Source of the DNA: an uncultured Actinomycetes bacterium
GTDB lineage: Bacteria > Actinomycetota > Acidimicrobiia > IMCC26256 > PALSA-555
Assembly (NCBI GenBank): GCA_903899845.1
Contig: CAIUKV010000229.1
Coordinates: 1 to 49,667 of the forward strand
DNA: 49,667 nt
Reading direction: 5' to 3'
The position numbers and the translations under genes were made by a program. Shown one piece after another: positions 1-49,667 of this stretch. Within the stretch, counting starts at the first letter, position 1. Each line of letters starts with the position of its first letter. The notes below the pieces were generated by a model, which was not told the origin of the DNA, did not search any database, and saw nothing but the letters and a program-made list of their open reading frames with translations.

Positions 1-675
1 GACGACCCGGCGGGCGTGGTGCACGCCGTTGCAGAAGTCGGGGTCACCGAAGGTCACGTGGCGGGCACCGGCGGCGACCTGCTGCTCGACGTCGCGCAGC
101 ACGTCGTCGAGCGCGACCACCCGGATCCGACCGTCGTAGATCACCGGCACCGGGCAGTGCCGGCAGCGGTGGGCGCAGCCGTGGCTGGCCTCGACGTAGG
201 CGACCGGACGCTCCTCGCCCGCGATCGCCAGCCGGGCGTACCGGTCGAGGCCGGGGAGCAGGTCGCGCGCAGGGAGCGGGCCGCCCCCGCTGGCGGCCCG
301 GCGGTCGAGGACGACGACGTTCGCGTCGTCGGCGCCGTCGACCCAGTCGGCGAGCGCGGCGTCGGTCTCGCCGGCGAGGACCCGGTCGGCGACGTCCGCG
401 AGCATCGGGGCGTAGAGGCCGTAGGCGCACACCGGGGTGGCCGGCGCGACGTCGCGCACGAGGCCGACCACCCGGCGGGCGATCCGCATCGCCGTGTGCA
501 TCGGGACGGCGATGCCCACCCGATCCGCCCAGGCCGCCATCTCGGGGTCCCAGGGCTCCACCGCGAGGTCGAGCGTCCGGACCTCGTGGCCCGCAGCCCG
601 GAGGCGCCCGGCCGGACCGGCGATCTGGAGCGGCTGGTGGCCGAGCTCGTAGCAGCCGATCAGCAGGACCCGCAC
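1..675 (-). CDS. B12-binding radical SAM protein, CUAEP/CCAEP-tail type (partial, C-terminus off window)
   Basis: The gene reads leftward out of the window, so only the first 225 residues are seen. The N-terminus looks like a cobalamin-binding fold (MRVLLIGCYELGHQP, then LDLAVEPWDP). A radical SAM motif CxxxCxxC follows at C167, C171 and C174 (GCAHRCRHC), and further on GARHVTFGDPDF. This arrangement matches the family that NCBI calls CUAEP/CCAEP-tail radical SAM (seleno)protein. The defining tail, which may hold selenocysteine or cysteine, is beyond base 1. The start is a GTG that gives the expected family N-terminus. The ATP-grasp gene lies 79 bases upstream on the same strand, so co-transcription is likely. 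The substrate is unknown. Confidence 0.85.
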   Translation of the reverse strand, partial: MRVLLIGCYELGHQPLQIAGPAGRLRAAGHEVRTLDLAVEPWDPEMAAWADRVGIAVPMHTAMRIARRVVGLVRDVAPATPVCAYGLYAPMLADVADRVLAGETDAALADWVDGADDANVVVLDRRAASGGGPLPARDLLPGLDRYARLAIAGEERPVAYVEASHGCAHRCRHCPVPVIYDGRIRVVALDDVLRDVEQQVAAGARHVTFGDPDFCNGVHHARRVV

Positions 676-754
676 CGCCGACAGGGTAGGGGCCGACGGC
701 CCCGGTCCGGTCCCGGCGAGACCGGGTGCCTCCCCGGGTTCGCTCCCGGGTGCG

Positions 755-1966
755 TCAGTCGACCTCGACCCGGAGGCAGGCATGGGCCCGGCGCAGGCTC
801 TCCTCCACCGCCTCGGGCGTGGCGCCCCGGGCGAAGCAGAACCCGAGGTAGCGGTCCCCCTCGGGGAGCGCGACCACGGGCCGACCCCGGGCGATCGTGA
901 CCTCGAGTCCGACCACCCCGGGCACGGCCCGGGCGGCCTCCTGGCCGTGGACGGCCCGCAGGGTGCCGGTGGCGGGGATCGGGAGCATCATCACGCCGCT
1001 GGCCGCGGCCTCCCGGTGCAGGGTGCCGACCGGGAGGCCGAGGGCGTGGCGCACGATGACCTCCTCGAGCGAGATCCCGGCCCCGAACCGCAATGCCCGA
1101 GCGCACAGCCCGCCGATCGACCGCGCCGCGACGTCGATGACCCGGATGCGGTCGCCGGCCGGGTCGGGGGTGAGGCGCAGCTCGGCGTGGACCGGTCCCT
1201 CGGTGAGGCCGATGGCGGCCGCGGCGTCTCGGGTGACCCGAGCGAGCGCCGCCTGGGTGGCCTCGGGTCGGCGCGACGGGGTGACGTAGATCGTCTCCTC
1301 GAAGTACGGGCCGTCGAGCGGATCGGGCTTGTCGAACACCGCGAGCACCGTGAGGACGCCGTCCACGAGGAGGCCCTCGACCGCGACCTCGGCGCCGGGG
1401 ACGAACTCCTCGATCATCACGGGGTCGCCACAGGCGATGGCCCCGGCCCGCCGGGCCGCCGCGGCCGCCGTCGCCGGGTCGTCGGCCCGGATCACGCCCT
1501 GACTGCCCGACAGCCCGACCGGCTTGAGCACGCAGGGGAACCCGACGTCGGGGAGCGCGTCGGGATCGTCCACCGGCGCCCATCGGGGCTGGGGCACCTC
1601 GGCGGCGTCGAGCGCGGTCCGCAGGGCCCGCTTGTCTCGGGTGCGGGCCGCCGCCTCGGGGTCGCAGTGCCGCAGGCCGAGCGCGGCGGCGGCCCGGGCG
1701 GCCACGACCACGCCCTGGTCGTCGACGGCGAGGACGGCGTCGACGGGGCCGCGGTCGTCGAGGTCGGCCAGGATCGTCGCAGCGCGGTCGGGGTCGTCGA
1801 AGGGCAGCTCCACCGCCCGCAGCCCGTCACGGGCCACGGCCGGGGAGACCTCGGGCGCGGCGAGGACGATCTCGGCCCCGACCGCCCGGGCGGCGGCCAC
1901 GAAGTCGGTCGCCCGGTAGGACGTCGTCGGCAGCAGGAGAACCACGCGCACCCCCCTATCATTCAT
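755..1966 (-). CDS. ATP-grasp domain ligase
   Basis: ATP-grasp proteins join a carboxylate to an amine or thiol through an acyl-phosphate. After a Rossmann-like N-domain, the nucleotide-binding part begins near FPCVLKPVG (residues 142-150) with the SGSQGV loop. Acidic metal ligands follow at HAEL (about residue 261) and VIDVAAR (about 277), then GGLCARAL. About 400 residues is normal for stand-alone ligases of this superfamily. The start is uncertain. ATG 1966 lies 3 bases from the start of the divergent nfu gene and inside the region of its -10 box, so GTG 1951 (MRVVLLLP) or GTG 1945, the latter with an upstream AGGGGG, may be the true start. The gene is probably co-transcribed with the radical SAM gene. 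The substrate cannot be read from the sequence. Confidence 0.85.
   Translation of the reverse strand: MNDRGVRVVLLLPTTSYRATDFVAAARAVGAEIVLAAPEVSPAVARDGLRAVELPFDDPDRAATILADLDDRGPVDAVLAVDDQGVVVAARAAAALGLRHCDPEAAARTRDKRALRTALDAAEVPQPRWAPVDDPDALPDVGFPCVLKPVGLSGSQGVIRADDPATAAAAARRAGAIACGDPVMIEEFVPGAEVAVEGLLVDGVLTVLAVFDKPDPLDGPYFEETIYVTPSRRPEATQAALARVTRDAAAAIGLTEGPVHAELRLTPDPAGDRIRVIDVAARSIGGLCARALRFGAGISLEEVIVRHALGLPVGTLHREAAASGVMMLPIPATGTLRAVHGQEAARAVPGVVGLEVTIARGRPVVALPEGDRYLGFCFARGATPEAVEESLRRAHACLRVEVD
1957..1962 (+). promoter_or_regulatory. -10 box (TATCAT) of nfu, probable leaderless start
   Basis: TATCAT is followed by exactly 7 bases and then the ATG of the nfu gene. This spacing puts transcription start at or beside the start codon. 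No ribosome-binding site is visible before the ATG. I infer a leaderless mRNA. Confidence 0.55.
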
Positions 1967-1969
1967 GCC

Positions 1970-2593
1970 ATGAGCGATGTGGTGGAACCGGTCCTGGGCA
2001 TCACGGATGCCGCCCGCGAGAAGATCCTGGAGGTCCGGGCCGCCGAGCCCGAGGCCGGGTCGCTGGCGTTGTGGATCACCGTGACCGGTGAGTCGGGCGG
2101 GGCCTACACCTACGACATGTCGTTCCGGGCGCTCACCGACGCGGGGGAGCTCGAGGTCGTCCAGCACCACGACGACCTGCCGGTGGTGATCGACGGCGAC
2201 AGCGTCGAGGCCCTGGCCGGGGCCACCCTCGACTTCACCACCGCCGGGATGGTGATGCAGAACCCGAACCGCCCGGCGCCCAAGGTCGCAGCCCCGCGCC
2301 CGGCCGCCGACCTCAGCGGTCCGGTGGCCCAGGCGATCCTCCAGGTGCTCGAGGACCAGATCAACCCGGCGATCGCCTCCCACGGCGGGCGGGCCGACCT
2401 GGTCGCGGTGGAGGAGTCGATCGCCTACCTGCGGCTGTCCGGTGGCTGCCAGGGCTGCAGCATGGCCGCCGCGACCCTGAGCCAGGGGATCGAGGTGGCG
2501 ATCCTCGACGCGGTGCCCGAGATCACCGAGGTCCGCGACGTCACCGACCATGCGTCGGGGACCAACCCGTACTTCGAGTCGGCCAAGAAGTAG
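1970..2593 (+). CDS. NfuA-like Fe-S cluster biogenesis protein (NifU C-terminal domain)
   Basis: This 207-residue protein has the NfuA layout. An N-terminal degenerate A-type (HesB/IscA-like) domain without its cysteines covers about residues 1-105. A NifU-like domain then carries the cluster-binding CxxC in GGCQGCS (about C160 and C163). Known members accept a 4Fe-4S cluster and deliver it to apo-enzymes in the cytoplasm. The ATG is supported by a TATCAT box 7 bases upstream. It is divergent from the ATP-grasp gene and convergent with the DUF169 gene. A SufR-like regulator, a desulfurase homologue and Mrp lie within 5 kb, which makes an Fe-S theme likely for this end of the window. Confidence 0.92.
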   Translation: MSDVVEPVLGITDAAREKILEVRAAEPEAGSLALWITVTGESGGAYTYDMSFRALTDAGELEVVQHHDDLPVVIDGDSVEALAGATLDFTTAGMVMQNPNRPAPKVAAPRPAADLSGPVAQAILQVLEDQINPAIASHGGRADLVAVEESIAYLRLSGGCQGCSMAAATLSQGIEVAILDAVPEITEVRDVTDHASGTNPYFESAKK

Positions 2594-2612
2594 CGGCGGG
2601 CGGGCGCCGGGC

Positions 2613-3332
2613 TCAGGCGAAGCGGGCGGCGTCGTCGGCGGCGTACCGGGCGACCACGCCGTCGACCGCGGCGGTCTGCGTGAGCGACTCGGTGAACTCG
2701 GCGAGGCGGGGTCCCGGGATCGCCATGGTCATCTCGGCGACGTTCATGCCGGTGCGCACGCGGCTCAGCGCGCAACCGACGCTCGCGATCGGCTCGCCCT
2801 GCTCCTTGGCCACGGCCACGATGTGACACTGCGGCTTCCCCTCGATGCGCAGGCCGGGCCAGGCGTCGGAGACGGTCATGAGCTGCTTGCCGTTGAGCCG
2901 GAGCAGCACGACGTCGGGGTCGACCGGGGTCTCGGTCAGCGGCCCGTAGACCACGGCGCCCGGGCGCTCGGTCACCACCGGGATCTGCGGGACGACGTCC
3001 ATGGTGACCCAGCCGCTCCCGAGCAGCGCCGCGACGTCGGAGTTGCCGGCGACCTCGTCGAGGGTCTTGAACCCGTGGGTGACGCTGCCGACGCTGCAGT
3101 TGCCGTGGTCGGCGGCCACGGTCGAGAACGTGCGCTCGGCGCCGCGCATCCAGAACACGCAGCCGGCCGGCACCCGCCCGGTGCGGCCGTCGTCGGCGGG
3201 CTCGCTCATGGGCGCGTCGAACGCGGCGACGCCGGGCGGGGGCTCGGCGGCGAAGGTGATCGCGATCGGCGGCGCGTTGAGCTTGAGCGCGTCGGTGAGG
3301 GCGGTGGCGAGGGCGGTCCAGTCGGAGGTCAT
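2613..3332 (-). CDS. DUF169 family protein
   Basis: This soluble 239-residue protein is of the DUF169 type. Typical features are the N-terminal LNAPPIAITF segment, the GCVFWMRG segment, GNCSVGS with a conserved cysteine, and the later VGCALSRVRTG. DUF169 members often occur near redox or metal genes, but their biochemical role is not established. The ATG at 3332 begins MTSDWTALA. The upstream in-frame extension is proline-rich and unlikely to be coding. The gene converges on nfu, with 19 bases between the stops, and lies just downstream of the VOC gene on the same strand (10 bases), so it may be the last gene of the leftward transcript that starts at 5761. Confidence 0.85.
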   Translation of the reverse strand: MTSDWTALATALTDALKLNAPPIAITFAAEPPPGVAAFDAPMSEPADDGRTGRVPAGCVFWMRGAERTFSTVAADHGNCSVGSVTHGFKTLDEVAGNSDVAALLGSGWVTMDVVPQIPVVTERPGAVVYGPLTETPVDPDVVLLRLNGKQLMTVSDAWPGLRIEGKPQCHIVAVAKEQGEPIASVGCALSRVRTGMNVAEMTMAIPGPRLAEFTESLTQTAAVDGVVARYAADDAARFA

Positions 3333-3342
3333 GGGCGGGAGC

Positions 3343-3843
3343 CTAGGGGTTGGGGTCTGCGTCGGGCCGCCTCGCTGCACCGCCGAAGCGGGCCACCTCG
3401 GCGTCGAGGTCGAGGCGGCGGACGACGGCGGCGCGGGCGGCGTCGCCCCAGGCCTCGGGCGGGACCGCCCACATGATCTCGAACTCGTTGCCGTCGGGGT
3501 CGAGGCCGTAGAGGGACTTGCTGGCCCCGTGGTCGCTCTCCCCGGTGTAGGCGCCCCGGGCGACGAGCTCCGCCTTGGCCGCGACGAGGTCGTCGACGGT
3601 GTCGACCTGCCAGGCGAGGTGGTAGAGCCCGATCCGGCCGCGCTCGGGCCCGGGGGCGTGCGCGCCCGCGGTGAACAGTCCGAGGTCGTGGTGGTTGTCG
3701 GTGGCGCGCGCCCGGAGGAACGCCGCGGTCCCGGGGACCTCGGTGACGATCTCGAAGCCGAAGACGTCGGCGTACCAGCGTGCGCTGGTGGCGGCGTCGC
3801 GCACGTACAGGACGGCGTGGTTCAGGCGCCGGACCGGGATCAC
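3343..3843 (-). CDS. VOC (glyoxalase/dioxygenase fold) family protein
   Basis: The 166-residue product starts LNHAVLYVRDAATSARWY and ends in a YGLDPDGNEFEIMW block, as in vicinal-oxygen-chelate proteins made of two beta-alpha-beta-beta-beta modules. The putative metal ligands are H of LNHA, H of LYHLAW and E of EFEIMW, so a metal site is plausible. The closest functional types are catechol-2,3-dioxygenase-like and glyoxalase-like proteins, and the substrate is not known. The GTG start overlaps the stop of the upstream desulfurase homologue by 4 bases (GTGA), so the two are translationally coupled. The last 35 residues, rich in R, A and D, lie beyond the usual domain end. Confidence 0.88.
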   Translation of the reverse strand: MIPVRRLNHAVLYVRDAATSARWYADVFGFEIVTEVPGTAAFLRARATDNHHDLGLFTAGAHAPGPERGRIGLYHLAWQVDTVDDLVAAKAELVARGAYTGESDHGASKSLYGLDPDGNEFEIMWAVPPEAWGDAARAAVVRRLDLDAEVARFGGAARRPDADPNP

Positions 3844-4988
3844 GGGGTCTCCTGGCCGCGCAGGGCGCGCAGGCTCCCGACGACCTCGGGGAACGCGACG
3901 GCGAACTGCTCGACGTCGGAGCGGGTGCTCGACCAGCCCACGCTCACCCGCAGCGACCGCTCGGCGTCGACGCCCATGGCGGCGAGCACGGGGGAGGGCT
4001 CGAGCAGCTCGCTCGAGCAGGACGACCCCGAGTGGACGGCGACCCCGCGCTGGTCGAGCCCCAGCAGCACCGGCTCGGCCTCGACCCCGGCGATGCCGAG
4101 ACACACGAGGTGGGGCAGGCGGGCCTCGGGGTCGCCGTAGCGGACCACCCCGGGTACCGCCGTCGCGGCGGCGGTGACGAGGTCCGTCAGCGACCGGGCC
4201 GCGGCCGCCTCGGTGGGGAGCGCCGCGGCGACCTCGGCCGCGGCGGCGCCGAAACCGACGATGGCGGGGACGTCCTCGAGGCCGGCCCGGCGGGCCCGTT
4301 CCTGGGCGCCGCCGACCACGAACGGGGGCAGGCGCAGCCCGCGCCGGACCAGCAGTGCGGCGGCCCCCCGCGGCGCTCCCCACGAGGCGCCGTCCACCGA
4401 GCACAGGTCGGCGCCGAGCGCGCCGAAGTCCACGGGGACGTGGCCGGCGGCCGCGCTCGCGTCGACGTGGACCAGCGCGCCGTGGGCGTGGGCCGCAGCG
4501 ACGATCTCGGGCACCGCGGTCTGGAGCGTGCCGACCTCGTGGTTCGCGAGCTGCACGCTCACCAGGGCGGTGTCGGGCCGCAGCGCGTCGGCGACCGCCG
4601 CGGCCGGGCACCGACCGAGCCCGTCGACGCCCACGACGGTGACGGCGAGCCCCGACCGGGCGCACGCCTCGAGGACGGCGGACTGCTCCACGGCGGTGGT
4701 CACCAGGTGCGCCCGGTCCCCGACGGCCCGGGCCCGCTCGACCGCACCCCAGATCGCGGTGTTGACCGCCTCGGGGCCGGTCGCGGTGAAGACGACCTCG
4801 CGGGGCCGGGCTCCGAAGCACGCGGCGACCTGCTCCCGGGCCTGCTCCACCGCGACCCGGGTCGTGCGCCCCTCGGCGTGCAGCCGCCCGGGGTCGCCCG
4901 GGTTCGCCGCGAGGAAGGGGATCATGGCGGCCTGGGCCGACGGCCGCAGTACCGACGCCGAGGCGTGGTCGAGGTAGGCGCGGGGCAC
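3840..4988 (-). CDS. Cysteine desulfurase-like class V aminotransferase fold protein lacking the PLP lysine
   Basis: Length (382 residues) and landmarks follow NifS/IscS: YLDHASAS at the N-terminus, NHEVGTLQ (N149), HVDASAAAGHVPVD (D176), GGAQERARRAG, and the active-site loop SGSSCSSELLEPS with C324. The PLP-binding site is badly altered. The segment that normally reads SxSxHKxxGPKG is SVDGASWGAPRG, so His and Lys become A201 and S202. The stacking His of the EH motif is Q102. The phosphate Thr of GxTE is P72. The Gln of DAxQ is A179, and the RAGT threonine is L. The gene follows the SufR-like regulator by 8 bases. Canonical desulfurase activity seems unlikely; a sulfur-relay or regulatory pseudoenzyme is possible. 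Confidence 0.88.
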   Translation of the reverse strand: MPRAYLDHASASVLRPSAQAAMIPFLAANPGDPGRLHAEGRTTRVAVEQAREQVAACFGARPREVVFTATGPEAVNTAIWGAVERARAVGDRAHLVTTAVEQSAVLEACARSGLAVTVVGVDGLGRCPAAAVADALRPDTALVSVQLANHEVGTLQTAVPEIVAAAHAHGALVHVDASAAAGHVPVDFGALGADLCSVDGASWGAPRGAAALLVRRGLRLPPFVVGGAQERARRAGLEDVPAIVGFGAAAAEVAAALPTEAAAARSLTDLVTAAATAVPGVVRYGDPEARLPHLVCLGIAGVEAEPVLLGLDQRGVAVHSGSSCSSELLEPSPVLAAMGVDAERSLRVSVGWSSTRSDVEQFAVAFPEVVGSLRALRGQETP

Positions 4989-4996
4989 GAGCCCGC

Positions 4997-5761
4997 TCAG
5001 ACGCGGGCGACGCAGTGGTCGTCGCCGCCCGGCCGGCTCGCCGCGAAGTGCGGGGTGGTCTCCCCGTGCAGACCGGCCAGCATCCCCCGGATCATCCCGC
5101 GGTCGAGGGCGCACACCACGTGGGGGTACTTGTGGGCGGTCGCGCCGAACGGGCACGACTCCGACACGATGGTGAGCGAGCCCCCCTGCTCCTCGGCGTG
5201 GGCGGCGAAGCCGTGGGCGGTGAGCGCGTCGGCGACCGCGGCGACCGCCGAGCGCACCGACCGTTGCCCGGCGTTCGGGTCCATCCGGGCCGCGAGGCTG
5301 CGCCCGTACTCGTAGCCGACGCCGTCGGCGAGCGCTGCGGCGTGGTCGGGCCCGAGTGCGTCGAGCGCGGCGGCGAGCAGGTCGGCGAGCACGTCGTCGT
5401 GCTTGAGGGGGAGCGCGAGCGGTGCCTCGAGCGCCGCGGCGCAGTACCGCTTCGACGGGCGGCCGGCCCGGGCGGCGGCGTCGGTCGCCTTGCGTCCGAC
5501 CTCGACCACCAGGTAGCCGCCGCCGGTGAGCTTCTCGAGGTGGTGCCGGGCGACGTTGGGATGCAGGGCGAAGCGCTCGGCGACCTCGGCCGCGGTCGCG
5601 CCGTCGCCGCCCCGTTCGCGCACGAAGAGATAGATGTCGCGTCGCGTCGGATCGCCGAAGGCGTTGGTGACGGCAGCGACCGCCGCGGTGAACTCGTCGT
5701 CGGTGAGGTTCCGGTCGGTTCCCGGTGCGGTGCCGGTCGCGGGCGGGGGCGGGGTCGCCAC
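4997..5761 (-). CDS. SufR-like Fe-S-sensing winged-helix transcription regulator
   Basis: The 254-residue protein has an ArsR/SufR-type winged helix at about residues 28-105 (FGDPTRRDIYLFV, then HPNVARHHLEKL and GRPSKRY). Its C-terminal domain has Cys at 203, 217 and 250 (ESCPFG, VVCAL, DDHC). SufR-type proteins use such cysteines to bind an Fe-S cluster and repress Fe-S assembly genes when clusters are sufficient. The GTG start is supported by a TAGAAT box exactly 7 bases upstream, so the mRNA is probably leaderless. An inverted repeat overlaps that box, which suggests autoregulation. It is divergent from mrp and heads the desulfurase-like/VOC transcript. The assignment to SufR itself is an inference. 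Confidence 0.85.
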   Translation of the reverse strand: MATPPPPATGTAPGTDRNLTDDEFTAAVAAVTNAFGDPTRRDIYLFVRERGGDGATAAEVAERFALHPNVARHHLEKLTGGGYLVVEVGRKATDAAARAGRPSKRYCAAALEAPLALPLKHDDVLADLLAAALDALGPDHAAALADGVGYEYGRSLAARMDPNAGQRSVRSAVAAVADALTAHGFAAHAEEQGGSLTIVSESCPFGATAHKYPHVVCALDRGMIRGMLAGLHGETTPHFAASRPGGDDHCVARV

Positions 5762-5768
5762 GGCCGGT

Positions 5769-5774
5769 ATTCTA
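5769..5774 (-). promoter_or_regulatory. -10 box (TAGAAT on minus strand) of the SufR-like gene
   Basis: Read leftward, TAGAAT is followed by 7 bases (ACCGGCC) and then GTG. The spacing fits a leaderless transcript starting at the GTG. It overlaps the left arm of the inverted repeat at 5772-5787. Confidence 0.55.
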
Positions 5775-5787
5775 CCTATCCCGGTAG
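5772..5787. promoter_or_regulatory. Putative operator: inverted repeat CTACC-N6-GGTAG
   Basis: A perfect 5-bp inverted repeat with a 6-bp spacer lies in the 84-base gap between the SufR-like gene and mrp. Its left arm overlaps the regulator's -10 box, so a bound dimer would block that promoter. It could also influence mrp. That the SufR-like protein binds here is inferred from position only. Confidence 0.45.
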
Positions 5788-5845
5788 TGGAAATCAGGCC
5801 CGGCCCGGATCGGCCCGGGCCCGGCGGGAAGCGAGCGCAGCACCG

Positions 5846-6946
5846 ATGGCCGACGAGACCCAGGTCCGCACCGCCCTCGCCAGGGTGGAGGAGCCCGAGC
5901 TGCGGATCCCCGTGACCGAGCTCGGGATGGTCACGGGGGTGGCCGTCGACGGCGACACCGCCGTGGTCGCGCTGGCGCTGCCCCTCGTGGGCGACGACCG
6001 GGCCGAGGCGCTGCACCGGCGGATCGCCGACGCCGTGCTCGCGGCGACCGACCTCGGGCGGGTGGAGGTCGACGTCCGGGCGATGGAGCCCACCGAGCTC
6101 GCCGCGGTCGCCCGGGTGCTCAAGGGCGAGCCCCCGCCCAACCCGCTCAAGATCATCGACGCCAATGCGCCGGCCCGGCCCGAGCCCCGGGTGAACCCGT
6201 TCCTCGACGCCCGGACCCGGGTGATCGCGGTCTCCTCGGGCAAGGGCGGGGTCGGGAAGTCGTCGGTGACCACCAACCTCTCGATCGCCCTCGCCCAGCG
6301 GGGCCACCGGGTCGCCGCCGTGGACGCCGACGTCTGGGGCTTCTCGATGCCGAGGATGCTCGGCATCCGCCGGCCCCCGGACCTCGTCGACGACGTGATC
6401 GTCCCGCCCGAGGCGCACGGGGTGCGGCTCATCTCCATGGGCTTCTTCGCCAGTGAGGAGCAGGCCGTCATCTGGCGGGGGCCGATGCTGCACAAGGCGC
6501 TCGAGCAGTTCCTGACCGACGTGTACTGGGGCGACCCCGACTACCTGGTGGTGGACATGCCCCCGGGCACCGGCGACGTCGCGCTCTCGATGGCCCAGTT
6601 CATCCCGCGCGCCGAGGTGGTGATCGTGACCACGCCCCAGCCCGCGGCGCAGCGGGTCGCCCAGCGGGCCGCGGCCATGGCCGAGAAGGTCAACCTCGAG
6701 GTGACCGGCGTGATCGAGAACATGGCCTGGTTCACCGGCGACGACGGCACCCGGTACGAGCTCTTCGGGTCCGGTGGGGGTGCCGAGCTCGCCGAGCGGC
6801 TCGGGGTGCCGCTCCTCGGCCAGGTCCCGCTCGTGCCCGAGCTCCGCGAGGGTGGCGACGAGGGCCACCCGATCGTGGTCGCCCACCCCGACGACGAGGC
6901 CGCCGTGGCCTTCCGGGCCATCGCCGCCCGCCTCGACGGCGGATGA
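5846..6946 (+). CDS. mrp: Mrp/ApbC family Fe-S cluster carrier ATPase
   Basis: The 366-residue protein has an N-terminal MIP18/DUF59 domain (residues 1-95) and then a MinD-like P-loop ATPase. Its deviant Walker A motif is SSGKGGVGKSS (about 130-140), with VDADVWGFSMP and VVDMPPGTGD downstream. Mrp proteins bind and transfer 4Fe-4S clusters in the cytoplasm. The CxxC found in many Mrp proteins is absent: the region after IENMAWF reads TGDDGTRYELFG. As I recall, other actinobacterial Mrp proteins also lack it. It is transcribed divergently from the SufR-like gene across the putative operator, consistent with joint control. DUF3107 follows 29 bases downstream with its own -10 box. Confidence 0.93.
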   Translation: MADETQVRTALARVEEPELRIPVTELGMVTGVAVDGDTAVVALALPLVGDDRAEALHRRIADAVLAATDLGRVEVDVRAMEPTELAAVARVLKGEPPPNPLKIIDANAPARPEPRVNPFLDARTRVIAVSSGKGGVGKSSVTTNLSIALAQRGHRVAAVDADVWGFSMPRMLGIRRPPDLVDDVIVPPEAHGVRLISMGFFASEEQAVIWRGPMLHKALEQFLTDVYWGDPDYLVVDMPPGTGDVALSMAQFIPRAEVVIVTTPQPAAQRVAQRAAAMAEKVNLEVTGVIENMAWFTGDDGTRYELFGSGGGAELAERLGVPLLGQVPLVPELREGGDEGHPIVVAHPDDEAAVAFRAIAARLDGG

Positions 6947-6962
6947 CGGGGGACCCGGGCAC

Positions 6963-6968
6963 TACGGT
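6963..6968 (+). promoter_or_regulatory. -10 box (TACGGT) of the DUF3107 gene
   Basis: TACGGT lies 7 bases before ATG 6976. The intervening GGGAG is too close to the ATG to be a good ribosome-binding site, so a leaderless start is more likely. Confidence 0.45.
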
Positions 6969-6975
6969 GGGAGCC

Positions 6976-7206
6976 ATGGAGATCAGGATCGGAGTCGTCC
7001 ACACGCCCAAGGAGATCAGCCTCGAGATCGAGGGCTCGGTCGCGGACGTGAAGCAGTCGATCGCCCAGGCGCTGTCCGCCGACGACGGTGTGCTCTGGCT
7101 CACCGACAAGCAGGGGCGCGAGATCGGCATCCCCGCCGATCGGGTGGCCTACGTCGAGGTCGAGCCCGAGGGTGCCTCGAAGCGCGTCGGCTTCGCCCGC
7201 TCCTGA
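6976..7206 (+). CDS. DUF3107 family protein
   Basis: A 76-residue acidic protein that starts MEIRIGVVHTPKEISLEIEG and contains GREIGIPADRVAYVEV. This matches the small actinobacterial DUF3107 family (mycobacterial relative TB9.4, Rv3208A), whose role is unknown. The size is typical of the family. In Mycobacterium the DUF3107 gene is also in the general neighbourhood of whiB1 and pdtaS, and homologues of both lie within 5 kb here. No membrane segment or cysteine is present. Confidence 0.9.
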   Translation: MEIRIGVVHTPKEISLEIEGSVADVKQSIAQALSADDGVLWLTDKQGREIGIPADRVAYVEVEPEGASKRVGFARS

Positions 7207-7242
7207 CCGGGGAGCGCCCCCGCTGACCCGGGGAGCGGTGGC

Positions 7243-8199
7243 GTGACCGACCTCCTCGACCGACGGCTCCTCTTCGTCACCGGCAAGGGGGGCGTGGGCA
7301 AGAGCACGGTCACCGCGGCCCTGGCCCTCCTCGCCGCCGAGCAGGGAAAGCGCGTCCTCCTCGTCGAGGTCGACGCCAAGGGAAATCTCCCGAACCTGTT
7401 CGAGCACCCCCCGGTGGGCTTCGACCCGGTCGCGGTCGCCCCCGGGGTCTTCGCGATGCAGCTCACGACCGAGGCCTCGCTGCGCGAGTACCTCAAGCTC
7501 AACCTGCGGATCCCGATGGTCGGTCGCATCGGGCCGATCGCCGGCATCTTCGACTTCGTGGCCAATGCCGCGCCCGGGGTCAAGGAGATCCTCACGGTGG
7601 GGAAGGTCTGCTGGGAGGTCCGCGAGTCGATCGAGGGTCGGGCGCCCTGGGACCTCGTCGTGGTCGACGCCGCCGCGACCGGGCACGTGATCGCGCAGCT
7701 CGACGCGCCGCGCACGATCCGGGACCTCGTGCAGACGGGGCCGATCCGCAACCAGACCGAGTGGATGATGGCGATCCTCTCGGATCCGGCGATCACCGCG
7801 CTCAACGTGGTGACCGCCCCGGAGGAGATGCCGGTCAACGAGACGATCGAGCTCGTCGCCCGGGCGCGGGCCGAGACGGACGTGCCCCTCGGCGCGGTCG
7901 TCGTCAACCGCGTGCTGCCCGAGCCGTTCACGGTCGCCGACGAGCCCGTGTTCGCCGCGATGGCCGACGGGCCCGCCCTCGACCGACTTCGCCAGGAGGC
8001 CGGTCCTGCGGTCGACACCGTGCTCGACGCCGCCGCCCTCGCGGTCGCGCTGCGCCGGGCGCGGGTGCCCCACCTCGACGCTCTGCGGGCCGGCGTCGAC
8101 CTCCCGTTGCTGTACGTCCCCTATCTGTTCGTGCGCGACCACGGGCTCCGGGCCACCCGCATGGTGGCCGACGCCCTCGGCGCCGAGCTCGGGCTGTGA
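7243..8199 (+). CDS. ArsA/GET3-like P-loop ATPase (first of pair)
   Basis: The 318-residue protein opens with RLLFVTGKGGVGKSTVTAAL, a deviant Walker A motif of the SIMIBI class near residue 13, followed by EVDAKGNL and VVDAAATGH. It resembles actinobacterial paired anion-transporting-ATPase-like proteins (Rv3679 type), not a classical arsenite pump. The mycobacterial pair has been linked to a GET3-like client role. The GTG start is preceded by GGGGAGCGG. Its stop overlaps the GTG of the second ATPase by 4 bases, so the two are translationally coupled and probably form a heteromer. Confidence 0.88.
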   Translation: MTDLLDRRLLFVTGKGGVGKSTVTAALALLAAEQGKRVLLVEVDAKGNLPNLFEHPPVGFDPVAVAPGVFAMQLTTEASLREYLKLNLRIPMVGRIGPIAGIFDFVANAAPGVKEILTVGKVCWEVRESIEGRAPWDLVVVDAAATGHVIAQLDAPRTIRDLVQTGPIRNQTEWMMAILSDPAITALNVVTAPEEMPVNETIELVARARAETDVPLGAVVVNRVLPEPFTVADEPVFAAMADGPALDRLRQEAGPAVDTVLDAAALAVALRRARVPHLDALRAGVDLPLLYVPYLFVRDHGLRATRMVADALGAELGL

Positions 8200-9458
8200 C
8201 CGGGTCGGGCCGCCCTGCCGTCGGGCTGGAGGCCCTGCTCGCGTCGCGCGAGGTGGTGGTGTTCTGCGGGTCGGGCGGGGTCGGCAAGACCTCCACCGCC
8301 GCCGCCACGGCGCTGGCGGCGGCGACGCAGCTGGGGGGTCGGGTCCTGGTCGTCACGGTGGACCCGGCCCGGCGGCTCGCCGACGCCCTCGGGCTCGACG
8401 GCATCGGCAACGAGGAGCGCCGGGTGCCCGACGCGGTGCTCCGGGCGGGTGGGTGCACGCCCCGGGGCGAGCTGTGGGCGGCGATGCTCGACACCAAGGC
8501 GTCGTGGGACGACCTGGTGCGCCGTCACGCCCCGGACGAGGCCACCGCCGCGCAGATCCTCGACAACCGGCTCTACGACAACCTCACCAGCCGGTTCGTG
8601 CAGAGCCACGACTACATCGCGATGGAGCGCCTCTACGACCTGCACAGCACGGGCGCGTACGACCTGATCGTCGTCGACACACCACCGACCCGCAACGCGC
8701 TCGACTTCCTCGACGCGCCCCAGCGCATGGCCGATTTCTTCGGTGGTCGCCTGCTCCGCTGGCTCACCGCGCCGTACCGACTCGGAGGCGGGCGCGGGGC
8801 GCGCTTCGTGAACTTCGCGTCGAAGCCCTTCTACCAGATCGCCGACCGCCTGCTCGGGACGCAGTTCCTGCAGGACATCGCCGAGTTCTTCCTGAACTTC
8901 GAGACGATGTACTCCGGGTTCGTCGGTCGGGCGCGCGCGGTGGAGCGGCTGATGCAGGACCGGCGCACGAGCTTCGTGGTGGTCACGACGCTCGAGGGTG
9001 CCCCTCTGCGGGAGGCCGAGTTCTTCTGCTCGGAGCTCACCGCACGCGGCCTCCACCTGGGTGGCCTCGTGCTCAACCGCGTGATGCCGGAGGCGTTCAC
9101 CGATCCCGCGGTCGCCGCGGCGGCCCGCGTGCTCACCGACGACCCGACCCGGGTGGCGACGGCCCTCGCCACGACCGGCGTGGCGGCGCTGGCGGACCCG
9201 GTCGCGGTGGCCCGGGTGCTGCGGACGGTGGGGACGTCGTTCCAGCAGCTCGCGGTGGTGGCGACCCGGGAGGCCGAGCTCCGGGCCGAGCTGTCGCGGG
9301 TGCCCGAGGCGATGGCGACGGTGCCGACCTTCGCCGAGGACGTCCACGACGTGCGCAGCCTGGCCCGGATCGGGGAGTGCCTCCTCGGTGCCCCGTTACC
9401 ATCGGCGCGTGTCCGTGCCGATGCTGGAGCTGGCGAGGCTGAACACCGGCCTCGATGA
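8196..9458 (+). CDS. ArsA/GET3-like P-loop ATPase (second of pair)
   Basis: The 420-residue partner of the preceding ATPase carries VVVFCGSGGVGKTSTAAA (about residues 20-37), TVDPARRLADAL as the ArsA-type signature, and VVDTPPTRNALDFLDAP. It is similar to Rv3680-type proteins. The GTG start is set by the GTGA overlap with the upstream stop. The last 50 bases overlap the 5' end of the sensor kinase gene, which has its own -10 box inside this reading frame. No metal-binding CxC or CxxC is seen, so arsenite transport is unlikely. Confidence 0.88.
   Translation: MTGSGRPAVGLEALLASREVVVFCGSGGVGKTSTAAATALAAATQLGGRVLVVTVDPARRLADALGLDGIGNEERRVPDAVLRAGGCTPRGELWAAMLDTKASWDDLVRRHAPDEATAAQILDNRLYDNLTSRFVQSHDYIAMERLYDLHSTGAYDLIVVDTPPTRNALDFLDAPQRMADFFGGRLLRWLTAPYRLGGGRGARFVNFASKPFYQIADRLLGTQFLQDIAEFFLNFETMYSGFVGRARAVERLMQDRRTSFVVVTTLEGAPLREAEFFCSELTARGLHLGGLVLNRVMPEAFTDPAVAAAARVLTDDPTRVATALATTGVAALADPVAVARVLRTVGTSFQQLAVVATREAELRAELSRVPEAMATVPTFAEDVHDVRSLARIGECLLGAPLPSARVRADAGAGEAEHRPR
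9397..9402 (+). promoter_or_regulatory. -10 box (TACCAT) of pdtaS
   Basis: TACCAT sits 6 bases before GTG 9409, inside the 3' end of the upstream ATPase gene. This suggests that pdtaS can be transcribed separately as a leaderless mRNA. Confidence 0.5.
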
Positions 9459-10878
9459 GCCGGCGCTGCACCACCTCCAGCGCCTGGTCGCCACCTGGCA
9501 GGTGCTGGCGGACCTCGCCTTCTCCGACCTGCTGATGCTCGCGCCGGTCGACGGCACGTCGGGGCGGCGCTTCCTGCTCCTCGCCCACGTCCGGCCCACG
9601 ACCGGCCAGACGCTGTACCCCACGGACCTCGTCGGCCGAGTGGTCGAGGAGTCGGAGCGCCCCCTGGTCGCCCGGGCCTGGCACCTCGGGGAGATCGCCG
9701 CGGGCGTCGCCCCGGTCATGGGCTCGGCGGAGCGGGCCCGGCTCCAGTGCATCCCGATCCGCCAGGACGGCCGGGTGATCGGGGTCCTGAGCCTGGAGTC
9801 CGGCACGACCTCGACCCGGCGACCGGGGGAGCTCGAGCGCCACTACCTGGCGACGTTCGAGCGCCTGGCCCGGATGGTGGGCGAAGGGAGCTTCCCCTTC
9901 ACCCGCGGCGCCGTGGAGCTCGAGGAGGCCCCCCGGGTGGGTGACGGGGTCATCGTGCTCGACGAGGAGCGACGGGTCCGGTTCGCCAGTCCCAACGCCG
10001 TGAGCGCGCTCCACCGGATGGGCATCCACGCGTACCCGACCGGGCTGCGCCTGAGCGAGGTGGGCGTGGATCCGGCGCCCGTCGACGCCATGTACCGGGA
10101 CCCGGCGCCGGTGATGCTCGAGCTGCAGCGCGGCGATTCGTCGGTGGTGGTGCACGCCCTGCCCCTGCTCGCCGCCACCGACGTCGTCGGCGCGATCGTG
10201 TTGATGCGGGACGTGACCGACCTCCGCCACCGGGATCGCATGCTCGTGACGAAGGACGCCACGATCCGGGAGATCCACCACCGGGTCAAGAACAACCTCC
10301 AGACCATTGCGGCGTTGCTCCGGCTCCAGGCCCGCCGCCTGCAGTCGGACGAGGCCCGGGCGGCGCTCGAGGAGTCGGAGCGTCGGATCCGGGCTATCGC
10401 CGTGGTCCACGAGACGCTCTCGCGCGACGCGTCCGACGTCGTGCCCTTCGACGAGATCGTGCGACCCCTGGCCCGTCTGGTCGAGGAGGCGTCGGGTGGT
10501 CCGGACTTCCCGATCCGGATCGAGGTGGAGGGGCAGGTCGGCGACCTTCCCGGCGACCTGGCCACGCCGCTCGCCGTCGTGCTCAACGAACTGGTGCAGA
10601 ACGCGGTCGACCATGCCTTCCCCCCCGGTCGGAACGCGGCCGGGGCCGGGAGGGTGCGGGTCACGCTCGCGCGCGAGGGGGACGACGCCGTCGTGGTCGT
10701 GGCCGACGACGGCGTCGGTCTCCCGCCGGGGTTCACCCTCGACGCCCCGTCGGGTCTCGGCCTCTCGATCGTGCACACGCTCGTGACGACCGAGATGGGC
10801 GGCTCGCTCGAGCTCGTCGACGACCGCGGTGCCCGGGCGGTGGTGCGGGTCCCGGTGGGGGGGCCCGACGACGGCTGA
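9409..10878 (+). CDS. pdtaS: PdtaS-type sensor histidine kinase
   Basis: The 489-residue protein matches mycobacterial PdtaS over its length. A GAF-like domain at the N-terminus includes VATWQVLADLAFSD, a PAS-like domain follows (VRFASPNAVSALHRMG), and the HisKA_2 phosphoacceptor is IHHRVKNNLQTIAALLRLQ with H290. The ATPase domain has NELVQNAVDHAF, DDGVGLPPGF and GLGLSIV. No membrane segment is present, so it is cytosolic. PdtaS phosphorylates PdtaR, an RNA-binding antiterminator of the ANTAR type; no pdtaR is in the window. The start GTG 9409 is chosen from its -10 box; ATG 9421 is an alternative. Convergent whiB downstream matches the Mycobacterium gene order (pdtaS beside whiB1). Confidence 0.92.
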   Translation: MSVPMLELARLNTGLDEPALHHLQRLVATWQVLADLAFSDLLMLAPVDGTSGRRFLLLAHVRPTTGQTLYPTDLVGRVVEESERPLVARAWHLGEIAAGVAPVMGSAERARLQCIPIRQDGRVIGVLSLESGTTSTRRPGELERHYLATFERLARMVGEGSFPFTRGAVELEEAPRVGDGVIVLDEERRVRFASPNAVSALHRMGIHAYPTGLRLSEVGVDPAPVDAMYRDPAPVMLELQRGDSSVVVHALPLLAATDVVGAIVLMRDVTDLRHRDRMLVTKDATIREIHHRVKNNLQTIAALLRLQARRLQSDEARAALEESERRIRAIAVVHETLSRDASDVVPFDEIVRPLARLVEEASGGPDFPIRIEVEGQVGDLPGDLATPLAVVLNELVQNAVDHAFPPGRNAAGAGRVRVTLAREGDDAVVVVADDGVGLPPGFTLDAPSGLGLSIVHTLVTTEMGGSLELVDDRGARAVVRVPVGGPDDG

Positions 10879-10890
10879 TCGCCGACGCCG

Positions 10891-10907
10891 CCCGGTGCGC
10901 CCCCGGG
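10891..10907. terminator. GC hairpin between convergent pdtaS and whiB
   Basis: CCCGG and CCGGG form a 5-bp stem with a 7-base loop, ending one base before the whiB stop codon. There is no T tract. It may be a weak bidirectional terminator in the 29-base convergent gap. Confidence 0.35.
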
Positions 10908-11198
10908 TCAGGCGCTGGCGCGCTGGGTCGAGACCCAGCCCTTGCGGAGCTTGCGGCGCTCCTCCTCGGTGGTGCCCCCCCAGATCCCCGCCTCCTGGTT
11001 GGTGGCCAGGGCGAACTCGAGGCATTCGGGAGCGACCTGGCAGGCCGTGCAGATCCGCCGGGCGGTCTCGATCTGCTCCTGGGCGTTGCCGGTGACGCCG
11101 ATGGGGAAGAACACGTCGGGGTCGGACTCGCGGCAGGCCGAGCGGCTGCGCCAGCTCTCGGTGTCCCAGTCGTGGGTGCGGATCCAGGTGAGGGCCAC
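10908..11198 (-). CDS. WhiB family Fe-S transcription factor (WhiB1-like by context)
   Basis: The 96-residue protein has the four WhiB cysteines C22, C50, C53 and C59 (SACRESD, ICTACQVAPEC), the GIWGG turn at 71-75 and the basic tail EEERRKLRKG. WhiB proteins bind a 4Fe-4S cluster, partner with the principal sigma factor, and are restricted to Actinobacteria and their phages. Convergence with pdtaS is the arrangement of Mycobacterium whiB1, so a WhiB1-type role is plausible but not certain. The gene has a probable promoter at 11304-11332 with a leader of about 100 bases, and the repeat-rich intergenic region lies upstream. Confidence 0.93.
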   Translation of the reverse strand: MALTWIRTHDWDTESWRSRSACRESDPDVFFPIGVTGNAQEQIETARRICTACQVAPECLEFALATNQEAGIWGGTTEEERRKLRKGWVSTQRASA

Positions 11199-11303
11199 GG
11201 CGTCGATCTTTCGTCGGTGGGTGAGGATGCGGCCTGCGGCGCAGGACCGGGACCGCTCGCCGTCCTCGGGTGCTCCCTCGAGGCGGGTGGAGGCGGGTAG
11301 AAG

Positions 11304-11332
11304 ACACTAGGGGGTGCGGCGTCGGCGCACAA
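11304..11332 (-). promoter_or_regulatory. whiB promoter: TTGTGC-N17-TAGTGT
   Basis: On the minus strand TTGTGC (11332-11327) and TAGTGT (11309-11304) are separated by exactly 17 bases, the spacing expected for a housekeeping sigma factor. The whiB GTG lies about 100 bases downstream, leaving a real 5' leader, unlike the leaderless genes in this window. Confidence 0.5.
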
Positions 11333-11392
11333 GGCCTCTGACCTGGGCTTTTGTGACCTCGTCCCCTGTCTTCCCCAGCCGGGCCCCCCGGC

Positions 11393-11445
11393 ATCCCCAG
11401 GAGATCCCCAGGAGATCCCCAGGAGATCCCCAGGGAGATCCCCAG
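11393..11445 (+). repeat. Iteron-like direct repeats, 5 copies of ATCCCCAG(GAG)
   Basis: ATCCCCAG begins at 11393, 11404, 11415, 11426 and 11438, so the spacing is 11, 11, 11 and 12 bases, about one helical turn. The same-face arrangement suggests cooperative protein binding. The ATCCCC core recurs inverted in the array at 11570-11635. Confidence 0.85.
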
Positions 11446-11509
11446 GCGGTGACCGTGGCGGGACCCGTCGTCCCCGTCGGGGTCCCGGTTCTCCCGGGTG
11501 GTGGTCCGG

Positions 11510-11518
11510 TTGTCCACA
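11510..11518 (+). promoter_or_regulatory. DnaA-box-like 9-mer TTGTCCACA
   Basis: TTGTCCACA equals the DnaA box form preferred in high-GC actinobacteria. It stands alone between the two opposed 11-bp arrays. There is no AT-rich unwinding region and no dnaA or dnaN nearby, so it is not a standard chromosomal origin. Confidence 0.4.
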
Positions 11519-11569
11519 CCCTCGGCGTGGTTCTCCCCAGGCCGCCCTGCCCCGCCGCTGGGGCGATCG

Positions 11570-11635
11570 GCACAGGGGATGCACAGGGGATGCACAGGGG
11601 ATGCCCGGGGGATGCCCGGGGGATGCCCGGGGGAT
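11570..11635 (-). repeat. Iteron-like inverted array: 3 x GCACAGGGGAT then 3 x GCCCGGGGGAT
   Basis: Six contiguous 11-bp units start at 11570, 11581, 11592, 11603, 11614 and 11625. On the minus strand each reads ATCCCC followed by TGTGC or CGGGC, so the core is the same as in the left array but in the opposite direction. Unit length again equals one helical turn. Confidence 0.85.
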
Positions 11636-11676
11636 GCCCGATTCCTCCCCAGGGAACAAGCAGAATTCCCCAGGAA

Positions 11677-11748
11677 CCCCGTGCGCCCCGTGCGCCCCGT
11701 CCAGCCCGTCCAGCCCGTCCAGCCCGTCCAGCCCGTCCAGCCCGTCCA
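11677..11748. repeat. 9-bp tandem array, 8 units (CCCCGTGCG to GCCCGTCCA)
   Basis: Two units of CCCCGTGCG, one CCCCGTCCA and five GCCCGTCCA run without gaps. The array ends 30 bases before the GDPD start. It is open in all frames and would encode a collagen-like Gly-x-x pattern on the minus strand, which I regard as a by-product of the 9-bp period. Confidence 0.85.
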
Positions 11749-11778
11749 GCCCCCAGCCACCCTCGCCCGAGGAGCCTC

Positions 11779-12489
11779 GTGGCCCGACCCCTCGTCCTCG
11801 CCCACCGGGGCGCCCGCCGCCGGGCGCCCGAGAACACGCTCGAGGCCTTCGCCGTCGCCCGTGACCTCGGGGCCGACGGGGTGGAGCTCGACGTCCGCCG
11901 GACCGCCGACGGCGTGCTCGTCCTGCACCACGACCCGGGCCCGACCGACGGGCCGGTGCTGGCCACGGTCGCCCACGCCGAGGTGGCCGCCCGGTTCCCT
12001 GCGATCCCCACGCTGGACGCCGCACTCGACGTCGCCGCCGGCCTGCTCGTGAACGTCGAGATCAAGAACCTGCCGTGGGAGCCCGACTTCGACGCTTCGG
12101 AGTCCGTGGCCGATGCGGTGGTGGCGCGGGTCCGGGGGCGGGGCGCCGACGACCGCGTCCTCGTGTCGTCGTTCCACCTGCCGACGATCGATCGCGTGCA
12201 CGAGCGAGCGCCGGAGCTCCCGACCGCCTACCTGTTCATGGTCGGGACCGACCTCGCCGCGGTCGTCGACCTCGCGGCCGAGCACGGGCACGGGGCACTC
12301 CATCCCGACGTCCGTGCCCTCACCGACGCCGCCGGGGCCGACTTCGTCGCACGCGCCCACGAGCGGGGCCTCGCCGTGAACGTGTGGACCGTCAACGAAC
12401 CGGCCGAGATCGCGCGGATGGCCGACCTCGGGGTGGACGCCATCGTCACCGACGTCCCCGACGTCGCCGTCCAGGTGCTCGGCCGCTAG
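11779..12489 (+). CDS. Glycerophosphodiester phosphodiesterase family protein
   Basis: The 236-residue GDPD-type TIM barrel begins LVLAHRGARRRAPENTLEAF, with the catalytic His and the EN pair, followed by DGVELDVRRTADGVLVLHHD (E, D and H metal and acid-base residues) and NVEIKN. It ends with VNVWTVNEP and GVDAIVTDVP, typical of the family. It hydrolyses glycerophosphodiesters to glycerol-3-phosphate and an alcohol. No signal peptide is seen with the chosen start, so it acts in the cytosol. The GTG has GAGGAG 5 bases upstream. A longer in-frame extension reaches back to 11314 but runs through the tandem repeats and is rejected. The stop shares CTAG with the stop of the convergent lipid kinase gene. 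Confidence 0.92.
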   Translation: MARPLVLAHRGARRRAPENTLEAFAVARDLGADGVELDVRRTADGVLVLHHDPGPTDGPVLATVAHAEVAARFPAIPTLDAALDVAAGLLVNVEIKNLPWEPDFDASESVADAVVARVRGRGADDRVLVSSFHLPTIDRVHERAPELPTAYLFMVGTDLAAVVDLAAEHGHGALHPDVRALTDAAGADFVARAHERGLAVNVWTVNEPAEIARMADLGVDAIVTDVPDVAVQVLGR

Positions 12490-13430
12490 GTGCCGGTACC
12501 CACCTCGGGGCGGACCGGGAGCACGACCCGCAGCGCATCGGGGACGTAGCGAACGTCGAGGGTCGCAGTGGTTCCCAGGTAGTCGCCGTCGACCTGCCAC
12601 GGGAACGCGCCGTCGGGCGCCTCGAGCCGCAACGCATGGACGTCGTGGAGCTGCACCACCTCGCGTGTGTGCTGGAGGTGGCGGGCCCGGCCCACCGACG
12701 AGCCGAACGCACCGGCGGCGTCGCGGAGGCGGAGCCGGGTCATCGAGGTCACGGCGAGGGGGCGGTCGGGCCCGGCGTCGGGGGTCAGGAGCATGCGGCG
12801 CGGCCCGACGTACGAGTAGGGCGCGAGGTTCGAGACCACGGTGAAGCGGGCGGCGTGGTTCTGCCCGTCGGGGGTGGTGACGTGGATGGCCGGAGTCGCC
12901 CGGTCCACACCGTGGGCGAGGGTCCGCAGCGTCTGCCAGGCGAAGGCCGGATGGGCCGCGACGCGCTTGACCCGCCGGTCGAGCCGCTCCATGCGCTCGA
13001 CCACCGCTGCGTCGAAGCCGGCGCCGAGGTGGAACAGGAAGGGCCGGGCCCCGGCGAGGCCGATCCCGAGCGGACGGACCGTGTCGGTGTCCAGCGCGAC
13101 GAGGAGCGCGGTGAGCGCCGGGTGGAGGCGGTTCGAGAAGCCGACCGCCCGGGCGAACACGTTGGTCGAGCCCCCGGGGAGGGCGGCCAGGGCCGTCGCG
13201 GTGCCGAGGAGGCCGGCCGCGGCTTCGTTGAGGGTGCCGTCCCCGGCGGCGACGACCACGACGTCGATCCCGTCGGCCGCGGCCGCCGCGGCGAGGGCGG
13301 TGGCGTGGCCCCGCCGCTCGGTCGCCACGGTGTCGACCCGGTGGGTCGCGGCCAGGCCGGCCTCGAGGTGCGCGCGCCGTGTCGGCGTCATCGACGACGC
13401 CTTCGGGTTGACGAGGAGCCGCACGCGCAC
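12486..13430 (-). CDS. Diacylglycerol/lipid kinase family protein (DAGK catalytic domain)
   Basis: The 314-residue protein begins RVRLLVNPKASS and carries AAGDGTLNEAA and ALPGGSTNVFARAVG, the GDGT and GG-x-N nucleotide signatures of the DAGK_cat/YegS family. The C-terminal beta-rich half includes WQVDGDYLG. The family phosphorylates diacylglycerol or related lipids at the membrane; the exact lipid is not known. The GTG start is supported by a TAGATT box 6 bases upstream. Its stop overlaps that of the GDPD gene by 4 bases in convergent orientation. Both genes concern glycerolipid turnover. Confidence 0.9.
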   Translation of the reverse strand: MRVRLLVNPKASSMTPTRRAHLEAGLAATHRVDTVATERRGHATALAAAAAADGIDVVVVAAGDGTLNEAAAGLLGTATALAALPGGSTNVFARAVGFSNRLHPALTALLVALDTDTVRPLGIGLAGARPFLFHLGAGFDAAVVERMERLDRRVKRVAAHPAFAWQTLRTLAHGVDRATPAIHVTTPDGQNHAARFTVVSNLAPYSYVGPRRMLLTPDAGPDRPLAVTSMTRLRLRDAAGAFGSSVGRARHLQHTREVVQLHDVHALRLEAPDGAFPWQVDGDYLGTTATLDVRYVPDALRVVLPVRPEVGTGT

Positions 13431-13436
13431 CGGCGC

Positions 13437-13442
13437 AATCTA
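13437..13442 (-). promoter_or_regulatory. -10 box (TAGATT on minus strand) of the lipid kinase gene
   Basis: TAGATT is followed by 6 bases and GTG 13430, a leaderless-type spacing. The divergent UDG gene has its own TACGAT box 14 bases to the right. Confidence 0.5.
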
Positions 13443-13455
13443 CGACGACGTCCCG

Positions 13456-13461
13456 TACGAT
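13456..13461 (+). promoter_or_regulatory. -10 box (TACGAT) of the UDG gene
   Basis: TACGAT ends 9 bases before ATG 13471, with GGAG in between, so the transcript would have a very short leader or none. Confidence 0.4.
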
Positions 13462-13470
13462 CCCGGAGCC

Positions 13471-14169
13471 ATGGCACACGACGCTCCGGGGCCCGACGCG
13501 CTGCGGGCGGTGACCGAGGAGATCGTGGCGTGCCGGGCCTGCCCCCGCCTCGTCGGCTGGCGCGAGCAGGTGGCCCGGGAGAAGCGGGCGGCCTTCCGGG
13601 CCGAGGACTACTGGGGCCGTCCGGTCCCCGGATTCGGTGATCCCGGCGCCCGCCTGCTCGTCCTCGGGCTCGCGCCGGCGGCGCACGGGGGCAACCGGAC
13701 CGGCCGGGTGTTCACCGGCGACCGCTCGGGCGACTGGCTCTTCGCCGCGCTGCACCGGGCGGGGTACGCGAGCTCGCCGGTCTCCGAGCGGGTCGGCGAC
13801 GGGCTGGTGCTCACCGACTGCTACGTGGCGGCGGCGGTGCGTTGCGCACCTCCGGCGAACGCGCCCAGCCCGGAGGAGCGCGACACCTGCCTGCCCTTCC
13901 TGGCCCGCGAGCTCGACGCGCTCACGGGGCTCTCGGTGGTCGTCACGCTGGGCGGCTTCGCCTTCGATGCCCTGTGGCGCGTGCTCGCCGCCCAGGGTGA
14001 GCCCCGGCCGGTGCCCCGCCCGAAGTTCGGGCACGGGGTGGAGGTCGCTTCGGCGCGGTACACGATCCTCGGGTGCTACCACCCGAGCCAGCAGAACACC
14101 TTCACCGGTCGCCTGACCGAGCCCATGCTCGACGCGGTGTTCGCCCGGGCCCGGGCCCTGACCGGCTGA
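13471..14169 (+). CDS. udgB: Family 5 uracil-DNA glycosylase (UdgB-like)
   Basis: The 232-residue protein shows the family 4/5 Fe-S cysteines C21, C24, C125 and C140 (ACRACP, VRCAPP, ERDTC). The active-site motif is GLAPAAHGGNRTGR followed by FTGDRSGDWL. The second motif HPSQQNTFTGRLT lies near the C-terminus. GLAPA with no polar catalytic residue is typical of family 5, which removes uracil and other deaminated bases from DNA. It closely resembles the mycobacterial UdgB. The ATG gives the expected N-terminus. It is divergent from the lipid kinase gene. Confidence 0.93.
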   Translation: MAHDAPGPDALRAVTEEIVACRACPRLVGWREQVAREKRAAFRAEDYWGRPVPGFGDPGARLLVLGLAPAAHGGNRTGRVFTGDRSGDWLFAALHRAGYASSPVSERVGDGLVLTDCYVAAAVRCAPPANAPSPEERDTCLPFLARELDALTGLSVVVTLGGFAFDALWRVLAAQGEPRPVPRPKFGHGVEVASARYTILGCYHPSQQNTFTGRLTEPMLDAVFARARALTG

Positions 14170-14194
14170 CCGGCTGACCGGCCGACCGGTGGCG

Positions 14195-15001
14195 TCACCC
14201 CAGGAGTGAGGCGAGCTCGCCGACGAAGTAGACGACGGCGATCGCACCGAGCACCGACGCGACGGCGATCCGCAGCGTGCGCTCGGTCGCCCGGAGCGCG
14301 AGGTGGGCACCGATCCGGGCACCAGGCACGACCCCGATCGTCAGCGGAAGGGCGTACTGCCAGTCCACGTGCCCGAGGGCGGCGTGGGTGACGAGGCTCG
14401 GCACCGAGAGGGCGCCCACGCAGGCCAGCGACGTCGCGATCGCCGCCTTGAGGGGCAGGTGCATCCACGACGTGAAGAGGGGGACGAGGAGGATCCCGCC
14501 CCCGATCCCGAGCAGGCCGCTCAGGGCGCCCGCGGCGAGCCCGGCGGTGGCGCAGTAGGGCGCCCCGGCCCGCTCGACGAGGGGGGCGGCCGGCGCCGCG
14601 GGCCGGTCGGCGGCGACGACGGCCGGGGCGCGGGGCGGGAGGGCCAGCCGGATCGAGGTGAACGCGAGGAGGACGGCGGTGGCCAGCATCAGGAGGTGCC
14701 CGTCGCCCGGGACGAGGTCGGTGGTGAGCGCCCCGCCCACGGCGGCGAGGATCCCGAACCCGGCGGTCCAGGCGAACACCCGCCAGCGGACCAGGCCCTC
14801 ACGGGCGTAGCGGAGGGTGCCGCTGATGGCGGACGGGAGGACCGAGGGGATGGTCGACCCGACCGCGTCGATCGGCGTCGCGCCGAGGGCCCGGATGACG
14901 GGTGTGGAGACGACCGCACCGCCCACCCCGAACATCCCGGACAGGATCCCGGTCGCGATCCCGGCGACGACGCCGATGAGGAACCCACCCAGACCCGCCA
15001 C
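14195..15001 (-). CDS. TauE/SafE (DUF81) family membrane transporter
   Basis: The 268-residue hydrophobic protein has the duplicated TauE/SafE pattern. Each half carries a glycine-rich signature, FGVGGAVVSTPV in the N-half and LGIGGGILLVPL in the C-half, with about eight membrane segments. Members export or import sulfite, sulfonates or organosulfur anions; the substrate here is unknown. The GTG start lies 8 bases from TAGCCT on the minus strand, which overlaps the -10 box of the divergent dapA gene. Confidence 0.9.
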   Translation of the reverse strand: MAGLGGFLIGVVAGIATGILSGMFGVGGAVVSTPVIRALGATPIDAVGSTIPSVLPSAISGTLRYAREGLVRWRVFAWTAGFGILAAVGGALTTDLVPGDGHLLMLATAVLLAFTSIRLALPPRAPAVVAADRPAAPAAPLVERAGAPYCATAGLAAGALSGLLGIGGGILLVPLFTSWMHLPLKAAIATSLACVGALSVPSLVTHAALGHVDWQYALPLTIGVVPGARIGAHLALRATERTLRIAVASVLGAIAVVYFVGELASLLG

Positions 15002-15009
15002 GCGGGCGG

Positions 15010-15019
15010 AGGCTACCGT
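15010..15019. promoter_or_regulatory. Superimposed divergent -10 boxes (AGGCTACCGT)
   Basis: Rightward, TACCGT (15014-15019) lies 5 bases before GTG 15025 and 8 before ATG 15028 of dapA. Leftward, TAGCCT (15015-15010) lies 8 bases before GTG 15001 of the transporter. The two hexamers share the central TA pair, so RNA polymerase could open the same site in either direction. Confidence 0.45.
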
Positions 15020-15024
15020 GCCGG

Positions 15025-15939
15025 GTGATGCCGACCCCGTCCCTCCGCGGTGTGTACGTCCCGCTGATCACCCCGTTCGCCGCCGACGGCTCGGTGGCGC
15101 TCGACGCGTTGGAAGGCCTCGCGTCGGGGTACCTCGACGCCGGTGCCGCCGGGCTGGTCCCGCTCGGGACCACCGGGGAGGCGCCCCTGCTCGACGCCGA
15201 CGAGAAGCGGGCCGTGGTCGAGGTGTGTGCACGCGTGGGGCGGGAGCGGGGCGCCCAGGTCATCGTCGGCTCGGGGTCGAACAACACCGCCGCGACGCTG
15301 GCCGCCACCGAGGCGTACGCCGCGGTCGCGGGGGTCACCCACGCGATGATCGTCGTGCCGTACTACGTCCGCCCGAGCCAGGCCGGCATCGTCGCCCACA
15401 TCCGCGCCGCGGCCGACGCGAGCCCGGTGCCGGTGGTCGTCTACAACATCCCACTGCGGACGGGCCGTGTGCTCGAGGCCGCCGGGATGCTCGAGCTCGC
15501 CGCCCACCCCAACGTCGTGGGGGTCAAGCAGGCGGTCGACGGGATCGACGTCGCGACGCTCGAGATCCTGGCCCGGGCCCCGGCTGACTTCGCCGTGCTC
15601 GGCGGTGACGACCCGTACCTGCTCCCGACCGTGCTCATGGGCGGCGCCGGCGCGATCTGCGCGTCGGCGCACGTGTGCACCGAGCACTTCGTGCGCATGA
15701 TCGAGTGTGGCCTCGCCGGCGACATCGCCGGTGGACGCCTCCGCCACGAGGCGCTCCTCCCGGTGGTGCAGGCCTGCTTCGCCGAGCCGAACCCGGCGGT
15801 GTTCAAGGCCGTGCTCCACGCCCAGGGTCGGATCCCGACGCCCGATCTCCGGCTCCCGCTGCTCGCGGCGAGCGCCGGGGCGCGTGACGCCGCCCTCGCC
15901 GCGATCGAGGCCGCCGAGGCGCGGATCGCGGCAGGGTGA
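15025..15939 (+). CDS. dapA: 4-hydroxy-tetrahydrodipicolinate synthase
   Basis: The 304-residue protein is a class I aldolase-type TIM barrel. GVYVPLITPF starts it, GTTGEAPLL binds the pyruvate carboxylate, YNIPLRTG provides the proton-relay Tyr (Y140), and VVGVKQAVDG carries the Schiff-base Lys (K168). It condenses pyruvate with aspartate semialdehyde, the first committed step towards diaminopimelate and lysine. lysA lies 16 kb away in the same window. The start may be GTG 15025 or ATG 15028. It converges on the DAHP synthase gene with a hairpin between them. Confidence 0.9.
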   Translation: MMPTPSLRGVYVPLITPFAADGSVALDALEGLASGYLDAGAAGLVPLGTTGEAPLLDADEKRAVVEVCARVGRERGAQVIVGSGSNNTAATLAATEAYAAVAGVTHAMIVVPYYVRPSQAGIVAHIRAAADASPVPVVVYNIPLRTGRVLEAAGMLELAAHPNVVGVKQAVDGIDVATLEILARAPADFAVLGGDDPYLLPTVLMGGAGAICASAHVCTEHFVRMIECGLAGDIAGGRLRHEALLPVVQACFAEPNPAVFKAVLHAQGRIPTPDLRLPLLAASAGARDAALAAIEAAEARIAAG

Positions 15940-15944
15940 CGCGC

Positions 15945-15960
15945 CCGGCCGACGGGCCGG
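15945..15960. terminator. Bidirectional hairpin CCGGCC-GACG-GGCCGG
   Basis: A perfect 6-bp GC stem with a 4-base loop fills the gap between the convergent dapA and DAHP synthase stops. It lacks a T tract, as is common for actinobacterial terminators. Confidence 0.5.
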
Positions 15961-17364
15961 TCAGCGCCGCAGCAGCTCGGCGACGCGGAAGGCGAGGTCG
16001 AGCGACTGCCGGGCGTTGAGCCGGGGGTCGCACATTGTCTCGTAGCGCTCCTCGAGGTGCTCGTCGAGGACCTCGTCCGAGCCACCGAGGCACTCGGTGA
16101 CGTTCTCGCCGGTCAGCTCCACGTGCACGCCCCCGGGCGCGACGCCCGCAGCGTCGCAGGCGGCGAAGAACCCTTCGATCTCGCGCATGATGTCGTCGAG
16201 GCGACGGGTCTTGTAGCCGCTCGCGTGGGTGAACGTGTTCGCGTGCATCGGGTCGCAGGCCCAGACGACCGGGTGCCGGGCGGCAGTGACGTCGCGCAGG
16301 ACCGGGGGGAGGGCGTCGCCGATCCGGTCGGCGCCCATCCGGGTGAAGAGCACGAGGCGCCCCGGGCGCCGGTCCGGGTTCAGCCGGTCGCAGAGGGCCA
16401 CGACCTCGTCGGGGGCCACGTCGGCGCCGAGCTTCACGCCGATCGGGTTCTCGACCCCCGACAGGAACTCCACGTGGGCGGCGTCGAGCTGGCGGGTGCG
16501 CTCGCCGATCCAGAGCAGGTGGGCCGAGCAGTCGTACCAGTCGCCGGTGAGGCTGTCGCGCCGGGTGAGGGCCTCCTCGTACCCGAGGAGGAGGGCCTCG
16601 TGGGCGACCCAGAAATCGACCTCGTGGAGGGTCTCGGTGCCGAGGTCGATGCCACAGGCGGCCATGAAGCGCAGGGCCCGCTCGATCTCGTTGGCCAGGG
16701 CGAGGTAGCGCTGGCCCTCACGGCTCGACGCGACGAACTCCTGGTTCCAGGCGTGGACGCGGGTGAGATCGGCGAAGCCGCCCTTGGTGAAGGCGCGCAC
16801 CAGGTTCAGGGTGGACGCCGACTGGTGGTACGCCTGCACGAGGCGACGCGGGTCGGGGCGGCGGGCGGCGGCCTCGAACGCGAAGTCGTTGACGGTGTCG
16901 CCCCGGAAGGACGGCAGCTCGACGCCGTCGCGGGTCTCGGTCGGCGACGAGCGGGGCTTGGAGAACTGCCCGGCCATGCGGCCCACCTTCACGGTGGGGA
17001 CCCCACTGCCGTAGGTGAGCACCACCGACATCTGCAGGATGATCTTGAGCTTGTCGCGGATGGCGTCGGCCGAGAACGCGGTGAACGACTCGGCGCAGTC
17101 GCCGGCCACGAGGAGGAAGGCCCGGCCCTCGGCCGCGGCCGCGAGCTGGTCGGAGAGGCTGCGGGCCTCACCGGCGAAGACCAGCGGGGGCTGGCGGCGC
17201 AGCTCGGCCAGGGCGGCCTCGAGGGCCTCGGGGTCGGGCCAGTCGGGCTGTTGCGCCGCGGGGCGGTCGCGCCAGCGCTCGGGGGTCCACGCATCGGTGG
17301 CGGCAGCGTCGGCGGGCACGTCGGCGGGCACGTCGGCGGAGGACAGGGGCACGGTGGGCATCAT
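15961..17364 (-). CDS. aroG: Class II 3-deoxy-7-phosphoheptulonate (DAHP) synthase
   Basis: The 467-residue protein is a plant/actinobacterial type II DAHP synthase. It contains AGDCAESF, RMAGQFSKPRS, GDTVNDFAFE, LHEVDFWVAHE, NPIGVKLG, RMGADRI and WACDPMHANT, which carry the phosphate- and metal-binding residues. It condenses erythrose-4-phosphate and phosphoenolpyruvate at the entry to the shikimate pathway. The N-terminus has a small VPADVPADAA repeat (12-bp DNA repeat). Two adjacent ATG codons at 17364 and 17361 can start it. The leader holds two 11-bp direct repeats (17376-17397). It lies 42 bases downstream of bpa. Confidence 0.95.
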   Translation of the reverse strand: MMPTVPLSSADVPADVPADAAATDAWTPERWRDRPAAQQPDWPDPEALEAALAELRRQPPLVFAGEARSLSDQLAAAAEGRAFLLVAGDCAESFTAFSADAIRDKLKIILQMSVVLTYGSGVPTVKVGRMAGQFSKPRSSPTETRDGVELPSFRGDTVNDFAFEAAARRPDPRRLVQAYHQSASTLNLVRAFTKGGFADLTRVHAWNQEFVASSREGQRYLALANEIERALRFMAACGIDLGTETLHEVDFWVAHEALLLGYEEALTRRDSLTGDWYDCSAHLLWIGERTRQLDAAHVEFLSGVENPIGVKLGADVAPDEVVALCDRLNPDRRPGRLVLFTRMGADRIGDALPPVLRDVTAARHPVVWACDPMHANTFTHASGYKTRRLDDIMREIEGFFAACDAAGVAPGGVHVELTGENVTECLGGSDEVLDEHLEERYETMCDPRLNARQSLDLAFRVAELLRR

Positions 17365-17406
17365 CGGGTTCCGGTCGGGTGGGGTCCGGGTGGGGTCGGA
17401 CGCAGG

Positions 17407-17931
17407 CTAGAGATAGCCGCTGGGCGGGTTGGGCCCCCCCGGCTGCGCCAGCTCGAGGGCGCGCCGACGGCGCATCTCCTCGAGCTGGGACTGGGCGACG
17501 GCCTGCTGGGTGAACAGCGTGGCCTGGATGCCGTGGAACAGGCCCTCGAGCCAGCCGACGAGCTGGGCCTGGGCGAGACGCAGCTCCGACTCGGTCGGGG
17601 TGTCCTGCTCGAGGGGGAGCACCACCTCGGCGAGCTCGGCCTGCAGGTCGGGGGACAGCACCGACTCGAGCTCGGAGAGCGACTTCTCGTGGATCTCGCG
17701 CAGGCGACGACGGCCGGCGTCGTCGAGCGGGGCCCGGCGCACCTCGTCGAGCATCGACCGCACCATCGACGCGATCCGGATCAGCTTGGTCGGCTGGGTG
17801 ACCTGCTCGGCCGTCTCGTCGTCGCCCCCGGCCTCGCCGTCGCTCGGGAGTCCGGTCCGCGCGAGGTCGCCGGACGGCACCAGGATCTCGGGGCGGACGC
17901 GCTCGCGTTCGCTGGTCTCGTCGTCGCTCAT
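17407..17931 (-). CDS. bpa: Bacterial proteasome activator Bpa
   Basis: The 174-residue, mostly helical protein matches the Bpa (DUF2587, Rv3780) family: VRSMLDEVRRAPLD and LSELESVLSPDLQAEL form the ring-building four-helix region, followed by LVGWLEGLFHGIQA and a C-terminal SGYL. The C-terminal GQYL-like tail is what opens the 20S proteasome gate in the family, and the SGYL end here fits that. Bpa delivers proteins to the proteasome without ATP. No proteasome subunit genes are in the window. The ATG gives MSDDETSER; a longer in-frame extension to 18075 overlaps the SDR gene and is not supported. Confidence 0.92.
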   Translation of the reverse strand: MSDDETSERERVRPEILVPSGDLARTGLPSDGEAGGDDETAEQVTQPTKLIRIASMVRSMLDEVRRAPLDDAGRRRLREIHEKSLSELESVLSPDLQAELAEVVLPLEQDTPTESELRLAQAQLVGWLEGLFHGIQATLFTQQAVAQSQLEEMRRRRALELAQPGGPNPPSGYL

Positions 17932-18019
17932 GGAGGGCTCCCGATCGGCGGCTCTCCATGCTACGGAGTCCGGGGGGCTCCGAGGCACCCGGTTCCGGGC
18001 TCCGAGGGCCGCCCCGGAC

Positions 18020-18826
18020 TCAGGGTCCGGCCGGGTCCGTCCGTTCGGACAGGTCCGGCACCTGTCCGACGGCACCCTCCACCCGGGGGCCGGGGACCCG
18101 GCGGAACCCGTACGGGGTCGCGGGCCGCCCCGGCTGGCACACCCAGCAGGATCCGGTGGCCTCGGCCGGGGCCTGGGCCGCGGTCACCACCGCCTCGGCG
18201 ATCTGCGCCGGGTCCATCAGCGGGAACCCGGCGGCGTCGAGGGCCTCGCGGATCTCGGGCCCGAGGATGGCGGTGTCGGTGAGGCCGGGGCACACGGCGT
18301 GCACCGCGATGCCGTCGTCGGCCAGTCCGGGGGCGATGGACCGCACGAGGCCGACGACCGCGTGCTTGGTGAGGGCGTAGACGGGGTCGGGGGCGAAGGC
18401 CATGAGGCCGGCCAGGGACGCCGTGGCCACGATGACCCCGCCGCCGCGGGCCCGCATCGCCCGGATCGCGGCGCGGGCCGTGAAGACCACGCCGTCGACG
18501 TTGGGCCCGAGGATGCGCCGATAGTCGGCGTCGGCGAGGTCGGCGAGGTCGGCGACGCCGATGGCGATCCCGGCGTTGGCGACCGCGAGGTCCGGTCCGC
18601 CCAGACGCGCCGCGCACTCGGCGAACGCGGTGTCGACCTCGGACGCGACGCCGACGTCGGCCACGACGGCGATGCCGCCCACGGCGTCGGCGACGACGCC
18701 GGCCGCGACCGGGTCGCGGTCGACGACGCAGACGGCCATCCCCTCGGCGGCGAGGCGGTGCACGGTGGCCCGCCCGATCCCCGACCCCCCGCCGGTGACG
18801 AGTGCGATCCGTCCGTCGAGCTCCAT
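18020..18826 (-). CDS. Short-chain dehydrogenase/reductase
   Basis: The 268-residue protein is a classical SDR. TGGGSGIG near residue 11 binds the dinucleotide, NAGIAIG is the NAG motif, and the catalytic set is S of ATASLAG with Y and K of VYALTKHA. D39-R of VVDRDP favours NAD(H). After the usual domain, a C-terminal stretch of about 40 residues (CWVCQPGRPATPYGFR onward) is present as in some mycofactocin- or cholesterol-related SDRs, but no partner gene indicates a pathway. The ATG has TACGGT 6 bases upstream on its strand. Confidence 0.9.
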   Translation of the reverse strand: MELDGRIALVTGGGSGIGRATVHRLAAEGMAVCVVDRDPVAAGVVADAVGGIAVVADVGVASEVDTAFAECAARLGGPDLAVANAGIAIGVADLADLADADYRRILGPNVDGVVFTARAAIRAMRARGGGVIVATASLAGLMAFAPDPVYALTKHAVVGLVRSIAPGLADDGIAVHAVCPGLTDTAILGPEIREALDAAGFPLMDPAQIAEAVVTAAQAPAEATGSCWVCQPGRPATPYGFRRVPGPRVEGAVGQVPDLSERTDPAGP

Positions 18827-18832
18827 GCCCGC

Positions 18833-18838
18833 ACCGTA
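18833..18838 (-). promoter_or_regulatory. -10 box (TACGGT on minus strand) of the SDR gene
   Basis: TACGGT, 6 bases (GCGGGC), then ATG 18826. The spacing fits a leaderless transcript. Confidence 0.5.
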
Positions 18839-18879
18839 TCCCGGTCCCGGCCCGGGTGCCGTCGTGCTATGACGGTCCC

Positions 18880-19914
18880 GTGCGGTTCTCGCTGTCGCTC
18901 CCGCTGCTGAAGGACCGCTCGCACGCGGATCCGTACCGCGAGACGTACGACCTGGCGGTGGTCGCCGAGGAGTGCGGGTTCGACACCGTCACCATCGGGC
19001 ACCACCACTTCATGCCCGGCAACCTCGCCGACCCGCTCACCTTCCTGGCCGCGGTCGCGGCGCGCACGTCGACCGTTCGGGTGGGCACCGGGATCTTCCA
19101 GCTGCCGATCCACAACCCGGTCCGGGTGGCCGAGCAGGTGGCCACGATCGACGAGCTCTCCGGCGGCCGCATCTCGCTCGGCGTCGGCCTCGGCTGGTGG
19201 CCGCTCGAGTACGAGGTCATGGGCTCGGACTTCGCGACCCGGGGTGCGCGGATGGAGGAGGCGTTGACCATCCTGCGGCAGGTCTGGACCGAGGAGCGCA
19301 CGAGCTTCGACGGGCGGTTCTGGTCGTTCCCCGAGCTCACCGTGCACCCCCGACCCGTGCAGCAGCCGCACCCACCCCTGTGGGTGGCGGGCGTGGCCGA
19401 CGCCGCGGTCGACCGCGCCGCCCGCCTCGGCGACGCGTGGGTGTGCGGACCGGTGCAGTCGCTGGCGAAGGCGCAGTCGTGCCTCGCGGTGTACCGCGAC
19501 GGCTGCGCCCGGGAGTCCCGGACCCCGGCGTGGATCCTGCGCCGGTACGCGTGGATCGGCTCCGACCGTCGGCAGGTGCTCGACGAGGTGCTGCCCACCT
19601 ACGTCGACGGGCTCATGGAGCACTGGCGCGAGTCGGTCGAGGACGACGTCGAGCGGGCGCTGTTCGCCCGCATCGACGCGGGCGACGACGTCGGACCCGA
19701 GGAGATCGCCGCCGACCGGCTCGTCTACGGCGCCCCCGACGACGCCGTCGCGCAGATCGCGCGCTACCGGGAGCTCACCGGCTGCGATCACGTGCACCTG
19801 GCGTTCGGTGCGGGACTCCCGGCCGACACCGGCATGGCGTCACTCGGGGACTTCGCCGCCATCGCCGAGATGATCCGGCTGGTGGGCCATGAGGTGATCC
19901 CGGCGTTCGCATGA
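18880..19914 (+). CDS. LLM class (probably F420-dependent) oxidoreductase
   Basis: The 344-residue protein has the luciferase-like monooxygenase barrel: VRFSLSLPLL start, GFDTVTIGHHHF, VGTGIFQLPIHNPVRVAEQ, SGGRISLGVGLGWWPLEY and PPLWVAGVAD. Actinobacterial members of this kind usually use F420, less often FMN. The substrate is unknown. The GTG gives the canonical N-terminus. The stop overlaps the ATG of the nucleotidyltransferase gene by 4 bases, so this oxidoreductase is physically joined to the glycosylation operon, although it might only be an upstream neighbour. Confidence 0.88.
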   Translation: MRFSLSLPLLKDRSHADPYRETYDLAVVAEECGFDTVTIGHHHFMPGNLADPLTFLAAVAARTSTVRVGTGIFQLPIHNPVRVAEQVATIDELSGGRISLGVGLGWWPLEYEVMGSDFATRGARMEEALTILRQVWTEERTSFDGRFWSFPELTVHPRPVQQPHPPLWVAGVADAAVDRAARLGDAWVCGPVQSLAKAQSCLAVYRDGCARESRTPAWILRRYAWIGSDRRQVLDEVLPTYVDGLMEHWRESVEDDVERALFARIDAGDDVGPEEIAADRLVYGAPDDAVAQIARYRELTGCDHVHLAFGAGLPADTGMASLGDFAAIAEMIRLVGHEVIPAFA

Positions 19915-21092
19915 GGCGCGCCGCGTGGGTGCGCGGCACCGACCGGATCCTGGGCCGCCCGCCCCGGGGGCCACGTCCGGCCTGGCTGCCGGCGGGTCCG
20001 GACGACCTCGTGCTGCGGGCCGCGCTGCGCGCCGACGCCGACGGGCGCTCGGCCTGGGACGCGTACTGCGCGTGGGCCGGGGTCCCGTCCCCGGAGCACG
20101 AGCGGCTCCTGCCCCTGGTCGCCGCCACCCGGGCGGCCGACAGCCCCGACGGGCCGCTGCTCGCTCGGGGCCGGGCCCGGCGGCGCCACACCCGGGTCCG
20201 CCTCCGCTGGCTCGTGCACGCGGCGGCCCCGGTCCTCGGGGACCTGGCGACGGACGGGCGCCCGGTGATGGTGCTGAAGGGCCTCCCCCTCGCCCTCCGC
20301 CACTACCACGACCCGGGCCTGCGCCCGCTGCACGACGTCGACGTGCTCGTGCGACCCCGCGACTTCGCCGCGACGCTGGACCGCCTGCGGTCCCGGGGCT
20401 ACACCACCCGCGTCGTCGTGGACCCCGCCTTCGTGGTCGATGCACGCGGCGTGGATCTGGAGGCGCCGGGGAACGGGCCCGCCCTGGACCTGCACTGGCA
20501 GGTGCACCGGTCGGTCGCCCTGCGCGGTGCCCCGGCGGCCTGGGGGCCACGGTTCTTCGACCGTGACCGACCCGACGACCCGGTCTGGGCGCGCTCGGTC
20601 CCCCTCGAGGTCGGGGGCGCGACCGTGCGGGCGCCCTCGGCGGCCGACCTGCTCGTGCACGTCATCGCCCACGGCGCCGCCGTCGGCCGGGAGCCTGCGC
20701 TGCGCTGGGCGGCCGACGCCGCCGTGCTGATCCGGGGCGGTGGCGTCGACTGGGACGTCTTGGTCGCGGACGCCGCGCGTCGCGGGGTGACGCCCGAGAT
20801 CGCCGACGCGCTCGGGTACCTCGCCGATGCGCTCGGCGTCGCGGTTCCTGCCGACGCGCGCGCCCGGCTCGACGCCATTGCGCCCGGCCGGCGCACCGTG
20901 GTGGCCTACGCGGCGCGGACCGGTCCACCTCCGCCCACCCGGATGCGGCTGCGTCGCCACGCCCTCACCTGGGCGGCCCGGACCGCCACGGAGCCGATCA
21001 GGACCTCCCTCGTGGCGATCCCCCGCTACGCCGCCGCGTTGGCCCGGCGGGACCGGACCGGTGCTGCGGGTGCCGGGAGCCCGACGCCGTGA
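19911..21092 (+). CDS. NTP_transf_5-type nucleotidyltransferase family protein
   Basis: The 393-residue protein contains VMVLKGLPLALRHY followed by DPGLRPLHDVDVLVRP, the KG and R-x3-D-x-D (D142, D144) pattern of the nucleotidyltransferase family often found beside PqqD-like and HprK-like genes. A second conserved block is PSAADLLVHVIAHGA and RWAADAAVLI. The enzyme should transfer a nucleotide to an unknown acceptor. ATGA overlap couples it to the oxidoreductase gene, and GTGA overlap couples it to the glycosyltransferase downstream. The co-occurring PqqD and kinase genes suggest action on a peptide or on a surface-polymer precursor. Confidence 0.8.
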   Translation: MRRAAWVRGTDRILGRPPRGPRPAWLPAGPDDLVLRAALRADADGRSAWDAYCAWAGVPSPEHERLLPLVAATRAADSPDGPLLARGRARRRHTRVRLRWLVHAAAPVLGDLATDGRPVMVLKGLPLALRHYHDPGLRPLHDVDVLVRPRDFAATLDRLRSRGYTTRVVVDPAFVVDARGVDLEAPGNGPALDLHWQVHRSVALRGAPAAWGPRFFDRDRPDDPVWARSVPLEVGGATVRAPSAADLLVHVIAHGAAVGREPALRWAADAAVLIRGGGVDWDVLVADAARRGVTPEIADALGYLADALGVAVPADARARLDAIAPGRRTVVAYAARTGPPPPTRMRLRRHALTWAARTATEPIRTSLVAIPRYAAALARRDRTGAAGAGSPTP

Positions 21093-22306
21093 CCGTCGAC
21101 CCACGCGCCGTGGCGGTGATCGACGCCGGGTGGCCCGACCCGACCCGATCGGCAGGGGAGCGTGCGACGGTGGACCTGGTCGACGCGCTCGTCGCCCGTG
21201 GGGACCTCGTCACGATCGTGGGCCTCGGGCGCGACCCGCGCGAACACTCCGGCCTCGGGGCCGTGCTCGCGTCGCGGGGTGCGCAAGTCCACCCGACGGT
21301 CGGGCTCGCGGCGGTCGCGACGGTGCTCGACGCCGAGCGCTGCGGGCTCGTCTTCGTGCAGCGCCCCGGTCCGATGGTGCGCGTCGCTCCGGTGCTCGCG
21401 GCGCGGCCCGAGGTCGCGGTGGTGCACTGCGGGCACGACCTCCACGCCGAGCGACTCGGGGCCGAGGCGGCGGTGCTCGGCACCGACCCGCGGCGGGCCC
21501 GCCTGCTCGCGGTGGCCGAACGGGCCGCCCGGCATGCAGCGGACGTGACGACCTACCCGAGCGCGACCGAGGCGGCGGTCGCGGAGGCGACCGACGCCCC
21601 TGGCGTCTCCACCCAGTCCCGGGTGGTCGCGGTGCCGTACTACCGCCTCGGGCCGGGCGACCTCGACCGGGGCGCCCGACCGGATTCGGGTCGACGGGGG
21701 ATCCTGCTGGTGGGTGGCGCCGATCACGCGCCGAACCGTGACGCCCTCGCGTGGACGGTCGCCGAGGTGCTGCCCCGGCTGCGCCGCGCCGGTGTCGACG
21801 ATCCGGTGACCGTGGTGGGGGACTGGCCGGCCGCGCGCCGCCCGCGGTCGACGGACGGGCTGCGGTTCACGGGCCGGGTCGACGACGCCACGCTGCGCGC
21901 GCTGCACCACGACCACCGCCTGCTCCTCGCTCCGCTGCGCTTCGGCGCCGGAGCCAAGCGCAAGGTGGTCGCGGCGATGGGGCTGGGCCTGCCGGTGGTG
22001 ACCACGGCGGTGGGTGCGCGCGGCCTGCTGGTGCGTGACGCCGGTCCGGGCGACGGGGTGATGGTCGCCGACACGCCCGACGCGCTGGCCGACGCCGTGC
22101 GCGCGCTCGCCGATCGGGAGCGGTGGCGCGCGTGCACCCGGGCGGCGCACGCCGCGGTGACGGTCGTCTACGGCGTCGATCCGTATGATCGCTCGGTGGA
22201 GATCACCGCGCGCCTCGCCGGCGGCGTCCGGGACGCCCGCACGGGGTTCCGGGCCCGGGAGACCTCCGCACGAGGGGGACTGCGTGACGTGAGGGGGACT
22301 GCATGA
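21089..22306 (+). CDS. GT4-like glycosyltransferase
   Basis: The 405-residue protein has a GT-B layout. The N-half holds SAGERATVDLVDALVARG and VVHCGHDLHAERLG. The C-half has LLVGGADHAPNRDA, LRFTGRVDDATL and the nucleotide-sugar motif RFGAGAKRKVVAAMGLGLPVV near residue 290. It should transfer a sugar to an unidentified acceptor in the cytosol. The start overlaps the nucleotidyltransferase stop (GTGA) and the stop lies in the second unit of the 19-bp repeat at 22272-22328, so its C-terminal residues RGGLRDVRGTA are encoded by that repeat. Confidence 0.88.
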   Translation: MTVDPRAVAVIDAGWPDPTRSAGERATVDLVDALVARGDLVTIVGLGRDPREHSGLGAVLASRGAQVHPTVGLAAVATVLDAERCGLVFVQRPGPMVRVAPVLAARPEVAVVHCGHDLHAERLGAEAAVLGTDPRRARLLAVAERAARHAADVTTYPSATEAAVAEATDAPGVSTQSRVVAVPYYRLGPGDLDRGARPDSGRRGILLVGGADHAPNRDALAWTVAEVLPRLRRAGVDDPVTVVGDWPAARRPRSTDGLRFTGRVDDATLRALHHDHRLLLAPLRFGAGAKRKVVAAMGLGLPVVTTAVGARGLLVRDAGPGDGVMVADTPDALADAVRALADRERWRACTRAAHAAVTVVYGVDPYDRSVEITARLAGGVRDARTGFRARETSARGGLRDVRGTA

Positions 22307-22328
22307 CGCGAGGTGGACTGCATGAGGA
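22272..22328 (+). repeat. 19-bp tandem repeat x3, each with a ribosome-binding site and start codon
   Basis: The units start at 22272, 22291 and 22310. Each reads GAGG(G/T)GGACTGC then GTGA or ATGA. They hold a purine-rich ribosome-binding site about 5 bases before a start codon (GTG 22284, ATG 22303, ATG 22322). As 19 is not a multiple of 3, the three starts lie in three frames. Unit 1 would encode only two residues (GTG ACG TGA), unit 2 starts the PqqD-like gene, and unit 3 opens a 39-codon frame. Confidence 0.9.
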
Positions 22329-22800
22329 TGGTCGATCGAGCGCCGGCGACGCCGACAGCGGACGGGTCGCGGGAGCCGCGGCACCCGGCCCGGTCGACGA
22401 CCGGCTGGACCAGCCCTACGAGCTGTGCACCCCGGCGGTGATCAGCGACGAGGTCGACGGTGAGATCCTGGCCATCGACCTCGAGCGCGGCATCTACTAC
22501 GTGGTCGCGCCCGCCTCCGCGGGGGTCTGGCGGGCGCTCACCACCGGGGTGCCGCCCCGAGCGATCGTCGCCGGCCGGGACCCAGCGGCGGCCAGCGCAG
22601 TGCTCGACTTCCTCGACCGCCTGCGCACGTCGGGTCTCGTGCGCGTCGCGAGCGTCCCTGCGGCCCCGACCGGTCCGGTCGAGTGGGCGGGCGGTCCGCT
22701 TGAGGTCGAGGCCCACGACGACATGGCCGACCTCCTCGGCCTCGACCCGATCCACGACGCCGACGACACGCACGGATGGCCGACGCCCCGGGAGGACTGA
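22303..22800 (+). CDS. PqqD-like peptide chaperone (RRE-type)
   Basis: The 165-residue protein contains the PqqD fold at about residues 38-115: YELCTPAVISDEVDGEILAI, then GIYYVVAPASAGVWRAL and an SAVLDFLDRL helix. PqqD domains bind the leader of a ribosomal peptide and bring it to a modifying enzyme. The acidic C-terminal tail DMADLLGLDPIHDADDTHGWP resembles the tail of PqqD-like proteins associated with HprK-like kinases. ATG 22303 is in the second repeat unit and overlaps the glycosyltransferase stop (ATGA). The end overlaps the fusion gene by 25 bases. No precursor peptide gene is evident. Confidence 0.85.
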   Translation: MTRGGLHEDGRSSAGDADSGRVAGAAAPGPVDDRLDQPYELCTPAVISDEVDGEILAIDLERGIYYVVAPASAGVWRALTTGVPPRAIVAGRDPAAASAVLDFLDRLRTSGLVRVASVPAAPTGPVEWAGGPLEVEAHDDMADLLGLDPIHDADDTHGWPTPRED

Positions 22801-25292
22801 CCGCGGCGGCGTGGGTCGCCGCGGTCCACGAGCGGTTGGCGGCGTCGGCGGTGCCCCTCGTCGGGGCGCACTGGGGCCCGGCCCGACTCCGGCACCGCTC
22901 GGCGCGCCCCGAGTGGTTCGCCCGCTTCGATGTCGCCTGGGCCCGCCCCGTCGCCGCCGGCACCGATCCGGGCGGCGGCCCCGATCGTGCGCCCGGCGTC
23001 GCTGCCGACGTCGACCTGTGCAGTGGCGCAGTCGCCGACGTCACCGACGCGATCGGCCCCCCGCCGCGCGGCGATGCCGTGGTCGCCGTCGACCGGGCGG
23101 TCCATGACGGCACCGTGACCGCATGGGACCGCGCGTCGGGTCGGGCGGTGGTGCTGCGCACCGGCCCGCCGGACGAGTACGAGCAGGTGACCCCGCTGCG
23201 CCCCCTGGTCCACTGGGTGGCGCTCGCCCGCGGTGGGGTCCTGGTGCACGCCGCCGCGATCGGACATCCGCCGCCCGACCCGCCCGACCCGCCCGACCCG
23301 GTGTCCCGCCCCGCCCGGGGAGTGCTCGTGGTGGGTGACGCCGGTTTCGGCAAGTCGACGACCACGCTCGCGGCGTTGGCCCGCGGCTGGGTCACGGCCG
23401 GCGACGACGCGGTGATGGTCCTCCCGGTCCGGACCGGGCCCGACGGGACCGCGGCGCCGGGCACGCGCTGGACGGCGAACGCGGTCTACGCCGCCGTGAA
23501 GACCAAGGTCGGCGCGGCCCACCCGCCCCCGGCCGGGCTCCCCACCCGGTCGTGGGTGATCGGCGGCCGCAAGTGGGTGCACCACCTCACCGCCACCGAC
23601 GGACGCACCCTCGTCACCGCGCTCGACGTGGTCGGGGTGGTCGTGCTCGATCCCGTCGCCGACGCAGGCGCGCCGGTGCGGCAGGTGTCCGGGGCCCGCG
23701 CCCGGACCGCAGTGGCCCCGTCGACGGTCGGCGCGCTCCCGGACCATCCGGCCGAAGTGCTCGCGCGCATCGGCGCAGTGTGCGGAGCCCATCCGGCGTT
23801 CGTCCTCCCGCGTCGCGACGTGCTCGACCGGACCGTCGCCGACCTCGACGGCATCCTCGCAACGGCCACCGAGCGGGTGGACCCGCGCGTCGACGTGGTG
23901 ATCCCCGTGCACGACGGTGCGCACCTCGTGGGCCGGGCCCTCGACAGCGTCATCGCCCAGACGGTGGGGCGCCTGCGCGTCATCGTGGTCGACGACGCGT
24001 CGACCGACGACTCCGTCGCGGTCGTGGAGGGCTGGCGCACCCGCGTCGCGGCGGCCGGGCACGCGCTGGTGGTGCGCAGGCATCCGGACAACCGTGGGGT
24101 GGCCGCCGCCCGCAACCACGGACTCGCGGCGGGTGACCATCCGTACGTCGCCTTCCTCGACCAGGACGACCGGTGGACCCACGATCACGTGGCGGTGCTC
24201 CACGCCGCCCTCGCCGACTCCGGCGCCGACGCCGCCTACGGCCGGGTCGAGTACCGGACGATCGACGGGTCGGCGCCGCCGCCGTGGGCGCGGCCGGCCT
24301 GGTTCGCCGGGGACCAGCCGGGCCACGTGTTCGGGGCCGGCCTGTTCCGGCGCTCGGCCTTCGACCGGGTCGGCCGCCTCGACGTGACCAAGGGGATGTT
24401 CGACGACGTCGACTGGTACCTGCGCCTACGCGACGGTGCGGTCCCCCCGGCCGTGGTGGACCGGGTGGTGCTCGAGCGAGGCGTCCACCCCGCGAACCAG
24501 TCGCGGGGGTCGGCGCGTGACCACGCGGGACTGCTCGGGTCGGTGCGGGCCCACCTCGCCCGGATCCGGGCGGTCGCGCCGGTGCGGCTCGACGTGGTCG
24601 TGCCGGTCCGCAACGGCGTGCGGTACATCGGCGCCGCGGTGGCCTCGGCGCTGGCCCAGGAAGGGGCTGACGTCCACGTGGTGGTCGTCGACGACGCGAG
24701 CACCGACGGCACCGCCGACCTCGTGGCCGGGTGGACCGATCCCCGGATCACGCTGGTCCGACTCGACCGGCACCGCGGCATCGGCGCCGCCCGCAACGCG
24801 GGGGTCGCCGCAGGCGGGCGGCCCTGGCTCGGGTTCCTCGACGCCGACGACCTCTGGCCTCCCGACCGCACGGCCCGGCTCGCGGCGGCCCTCGGGGCGG
24901 CGCCAGACGCCATCGCGGTCGGGCGGGTCCACGCCACGGGGGATCCCGAGGGTGATCCCCCGGAGCCCGGCACGGTCGGGGCGCTCCCGGCGGCGGTGCT
25001 CGCCGGCGGGATCCTGTGCCGGCGGTCGGTGCTCGACCGGGTGGGCCCGTTCACCGAGGACCTCCGGGTGGGCGAGTTCGTGGAGTGGCTGGCCCGGGCT
25101 CGGGTCCTCGGGGTGACCGAGGTCGACGTGCCGGAGCTCGCGCTCGTCCGGCGGCTCCACCCGGACAGCACCACCCGCACCGGCCGCCCGGCCTACCGCG
25201 ACTACCTGCGGGCGGTGGCCATGGTCCGGGCCCGGATCCGGAGCGCGGCGGGGAGCGAGGCCGGGAGCGAGGCCGGGACGGAGGCCGGATGA
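22776..25292 (+). CDS. Fusion protein: HprK-like kinase domain + two GT2 glycosyltransferase domains
   Basis: The 838-residue protein has three parts. Residues 1-350 resemble HprK-related kinases, with VLVHAAAIG, a P-loop GDAGFGKSTTT (about 186-196) and a GDDAV block. A PPDPPDPPDP stretch, from a 9-bp repeat, lies just before the P-loop. A first GT2 domain runs from DVVIPVHDG (about 370) through VVDDASTDDS to FLDQDDRW (about 463). A second GT2 domain runs from DVVVPVRNG (about 603) through VVDDASTDGT to FLDADDLW (about 688) and ends before a GSEAGSEAGTEAG tail. No membrane segment is seen. It overlaps the PqqD-like gene and is coupled by ATGA to the next gene. The target of kinase and transferases is unknown. 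Confidence 0.85.
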   Translation: MADAPGGLTAAAWVAAVHERLAASAVPLVGAHWGPARLRHRSARPEWFARFDVAWARPVAAGTDPGGGPDRAPGVAADVDLCSGAVADVTDAIGPPPRGDAVVAVDRAVHDGTVTAWDRASGRAVVLRTGPPDEYEQVTPLRPLVHWVALARGGVLVHAAAIGHPPPDPPDPPDPVSRPARGVLVVGDAGFGKSTTTLAALARGWVTAGDDAVMVLPVRTGPDGTAAPGTRWTANAVYAAVKTKVGAAHPPPAGLPTRSWVIGGRKWVHHLTATDGRTLVTALDVVGVVVLDPVADAGAPVRQVSGARARTAVAPSTVGALPDHPAEVLARIGAVCGAHPAFVLPRRDVLDRTVADLDGILATATERVDPRVDVVIPVHDGAHLVGRALDSVIAQTVGRLRVIVVDDASTDDSVAVVEGWRTRVAAAGHALVVRRHPDNRGVAAARNHGLAAGDHPYVAFLDQDDRWTHDHVAVLHAALADSGADAAYGRVEYRTIDGSAPPPWARPAWFAGDQPGHVFGAGLFRRSAFDRVGRLDVTKGMFDDVDWYLRLRDGAVPPAVVDRVVLERGVHPANQSRGSARDHAGLLGSVRAHLARIRAVAPVRLDVVVPVRNGVRYIGAAVASALAQEGADVHVVVVDDASTDGTADLVAGWTDPRITLVRLDRHRGIGAARNAGVAAGGRPWLGFLDADDLWPPDRTARLAAALGAAPDAIAVGRVHATGDPEGDPPEPGTVGALPAAVLAGGILCRRSVLDRVGPFTEDLRVGEFVEWLARARVLGVTEVDVPELALVRRLHPDSTTRTGRPAYRDYLRAVAMVRARIRSAAGSEAGSEAGTEAG
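25251..25286 (+). repeat. 12-bp tandem repeat x3 encoding a GSEA/GTEA tail
   Basis: Two GGGAGCGAGGCC units and one GGGACGGAGGCC run in frame at the very end of the fusion gene. The last unit supplies GGAGG 4 bases before ATG 25289, so the repeat also forms the ribosome-binding site of the following gene. Confidence 0.85.
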
Positions 25293-25972
25293 GCGCCGGG
25301 GAACCGGTGGGTGCCGTCCTGGTGGAGGCTGCGCTCACGCCACCGGGTCCCGAGCGCACGGCGACCGTGGTCGGTGCGCTCACGGGTACCGAACCGGACG
25401 CCCTGGGCTTCGCGGGATGGCGCGCGCTGCTGCTCCTCGACGACGCGATCGCGGCCGCTGCGGCCCGGCCGTGGCGGGTACGGACGGCGGGCCTGCGCCG
25501 CCGGTCGTTCGTCGCCGCGGCCGTCGCCACGCGCTGGGCGACGCAGGTGAGCGCCGCGTTCGCCGACGTCGCGATCGACCACGTCGTCACGGGTGAGCTC
25601 GCGCTCGCGCTTCGCTACCCGCGCCCGGGAGACCGCCCGGTCCACGGGGTCACGGTCGTGACTGCGGCCCCGCGCCGACGGGCCGCGACGGTGCTGCGGT
25701 CGCTCGGGCTGCGGCCCGAGCGGTCCGGACCGCGCTCGCTCGTGGCGACGTCGGACGGACTCCGGCTCCTCGTCCACCGGGGCTGGCCGGGAGCGCCGAC
25801 CGAGGCGCTCGGGTCCGACCCGACCGGACCCGCGGGTGGGGCGTTCCCGGTGGCGACCCGGTCGGCGGAGGCCCGCCGTCTCGCGCGGCCGCCCGCCGAC
25901 CCCGACCCGCCGGCCGAGCGCCTCGACCTCGCCGCGCTCGCCGGTCGGATCCCGGTACCGCCGCCGGCCTGA
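25289..25972 (+). CDS. Uncharacterised protein, last gene of the glycosylation operon
   Basis: I do not recognise this 227-residue protein with confidence. It is rich in Ala, Arg and Pro, with no signal peptide or membrane segment. The segment DHVVTGELALALRYPRP followed by VHGVTVVTAAPRRRAATVLRSLGL resembles the layout of small nucleotidyltransferase-like or sugar-phosphate proteins (a helix, GELALAL, then a beta strand), but catalytic residues cannot be assigned. It is translationally coupled (ATGA) to the kinase-glycosyltransferase gene and converges on pgsC with 21 bases between. Its role is probably in the same pathway. Confidence 0.7.
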   Translation: MSAGEPVGAVLVEAALTPPGPERTATVVGALTGTEPDALGFAGWRALLLLDDAIAAAAARPWRVRTAGLRRRSFVAAAVATRWATQVSAAFADVAIDHVVTGELALALRYPRPGDRPVHGVTVVTAAPRRRAATVLRSLGLRPERSGPRSLVATSDGLRLLVHRGWPGAPTEALGSDPTGPAGGAFPVATRSAEARRLARPPADPDPPAERLDLAALAGRIPVPPPA

Positions 25973-25993
25973 TCCGGCCGGGAGCGACCCGCC

Positions 25994-27100
25994 TCAGGCG
26001 CGGGGTGGGAGCCCTGCGGCGGCCCGGCCGGCCACCTCGGCGGCGTGCCCGGCCCGGAACAGCTCGACGATCGCCGGGCGCGCGATCGCCAGGATCACCA
26101 CGAACACCAGTGCCACCCCGCCGACGGCACCGACCGGCGGCAAGGCGGTGGCGGCGAGGGCGGCGACGATCAGCGCCGTCGCCGCGAGCACGCCCACGAC
26201 CGACCGCCAGGGTCGGGCGCGCACGAGATCGGCGCTGACCAACCCGACGACCAGGAGCGGCTCGATCGTGAACGCGTCGAGCGCCGTGGCTCCGTCGATG
26301 CCGAGCCGTTGGCCCCAGTAGATCGCGGTCCACGCGGTCGCCGCACCGATCACCACGGCGAACTGGAACCGCAGCCGGGGGGTGAGGATCGCCCGGCGAA
26401 CGACTAAGGAGGTCACCAGCGCACCCGCTGCGCAGCATGCGACGAGGATGAGGATCGTGTCCCACCGGGCGGTCTCGACCAGGAACAGCGCCCCGACGTA
26501 GCCGGCGGTGGCCAGCCTGCGGGCCATCCGCAGGGCCAGCGTCGCCCACACGGCGACGGTCACCCCGAGCCACCACCAGTCGGGATCGATCCGACCCTGG
26601 AAGCTGAGCGAAGGGCCCTTCGGGGCGAAGCCGAGGAGCAGCACCGGCGACGCGATCGCGGCGGTGACGGCCAGTGCGATCGCGATCGCGGCGGTGGTCT
26701 TGCGGAGCCCCTGGTGGATCAGGTCGTAGGCGATGATCCCGGGTGTGACGTAGAGGCCGGCCACGACGAAGAGCGCAAGGACCGGCGGGCCGTCCCAGAG
26801 CTGGAGGACACCCCGCAACGCGGCGTGGCTGGTCGTCGACACCACCACGCCGAGGCCGTACACCCACGGCTTGGTGACCACGGCCCAGCGCACCACGACC
26901 AGGCGGACCACCACGACGGTCAGCACGGTGAAGGCGACGATCGACCCGAGCACCGCCCATTCGCCCGCGAACAGCAGGATGGCGAGGTAGCCGGGGGTGA
27001 AGGTGCCGCCGGTGACCCGCTGCGTGCGCACGTAGAGCACCGCGACGACGATGACCGACACCAGCAGCACGAAGCGGGCGAGCTCGACGTCGAGGCTCAC
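25994..27100 (-). CDS. pgsC: PgsC/CapC-like poly-gamma-glutamate synthesis membrane protein
   Basis: The 368-residue protein is highly hydrophobic with about ten membrane segments. Near the N-terminus it has TQRVTGGTFTPGYLAI, like the G-x(2)-PGYLA motif of PgsC/CapC, and it appears to contain two CapC-like halves (a related VTPGIIAYDL occurs in the middle). PgsC works with PgsB to make poly-gamma-glutamate or a similar isopeptide polymer at the membrane. GTG 27100 overlaps the pgsB stop by 4 bases, which fixes the start. No pgsA-like transporter or hydrolase gene is visible in this window. Confidence 0.82.
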   Translation of the reverse strand: MSLDVELARFVLLVSVIVVAVLYVRTQRVTGGTFTPGYLAILLFAGEWAVLGSIVAFTVLTVVVVRLVVVRWAVVTKPWVYGLGVVVSTTSHAALRGVLQLWDGPPVLALFVVAGLYVTPGIIAYDLIHQGLRKTTAAIAIALAVTAAIASPVLLLGFAPKGPSLSFQGRIDPDWWWLGVTVAVWATLALRMARRLATAGYVGALFLVETARWDTILILVACCAAGALVTSLVVRRAILTPRLRFQFAVVIGAATAWTAIYWGQRLGIDGATALDAFTIEPLLVVGLVSADLVRARPWRSVVGVLAATALIVAALAATALPPVGAVGGVALVFVVILAIARPAIVELFRAGHAAEVAGRAAAGLPPRA

Positions 27101-28368
27101 GGGTGAACCTGATCGGGTCGGCTCCGGCGACGCGCCAGCGCACGCTCGATCCGGACGGCCGTCGTCGACTCGACGTTGGCCATCTGCACGACCAGCACGT
27201 CGGGACCGGTGGGCCGGAGTCGGCGCAGGCGCCGCACCAGCGCGCCCGCGGTGATCGCGGACCAGGTCCGCAGGGGTCGGACCTCGCGCCGGGCGAAGCC
27301 CTGCTGATGCAGGATCCGGCGCATCGGCCGGTACGCCGCGCCGGTGAGGAGCACGCGGTCGAACTCCCGACGCTCGAGGAACGCGGCGAACTCGATGCTG
27401 CGCAACGGGCGGTCCCAACGACTGTGCACGATCGCGATCCGGAACGGCCGCCTCGCCCCGGTCCGCGACGAGGCGCCGGGGCTCTCGTGGGTGTTACGGG
27501 GGTCGAGGGCGTCGAGCGCGGTGCGGGTGCTCTCCGGGTCGTTGATCGATCCGAGGTTGACGAACGTGTGGGTGGTCGTCCCGACCGTGATGCGGTCGGT
27601 CACCGGGTCCCGGGCCAGGGGCTCGTGCGACCCCGACCCCATGGCCTCGAGCGCGGTGTCGGCGTGGATGCCGAGCAGCGCCGCCACCGCCAGGACGGCG
27701 GCCACGTTGTCGGGGTGCTCGTCGGGGACCCGGGCGCGGACCGCGGCCGGCAGCCAGTCGCCGTGCACGGTCACGCACGCAGCGCCGTAGCCGCCGATGC
27801 CGGCCCGCAACGTGGCGAGCACCTCGGGATCGTGCTCGGCGGTCACGACCACGCGCGCCCCCTCGGCGACCGCGGCGTTGGACACCGCGATGGCGGCCGG
27901 GGTGAGGCCCTGGTCCTCGAGGTGGTCCGCGCGCGCGTTGGTCACCAGCGCGACGCCGGCGGCGATGATCCCCCGCTGGGTGAGGGCGATGAGCTCGGGG
28001 TTCACCGCCATGCACTCGACCACGAGGCTCCGGGCGCCGGCGGCCCGGGCCCGCCGCACCGTCGCGAACAGCTCGAGCACCGAGTGCTGCCCGGTCCGCA
28101 CGACCGGCTCGGTCGCGCCGGTGGGGGCGAGCTCCTCGGCGACCGTGCCGGTCACCCGACCCCAGGGCGCACGGTCGGCCGCCCGCAGCACCGCGTGGAG
28201 CAGCCGGACGGTGGAGGACTTCCCCCGGGTGCCCGTGACGAGGATCCGGGGGGAGAGGTCCGCGAGCGCGGCGACGTGCCGGCGGCACCGGCGATCCCAG
28301 ACCAGGACGAGGACCGTCGCGGCGAGCACCGCTGAGGTCCCGAGGGCGGGGATGATCAGTGCCTCCAC
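27097..28368 (-). CDS. pgsB: PgsB/CapB-like poly-gamma-glutamate synthase (Mur ligase fold)
   Basis: The 423-residue protein starts with one membrane anchor (IIPALGTSAVLAATVLVLVW). The Mur-ligase P-loop VTGTRGKSSTVR follows at about residues 44-55, then VVECMAVNPEL and TNARADHLEDQG, all typical of PgsB/CapB. It activates and joins glutamate or a related amino acid by gamma-amide bonds using ATP. I chose GTG 28368, which has GGAGG 4 bases upstream in the neighbouring repeat unit; GTG 28401 is in the same frame and would add 11 residues. It is followed by pgsC with a GTGA overlap. The tRNA-Arg gene is 63 bases upstream on the same strand. Confidence 0.87.
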   Translation of the reverse strand: MEALIIPALGTSAVLAATVLVLVWDRRCRRHVAALADLSPRILVTGTRGKSSTVRLLHAVLRAADRAPWGRVTGTVAEELAPTGATEPVVRTGQHSVLELFATVRRARAAGARSLVVECMAVNPELIALTQRGIIAAGVALVTNARADHLEDQGLTPAAIAVSNAAVAEGARVVVTAEHDPEVLATLRAGIGGYGAACVTVHGDWLPAAVRARVPDEHPDNVAAVLAVAALLGIHADTALEAMGSGSHEPLARDPVTDRITVGTTTHTFVNLGSINDPESTRTALDALDPRNTHESPGASSRTGARRPFRIAIVHSRWDRPLRSIEFAAFLERREFDRVLLTGAAYRPMRRILHQQGFARREVRPLRTWSAITAGALVRRLRRLRPTGPDVLVVQMANVESTTAVRIERALARRRSRPDQVHP

Positions 28369-28407
28369 CGGGCCTCCACCGGGCCTCCATCGGGCCTCCA
28401 CCGGGCC
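28364..28407 (-). repeat. 11-bp tandem repeat x4 covering the pgsB start
   Basis: On the minus strand the unit is GGCCCGGTGGA (one copy has ATG in place of GTG). Adjacent units create GGAGG, so every unit has a ribosome-binding site 4 bases before a GTG or ATG (28401, 28390, 28379, 28368). Only 28401 and 28368 are in the pgsB frame. Confidence 0.88.
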
Positions 28408-28431
28408 TGTCCCGGGCCCCGGTCGGGGAAG

Positions 28432-28503
28432 CGCCCTCGGCAGGACTCGAACCTGCGCACACGGCTCCGGAGGCCGATGCTCTATCCGCTGAGCTACGAG
28501 GGC
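28432..28503 (-). tRNA. tRNA-Arg (anticodon CCG)
   Basis: On the minus strand the cloverleaf reads as acceptor GCCCTCG, D arm GCTC-AGCGGATA-GAGC, anticodon loop CTCCGGA with anticodon CCG, variable loop GTGC, T arm GCAGG-TTCGAGT-CCTGC, acceptor CGAGGGC and discriminator G. Pairing is complete except for a T-T at the top of the anticodon stem. CCA is not encoded. It reads CGG, a frequent Arg codon in this DNA. Confidence 0.95.
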
Positions 28504-28512
28504 AGTCCGGGG

Positions 28513-28518
28513 AGGCTA
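28513..28518 (-). promoter_or_regulatory. -10 box (TAGCCT on minus strand) of tRNA-Arg
   Basis: TAGCCT ends 9 bases before the mature 5' end of the tRNA. No convincing -35 box is visible. Confidence 0.35.
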
Positions 28519-28602
28519 CCAACCTGTCGGTCGGGTCCCCGGCCCGCCGACCCGACGGCGGGTCGAACGGTCGCTAGTTTCCGGGTGGCGAGGAGGTGCG
28601 GG

Positions 28603-29151
28603 ATGTCGATCCACCGGCTGCAGCGGTCGAGGTGCATCGTGCGAGCGGTGACCGCCGGTGCGGTCGCGGTCCTGACCGCGCTCGCGTTCGCGGGCTGCGG
28701 GGGAGGGTCCGGTGGGGGGGATCGGGTCGAGCGGCGCGGGTCCGGGGAGGAGCGGTCGCTCACCGTCGCCAACCGCCTCGACACCTCGGTGGGCTTCTGG
28801 CCCTACACCGGACGGTCGGGGAGCCCGGGTGGCGTCGCGCCCGGCGAGACGGCCAGGTCCGGCGGCGCCCCGGTGCCCGGGGAGAACGACGTCTGCGTCG
28901 CTCTCGGCCAGGGCGGAGCGACCATCCGCTTGGCCGTCATCGTGGTGGGCGACGTCATGCGGGTGAGCACGCCGGCGCGGTGTCCGGGTTCCCGCCCGCA
29001 GCCGGGTGAGCCCCAGGCGGTCTGGACGGCCGAGGAGCGCTCGGGGCCCCGGCTGCTCGACGCCGGCTTCGCGGGGGGGCAGCTGTGCGCAGAGCGCCAG
29101 GGTCGTCTCGACGTTCGGGTCCGGATCGAACCGAGCACGACCCCCTGCTGA
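28603..29151 (+). CDS. Predicted lipoprotein, first of a paralogous pair
   Basis: The 182-residue protein has a basic N-terminus, a hydrophobic core and a lipobox (LAFAGC) with C32 or so, then a Gly/Ser-rich linker, so it is an exported lipoprotein. The mature part has four cysteines, the last being the C-terminal residue (STTPC). The end region GPRLLDAGFAGGQLCAERQG resembles the end of the next gene product. The ATG has AGGAGG 7 bases upstream, the strongest ribosome-binding site in this part. No known domain is recognised. Confidence 0.8.
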   Translation: MSIHRLQRSRCIVRAVTAGAVAVLTALAFAGCGGGSGGGDRVERRGSGEERSLTVANRLDTSVGFWPYTGRSGSPGGVAPGETARSGGAPVPGENDVCVALGQGGATIRLAVIVVGDVMRVSTPARCPGSRPQPGEPQAVWTAEERSGPRLLDAGFAGGQLCAERQGRLDVRVRIEPSTTPC

Positions 29152-29228
29152 GGAGCGTGGCCGGTACCGTCCGGCCTCGGGGGCGGTCGGACGAGGGCGG
29201 ATGGGCCGGGGACGGTCATGAGCGGGAG

Positions 29229-29780
29229 GTGGGAAGTGACCGGCGACGGTCGGTGGGTCGGTTGCGGGCCTCGGCGAGCCTGGCCACGGCGGTGCTGTGC
29301 GGAGTGGCCCTGCTCGGCTGCTGCGGCGGTGGGTCGGGGGAACGGTCGGACGGCCGCAGCCCCGAGCGCCAGGCTGCGCTCGACAACGTCCGGCTCTGCG
29401 TCGAGAACGGCCTCGACCAGGAGATCGACGCCAAGACCATCATCCCGTCGTCGTGGTTCAGCTCGAATCCGCTGGACCCCGGGAGGACGCACTGCGAGAG
29501 TGACTGGCAGAGCACCCCGCCCGACGTGTGCTTCGACGTCGTGCGAGCCGGTCAGATCATCGCCCGCGTGAGCGCGTCGCACGTCTTCGGCAGGATGTCC
29601 GGCTACACGCCGGAGCGCTGCGAGAACACCGACTACGTGGACGGGCGGACCCAGCTCTACGGCTCGGGCCTGGGTCGGGCTCTGCTCCGCTCGGGCACGC
29701 CCGGGGTCGAGGTGTGCGTCGACCGCTCGGCGAAGTTCACGGTGACCGCCAAGGTCCAGCGGAGCGGCTCGGCCTGCTGA
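29229..29780 (+). CDS. Predicted lipoprotein, second of a paralogous pair
   Basis: The roughly 183-residue protein has an Arg-rich N-terminus, a hydrophobic stretch and a lipobox (VALLGC), then a GGGSGERSDG linker. The mature domain is Cys-rich (VRLCVEN, RTHCESD, DVCFDV, ERCENT, VEVCVDR) and ends, like its upstream neighbour, with a terminal Cys (SGSAC). The start is uncertain: GTG 29229 has GGGAG directly before it, and GTG 29253 is an alternative. No domain is recognised. Confidence 0.75.
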   Translation: MGSDRRRSVGRLRASASLATAVLCGVALLGCCGGGSGERSDGRSPERQAALDNVRLCVENGLDQEIDAKTIIPSSWFSSNPLDPGRTHCESDWQSTPPDVCFDVVRAGQIIARVSASHVFGRMSGYTPERCENTDYVDGRTQLYGSGLGRALLRSGTPGVEVCVDRSAKFTVTAKVQRSGSAC

Positions 29781-29812
29781 GCCCGGCCGGGGAACCCACC
29801 GGGTCCGGGGCC

Positions 29813-29876
29813 GGCGGCACCCGGGCGTGGCGGCACCTGGGCGTGGCGGCACCTGGAAGTCGGGGCACCCGGAAGT
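29813..29876. repeat. 16-bp tandem repeat x4 upstream of argS
   Basis: Four units of GGCGGCACC(C/T)GG(GC/AA)GT start at 29813, 29829, 29845 and 29861 (the last begins CGGGGC). The array ends on the first base of the TAGGGT -10 box, so it occupies the upstream region of the argS promoter. Confidence 0.85.
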
Positions 29877-29881
29877 AGGGT
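29876..29881 (+). promoter_or_regulatory. -10 box (TAGGGT) for the argS operon
   Basis: TAGGGT lies 33 bases before GTG 29915. With transcription starting about 7 bases downstream there is room for the AAGGA ribosome-binding site seen at about 29903. It probably drives argS-lysA-hom-thrC. Confidence 0.4.
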
Positions 29882-29914
29882 GTGGGCTCCGCTCGCCCGG
29901 CGAAGGACCTCCCC

Positions 29915-31630
29915 GTGATCCGCGACAGCCTCATCGCCGCCGTCGAGGGCGCGCTCGAGCGGGCGGGACTGCCCGCCCCGGCCGGTGGCGTCGTCCTGAC
30001 CCCGGCCGAGCGGCCCGAGTTCGGCGACTGGACCACGAACGTGGCCCTGCAGGTGGCCAAGGCGGCCGGGGTGGCGCCCCGCGAGGTCGCGACCCGACTG
30101 GTGGCCGCGCTCGAGGCCGACCCGCCCGACCGTCTGGCCCGGGCCGAGGTGGCCGGCCCCGGGTTCGTCAACCTCCACCTCGACCCGGCCTGGCTCCACG
30201 ACGTGCTGCGCGCCGTCGTGGCCCGGGGCGAGCGGTTCGGCCACGGCGACGCGCTGGCCGGCTCGCGGATCAACCTCGAGTTCGTCTCGGCCAACCCCAC
30301 CGGCCCGCTGCACGCCGGCGGCGGCCGTTGGGTCGCGGTCGGCGACGCCCTCGCCAACCTGCTCGCAGCCCAGGGCGCCGAGGTGCACCGCGAGTACTAC
30401 CTCAACGACGCCGGGGTGCAGCTCGACCTGTTCGCGGCGTCGCTCCACGCGCGCTACGCGGGAACCCCGCTGCCCGAGGACGGCTACCAGGGGGAGTACC
30501 TGGTGGAGATGGCCGACCGGATGCGGGCCGAGCTCGGCGACGCGGTGGCGGTCGAGCAGGCGCGTGAGTGGGGCTACGCCGACGTGGTGGCGTCGCTGCG
30601 CCACGATCTCGGCCGGATCGGGGTGCGCTTCGACACCTGGTTCTCCGAGCGGGTGCTCCACGAGCGGGGCGACGTGGCCCGGGTGCTGGCCGCGCTCGCC
30701 GAGCGCGGGACCTCCTTCGACGCCGACGGGGCGACGTGGCTGCGGGCCACCGACTTCGGCGACCAGCGCGACCGGGTGCTGGTGAAGTCCGACGGCACCA
30801 CCACCTACCTGTGCAACGACCTCGCCTATCACGAGGACAAGTTCGCCCGGGGCTGGACCCACCTGATCGACATCTGGGGTGCCGACCACCACGGCCAGGT
30901 CAAGTCGCTCCAGGCCGGCCTCGAGGCCCTCGGCCACCCGGCCGGTGAGCCCGAGGTGCTGTTGGGCCAGCTGGTCAAGCTGATGCGGGGCGGCGAGCCG
31001 GTGCGGATCTCGAAGCGGGCCGGCACCGTCGTGACCCTCGCCGACATCCTCGACGAGGTCGATCCGGACGTGTGCCGGCTGACCTTCCTGCTCCAGGGCA
31101 TCGACACCGCGCAGACCTTCGACCTCGACGTGGTCACCGCGCAGTCGATGGACAACCCCGTGTACTACGTGCAGTACGCGCACGCCCGGATCGCCTCGAT
31201 CGCCCGCCAGGCCGCAGCGCGTGGCGTGGTGCGGCGGCCGCTGCTCGAGACGAACCTCGCGCCGCTCACCCACGAGCGCGAGCTCGACCTGCTCCGGTCG
31301 TTGGCGGTGTTCCCCGAGGTCGTGGCCGAAGCCGCGGCCCTGCGTGCGCCCCACCGGGTCACGACCTGGGTGCGCGACTTCGCGGCGCGCTTCCACGGCT
31401 TCTACCGCGACTGCCGGGTCATCTCCGACGACGCCGCGAGCACCCAGGCCCGGCTGTGGCTGGGGGAGGCGTGCCGCATCGGGCTCGCCGCGGCCCTGGC
31501 CATCCTCGGGGTCGGTGCGCCCGAGGAGATGGCCCGGCGGGCCGACGCCCCCGACGGCGCGTCCGGCGCGTCCGGCGCACACGGCGCATCCGACGACGGT
31601 GTGAACGCGGACCTCGGCGGCTCGTCGTGA
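29915..31630 (+). CDS. argS: Arginyl-tRNA synthetase
   Basis: The 571-residue class I synthetase carries PEFGDWTTNVAL in the N-terminal domain, FVSANPTGPLHAGGGRW (the HIGH motif in the HxGG form seen in actinobacterial ArgRS), YYLNDAG, and ISKRAGTVVTL as the KMSKS equivalent near residue 365. The C-terminal anticodon-binding domain contains YVQYAHARI. GTG 29915 has AAGGA at the right distance. The normal end is near APEEMARR; an extra tail of about 29 residues with an ASGASGAHGAS repeat follows. Its stop overlaps lysA (GTGA). argS-lysA-hom-thrC is the Mycobacterium order. Confidence 0.95.
   Translation: MIRDSLIAAVEGALERAGLPAPAGGVVLTPAERPEFGDWTTNVALQVAKAAGVAPREVATRLVAALEADPPDRLARAEVAGPGFVNLHLDPAWLHDVLRAVVARGERFGHGDALAGSRINLEFVSANPTGPLHAGGGRWVAVGDALANLLAAQGAEVHREYYLNDAGVQLDLFAASLHARYAGTPLPEDGYQGEYLVEMADRMRAELGDAVAVEQAREWGYADVVASLRHDLGRIGVRFDTWFSERVLHERGDVARVLAALAERGTSFDADGATWLRATDFGDQRDRVLVKSDGTTTYLCNDLAYHEDKFARGWTHLIDIWGADHHGQVKSLQAGLEALGHPAGEPEVLLGQLVKLMRGGEPVRISKRAGTVVTLADILDEVDPDVCRLTFLLQGIDTAQTFDLDVVTAQSMDNPVYYVQYAHARIASIARQAAARGVVRRPLLETNLAPLTHERELDLLRSLAVFPEVVAEAAALRAPHRVTTWVRDFAARFHGFYRDCRVISDDAASTQARLWLGEACRIGLAAALAILGVGAPEEMARRADAPDGASGASGAHGASDDGVNADLGGSS
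31556..31591 (+). repeat. 9-bp in-frame repeat x4 in the argS tail
   Basis: GGCGCGTCC twice, then GGCGCACAC and GGCGCATCC, encode the Gly-Ala-x pattern of the added ArgRS tail. Confidence 0.8.
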
Positions 31631-32907
31631 GCACGGCGCCCATCGACCGGTCGCTCGTGCCCGCAGGGCTCTGGGGCCTCGACGCCGAGGCGATCGCCAC
31701 GGAGTTCGGCACCCCGCTGTTCGTCTACGACGAGGACGCGATCCGGGAGCGGGCCCGCGCGTACGTGGCTGCGTTCGGGCCCGACGCGGTCGTCTACGCG
31801 GGCAAGGCGTTCCTGTGCGCGGCGATGGTGCGACTGGTCGCCGAGGAGGGCCTGCACCTCGACGTCGCCACCGGGGGGGAGCTCCACGTCGCGCGGCGCG
31901 CGGGCTTCCCGTCCGAACGGATCGTCCTGCACGGCAACAACAAGAGCGACGACGAGATCCGGGCTGCGCTCGACGCCGGGGTGGGGCGCATCGTCGCCGA
32001 CTCGCACGACGAGATCGACCGGCTCGAGCGCATCGGTGCCGAGACCGGCACCGCGCCCCGGGTCCTCGTCCGGGTCACGCCGGGCGTGGAGGCCCACACC
32101 CACGAGTACATCGAGACGGGCACCGAGGCGTCGAAGTTCGGCTTCACGGTCACCGGTGGGGTGGCCCGCGACGCGGCGCTGCGGGTCGCGGCGTCGCCGC
32201 GGCTCGACCTGGTCGGGCTGCACTGCCACATCGGCTCGCAGATCTACGCGCTCGACTCCTACGCACGGGCCACCCGCATCGTGCTGACGCTCGTGCGCGA
32301 CCTGCACGATCGGGGCGTGCCGGTTCCCGAGTGCAACCTCGGAGGAGGGCTCGGGGCCCGGTACCTCGCCGACGATCCGGTGCTCGACGTCGGCGCCTAC
32401 GCGCGGGTGCTCCACGAGGCCGTGGCCTCGGCGGCGACCGAGGTCGGCGTGCCGGTCCCCCGCATCATGGTGGAGCCGGGCCGGTCGATCGTCGCCGGCG
32501 CGGCGATCACCCTCTACCGGGTCGGGACGGTCAAGGTCATCCCCGGGATCGGCACCTACGTCGCCGTCGACGGCGGCATGAGCGACAACCCCCGGCCGGT
32601 CCTCTACGGCGCCGGGTACGAGGCCTACCTGCCCACCCGCCCCGACGCCCCCCGCGACCTCGCCTGCACCGTGGTGGGGAAGCACTGCGAGCAGGGCGAC
32701 GTGGTCGTCGCCGACGCCCACCTGCCCGCCGACGTCACGGTGGGCGATCTCCTCGCCACCCCCGCGACCGGGGCCTACGGCTACTCGATGGCCTCGACCT
32801 ACAACAAGGTGCCGCGGCCGGCGGTGGTCTTCGTCCGGGACGGGGCGCCCCGCCTGGTGGTGCGCCGGGAGACCCTGGACGACCTCCTCCGGCTGGACGT
32901 CGGGTGA
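31627..32907 (+). CDS. lysA: Diaminopimelate decarboxylase
   Basis: The 426-residue fold type III PLP enzyme has the lysine in VVYAGKAF (K60), LHLDVATGGEL, LHGNNKSD, the HIGSQ loop, the Gly-rich phosphate loop NLGGGLG, EPGRSIVAGA, and the second-subunit GKHCEQGD and YGYSMAS. It converts meso-diaminopimelate to lysine. It is translationally coupled to argS and to hom by GTGA overlaps on both sides. Confidence 0.96.
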   Translation: MSTAPIDRSLVPAGLWGLDAEAIATEFGTPLFVYDEDAIRERARAYVAAFGPDAVVYAGKAFLCAAMVRLVAEEGLHLDVATGGELHVARRAGFPSERIVLHGNNKSDDEIRAALDAGVGRIVADSHDEIDRLERIGAETGTAPRVLVRVTPGVEAHTHEYIETGTEASKFGFTVTGGVARDAALRVAASPRLDLVGLHCHIGSQIYALDSYARATRIVLTLVRDLHDRGVPVPECNLGGGLGARYLADDPVLDVGAYARVLHEAVASAATEVGVPVPRIMVEPGRSIVAGAAITLYRVGTVKVIPGIGTYVAVDGGMSDNPRPVLYGAGYEAYLPTRPDAPRDLACTVVGKHCEQGDVVVADAHLPADVTVGDLLATPATGAYGYSMASTYNKVPRPAVVFVRDGAPRLVVRRETLDDLLRLDVG

Positions 32908-34214
32908 CCGGGCAGACTGTGGCCGTGACCGATCGTGTGCGGGTGGGGCTCCTCGGGTGCGGCAACGTCGGGGCGGCGCTCGTGCGCCTCGTCGCCGGGC
33001 ACGCCGACCTGATCGCCGCCCGGGCCGGGGCTCGGGTCGAGATCACCCGGGTGGCGGTGCGGGACCTGACCCGGACCCGCGACCTGCCGCTCCCGGCCGC
33101 AGTCTTCACCGACGACCCCGCCGCCGTGGTGCGCGATCCCGACATCGACGTCGTGGTCGAGGTGATGGGTGGCGTCGAGCCCGCCCGCGAGCTCATCGAG
33201 ACCGCGCTGCGAGCGGGCCGGCCGGTCGTGACCGCGAACAAGGAGCTCATCGCCCGCGACGGACCCGATCTCCTGCGCCGGGCCGCCGAGTCCGGGGTCG
33301 ACCTGCTGTTCGAGGCGTCGGTGGCCGGGGGCATCCCGCTCATCCGGCCGCTGCGGGAGTCGCTCGCCGGTGACCGGATCCGGCGGGTGCTCGGCATCGT
33401 CAACGGCACCACCAACTACATCCTCACCCGGATGACCGAGGACGGCTCGACCTTCGCCGACGCGCTGGCGGAAGCCCAGCGGCTCGGGTACGCCGAGGCC
33501 GATCCGACCGCCGACGTCGAGGGCTTCGACGCCGCCGCGAAGGCGGCGATCATCGCCACGATCGCGTTCGGCGCGCCGGTCGGACCCGACGCGGTCTACC
33601 GCGAGGGCATCACCGGGGTGACCGACGACGACATCCGCTCGGCCCGCTCGCTCGGCTACGTCGTGAAGCTGCTCGCAGTGGCCGAGGCGGTGGGCGACGA
33701 GATCGCGGTGCGGGTGCATCCGGCCCTGGTCCCGGTGCACCACCCGCTCGCCTCGGTCCGCGACGCGTTCAACGCCGTGTTCATCGAGGCCGACGCGGTC
33801 GGCGAGCTGATGCTCTACGGCCGCGGGGCCGGCGGCGACCCCACGGCGTCGGCCGTGCTCGGTGACCTCGTCGACGCCTGCCGCAACCTCGTGGCCGGAG
33901 CCCGCGGCGCGACCATCGGCGAGCTGGTGCCCCGGGCGGTGCGGCCCATGGCCGAGACCGAGTCGCCGTTCTCCGTGCTCATCGAGGCAGCCGACCGGCC
34001 CGGCGTGCTCGCCGAGATCGCGACCCGGTTCGGGAGGCACGGGGTGTCGATCAAGTCGATGGAGCAGCGGGGCCTCGGCGCCGGCGCCCGCCTCGTGTTC
34101 ATCACCCACCGGGCCCGGGAGGCTGACCTCCGCGCGACCCTCGACGCGCTCCGCGACGTCGACGTCGTGCAGCGGGTGGGATCGGTGATCCGCGTGGTCG
34201 GCGAGGAGGACTGA
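32904..34214 (+). CDS. hom: Homoserine dehydrogenase
   Basis: The 436-residue protein has a dinucleotide-binding GLLGCGNVGAAL, VVTANKELIA, FEASVAGGIPLI, NGTTNYILTRM and the catalytic region EAQRLGYAEADPTADVEGFDAAAK. A C-terminal ACT domain (VLIEAADRPGVLAEIA onward) suggests feedback control by threonine. It reduces aspartate semialdehyde to homoserine. GTG 32904 overlaps the lysA stop; GTG 32925 is an alternative start. thrC follows with no gap. Confidence 0.96.
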   Translation: MTGQTVAVTDRVRVGLLGCGNVGAALVRLVAGHADLIAARAGARVEITRVAVRDLTRTRDLPLPAAVFTDDPAAVVRDPDIDVVVEVMGGVEPARELIETALRAGRPVVTANKELIARDGPDLLRRAAESGVDLLFEASVAGGIPLIRPLRESLAGDRIRRVLGIVNGTTNYILTRMTEDGSTFADALAEAQRLGYAEADPTADVEGFDAAAKAAIIATIAFGAPVGPDAVYREGITGVTDDDIRSARSLGYVVKLLAVAEAVGDEIAVRVHPALVPVHHPLASVRDAFNAVFIEADAVGELMLYGRGAGGDPTASAVLGDLVDACRNLVAGARGATIGELVPRAVRPMAETESPFSVLIEAADRPGVLAEIATRFGRHGVSIKSMEQRGLGAGARLVFITHRAREADLRATLDALRDVDVVQRVGSVIRVVGEED

Positions 34215-35285
34215 GTGGACCGGCCGTACGGATCCGCGTGGCCGGGCCTGATCGAGGCCTTCCGCGACCGCCTCCCCGTGACCGACCGCACGCCGGTGGT
34301 CACGTTGCTCGAGGGGAACACGCCCCTCGTCGACGCCCCCCGCCTGGCCCAGCGCACCGGCGTCGCGAGCGTGCGCCTCAAGGTGGAGGGAGCCAACCCC
34401 ACCGGGTCGTTCAAGGACCGGGGCATGACGATGGCGGTGTCCACCGCGGTGGAGCGGGGCAAGAAGGTCGTGATCTGCGCCTCCACCGGCAACACGTCGG
34501 CGTCGGCCGCGGCGTACGCGGCCCGGGCCGGCCTGATCTGCGCGGTCGTGCTCCCGGCCGGCCAGATCGCCCTCGGCAAGCTGGCCCAGGCCCTGATCCA
34601 CGGTGCGAAGGTCGTGCCGGTGGAGGGCACGTTCGACGACGCGCTCGACATCGTGCGGGCGCTGGGCGAGCAGCCCGGCGTCGAGGTGGTCAACTCGGTC
34701 AACCCGGTGCGGATCGAGGGCCAGAAGACCGCCGCGTTCGAGATCGTCGCCGCGCTCGGTGACGCGCCCTCGGTGCACTGCATCCCGGTGGGCAACGCCG
34801 GCAACATCACCGCGTACTGGCGCGGGTACTGCGAGGACCTCGATGCCGGCAACGCCGGGCGCCGCCCCCGCATGCTCGGGTGGCAGGCCGCCGGTGCGGC
34901 GCCGATCGTGACCGGCGCGCGGGTCCCCAAGCCCCAGACGATCGCCACCGCGATCCAGATCGGCAACCCGGCGTCGTGGGACGGCGCCCTCGCCGCCCGC
35001 GACGAGTCGGGTGGGCACATCGGCGCGGTCACCGACGACGAGATCCTTGCGGCGTACCGGACGCTGGCCGCCGACGAGGGCGTCTTCGTGGAGCCGGCGT
35101 CGGCCGCGTCGGTCGCCGGACTGCTGCGGGCCGCCGAGGAGGGCCGGCTCGCCGCCGACGACGTCGTGGTCTGCACGGTCACCGGTCACGGGCTCAAGGA
35201 CCCGCAGCGGGCCATCAGCCAGGTGGAGGTGGGCGAGGCGGTGCCCGCGTCCGTCGATGCGGTCGGTGAGGTGATCGGCCTGTGA
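34215..35285 (+). CDS. thrC: Threonine synthase
   Basis: The 356-residue PLP enzyme has LLEGNTPLV, the PLP lysine K67 in [24 protein letters not shown], the phosphate loop [11 protein letters not shown], and [11 protein letters not shown]. It makes threonine from O-phosphohomoserine. It begins immediately after the hom stop (TGA GTG). The usual next gene, thrB (homoserine kinase of the GHMP family), is absent; an SDR gene overlaps its stop instead. Confidence 0.96.
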
Positions 35286-36070
35286 GCGGGTCGCCCCGGC
35301 CGGTCGCGCTGGTCACCGGCGCCTCGTCGGGCATCGGCGAGTCGTTCGCCCACGCGCTCGCCCGGCGGGGGCACGATCTCGTCCTGGTCGCCCGGCGGGG
35401 GGCCGTGCTCGAGGATCTCGCGGCCCGGCTGCGCGCCGAGCGCGGGATCGCGGTGGAGGTGTGCGCCGCCGACCTGGCCACCCCCGGAGGCACGGCGCAG
35501 GTGGCCGAGCGTTGCGCCGATCCCGACCGGCCGCTCGACCTCCTCGTCAACAACGCCGGGGTGGGCACGATGGGGCAGTTCTGGGCGCTGCCCGCGGCGG
35601 GGGAGCTGGGTCAGGTCGCGCTCAACGTCGTCGCCCTCGTGCACCTCACCCATGCCGCCCTCGGCCCGATGGTGCAGCGAGGCCGGGGCGGGGTCATCAA
35701 CGTGTCGTCGATCAGCGCGTACCAGCCCATCCCCCGCCACGCGACCTACGGGGCCACCAAGGCGTTCGTCTCGAGCTTCACCAATGCGGTGCACGAGGAG
35801 CTCCGGGGCACCGGGGTGAAGATGATGGTGCTCGCCCCCGGCTACACCCGGACCAACTTCCAGGCCGACGGCTTCGACCCGCAGCACCTGCCCGAGTTCG
35901 TCTGGCAGCAGCCCGACGAGGTGGTGGCCACCGCCCTGACGGCCTACGACCGGGGCCGGGCCGTGTGCGTCACCGGGATCCTCAACGTGGCCGCGGTCGC
36001 GGCGACGAAGGTGCTCCCCGCCGCCGCCAGCCGCAAGGTCGCCGGTTTCGTCACCCGGCGGGCCTACTGA
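35282..36070 (+). CDS. Short-chain dehydrogenase/reductase (DltE/YqjQ-like)
   Basis: The 262-residue SDR has [24 protein letters not shown] (Arg pair after strand 2, favouring NADP(H)), NNAGVG, the catalytic Ser of NVSSISAYQ and Y-x3-K in ATYGATKAF. After PGYTRTNFQ there is a hydrophobic C-terminus. The profile is that of the COG0300 SDRs that act on lipids or sterols. GTGA overlap with thrC means it uses the aspartate-operon transcript, although its function is unlikely to be in threonine synthesis. Confidence 0.9.
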
Positions 36071-36092
36071 GGACGGCCCGGGTCCCGTCGCC

Positions 36093-37583
36093 GTGACGGT
36101 CTCGGCGGCCGTCCGCCGCCACGCACGCGAGCGGCCCGACGCCCCGGCCTTCGTCACCGCCGACGACCGGCTCACCTGGTCCGAGTACGACGCGTGGGCC
36201 GACCGTCTCGCCGTGGTGCTGCGGGGGACGGGCGCCGACGGCGACCGCGTCGCCGTGCTGCTGCCCGACGGGCCGGCGGTCCACGCCGCGTACCTGGCGG
36301 TGGAGCGGGCGGGTCGCGTGATCGTGGGCATCGGCCCCCGAGCGGGGGAGCGTGAGATCGCCCACCTCGTGGGTCTCACCGGCGCGCAGGCCCTGGTCAC
36401 CGACCGTCCCGAGATCGCGGTCGGGCTCGGCCTCGACGCGATCGACCCGGTCCCGGCCCGGACCGGGGACCCGTCGCGACCCGGGCCCGACCTCGCGGAC
36501 CCGTCCGACCTCTGGCTGTTGAACTCGACCTCGGGGACCACGGGGCTGCCCAAGTGCGTGATGCACGACCAGCAGCGGTGGTTCGCCTTCCACGAGCTCG
36601 CGGTCGGGGCGGGGGCGCTCGGGCCCGACGACGTGTTCATGAGCGTGGTGCCCGCCCCGTTCGGATTCGGCATCTGGACCGCGCACGTCACGCCGACCCT
36701 CCTCGGCGCACCCACTGTCGTGATGCCCCGGTTCGAGCCCGATGCCGCCCTCGCCCTGATGGCCCGTGAGCGGGTGTCGGTGCTCGCCGCGGTCTCGACC
36801 CAGTTCGTGATGCTGCTCGACGCGCCGACGCTCGCCGAGCACGACCTGGCGCATCTGCGGGTGCTGTTCACCGGTGGCGAGATGGTGCCGGCCGCCCGGG
36901 CCGCGGAGTTCGAGGCGCGCACGGGGTGCGCCGTGCTGCAGTTCTACGGATCCAACGAGACCGGGGCCCTGAGCCGCACGACGCTCGACGATCCCCGCGA
37001 CCGTCGACTGCGGACCGCCGGACGGGTGATCCCGTCGATGCAGGTCCGGCTCCTCGACGACGACGCCGACGTCACCGCGACCGGCGGACCCGGCGTCGCC
37101 GCGTGCCGCGGACCGCTGAACTGCCTCGGCTACTACGGCGACGCGTCGGCGAACCGGGAGCTCTACACCGCGGACGGCTGGATGCGTACGGGCGACGTCT
37201 GCACCGTCGACCCCGACGGCTACGTCACGGTCGTGGGCCGAGCGTCCGACTTCATCATCCGGGGCGGCAAGAACATCAGCGCCGCGCAGGTCGAGGACGA
37301 GGTGGGGTCGCACCCGGCGGTGGCGCTCGCGGCCGCCGTGGCCATGCCCGATCCGGTGTTCGGTGAGCGGGTCTGCGTGTACGTGGAGGCACCCCCGGGC
37401 GCCACCGCCCCCGACCTCGACGCGTTGCGGGCCCACCTGGCCGACCGGGGCGTCGGCAAGGAGCTCTGGCCCGAGCGGCTGATCGTGCTCGACGCGCTCC
37501 CGCGCGCCTCCGGCGGCAAGATCGCCAAGGGTGCGCTGCGCGACGACCTCCGCCGGCGCCTTGCCGCGGAGGCGACGCCGTGA
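36093..37583 (+). CDS. AMP-dependent acyl/aryl-CoA synthetase-like ligase
   Basis: The 496-residue ANL-superfamily enzyme has the P-loop STSGTTGLPKCVMH, the YGSNETG motif (A5), DGWMRTGDVCTVDPDGYVTVVGRASDFII (A7-A8) and the C-terminal catalytic lysine in ASGGKIAKGALR. It activates a carboxylate as an acyl-AMP and then loads CoA or another thiol. The substrate could be an aryl or fatty acid; the neighbouring esterase and SDR suggest lipid or aromatic catabolism. It starts at a GTG 22 bases after the SDR stop, and its own stop overlaps the esterase start (GTGA). Confidence 0.9.
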   Translation: MTVSAAVRRHARERPDAPAFVTADDRLTWSEYDAWADRLAVVLRGTGADGDRVAVLLPDGPAVHAAYLAVERAGRVIVGIGPRAGEREIAHLVGLTGAQALVTDRPEIAVGLGLDAIDPVPARTGDPSRPGPDLADPSDLWLLNSTSGTTGLPKCVMHDQQRWFAFHELAVGAGALGPDDVFMSVVPAPFGFGIWTAHVTPTLLGAPTVVMPRFEPDAALALMARERVSVLAAVSTQFVMLLDAPTLAEHDLAHLRVLFTGGEMVPAARAAEFEARTGCAVLQFYGSNETGALSRTTLDDPRDRRLRTAGRVIPSMQVRLLDDDADVTATGGPGVAACRGPLNCLGYYGDASANRELYTADGWMRTGDVCTVDPDGYVTVVGRASDFIIRGGKNISAAQVEDEVGSHPAVALAAAVAMPDPVFGERVCVYVEAPPGATAPDLDALRAHLADRGVGKELWPERLIVLDALPRASGGKIAKGALRDDLRRRLAAEATP

Positions 37584-39082
37584 CCCCGTTGCGGGTCGAG
37601 ACCGCATCGGGGTGGATCGCGGGCGACCGGGTCACGGACCCCGCCGGCTCGCCGCTGCTGCGCTTCCTCGGGGTTCCGTACGCCGCGCCGCCGGTGGGGG
37701 CGCGGCGCTGGCGCGCGCCGGTGCCGCCCGCCCCCTGGACGGGGGTGCGTCCGGCCCGGTCGTTCGGTCCGGCGCCGCCCCAGGCCGGGTCGGTCCCGTC
37801 GCGTCTGCCGCCGTTCCACGTCGCCGACCAGAGCGAGGACTGCCTGACCGTCAACGTCTGGACGCCGGCCCGGTCCGGCCGTCGTGCGGTCCTGGTGTGG
37901 CTCCACGGGGGCGCATACCTGTCCGGCGGGACCGCCATGGGGGTCTTCGACGGGGCCCGACTGGCGGCCGAGCACGACGTGGTGGTGGTCACCGTCGGCT
38001 ACCGACTCGGCGCGCTGGGGTACCTCCGGATCGACGCCGAGGAGGACGGGGCCGACGACTGCGGCCTGCGGGACCAGGTCGCCGCGCTGGCGTGGGTGGA
38101 GGCGCACGCCGCGGCGTTCGGCGGCGACCCGGCGAACGTGACCGTGTTCGGCGAGTCGGCCGGCGGCGGCTCGGTGCTCCACCTCTGCGCGCTCCGCGAC
38201 CGACCGGCGTTCCGGCGGGCGATCGTGCAGAGTGGCGAGCCCCGGACCCTCACGACGGAGCTCGCGGTTCGCGTGCGCGACGCGTTCCTCCGGGAGCTCG
38301 GGCTGGACCCGGCCGCCGCCGACGTCCTGGACCGGGCCCGTCGCCGCCCCGTCGACGCGGTGCTCGCGGCCCAGGCCGCCGTGGTCGCGACCCTCGCCGG
38401 GCCGACCGGGCTGATGCCGTTCCACCCCACCTTCACGGCCGACCTGGTGGACCTCGACCCGATCGACGCGTGCGCGGCCGGACGGACGCGGGGCGTCGAC
38501 CTCGTCATCGGGACGTGCCGCGACGAGCTCAGCCTCTGGCCCGATCCCCGGGCTCGGGACCTCGACGACGCCGGGCTGCTCCGCCTGCTGGACCGCCTCG
38601 CCGGGGGCCGGGGTGACCCCGACCGGATCCTCGCCGCCTATCGGGACGGGCGTCCCGACCGACCGGCGGCCGACGTGTGGTCGGCGGCGCGGACCGATGC
38701 GGTGCTGCGGGTGCCGGCGCTGCGGGTGGCCGACGCCCACGCCGCCGCCGGCAACCGGGCCTTCGTCTACCGCTTCGACTGGGAGGCTCCGGACATCGGC
38801 GCCGCCCACGCGGTGGACCTGCCCTTCACCTTCGGCACCTTCGCGCGAGACGGCTGGGGTACCGCCGTGGGGGCCGACCGGCGTCCGGACGAGGCCGAGC
38901 ACCTGGGACGGGTGCTGCGCGGCGCGTGGTGTGGGTTCGCCGCCACGGGAACGCCGAGTCATCCCGATCTCCCCGGGTGGCCCGTGCACGACGCCTGCAC
39001 CCGCCCGACGGCCTGCTTCGACGCGGCGCCGCGGGTCGTCGACGATCCGGCGGGAGCCGAGCGGGCGGTCTGGTCCGACTGA
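37580..39082 (+). CDS. Carboxylesterase type B family
   Basis: The 500-residue alpha/beta hydrolase has FLGVPYAAPPVG, SEDCLTVNVW, the oxyanion-hole LVWLHGGAYLSG, and the nucleophile elbow VFGESAGGGSVLH with the catalytic Ser. The later acidic and His residues fit DLVIGTCRDE and AHAVDLPFTFG. It hydrolyses carboxylic esters. No signal peptide is present. Translational coupling with the acyl ligase suggests that it releases an acid that the ligase then activates. It converges on the sugar dehydrogenase gene, with 9 bases between stops. Confidence 0.9.
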   Translation: MTPLRVETASGWIAGDRVTDPAGSPLLRFLGVPYAAPPVGARRWRAPVPPAPWTGVRPARSFGPAPPQAGSVPSRLPPFHVADQSEDCLTVNVWTPARSGRRAVLVWLHGGAYLSGGTAMGVFDGARLAAEHDVVVVTVGYRLGALGYLRIDAEEDGADDCGLRDQVAALAWVEAHAAAFGGDPANVTVFGESAGGGSVLHLCALRDRPAFRRAIVQSGEPRTLTTELAVRVRDAFLRELGLDPAAADVLDRARRRPVDAVLAAQAAVVATLAGPTGLMPFHPTFTADLVDLDPIDACAAGRTRGVDLVIGTCRDELSLWPDPRARDLDDAGLLRLLDRLAGGRGDPDRILAAYRDGRPDRPAADVWSAARTDAVLRVPALRVADAHAAAGNRAFVYRFDWEAPDIGAAHAVDLPFTFGTFARDGWGTAVGADRRPDEAEHLGRVLRGAWCGFAATGTPSHPDLPGWPVHDACTRPTACFDAAPRVVDDPAGAERAVWSD

Positions 39083-39091
39083 CGGCGCGCC

Positions 39092-40315
39092 TCAGCGGGC
39101 CTCGATCCGGAACACGCCCCGGGTCTGCGACACCACGTGGAGCGTCCCGTCGTCGGTCGCGCCGAACGACGTCGGCGACGGCACCGTGACGCCGAGGTCG
39201 CGGACCCGGGTGCGGCCGTCGTCGCGGATGCGGACGGCCCGGATGCGGCCGTCGCAGTAGTCCGAGAACACGTACCACCCCCGCAGCGCAGGCAGTGACG
39301 GCGTCCGGACGACGTGGCCGCCGATGACCGAGCAGTACCCGTCGTCGTGGGAGAGCGCGAGCTGGGGCAGCACGGTGCCGGACACCTCGGCGTCCCGGAA
39401 GCGCTCGGGACCCTCGAAGCGGTTCCAGCCGAGGTTCGCCCCGGCGGCGACGTCGGGCGTGAGGCGGGTCACCTCCTCGAACCGGCTGCCGCCCACGTCG
39501 GCGATCCAAAGGTCGCCGGTGGCATCGTCGAACGAGAAGCGCCACGGGTTGCGCAGGCCGAGCACGTACACCTCGGCGCGTCCGCCCCCGCCGACGAAGG
39601 GGTTGTCGGCGGGCACGGAGTAGGACGCGTCCCCGGCCGGGGCGGGGTCGATGCGCAGGACCTTGCCGAGGAGCGAGCGGGGGCTCTGCGCGTTCCCGCC
39701 CGGGGCGTGGCCGGGCCCGGTGTCGTCCTGCCCGCCCCCGTCGCCGAGCCCGAGGTAGAGGTGGCCGTCGGGCCCGAACGCGAGCTGGCCGCCGTTGTGG
39801 TTGGCCTGGGGCTGGGGCACCGTGAGGACGGTCCGCCGGGACCCGGGATCGGGGCGCCCGCCGGCGACGGTGAGCTCGTCCACCACGGTGTCGCCCGAGT
39901 CGAGGGCGGAGTAGTGCACGTAGAGGCGGCCGCCGTCGGGTGCGAACGCGAGGCCGAGCAGGCCCTGCTCGCCCCGGGCCCGGGTGCGGTCGGTCAGGTC
40001 GAGCACCGCCACCGGGGCGCGGCCCGGGCGCAGGGCCAGCACCCGACCCGACTGCTGCGCGAGGTAGAGCGCCCGATCACCGGGTCGCGACGCGAGCGCG
40101 GTGCCGCCGGGCACGTCGGCGACCGGGACGAGGCGGATCGCGGCGCGCCGGGACGGCTCGGCCGCGTCGGCGGGCTCCGGACCCCACCCCGGGACGCCGA
40201 CGAGGACGAGCACGCCCGTGCACACGCCGGTGAGCACCCGGCCCCACACGCGACGGACGGCGGCGCCGACACCGGGCCGAGGGGCGGACCGGGCGGGTCC
40301 GGACGCGCGCAGCAC
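39092..40315 (-). CDS. Secreted PQQ-dependent sugar (aldose) dehydrogenase-like protein
   Basis: The 407-residue protein has an Arg-containing N-terminus, a hydrophobic segment (VLTGVCTGVLVLVGVPGW) and an ADAAEP cleavage site, so it is exported. The mature beta-propeller shows GEQGLLGLAFAPD, QPQANHNGGQLAFGPDGHLYLGLGDGGGQDD, GKVLRIDP, GLRNPWRFSFD, DVGGSRFEEV and NLGWNRFEG, the signature of the GdhB/YliI family. The PQQ-binding histidine of NHNGG is present. The GTG start has TACCCT 6 bases upstream. It oxidises sugars if PQQ is available; no PQQ biosynthesis genes are in the window. Confidence 0.9.
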   Translation of the reverse strand: MLRASGPARSAPRPGVGAAVRRVWGRVLTGVCTGVLVLVGVPGWGPEPADAAEPSRRAAIRLVPVADVPGGTALASRPGDRALYLAQQSGRVLALRPGRAPVAVLDLTDRTRARGEQGLLGLAFAPDGGRLYVHYSALDSGDTVVDELTVAGGRPDPGSRRTVLTVPQPQANHNGGQLAFGPDGHLYLGLGDGGGQDDTGPGHAPGGNAQSPRSLLGKVLRIDPAPAGDASYSVPADNPFVGGGGRAEVYVLGLRNPWRFSFDDATGDLWIADVGGSRFEEVTRLTPDVAAGANLGWNRFEGPERFRDAEVSGTVLPQLALSHDDGYCSVIGGHVVRTPSLPALRGWYVFSDYCDGRIRAVRIRDDGRTRVRDLGVTVPSPTSFGATDDGTLHVVSQTRGVFRIEAR

Positions 40316-40321
40316 GCGAAA

Positions 40322-40327
40322 AGGGTA
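40322..40327 (-). promoter_or_regulatory. -10 box (TACCCT on minus strand) of the sugar dehydrogenase gene
   Basis: TACCCT, 6 bases, GTG 40315. Leaderless-type spacing. Confidence 0.5.
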
Positions 40328-40375
40328 CGGGCCCGGTCCGGGGGCCCCGGCGCGAGGGCACCCGTCGCCGCCGCG

Positions 40376-40381
40376 TACGAT
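40376..40381 (+). promoter_or_regulatory. -10 box (TACGAT) of the ApgM-family gene
   Basis: TACGAT is followed by 6 bases and GTG 40388, a leaderless-type start. It makes this gene transcriptionally independent of the upstream esterase. Confidence 0.5.
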
Positions 40382-40387
40382 GCGCTC

Positions 40388-41542
40388 GTGAAGTACGTGG
40401 TCCTGGTCCCCGACGGCTGCGCCGACGAGCCCAACGCCGAGCTCGGTGGTCGCACCCCGCTCGAGGTCGCGACGATGCCCCATCTCGCTGCGCTCGCGGC
40501 GCAGGGCGAGGTCGGCAGGGCCGCGGTCATCCCGCCGGGGCTCCCGCCGGGCAGCGACGTCGGGAACATGGCGATCCTGGGGTACGACCCCGCCCGCTAC
40601 CACACCGGCCGCGCCCCGATCGAGGCGGCGGCGATGGGGGTGGCGCTCGGGCCCGACGAGGTCGCGTTCCGCTGCAACCTCGTCACCGTCGACGACGCGG
40701 GCACGATGGTCGACTTCGCGGCCGGGCACATCTCGAGCGCCCAGAGCCACCCGATCGTGGCCGCGCTCGACCGCACGCTCGGTGCCGGTCGCGACGGCGT
40801 GCGCTTCCACCCCGGCGTCGAGTACCGCCACCTGTGCGTCGCCCCGGCCGACTGGGCCGACGCGGAGTGCGTCCCGCCCCACGATCTCACCGGGCAGCCC
40901 GCCGTGTGGCCCGAGGGCGCGGCGGCACCGAAGCTGCGCGCGCTGATGGACGCGTCGCGGCCCGTCGTGGCCGCCGCGGCCGCCGAGGTCGGGTCGGTGG
41001 CGACCCAGATCTGGCTGTGGGGCCAGGGGGTGGCCCCGGTGATGCCGCGCTTCGCCGATCGGTTCGGGGTCGAGGGCCGACTCAGCTCGGCGGTCGACCT
41101 CGTGCGCGGGCTCGGCGTGCTCACCGGGCTCGACGTCGTCGACGTGCCCGGCGCGACCGCCGGGTTCGACAACGACTACGCCGGTCAGCTCGGTGCATGC
41201 CTCGCCTCGCTCGCCGATCGCGACTTCTTCCTGCTGCACGTCGAGGCGACCGACGAGGCGGGCCACCAGAACGCGGTGGCCCAGAAGGTGACCGAGCTCG
41301 AGCGCTGGGACGCCGAGATCATCGGACCGCTGGTCGCAGCCCTCGACGGGGAGCCCTACCGCGTGCTGCTGCTGCCCGATCACGCCACTCCGTGCGCGCG
41401 GATGACCCACACCGCGGACCCGGTGCCCTACCTCCTGTTCGACTCCACCCGACCGGGCCCGGGGGGCGCGTACACCGAGTCGGGGGTGGCCGGTCGTCCG
41501 GCGGTCGTCGCCCACGACCTGATGGCCCGGCTCGTCGCCTGA
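40388..41542 (+). CDS. ApgM/COG3635 alkaline-phosphatase-superfamily protein: phosphoglycerate mutase or homoserine-kinase analogue
   Basis: The 384-residue protein has the ApgM landmarks: VVLVPDGCADEP (metal Asp), PPGSDVGNMAILGYDP (Ser 56, the phospho-acceptor in mutases), GRAPIEAAAMG, FRCNLV, FHPGVEYRHL, VDVPGATAGFDNDY, LLHVEATDEAGHQ and LPDHATP with metal ligands. The family contains archaeal-type phosphoglycerate mutases and a subgroup annotated as proposed homoserine kinase because it sits with hom and thrC where thrB is absent. Here it lies between thrC and rho, the position of thrB in Mycobacterium. I favour the homoserine-kinase role. The start is set by its -10 box. Confidence 0.87.
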   Translation: MKYVVLVPDGCADEPNAELGGRTPLEVATMPHLAALAAQGEVGRAAVIPPGLPPGSDVGNMAILGYDPARYHTGRAPIEAAAMGVALGPDEVAFRCNLVTVDDAGTMVDFAAGHISSAQSHPIVAALDRTLGAGRDGVRFHPGVEYRHLCVAPADWADAECVPPHDLTGQPAVWPEGAAAPKLRALMDASRPVVAAAAAEVGSVATQIWLWGQGVAPVMPRFADRFGVEGRLSSAVDLVRGLGVLTGLDVVDVPGATAGFDNDYAGQLGACLASLADRDFFLLHVEATDEAGHQNAVAQKVTELERWDAEIIGPLVAALDGEPYRVLLLPDHATPCARMTHTADPVPYLLFDSTRPGPGGAYTESGVAGRPAVVAHDLMARLVA

Positions 41543-41547
41543 TCCGG

Positions 41548-41553
41548 TAGTCT
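41548..41553 (+). promoter_or_regulatory. -10 box (TAGTCT) of rho
   Basis: TAGTCT just after the ApgM-family stop precedes a leader of about 170 bases before the rho ATG. No clear -35 box. Confidence 0.4.
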
Positions 41554-41728
41554 CGGCCCCGTCGCCCCTGCGACGCCGGGAATCCCGTCGGGACCGGCCG
41601 CCCATCGCCCGACGACTCCCTCGCCGGGCGGGTGGCCCCCCGCAGACCCGGAGTGGCCCGGACCCCGGGTCCCGCCCGAACCGCCCGTGCACGTGCCGTG
41701 CCGGGCCCCGACCGGGAGCACCACTGCC
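41554..41728 (+). other. rho 5' leader
   Basis: A GC-rich leader of about 175 bases with a small perfect inverted repeat (CGGGA-A-TCCCG, about 41578-41588) and C-rich unpaired stretches. Long leaders allow Rho to terminate its own mRNA in known bacteria; that this happens here is inferred. No upstream reading frame with a good ribosome-binding site is evident. Confidence 0.4.
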
Positions 41729-43417
41729 ATGAGCACCCCCGAGCTCGACCGTTCCCTGCTCGAGCGCAAGGACCGCGACGAGCTGCACGCGATCGCCGGC
41801 GCGGTCGGGGTCAAGGCCCCGACCCGCATGCGCAAGGCGGACCTGATCACCGCCATCCTCGACGCCGCCGGCGCGGCCGCTCCGTCGGCCGCGGCGAAGC
41901 CGCGCACCGTCCGCTCGGCCCGGGCCTCGGCCGTCGCGGCCGCCTCGGTCGAGGCGATCGCCGCCGAGGAGAACGCCCTCGCCGCCGACGCGGCCGAGCC
42001 CGAGATCGCCCCCCGACCGCGGCGGAGCCCGGCGTCGGCGCGCGCCGCCGAGCCGGAGGCGGCGGAGGTCCCGGCGGAGCCCGGCCCCGATCCGGAACCG
42101 GCGGACGACCCCGGCCCGGCCGCAGCGCCGGTGGTGCGCGACGACCAGGACCGCGAGGTCGTCGCGTTCGAGCACGACGACGACATGGGCGGGGGCGACG
42201 GGGGTGCCCGGCGCCGACGCCGCGGCCGCGGTCGCAACCGTCCGTTCGGCGAGGGTGAGGTCCGGCCCGGCGTCGACGGCTCGGGTGAGCCGGTCGCGGT
42301 GGCCGGACTGCTCGAGCTGCGCGACGAGGGCTACGGCTTCCTGCGCACGACCGGCTTCCTCGCCGGCGCGACCGACGTGTACGTGTCGGCCTCGCAGGTG
42401 CGTCGGTTCTCGCTGCGCAAGGGCGACCGGCTCGAGGGCGCGTCGCGACCGCAGGCGAGCAACGAGAAGTACCCCGCGCTGCTCCGGGTCGACACGGTCA
42501 ACGGGCTGTCTACCGACGAAGCCCGCCAGCGCCCCCGGTTCGATTCGCTCACGCCGTTGTTCCCCGACGAGCGGCTGCGGCTGGAGCAGCCCGACAACCC
42601 GGGGGAGATCACCGGTCGGATGATCGACCTGCTCGCGCCGATCGGCAAGGGGCAGCGCGGACTCGTGGTGTCACCGCCGAAGTCGGGCAAGACCACGGTG
42701 CTCAAGCACATCGTGGCGGCGATCGAGCGCAACCACCCGGATGTGCACGTGCTCGTGCTGCTCGTCGACGAGCGGCCCGAGGAGGTCACCGACATGCACC
42801 GCCACATGCAGCGGGGCGAGGTGATCGCGAGCACGTTCGACCGGCCGTCGGAGGAGCACGCCCAGGTGGCCGAGCTCGCGATCGAGCGGGCCAAGCGCCT
42901 GGTCGAGATGGGTCGCGACGTCGTGGTCGTGCTCGACGGCATCACCCGCCTGGCCCGGGCCTACAACCTCGTGGCCCCGGCCTCCGGACGGGTCCTGTCG
43001 GGTGGGGTCGACGCCGCTGCGCTGTACCCCCCCAAGCGGATCTTCGGGGCGGCCCGCAACCTGGAGGAGGGCGGCTCGCTCACCATCCTCGCCACCGCGC
43101 TGGTCGACACCGGATCGAGGATGGACGAGGTGATCTTCGAGGAGTTCAAGGGCACCGGGAACATGGAGCTGCGGCTCGACCGCCGCCTCGCCGAGCGCCG
43201 GATCTACCCGGCCGTCGACGTCCGGCAGTCCGGGACCCGGCACGAGGAGCTGCTCTTCACCCGGGGCCAGCTCAACCAGATCTGGAAGCTGCGCCGGGTC
43301 CTCGACGCGCTCGAGGACGGCGCCGGGATCGAGCTGCTGGTCGAGAAGCTCCGCTCCACCAAGAGCAACGAGGAGTTCCTGACCGAGATGGCCAAGGCGG
43401 CCGACGGCGGCCGCTGA
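41729..43417 (+). CDS. rho: Transcription termination factor Rho
   Basis: The 562-residue protein starts [22 protein letters not shown]. The Rho_N helical domain is at residues 5-45. An actinobacterial insertion rich in Ala, Pro, Glu and Asp covers about 50-150, followed by a basic [14 protein letters not shown] patch. The RNA-binding cold-shock-like domain has [11 protein letters not shown]. The ATPase part has the P-loop SPPKSGKTT (about 315-323), [22 protein letters not shown] and [12 protein letters not shown]. The hexamer terminates transcription in the cytoplasm. It is followed by rpmE, as in Mycobacterium. Confidence 0.97.
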
Positions 43418-43440
43418 GGCCGAGGGCACCCCGCCGGGGC

Positions 43441-43457
43441 GCGCCGGCCCCCGGCGC
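43441..43457 (+). terminator. Hairpin GCGCCGG-CCC-CCGGCGC after rho
   Basis: A perfect 7-bp GC stem with a 3-base loop lies 24 bases after the rho stop and 2 bases before the rpmE -10 box. There is no T tract. Confidence 0.5.
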
Positions 43458-43459
43458 CC

Positions 43460-43465
43460 TACTAT
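43460..43465 (+). promoter_or_regulatory. -10 box (TACTAT) of rpmE
   Basis: TACTAT is followed by about 27 bases to the rpmE ATG, with GGAGCG as ribosome-binding site. The transcript therefore has a short leader. Confidence 0.5.
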
Positions 43466-43492
43466 GGCGAGTCACCAAGGCATGGAGCGATC

Positions 43493-43708
43493 ATGAAGGC
43501 TGACATCCACCCCACCTACGACACCTGCACCGTCCGCTGCTCGTGCGGCAACGTGTTCGAGACGCGGTCCACGGTCTCGGAGTTGCGGGTGGAGCTGTGC
43601 TCCGAGTGCCACCCCTTCTACACGGGCAAGCAGAAGCTGGTCGACACCGGTGGTCGGGTCGAGCGCTTCCAGCGCCGGTACGCCAAGGCCCAGGGCACCA
43701 AGAAGTAG
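43493..43708 (+). CDS. rpmE: 50S ribosomal protein L31 (zinc-binding type)
   Basis: The 71-residue protein [19 protein letters not shown] carries the C+ zinc set, C16-x-C18 (RCSCG) and C36-x2-C39 (LCSECH). It ends [14 protein letters not shown]31 bridges the ribosomal subunits; zinc-type L31 is replaced under zinc limitation in relatives. GGAG lies 6 bases before the ATG. The DUF1385 gene follows 4 bases later. Confidence 0.97.
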
Positions 43709-43712
43709 CGCC

Positions 43713-44660
43713 GTGCCGAGCCGCACCCCGCCCCGCTACCTCGGCGGCCAGGCCGTCATGGAGGGGGTCATGATGCGCGGCCCCCGCACGTGGGCGGTCG
43801 CGGTGCGGAACCTCGACGGCGAGGTCGAGGTCGTCACCCACGAGGCACCCACGTGGGCGGAGCGCTGGGCGAAGATCCCGGTCCTGCGCGGGATCATGGG
43901 TCTCGGCGAGTCGATGAGCCTCGGGTTCAAGGCGCTCGCGTGGTCGGCCGACCGGCAGATCCCCGAGGAGGAGCGGATCTCCTCCAAGGCCATGGGTGTG
44001 ACCATGGGCGTGGCGTTCGCGCTGTTCACCACGATCTTCATCCTGATCCCGGCCTTCGTGAACCGGGGGGTGTCGTCGTACTTCGGGGTCGAGGGCTTCG
44101 CCTTCCACCTGGTGGAGGGCGGCATCCGCCTGGCCATCTTCCTCGGCTACCTGCTGCTGATCGGGCTGATCCCCGACATCAAGCGCGTGTACCAGTACCA
44201 CGGCGCCGAGCACAAGGCCATCGCCGCCTACGAGAACGGGGTCGAGGTCACGGCCGAGTCGGCGCAGCGGTTCTCGACCGACCACGTCCGCTGCGGCACC
44301 AACTTCCTGCTCACGGTCATGGCCGTCACGATCGTCGTCTACTCGTTCGTCGGCCGGCCGTCGCTGCCGTGGCTGATCGCCTCGCGCATCCTGCTGATCC
44401 CGCTCGTCGCGGGGCTCGCCTACGAGGTGATCCGCTTCGCCGCCGGCCACATGCAGTGGGCCTGGGTCCGGGTGCTCATGAAGCCGGGCCTGCTGCTGCA
44501 GAAGCTCACCACGCGCGAGCCGACGCTCGACCAGGTCGAGATCGCGGTCACCTCGCTGCGAGCGGTGCTCACCGCCGAGCAGCTCGCCGAGGTCGAGGCC
44601 CGTGCCGCCCGGCCCACCCCGGCTCCGGCGCCGGGGACCCCGGCGTTCGGCACCGCCTGA
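43713..44660 (+). CDS. DUF1385 family membrane protein (YqhQ-like)
   Basis: The 315-residue protein begins RYLGGQAVMEGVMMRGP, the DUF1385 signature, and contains YQYHGAEHKAIAAYE and VRCGTNFLLTVM with several membrane segments (ALFTTIFILIPAFV, AIFLGYLLLIGLI and others). The family is conserved beside rpmE and prfA in many bacteria, and its function is not settled. The GTG is 4 bases after the rpmE stop. The C-terminal tail is Pro/Ala-rich. Confidence 0.9.
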   Translation: MPSRTPPRYLGGQAVMEGVMMRGPRTWAVAVRNLDGEVEVVTHEAPTWAERWAKIPVLRGIMGLGESMSLGFKALAWSADRQIPEEERISSKAMGVTMGVAFALFTTIFILIPAFVNRGVSSYFGVEGFAFHLVEGGIRLAIFLGYLLLIGLIPDIKRVYQYHGAEHKAIAAYENGVEVTAESAQRFSTDHVRCGTNFLLTVMAVTIVVYSFVGRPSLPWLIASRILLIPLVAGLAYEVIRFAAGHMQWAWVRVLMKPGLLLQKLTTREPTLDQVEIAVTSLRAVLTAEQLAEVEARAARPTPAPAPGTPAFGTA

Positions 44661-44743
44661 GCGCCGGCTGAGAGCCGCGCTCCCGCGCGCATCTCTGAGG
44701 CGGGCTTCACGGTTCCATCATCCGGGACGCCGATCCTCGGTGC

Positions 44744-46021
44744 ATGGCCCGAGCCGATCTCGTCGCCCACGTCTACCGGCGCCTGTCGATGGGGCCGCAG
44801 CCCGATCTCGTGGCGTCGACGCGGACGCCCGCCGATGCGATCGCTCGCGCCCTCGACCTCTCGGCCCCCGCGGCGACGCCCGCGGCGTTCATGCCGCCGA
44901 CCGACTTCGATGCCGCAAGGGACTTCACCCAGATCCTCCCCGTGCTCGCATGGTGGATCGGGCGGATGCAGGACAGTCCGCGCCTGATCGAGGAGCGGCT
45001 GACCTGGTTCTGGCACGACCACTTCGCCACCGGCCTCCAGAAGGTGCGGGTGCCGTACCTCATGTGGCAGCAGCACCTCACGATCCGTCGGAACGCGACC
45101 GGGAACTTCGCGACGCTCCTGCGCGAGATCAGCCGGGACCCGGCGATGCTCGTCTATCTCGACGGTACGACCAACTCCGCCCAGAGTCGCAACGAGAACT
45201 TCGGGCGCGAGGTGATGGAGCTCTTCACGCTGGGGCGGGGGCCGTACACCGAGCAGGACGTGGTCGAGGTGGCGCGGGCGAGCACGGGCTGGGTGAACCA
45301 CATTCCGGGCCGCCCCGGGGCGCGGGGCCTCGACAACCCACCGTGGACTTCGACCTTCGTGCCGGCCCGGTTCGACTCGGGACCGAAGACGATCCTCGGC
45401 CGCACGGGCAATTTCGATCTCGACGGAGCCCTCGGCGTCCTGCTCGACCACGACGCCACGGCGGAGCACGTCGCCGGGAAGCTCTACCGCGCCATCGTGG
45501 GCCGACGCCCGTCCGCCGCCACCGTCCGGCGCCTGGGTGCGCGCTTTCGCGACTCGGGCTACGAGATCCTCCCGTTGGTCGAGGCCATCGTCGACCTGCC
45601 CGACTTCCTCGCCGGCGCATCGGTGGGCGTCAAGCCCCGCTCACCGGTCGAGAAGCTCGTCGGTCTGGTGCAGGCGGTGCCGCCGCCCACGGGCGGGCTG
45701 GGAGCCGTCGGCTCGGGTGGCCGCCCGTCCGGGGTCACCGGTGCGCTGCGTGTGCTCGGGTACGTCCCGTTCGCGCCCCCGAACGTGGCCGGGTTCCCCG
45801 AGGGGGACGCGTTGATCGGCCCGCACCAGCTCGTCCACACGATGGATCTGCTCTCGGTGTACCCGCGCCGTCCACCCGTGCCGCCGGCGCTCGATGATCT
45901 CCTCGCACGGTTCGCGCTGATCGACGTGAGCGACCGGACCCGCAGGGTGCTGAGCCGGGAGCCCGATCCAGCCCGTCGCCTCGCCTTGGTCCTGGCGTCG
46001 CCCGAGTACGCGGTCGTCTGA
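44744..46021 (+). CDS. DUF1800 family protein
   Basis: The 425-residue protein belongs to DUF1800: LTWFWHDHFATGLQKV, NATGNFATLLREISRDPAMLVYLDG, NENFGREVMELFTLG and FVPARFDSG are characteristic. The family nearly always occurs with a DUF1501 gene, as here, and its function is unknown; it may concern a secreted or cell-surface process. No signal peptide is seen at this start. The stop shares one base with the ATG of the DUF1501 gene. Confidence 0.9.
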   Translation: MARADLVAHVYRRLSMGPQPDLVASTRTPADAIARALDLSAPAATPAAFMPPTDFDAARDFTQILPVLAWWIGRMQDSPRLIEERLTWFWHDHFATGLQKVRVPYLMWQQHLTIRRNATGNFATLLREISRDPAMLVYLDGTTNSAQSRNENFGREVMELFTLGRGPYTEQDVVEVARASTGWVNHIPGRPGARGLDNPPWTSTFVPARFDSGPKTILGRTGNFDLDGALGVLLDHDATAEHVAGKLYRAIVGRRPSAATVRRLGARFRDSGYEILPLVEAIVDLPDFLAGASVGVKPRSPVEKLVGLVQAVPPPTGGLGAVGSGGRPSGVTGALRVLGYVPFAPPNVAGFPEGDALIGPHQLVHTMDLLSVYPRRPPVPPALDDLLARFALIDVSDRTRRVLSREPDPARRLALVLASPEYAVV

Positions 46022-47316
46022 TGGACGCCGGACGTCCTGGGGTGCCCGACGCCGACGCGCTCGGTTGGAGCCGTCGCCGCTTCCTCGCCGGAGCCGGGTT
46101 GGTCGCGGGTGCGGTCGTCGCTGGGCACACCCTGTCGGTCTGGGGTCGTCCCGTCGAAGGCGCAGCGCCGACGATCGCGCCGGCGCGCCGGTCCTCCTCC
46201 CGGATCGTCGTGATCGCGGAGCTCGCCGGGGGCAACGACGCGCTCGACACGGTCATCCCGTTCGCCGACCCCCGCTACCGATCGCTGCGGCCGACGCTCG
46301 CACCGACGTCGCCGCTCCCGCTGGACGAGACTTCGGCACTGCACCCCCGACTGGTGCGGCTGGCCGAGCGCTACCGATCCGGCCAGGTTGCGATCGTCGA
46401 AGGGGTCGGTGTGCCCGACAACGATCTCTCGCACTTCGCCTCGCTCGCGACGTGGTGGTCGGGTCGCCCCGGGGATCCGGGCGCCACCGGCTGGCTCGGA
46501 CGCCATCTCGACCGGACGGTCGGGTTCGACGACCCTCTCGCCGGGGTCGTGATCGGACCCGGTCCGTCGCCGGCGCTCACCGGGGCGGCCTCGTTCACGA
46601 CGAGCATCGCCGATGCCCGCGGCCTCACGCCCCGGGGGCCGGCGTGGTTGGCGGCCGACGCCGCACTGCTCGATGCGTGGGCGGACATGGGCCGGGCCCG
46701 CGGGTCACGCCGACACCTCGAGGACGAGGTCCGTCGCTCGGTCGCCGCCACCGACGAGGCGCGCACCGAGCTCGCCCGCGCCTTGGGAGGCGGGACCGGT
46801 GATGCAGAGGCGGCCGACCCCACCGGACCCGGCGAGGGCACTGCGACCGCAGCGTTCGCGGTCGCGGCCCGTCTGGTCACCGGCCCCCGCCCACCGCAGG
46901 TCGTGTACCTCACCGATCTCGGTGACTTCGACACCCACGAGGGGCAGGCGGGGCGCCGGGCGGCGCTCATGGGCGACCTCGATGCGGGCATCGACGCATT
47001 CCTGCGGGCGGTCGAGGCCGCCGGGCGGGCCGACGACGTCATCGTCGTGACCGTCTCGGAGTTCGGGCGCCGGGCCCAGGAGAACGGGAACGGGACCGAC
47101 CACGGCAACGCCGGCACGCACTTCGTGGTCGGAGCACCGGTGGCGGGCGGTCGCTACGGGCGCCCGACCTCGCTCGGCACCCTCGACGCCCGCGGCAACC
47201 TGCCCGTCGCCGTCGACTACCGCGATCTCTACGCAACCGTCCTCGGCTGGCTCGACGCCGATCCCGAAGCGATCCTCGGGCCCGGGTTCACCCCCCAGGA
47301 CGTCTTCACCACGTAG
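46021..47316 (+). CDS. DUF1501 family protein with Tat signal
   Basis: The 431-residue protein has a twin-arginine signal, SRRRFLAGAGLVAGAVVAG, so it is exported folded. The DUF1501 domain, related to the alkaline phosphatase/sulfatase superfamily, has AELAGGNDALDTVIPFADP, LGDFDTHEGQ, VVTVSEFGRRAQENGNGTDHGNAGTHFVVG and DYRDLYATVL. The pair DUF1800/DUF1501 is coupled and sits between DUF1385 and prfA, which are adjacent or closer in other genomes. No substrate is known. Confidence 0.9.
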   Translation: MDAGRPGVPDADALGWSRRRFLAGAGLVAGAVVAGHTLSVWGRPVEGAAPTIAPARRSSSRIVVIAELAGGNDALDTVIPFADPRYRSLRPTLAPTSPLPLDETSALHPRLVRLAERYRSGQVAIVEGVGVPDNDLSHFASLATWWSGRPGDPGATGWLGRHLDRTVGFDDPLAGVVIGPGPSPALTGAASFTTSIADARGLTPRGPAWLAADAALLDAWADMGRARGSRRHLEDEVRRSVAATDEARTELARALGGGTGDAEAADPTGPGEGTATAAFAVAARLVTGPRPPQVVYLTDLGDFDTHEGQAGRRAALMGDLDAGIDAFLRAVEAAGRADDVIVVTVSEFGRRAQENGNGTDHGNAGTHFVVGAPVAGGRYGRPTSLGTLDARGNLPVAVDYRDLYATVLGWLDADPEAILGPGFTPQDVFTT

Positions 47317-47363
47317 GACCGGGGCGTCGACTCCGAGCACCGGGGGTGCGGACCGGAGCCCGG

Positions 47364-47369
47364 TACCGT
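47364..47369 (+). promoter_or_regulatory. -10 box (TACCGT) of prfA
   Basis: TACCGT, 8 bases, GTG 47378. GGGAG in between is too near the GTG for a good ribosome-binding site. Confidence 0.45.
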
Positions 47370-47377
47370 TGGGAGCC

Positions 47378-48454
47378 GTGTTCGAGCAGCTCGACGAGTT
47401 GGTCGCCGAGTTCACCGAGCTCGAGGGCCGTCTCCCCGCCGTCTTCGCCTCGGGCGACCAGCGGGCGGCCCGTGACGCGGGCCGACGTCACGCCGAGCTC
47501 AAGCCCTTGGTCGAGGCCTACCTCGCGTTCCGGACGGCCGAGACCGACCTGCGCGACGCCCGGGAGCTGCTCGACGGCGAGGCGGACCCCGACATGCGCG
47601 ACTACCTCCGCACCGAGATCGCCGACCGCGAGACCGCGCTCGAGGACCTTGCGGGCGAGATCCGCGAGCTGCTGGTGCCCCGTGACCCCGACGACGGCAA
47701 GAACGTCATCCTGGAGATCCGTGGCGCCGAGGGCGGCGAGGAGGCCAACCTCTGGGCGGGCGACCTGTTCCGCATGTACGACGCCTACGCCCGCCGGCAC
47801 GGATGGCGGGTCGAGGCGCTGTCGAGTCAGCCGTCGGACATGGGGGGCTTCCGCGAGGTCACGCTCGTCGTCAAGGGCGACGACGCCTGGGCGCGGCTCA
47901 AGTACGAAGCCGGGCCGCACCGGGTGCAGCGCGTCCCGGCCACCGAGAGCCAGGGGCGGATCCACACCAGCGCCGCGACGGTGGCGGTGCTCCCCGAAGC
48001 CGAGGAGATCGACGTCGTCATCGACCCCAACGACCTCGAGATCGACGTCTACCGGTCGAGCGGCCCGGGCGGCCAGTCGGTGAACACGACCGACTCGGCG
48101 GTCCGCATGACCCACACGCCGACCGGCTTGGTGGTCACCTGCCAGGACGAGAAGAGCCAGCTGCAGAACAAGGAGAAGGCGCTGCGCATCCTGCGCTCCC
48201 GGCTCCTGCAGGTGGAGCGCGAGCGTCAGGAGGCCGAGCTCGCCGACGCCCGTCGGAGCCAGGTCAAGAGCGGTGGTCGCTCCGAGAAGATCCGCACCTA
48301 CAACTTCAAGGAGAACCGGGTCACCGACCACCGGATCAAGGTGACGGTGCAGGCGCTCGACCAGGTGCTGGCGGGCGGTGAGGCCCTCGACGAGATCGTC
48401 GACGCGCTCGCGGCCGACGAGCGCCGGCGCCAGCTGGGCGATGGCGCCCCGTAA
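47378..48454 (+). CDS. prfA: Peptide chain release factor 1
   Basis: The 358-residue class I release factor has the stop-codon-reading region ending [20 protein letters not shown], in which PAT is the RF1-type tripeptide for UAA and UAG. The catalytic GGQ lies in [16 protein letters not shown] near residue 231, and [14 protein letters not shown] follows. The GTG start is chosen from the -10 box and the family N-terminus ([11 protein letters not shown]). The end overlaps prmC, whose product methylates the GGQ glutamine. Confidence 0.97.
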
Positions 48455-49364
48455 CGACGACGCGCCCACCTGGCGCGCGCTCGAGGCCGAGGTCCGGGCC
48501 CGTCTCGCGGCCGTCGCGGGTGACGCGGCGGCCGCCGAGGCGCGGTGGATCCTGCTGGAGGCGTCGGGGGCGAGTGCGGCCGAGCTGGCGACGGACGCCG
48601 ACGATCCGGTCGGGGCGCTGGCCCACCACCGGGTCACCGCCATGCTGGAGCGCCGCCTCGACGGCGTGCCGCTGCAGTACGTGCTCGGCAGCTGGCAGTT
48701 CCGGGGCCTCGACCTCATGGTGGACTCGCGGGTCCTCATCCCCCGGCCCGAGACCGAGGTCGTCGTGCAGGTCGCGATCGACGCCCTCGTCGCCCGGGGC
48801 GCACGGGTCGGGCGGTCCGACCCGTGGGCGGCGGGGCTGACCGAGTACGCCGTCGCCGATCTGGGGACCGGCTCGGGCGCGATCGCGCTCGCCCTCGCCG
48901 CCGAGCTTCCCGATGCGGCGGTGTGGGCCACCGACGTGAGTGCCGACGCGCTGGTGGTGGCGCGGGCCAACCTCGCGGCGATCGGCAGCGCTGCGACGCG
49001 GGTGCGCATGCTCGAGGGCGACTGGTTCGTCGCGCTGCCCGACGCGCTTCGCGGCGAGATGCGCCTGATCGTGAGCAACCCGCCCTACGTCACCGACGCC
49101 GAGCACCCGGCGCTCCCTCCCGAGGTGCGCGACCACGAGCCTCACGGTGCGCTGGTGAGCGGGCCGACCGGGCTCGAGTGCGTCGAGCACCTCGTGGCCG
49201 GCGCACCCGACTGGCTCGAGCCCGCCGGTGTGCTGGTGATCGAGATCGCACCCCACCAGCGCGACGCCGCGCTCGCCGCCGCCCACGCAGCCGGGTTCGC
49301 GGCTGAGGTCCGGCCCGACCTCGCCGGTCGGGACCGGGTGCTGGTCGCTCAGCTCGAGACCTGA
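48441..49364 (+). CDS. prmC: Release factor glutamine N5-methyltransferase
   Basis: The 307-residue protein has an N-terminal helical domain with GVPLQYVLGSWQF, LIPRPETEVVV, the SAM-binding DLGTGSGAIALAL and the catalytic NPPY (about 213-216). It methylates the glutamine of the GGQ motif in release factors. It overlaps prfA by 14 bases. It is convergent with the HNH gene. Confidence 0.96.
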   Translation: MAPRNDDAPTWRALEAEVRARLAAVAGDAAAAEARWILLEASGASAAELATDADDPVGALAHHRVTAMLERRLDGVPLQYVLGSWQFRGLDLMVDSRVLIPRPETEVVVQVAIDALVARGARVGRSDPWAAGLTEYAVADLGTGSGAIALALAAELPDAAVWATDVSADALVVARANLAAIGSAATRVRMLEGDWFVALPDALRGEMRLIVSNPPYVTDAEHPALPPEVRDHEPHGALVSGPTGLECVEHLVAGAPDWLEPAGVLVIEIAPHQRDAALAAAHAAGFAAEVRPDLAGRDRVLVAQLET

Positions 49365-49389
49365 GCCGTCCGAGCCCGGCGCTCCAGGG

Positions 49390-49667
49390 TCATGGTGCGG
49401 GTCCGGCCCGGGCCTGGGCCGGGGTGTGGGGTGTCGTGGGGCGGTGGAGACGTTCGAGGTGGATCCCCCCGGGGAGGGCGGGGTTGCCGGTGAGTGAGAG
49501 GTGACCGTGGGGGACGAGTTGGCGGTGGTGGGGTGCGCACACGGTGACGAGGTTGGCGACCACGGTGGGCCCGCCCCACGAGACGGGGACCATGTGGTGG
49601 ACCTCGAGGCCCGGGCGGGTCTGACAGCCGGGCCAGCGGCAGCGGCCGTCGCGGGCGATGATCTGGC
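49390..49667 (-). CDS. HNH endonuclease, DUF222/13E12-type (partial, 5' end off window)
   Basis: Only the last 92 residues are seen, read from 49665 leftward. They include IIARDGRCRWPGCQ with a zinc Cys pair, VHHMVPVSWGGPT, and NLVTVCAPHHRQL, which is the complete HNH nuclease core, then a Pro/His-rich tail. This end is typical of the actinobacterial 13E12-repeat/DUF222-HNH proteins, present in many copies in these genomes. The N-terminal DUF222 part would be outside the window. Confidence 0.85.
   Translation of the reverse strand, partial: QIIARDGRCRWPGCQTRPGLEVHHMVPVSWGGPTVVANLVTVCAPHHRQLVPHGHLSLTGNPALPGGIHLERLHRPTTPHTPAQARAGPAP

Follow-up and report, generated by a model that had tools for sequence, protein, structure and literature searches.

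The window, by which we mean the whole stretch of 49,667 nucleotides analysed, carries on its forward strand an operon in which a long fusion gene is surrounded by genes for PqqD-like, GT4-type and NTP_transf_5 proteins (Table 1). The junctions NTP5a/GT4, GT4/PqqD, PqqD/fusion and fusion/next gene overlap by 4, 4, 25 and 4 nt respectively, and the fusion's start codon falls within the two codons that specify Gly-Trp in the PqqD tail. Because every junction overlaps (4–25 nt), a precursor ORF is impossible within the operon. PgsB/PgsC-like genes run convergently towards the cassette. A preliminary description of this locus had called the PqqD-like, NTP_transf_5 and GT4 neighbours translationally coupled, which the overlaps bear out; its list of neighbours was correct for these three and omitted the small degenerate NTP5-like gene at 25289-25972.

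Table 1. Features of the cassette and of the proteins that it encodes (positions in the window).
Feature	Position	Strand	Evidence
NTP_transf_5 nucleotidyltransferase-like protein (NTP5a), 393 aa; DxD motif LHDVDVLV intact	19911..21092	+	PF14907 E 1.1e-34, above cut-off; orthologue in G001
GT4-type glycosyltransferase, 405 aa	21089..22306	+	PF13692 E 8.4e-19; 4-nt overlap at either end
PqqD-like protein (lasso-type RRE domain and conserved C-terminal tail), 165 aa	22303..22800	+	PF05402 E 0.0045, under cut-off; family profile matches lasso RREs TbiB1 5v1u and TfuB1 6jx3
Near-invariant tail of the PqqD-like protein, DDMADLLGLDPIHDADDTHGWP	22714..22782	+	Alignments of 7 genomes chosen regardless of tail and of 86 proteins
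HprK-GT2-GT2 fusion protein, 838 aa	22776..25292	+	ORF, Pfam, homologues, dN/dS
Predicted HprK/PEPCK-fold kinase domain, residues 1-366	22776..23873	+	AlphaFold2 model; Foldseek PEPCK and HPrK/P
Kinase His158, invariant, counterpart of BsfK His148	23247..23249	+	Invariant in 73 sequences; PMC10368454
Kinase P-loop GDAGFGKS: Gly187, Gly190, Gly192, Lys193, Ser194	23334..23357	+	Conservation in 73 sequences; set as in lasso kinases
Kinase Asp210-Asp211, Mg/catalytic pair	23403..23408	+	At least 90% conserved in 73 sequences
First GT2 domain (GT2a), residues 369-600: DDAS, DQD, FDDVDW base motif	23880..24575	+	PF00535/PF10111; orthologue of GT2-1 of unfused operons
Second GT2 domain (GT2b), residues 604-830: DDAS, DAD, GEFVEW instead of [ED]D	24585..25265	+	PF00535 stretch 607-726; orthologue of unfused GT2-2
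Degenerate NTP_transf_5-like protein (NTP5b), 227 aa: VHGVTV vs NTP5a HDVDV	25289..25972	+	PF14907 E 0.16

The fusion ORF has 838 open codons, an ATG start and a GC3 of 0.87–0.99 from end to end. Its N-terminal part scored below the cut-offs of the profile libraries: Hpr_kinase_C (Pfam PF07475) matched residues 182–215, around the P-loop, with E 5e-4 and 20.0 bits (cut-off 33.3), and the HPr kinase/phosphatase model TIGR00679 (NCBIfam) gave 18.7 bits (cut-off 240). The best PDB match of a seven-member family profile was the HPrK/P of L. casei (1jb1, E 1.8e-7), with the His, the P-loop and the Asp-Asp pair aligned. The AlphaFold2 model of residues 1–367, calculated from an alignment of 73 sequences, had a pLDDT of 87.7 and a pTM of 0.89. 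PEPCK and HPrK/P are the classic pair of members of one kinase fold, and Foldseek matched the model to both of them (PEPCKs, E about 1e-7, probability 1.00; HPrK/P 1kkl, E 1.6e-5). Three residues, His158, Gly192 and Lys193, never vary across the 73 kinase homologues, and conservation reaches at least 90% at Gly187, Gly190, Ser194, Asp210, Asp211, Lys242 and Lys266. A residue comparison showed that H158-G187-G190-G192-K193-S194-D210-D211 matches the H148-G163-G166-G168-K169-S170-D186-D187 set of BsfK (PMC10368454). Judged by its residues and predicted structure, the N-terminal third of the fusion is thus an HPrK/PEPCK-fold kinase with the catalytic set of the lasso-peptide kinases, and we infer that it has kinase activity.

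The remainder of the protein contains two Glycos_transf_2 stretches (Pfam E 1.8e-57 for the protein; PF00535, 194.4 bits against a cut-off of 23.3), and DDAS and DxD motifs are present in each domain. In GT2 enzymes the [ED]D motif provides the catalytic base; GT2a has it as FDDVDW, whereas GT2b has GEFVEW, a replacement common to the GT2b orthologues. GT2b lacks the motif, and therefore sugar transfer by the usual route may fail in this domain. The top NCBIfam match of the fusion was the mycofactocin protein MftF, with 112 bits where the cut-off is 280. MftF shares the GT2 fold and also works beside a PqqD-like protein; unlike in the MftF setting, no mycofactocin genes were seen nearby. The two NTP_transf_5-type proteins differ from one another. 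NTP5a exceeds the PF14907 cut-off by far (120.6 against 31.2 bits) and has the DxD motif, whereas NTP5b falls short of it (11.9 bits) and has lost the motif (VHGVTV). Orthologues of NTP5b, likewise degenerate, lie downstream of the fusion in L033 and L034, and from its sequence NTP5b is probably structural or dying.

The in-frame fusion was found in four genomes, those of the window and of three other Actinobacteriota: a congener (G001) has this fusion with 84–86% identity, and the same three-domain protein is encoded by the more distant L033 and L034. Between the window and G001, dN/dS was 0.33 for the N part of the kinase, 0.19 for the kinase core, 0.25 for GT2a and 0.22 for GT2b, and the last 18 residues alone drift; purifying selection acts on all three domains. 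In the kinase tree the four fusions form a single clade (SH-aLRT 97), and the kinases of the sister clade are unfused (L042, Planctomycetaceae; L065, Burkholderiales; L085 and L104, Microbacteriaceae). The gene order in those sister-clade contigs that show the complete operon (L042, L065, L085) is PqqD, HprK, GT2, GT2, NTP_transf_5. In the GT2 tree the window's GT2a clusters with whichever GT2 gene comes first in the sister operons, and GT2b with the one that comes second; because of this pairing with GT2-1 and GT2-2, the fusion is read as the collinear union of three adjacent genes. Collinear unfused versions (L042, L085) are what an artefact of assembly or a frameshift merging separate genes would also bring together, and this explanation can be dismissed, since four genomes of one well-supported clade share the in-frame fusion and all of its domains are under purifying selection. 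In conclusion, the HprK-GT2-GT2 fusion is genuine and old, and it is a local variant of a far wider unfused cassette. HprK was fused to a single GT2 at least two further times, in L053 and in a clade of five (Nitrospirota, Myxococcota, Balneolota, Thermodesulfobacteriota), and in L096 PqqD and HprK are naturally fused.

The preliminary description thus holds for the single 838-residue polypeptide, which is an intact ORF kept in frame in the three other genomes (dN/dS 0.19–0.33), and for the HprK-like N-terminal domain, whose predicted fold matches PEPCK and HPrK/P and whose active-site residues are complete in the 73 homologues; neither a frameshift or assembly error nor a different fold devoid of HprK residues was found. 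The same architecture, which it proposed to look for elsewhere, occurs in G001, L033 and L034. Its two complete-looking GT2 domains stand as two PF00535 stretches with DDAS and DxD motifs; the completeness does not extend to the base motif of GT2b.

As a single sequence, the PqqD-like protein of the window reached 17.7 bits in Pfam (cut-off 23.4). A profile of its family matched lasso RREs in the PDB, namely TbiB1 (5v1u, E 1.1e-14) and TfuB1 (6jx3, E 1.2e-6), and on this sequence evidence the PqqD-like domain is classed as a wHTH RRE related to lasso B1 proteins. The C-terminal end of these proteins reads ...P.L...DM.DLLLLDPIH.VD..GWP, and the near-invariant part, DMxDLLLLDPIHxVDxxGWP, is named by none of the libraries used in this analysis. 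The PqqD-like alignment was searched across 84,980 species genomes; 199 relatives were confirmed, and 80 of them were retained. These 80 loci were retrieved by a pattern covering [LG][LA]DP[IV]H[DEQ][VAY]D, so that the conservation of the tail residues within the pattern is partly built in; the flanking DM, P-x-L and GWP are conserved though they lie outside it. Furthermore, seven proteins selected via kinase and GT2 matches, ignoring the tail (alignment A2), share D140, L144, D148, P149, H151, D154 and G158-W159-P160. The tail was present in 13 of 395 genomes of one class, and all 13 belonged to the 18 genomes with a full-length kinase (Fisher p 1e-20 for the co-occurrence over the 395 genomes, relatedness being ignored). 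A fourteenth match to the tail pattern, in G228, lay out of frame and was rejected as due to chance.

Lasso RREs bind a YxxPxL motif of the leader (PMC10368454). A motif of the same spacing, [FYW]xxPx[LVI], occurs at a fixed position in 48 of 86 cassette tails, against a mean of 0.1 in shuffled sequences (relatedness ignored); this leader-like part has been lost from the clade to which the window belongs (WAGGPLEV). No Ser or Thr is conserved in the tail among the 86 proteins, and no stand-alone copy of the tail motif was found among the 86 sequences searched. The tail profile matched no leader peptide in the PDB (a single chance match, E 0.24). When the L096 PqqD-HprK fusion was modelled with AlphaFold2, both domains were confident and the tail was left unplaced (residues 121–150, pLDDT about 40–63).

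The cassette as a whole, a lasso-type RRE of the PqqD-like type with an HprK-like kinase, one or more GT2s and NTP_transf_5, occurs in at least 10 phyla without the lasso protease; its carriers include the culturable isolates Kaistia adipata DSM 17808 and Yoonia tamlensis. Forty-five loci had 6 kb or more on both sides of the tailed PqqD gene. A kinase was nearby in 42 of them, a GT2 in 41 and NTP_transf_5 in 39, and 37 combined the three; GT4 was found in 7. Seven genomes whose fetched locus showed no kinase were searched further, and six of these have a full-length kinase elsewhere. Genes nearby encode epimerases, GDP-mannose dehydratase, ABC exporters, RgpF, a sulfotransferase and FkbM methyltransferase, and in L034 polysaccharide-type ABC export genes, as read from the sequence, lie shortly downstream of the cassette. 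These neighbours suggest a surface glycan; they are not peptide-maturation genes. Lasso genes, including the asparagine-synthetase-like C cyclase, were missing from the 25 Pfam families that were met most often in 102 neighbouring ORFs, and Transglut_core3 (PF13471, the lasso B2 protease) had no match in the window's genome (G000). When ORFs of at least 60 residues were compared, the five cassette families were the only conserved neighbours and no further small-peptide family came to light, so that the conserved small ORF envisaged in the preliminary description was not found at this size. What remained were sugar and ABC genes that turn up sporadically and ORFs that are antisense shadows of known ones. 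Several other assignments were discarded: anti-phage defence (no match in PADLOC), plasmid spread (no match in PLSDB), phage families (generic glycosyltransferase matches only) and a lasso cluster proper, as the B2 protease is absent from the genome.

Known systems resemble the cassette in part. In Bradymonas the precursor is phosphorylated by the lasso kinase BsfK, in a reaction that the RRE protein BsfB1 speeds up greatly (PMC10368454). In pseudomycoidin the C-terminal Ser receives its phosphate from PsmK, and the attachment of one or two hexoses to this phosphate depends on PsmN, an enzyme with a nucleotidyltransferase annotation (PMC9266682, PMC8498205). In rumen Butyrivibrio, lasso clusters combine genes for nucleotidyltransferase, HPr kinase and GT2 (PMC7533575). 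The cassette shares with the lasso tailoring kinases (BsfK/BsfB1, PadeK, PsmK) the catalytic residues, the HprK fold and a PqqD-type RRE partner of the TbiB1/TfuB1 family; unlike in these systems, the kinase is here fused to two GT2s, the RRE bears a long conserved tail, the window's genome lacks the lasso protease and the operon a precursor gene. As in pseudomycoidin, an HprK-like kinase and an enzyme annotated as a nucleotidyltransferase stand in one cluster, the likeness between NTP5a and PsmN being one of annotation only; the cassette differs in adding constant or frequent GT2/GT4 partners and in having no lasso scaffold. An HprK-related kinase with a PqqD-family partner also defines HPr-rel-A (TIGR04352 kinase, TIGR04353 PqqD), and the kinase of TIGR04355 (HprK-related kinase B) is HprK-related as well. 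The cassette members are nevertheless far under these curated cut-offs: five cassette kinases gave at most 36 bits with TIGR04352/TIGR04355 (cut-off 200), and the best PqqD score with TIGR04353 was 17.2 (cut-off 35).

We propose, with a probability of roughly 0.4, that the locus is a phosphoglycosylation cassette with its kinase and two of its glycosyltransferases welded into a single polypeptide; the acceptor would be a peptide, a protein or a cell-surface polymer. First, the PqqD-like lasso-type RRE would present the acceptor or activate the kinase. Second, the HprK-like domain would transfer phosphate from an NTP to one of the acceptor's hydroxyls. Third, by analogy with PsmN, which reportedly acts after PsmK, the NTP_transf_5 protein might add a sugar (or a nucleotide, later exchanged) to the phosphate. 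Finally, GT2a, perhaps GT2b too, and the GT4 protein would extend the sugar chain. The BsfK/BsfB1, PsmK/PsmN and Butyrivibrio parallels make phosphorylation, sugar addition to the phosphate and extension the simplest reading; the order of the steps, the acceptor and the product are inferred. That the same pair was fused at least three times independently argues for a functional link between kinase and glycosyltransferase, and the PqqD-kinase fusion of L096 also links the parts. The coupled phosphorylation and glycosylation of the preliminary description gains from the repeated kinase-GT2 fusions and the pseudomycoidin parallel; of the substrates that it offered (peptide, protein or surface polymer), the peptide is the less well supported, given the lack of a precursor ORF and the glycan-type neighbours.

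The glycan context is as compatible with a sugar or lipid substrate of the kinase as with a peptide one. The cassette could therefore be a pure surface-polysaccharide set, in which the kinase phosphorylates a sugar or a lipid-linked glycan intermediate, the PqqD-like protein is an assembly scaffold and no peptide is modified. Sugar-nucleotide, glycan-modification and export genes as neighbours, an operon with no room for a precursor gene and the convergent PgsB/PgsC-like genes all point that way; we nevertheless consider it somewhat unlikely, because the kinase has the complete residue set of peptide kinases and the PqqD domain is nearest to the leader-binding lasso RREs.

The architecture of the PqqD-like protein, an RRE followed by a leader-like [FYW]xxPx[LVI] strand and a core-like tail, might mean that it is its own tethered substrate, modified by the kinase, NTP_transf_5 and the glycosyltransferases. 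This is unlikely given a tail without conserved Ser or Thr, a leader-like part that is degenerate in the window's clade and the location of the tail within the natural PqqD-HprK fusion of L096. If true, it would represent a new class of protein phosphoglycosylation across at least 10 bacterial phyla.

The lack of a conserved Ser or Thr also weakens the proposal, which we regard as improbable, that HprK is regulatory and phosphorylates the PqqD tail or the glycosyltransferases, switching sugar transfer on or off in the manner of HPrK/P and HPr, while the phosphate stays out of the product. HPrK/P is itself a regulatory kinase, all 13 genomes of one class that have the tail also have the kinase, and regulation in cis would suit a physical fusion; this proposal leaves the constant NTP_transf_5 partner unexplained. 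Finally, RRE, HprK and NTP_transf_5 are all known lasso tailoring parts and could form an orphan RiPP module whose lasso-like or other peptide substrate is encoded elsewhere in the genome. We consider this very improbable in view of the missing Transglut_core3 in the window's genome and of the absence of lasso genes among the frequent neighbour families.

In the open-access literature we found no publication on this cassette beyond the lasso papers, and it is apparently a widespread and undescribed system. The novelty that the preliminary description saw in the locus attaches more to the cassette and the tailed PqqD protein than to the fusion, because the fusion is a local variant of the wider unfused cassette. 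Below all curated kinase and PqqD cut-offs checked, the cassette joins the peptide-kinase chemistry of lasso peptides and HPr to glycosyltransferases, and the recurrent fusions suggest that kinase and sugar transfer belong to one process. Its few genes in a single operon make heterologous expression feasible as a test, and the conserved tail of the RRE partner provides a concrete handle on what PqqD/HprK/NTP_transf_5 operons modify.

The stop codon of the LLM-class oxidoreductase-like ORF overlaps by 4 nt the start of the NTP_transf_5 gene that opens the window cassette (19911-21092), and because of this overlap the two may be co-transcribed. A similar ORF likewise lies upstream in G001, a congener with the same in-frame fusion. 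On the other side, the PgsC/CapC-like gene is convergent with the cassette and encodes a double-length PgsC. The second NTP_transf_5 gene of the genome is remote from the cassette.

In L033, a more distant actinobacterial locus with the same fusion, the PqqD of the second pair is devoid of the conserved tail; in the PqqD-HprK fusion of L096, the tail motif is found mid-protein. Another fusion gene, lost to the assembly break, may follow the tailed PqqD of G003, from the window's genus.

Features in the window and in other contigs
Feature	Position	Strand	Remarks
LLM-class oxidoreductase-like ORF	18802-19914	+	assigned by reading sequence
PgsC/CapC-like protein	25997-27133	-	379 residues; two Caps_synth_CapC stretches
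PgsB-like ligase	27097-28401		adjoins PgsC/CapC-like gene
Two successive ORFs	28477-29780	+	lipoprotein-like signal peptides (AFAGCGGGSG; LLGCCGGGSG)
Second NTP_transf_5 gene, window's genome	G000:C202:9661-10383		PF14907, 80.1 bits
Second, different PqqD + HprK-like pair	L033:15303-16432	-	directly downstream of L033 fusion cassette
Natural PqqD-HprK fusion	L096:1140-2918	+	Gemmatimonadetes MAG
Second tailed PqqD, window's type	G003:C341:35-72 (L154)		contig edge; same genus as window
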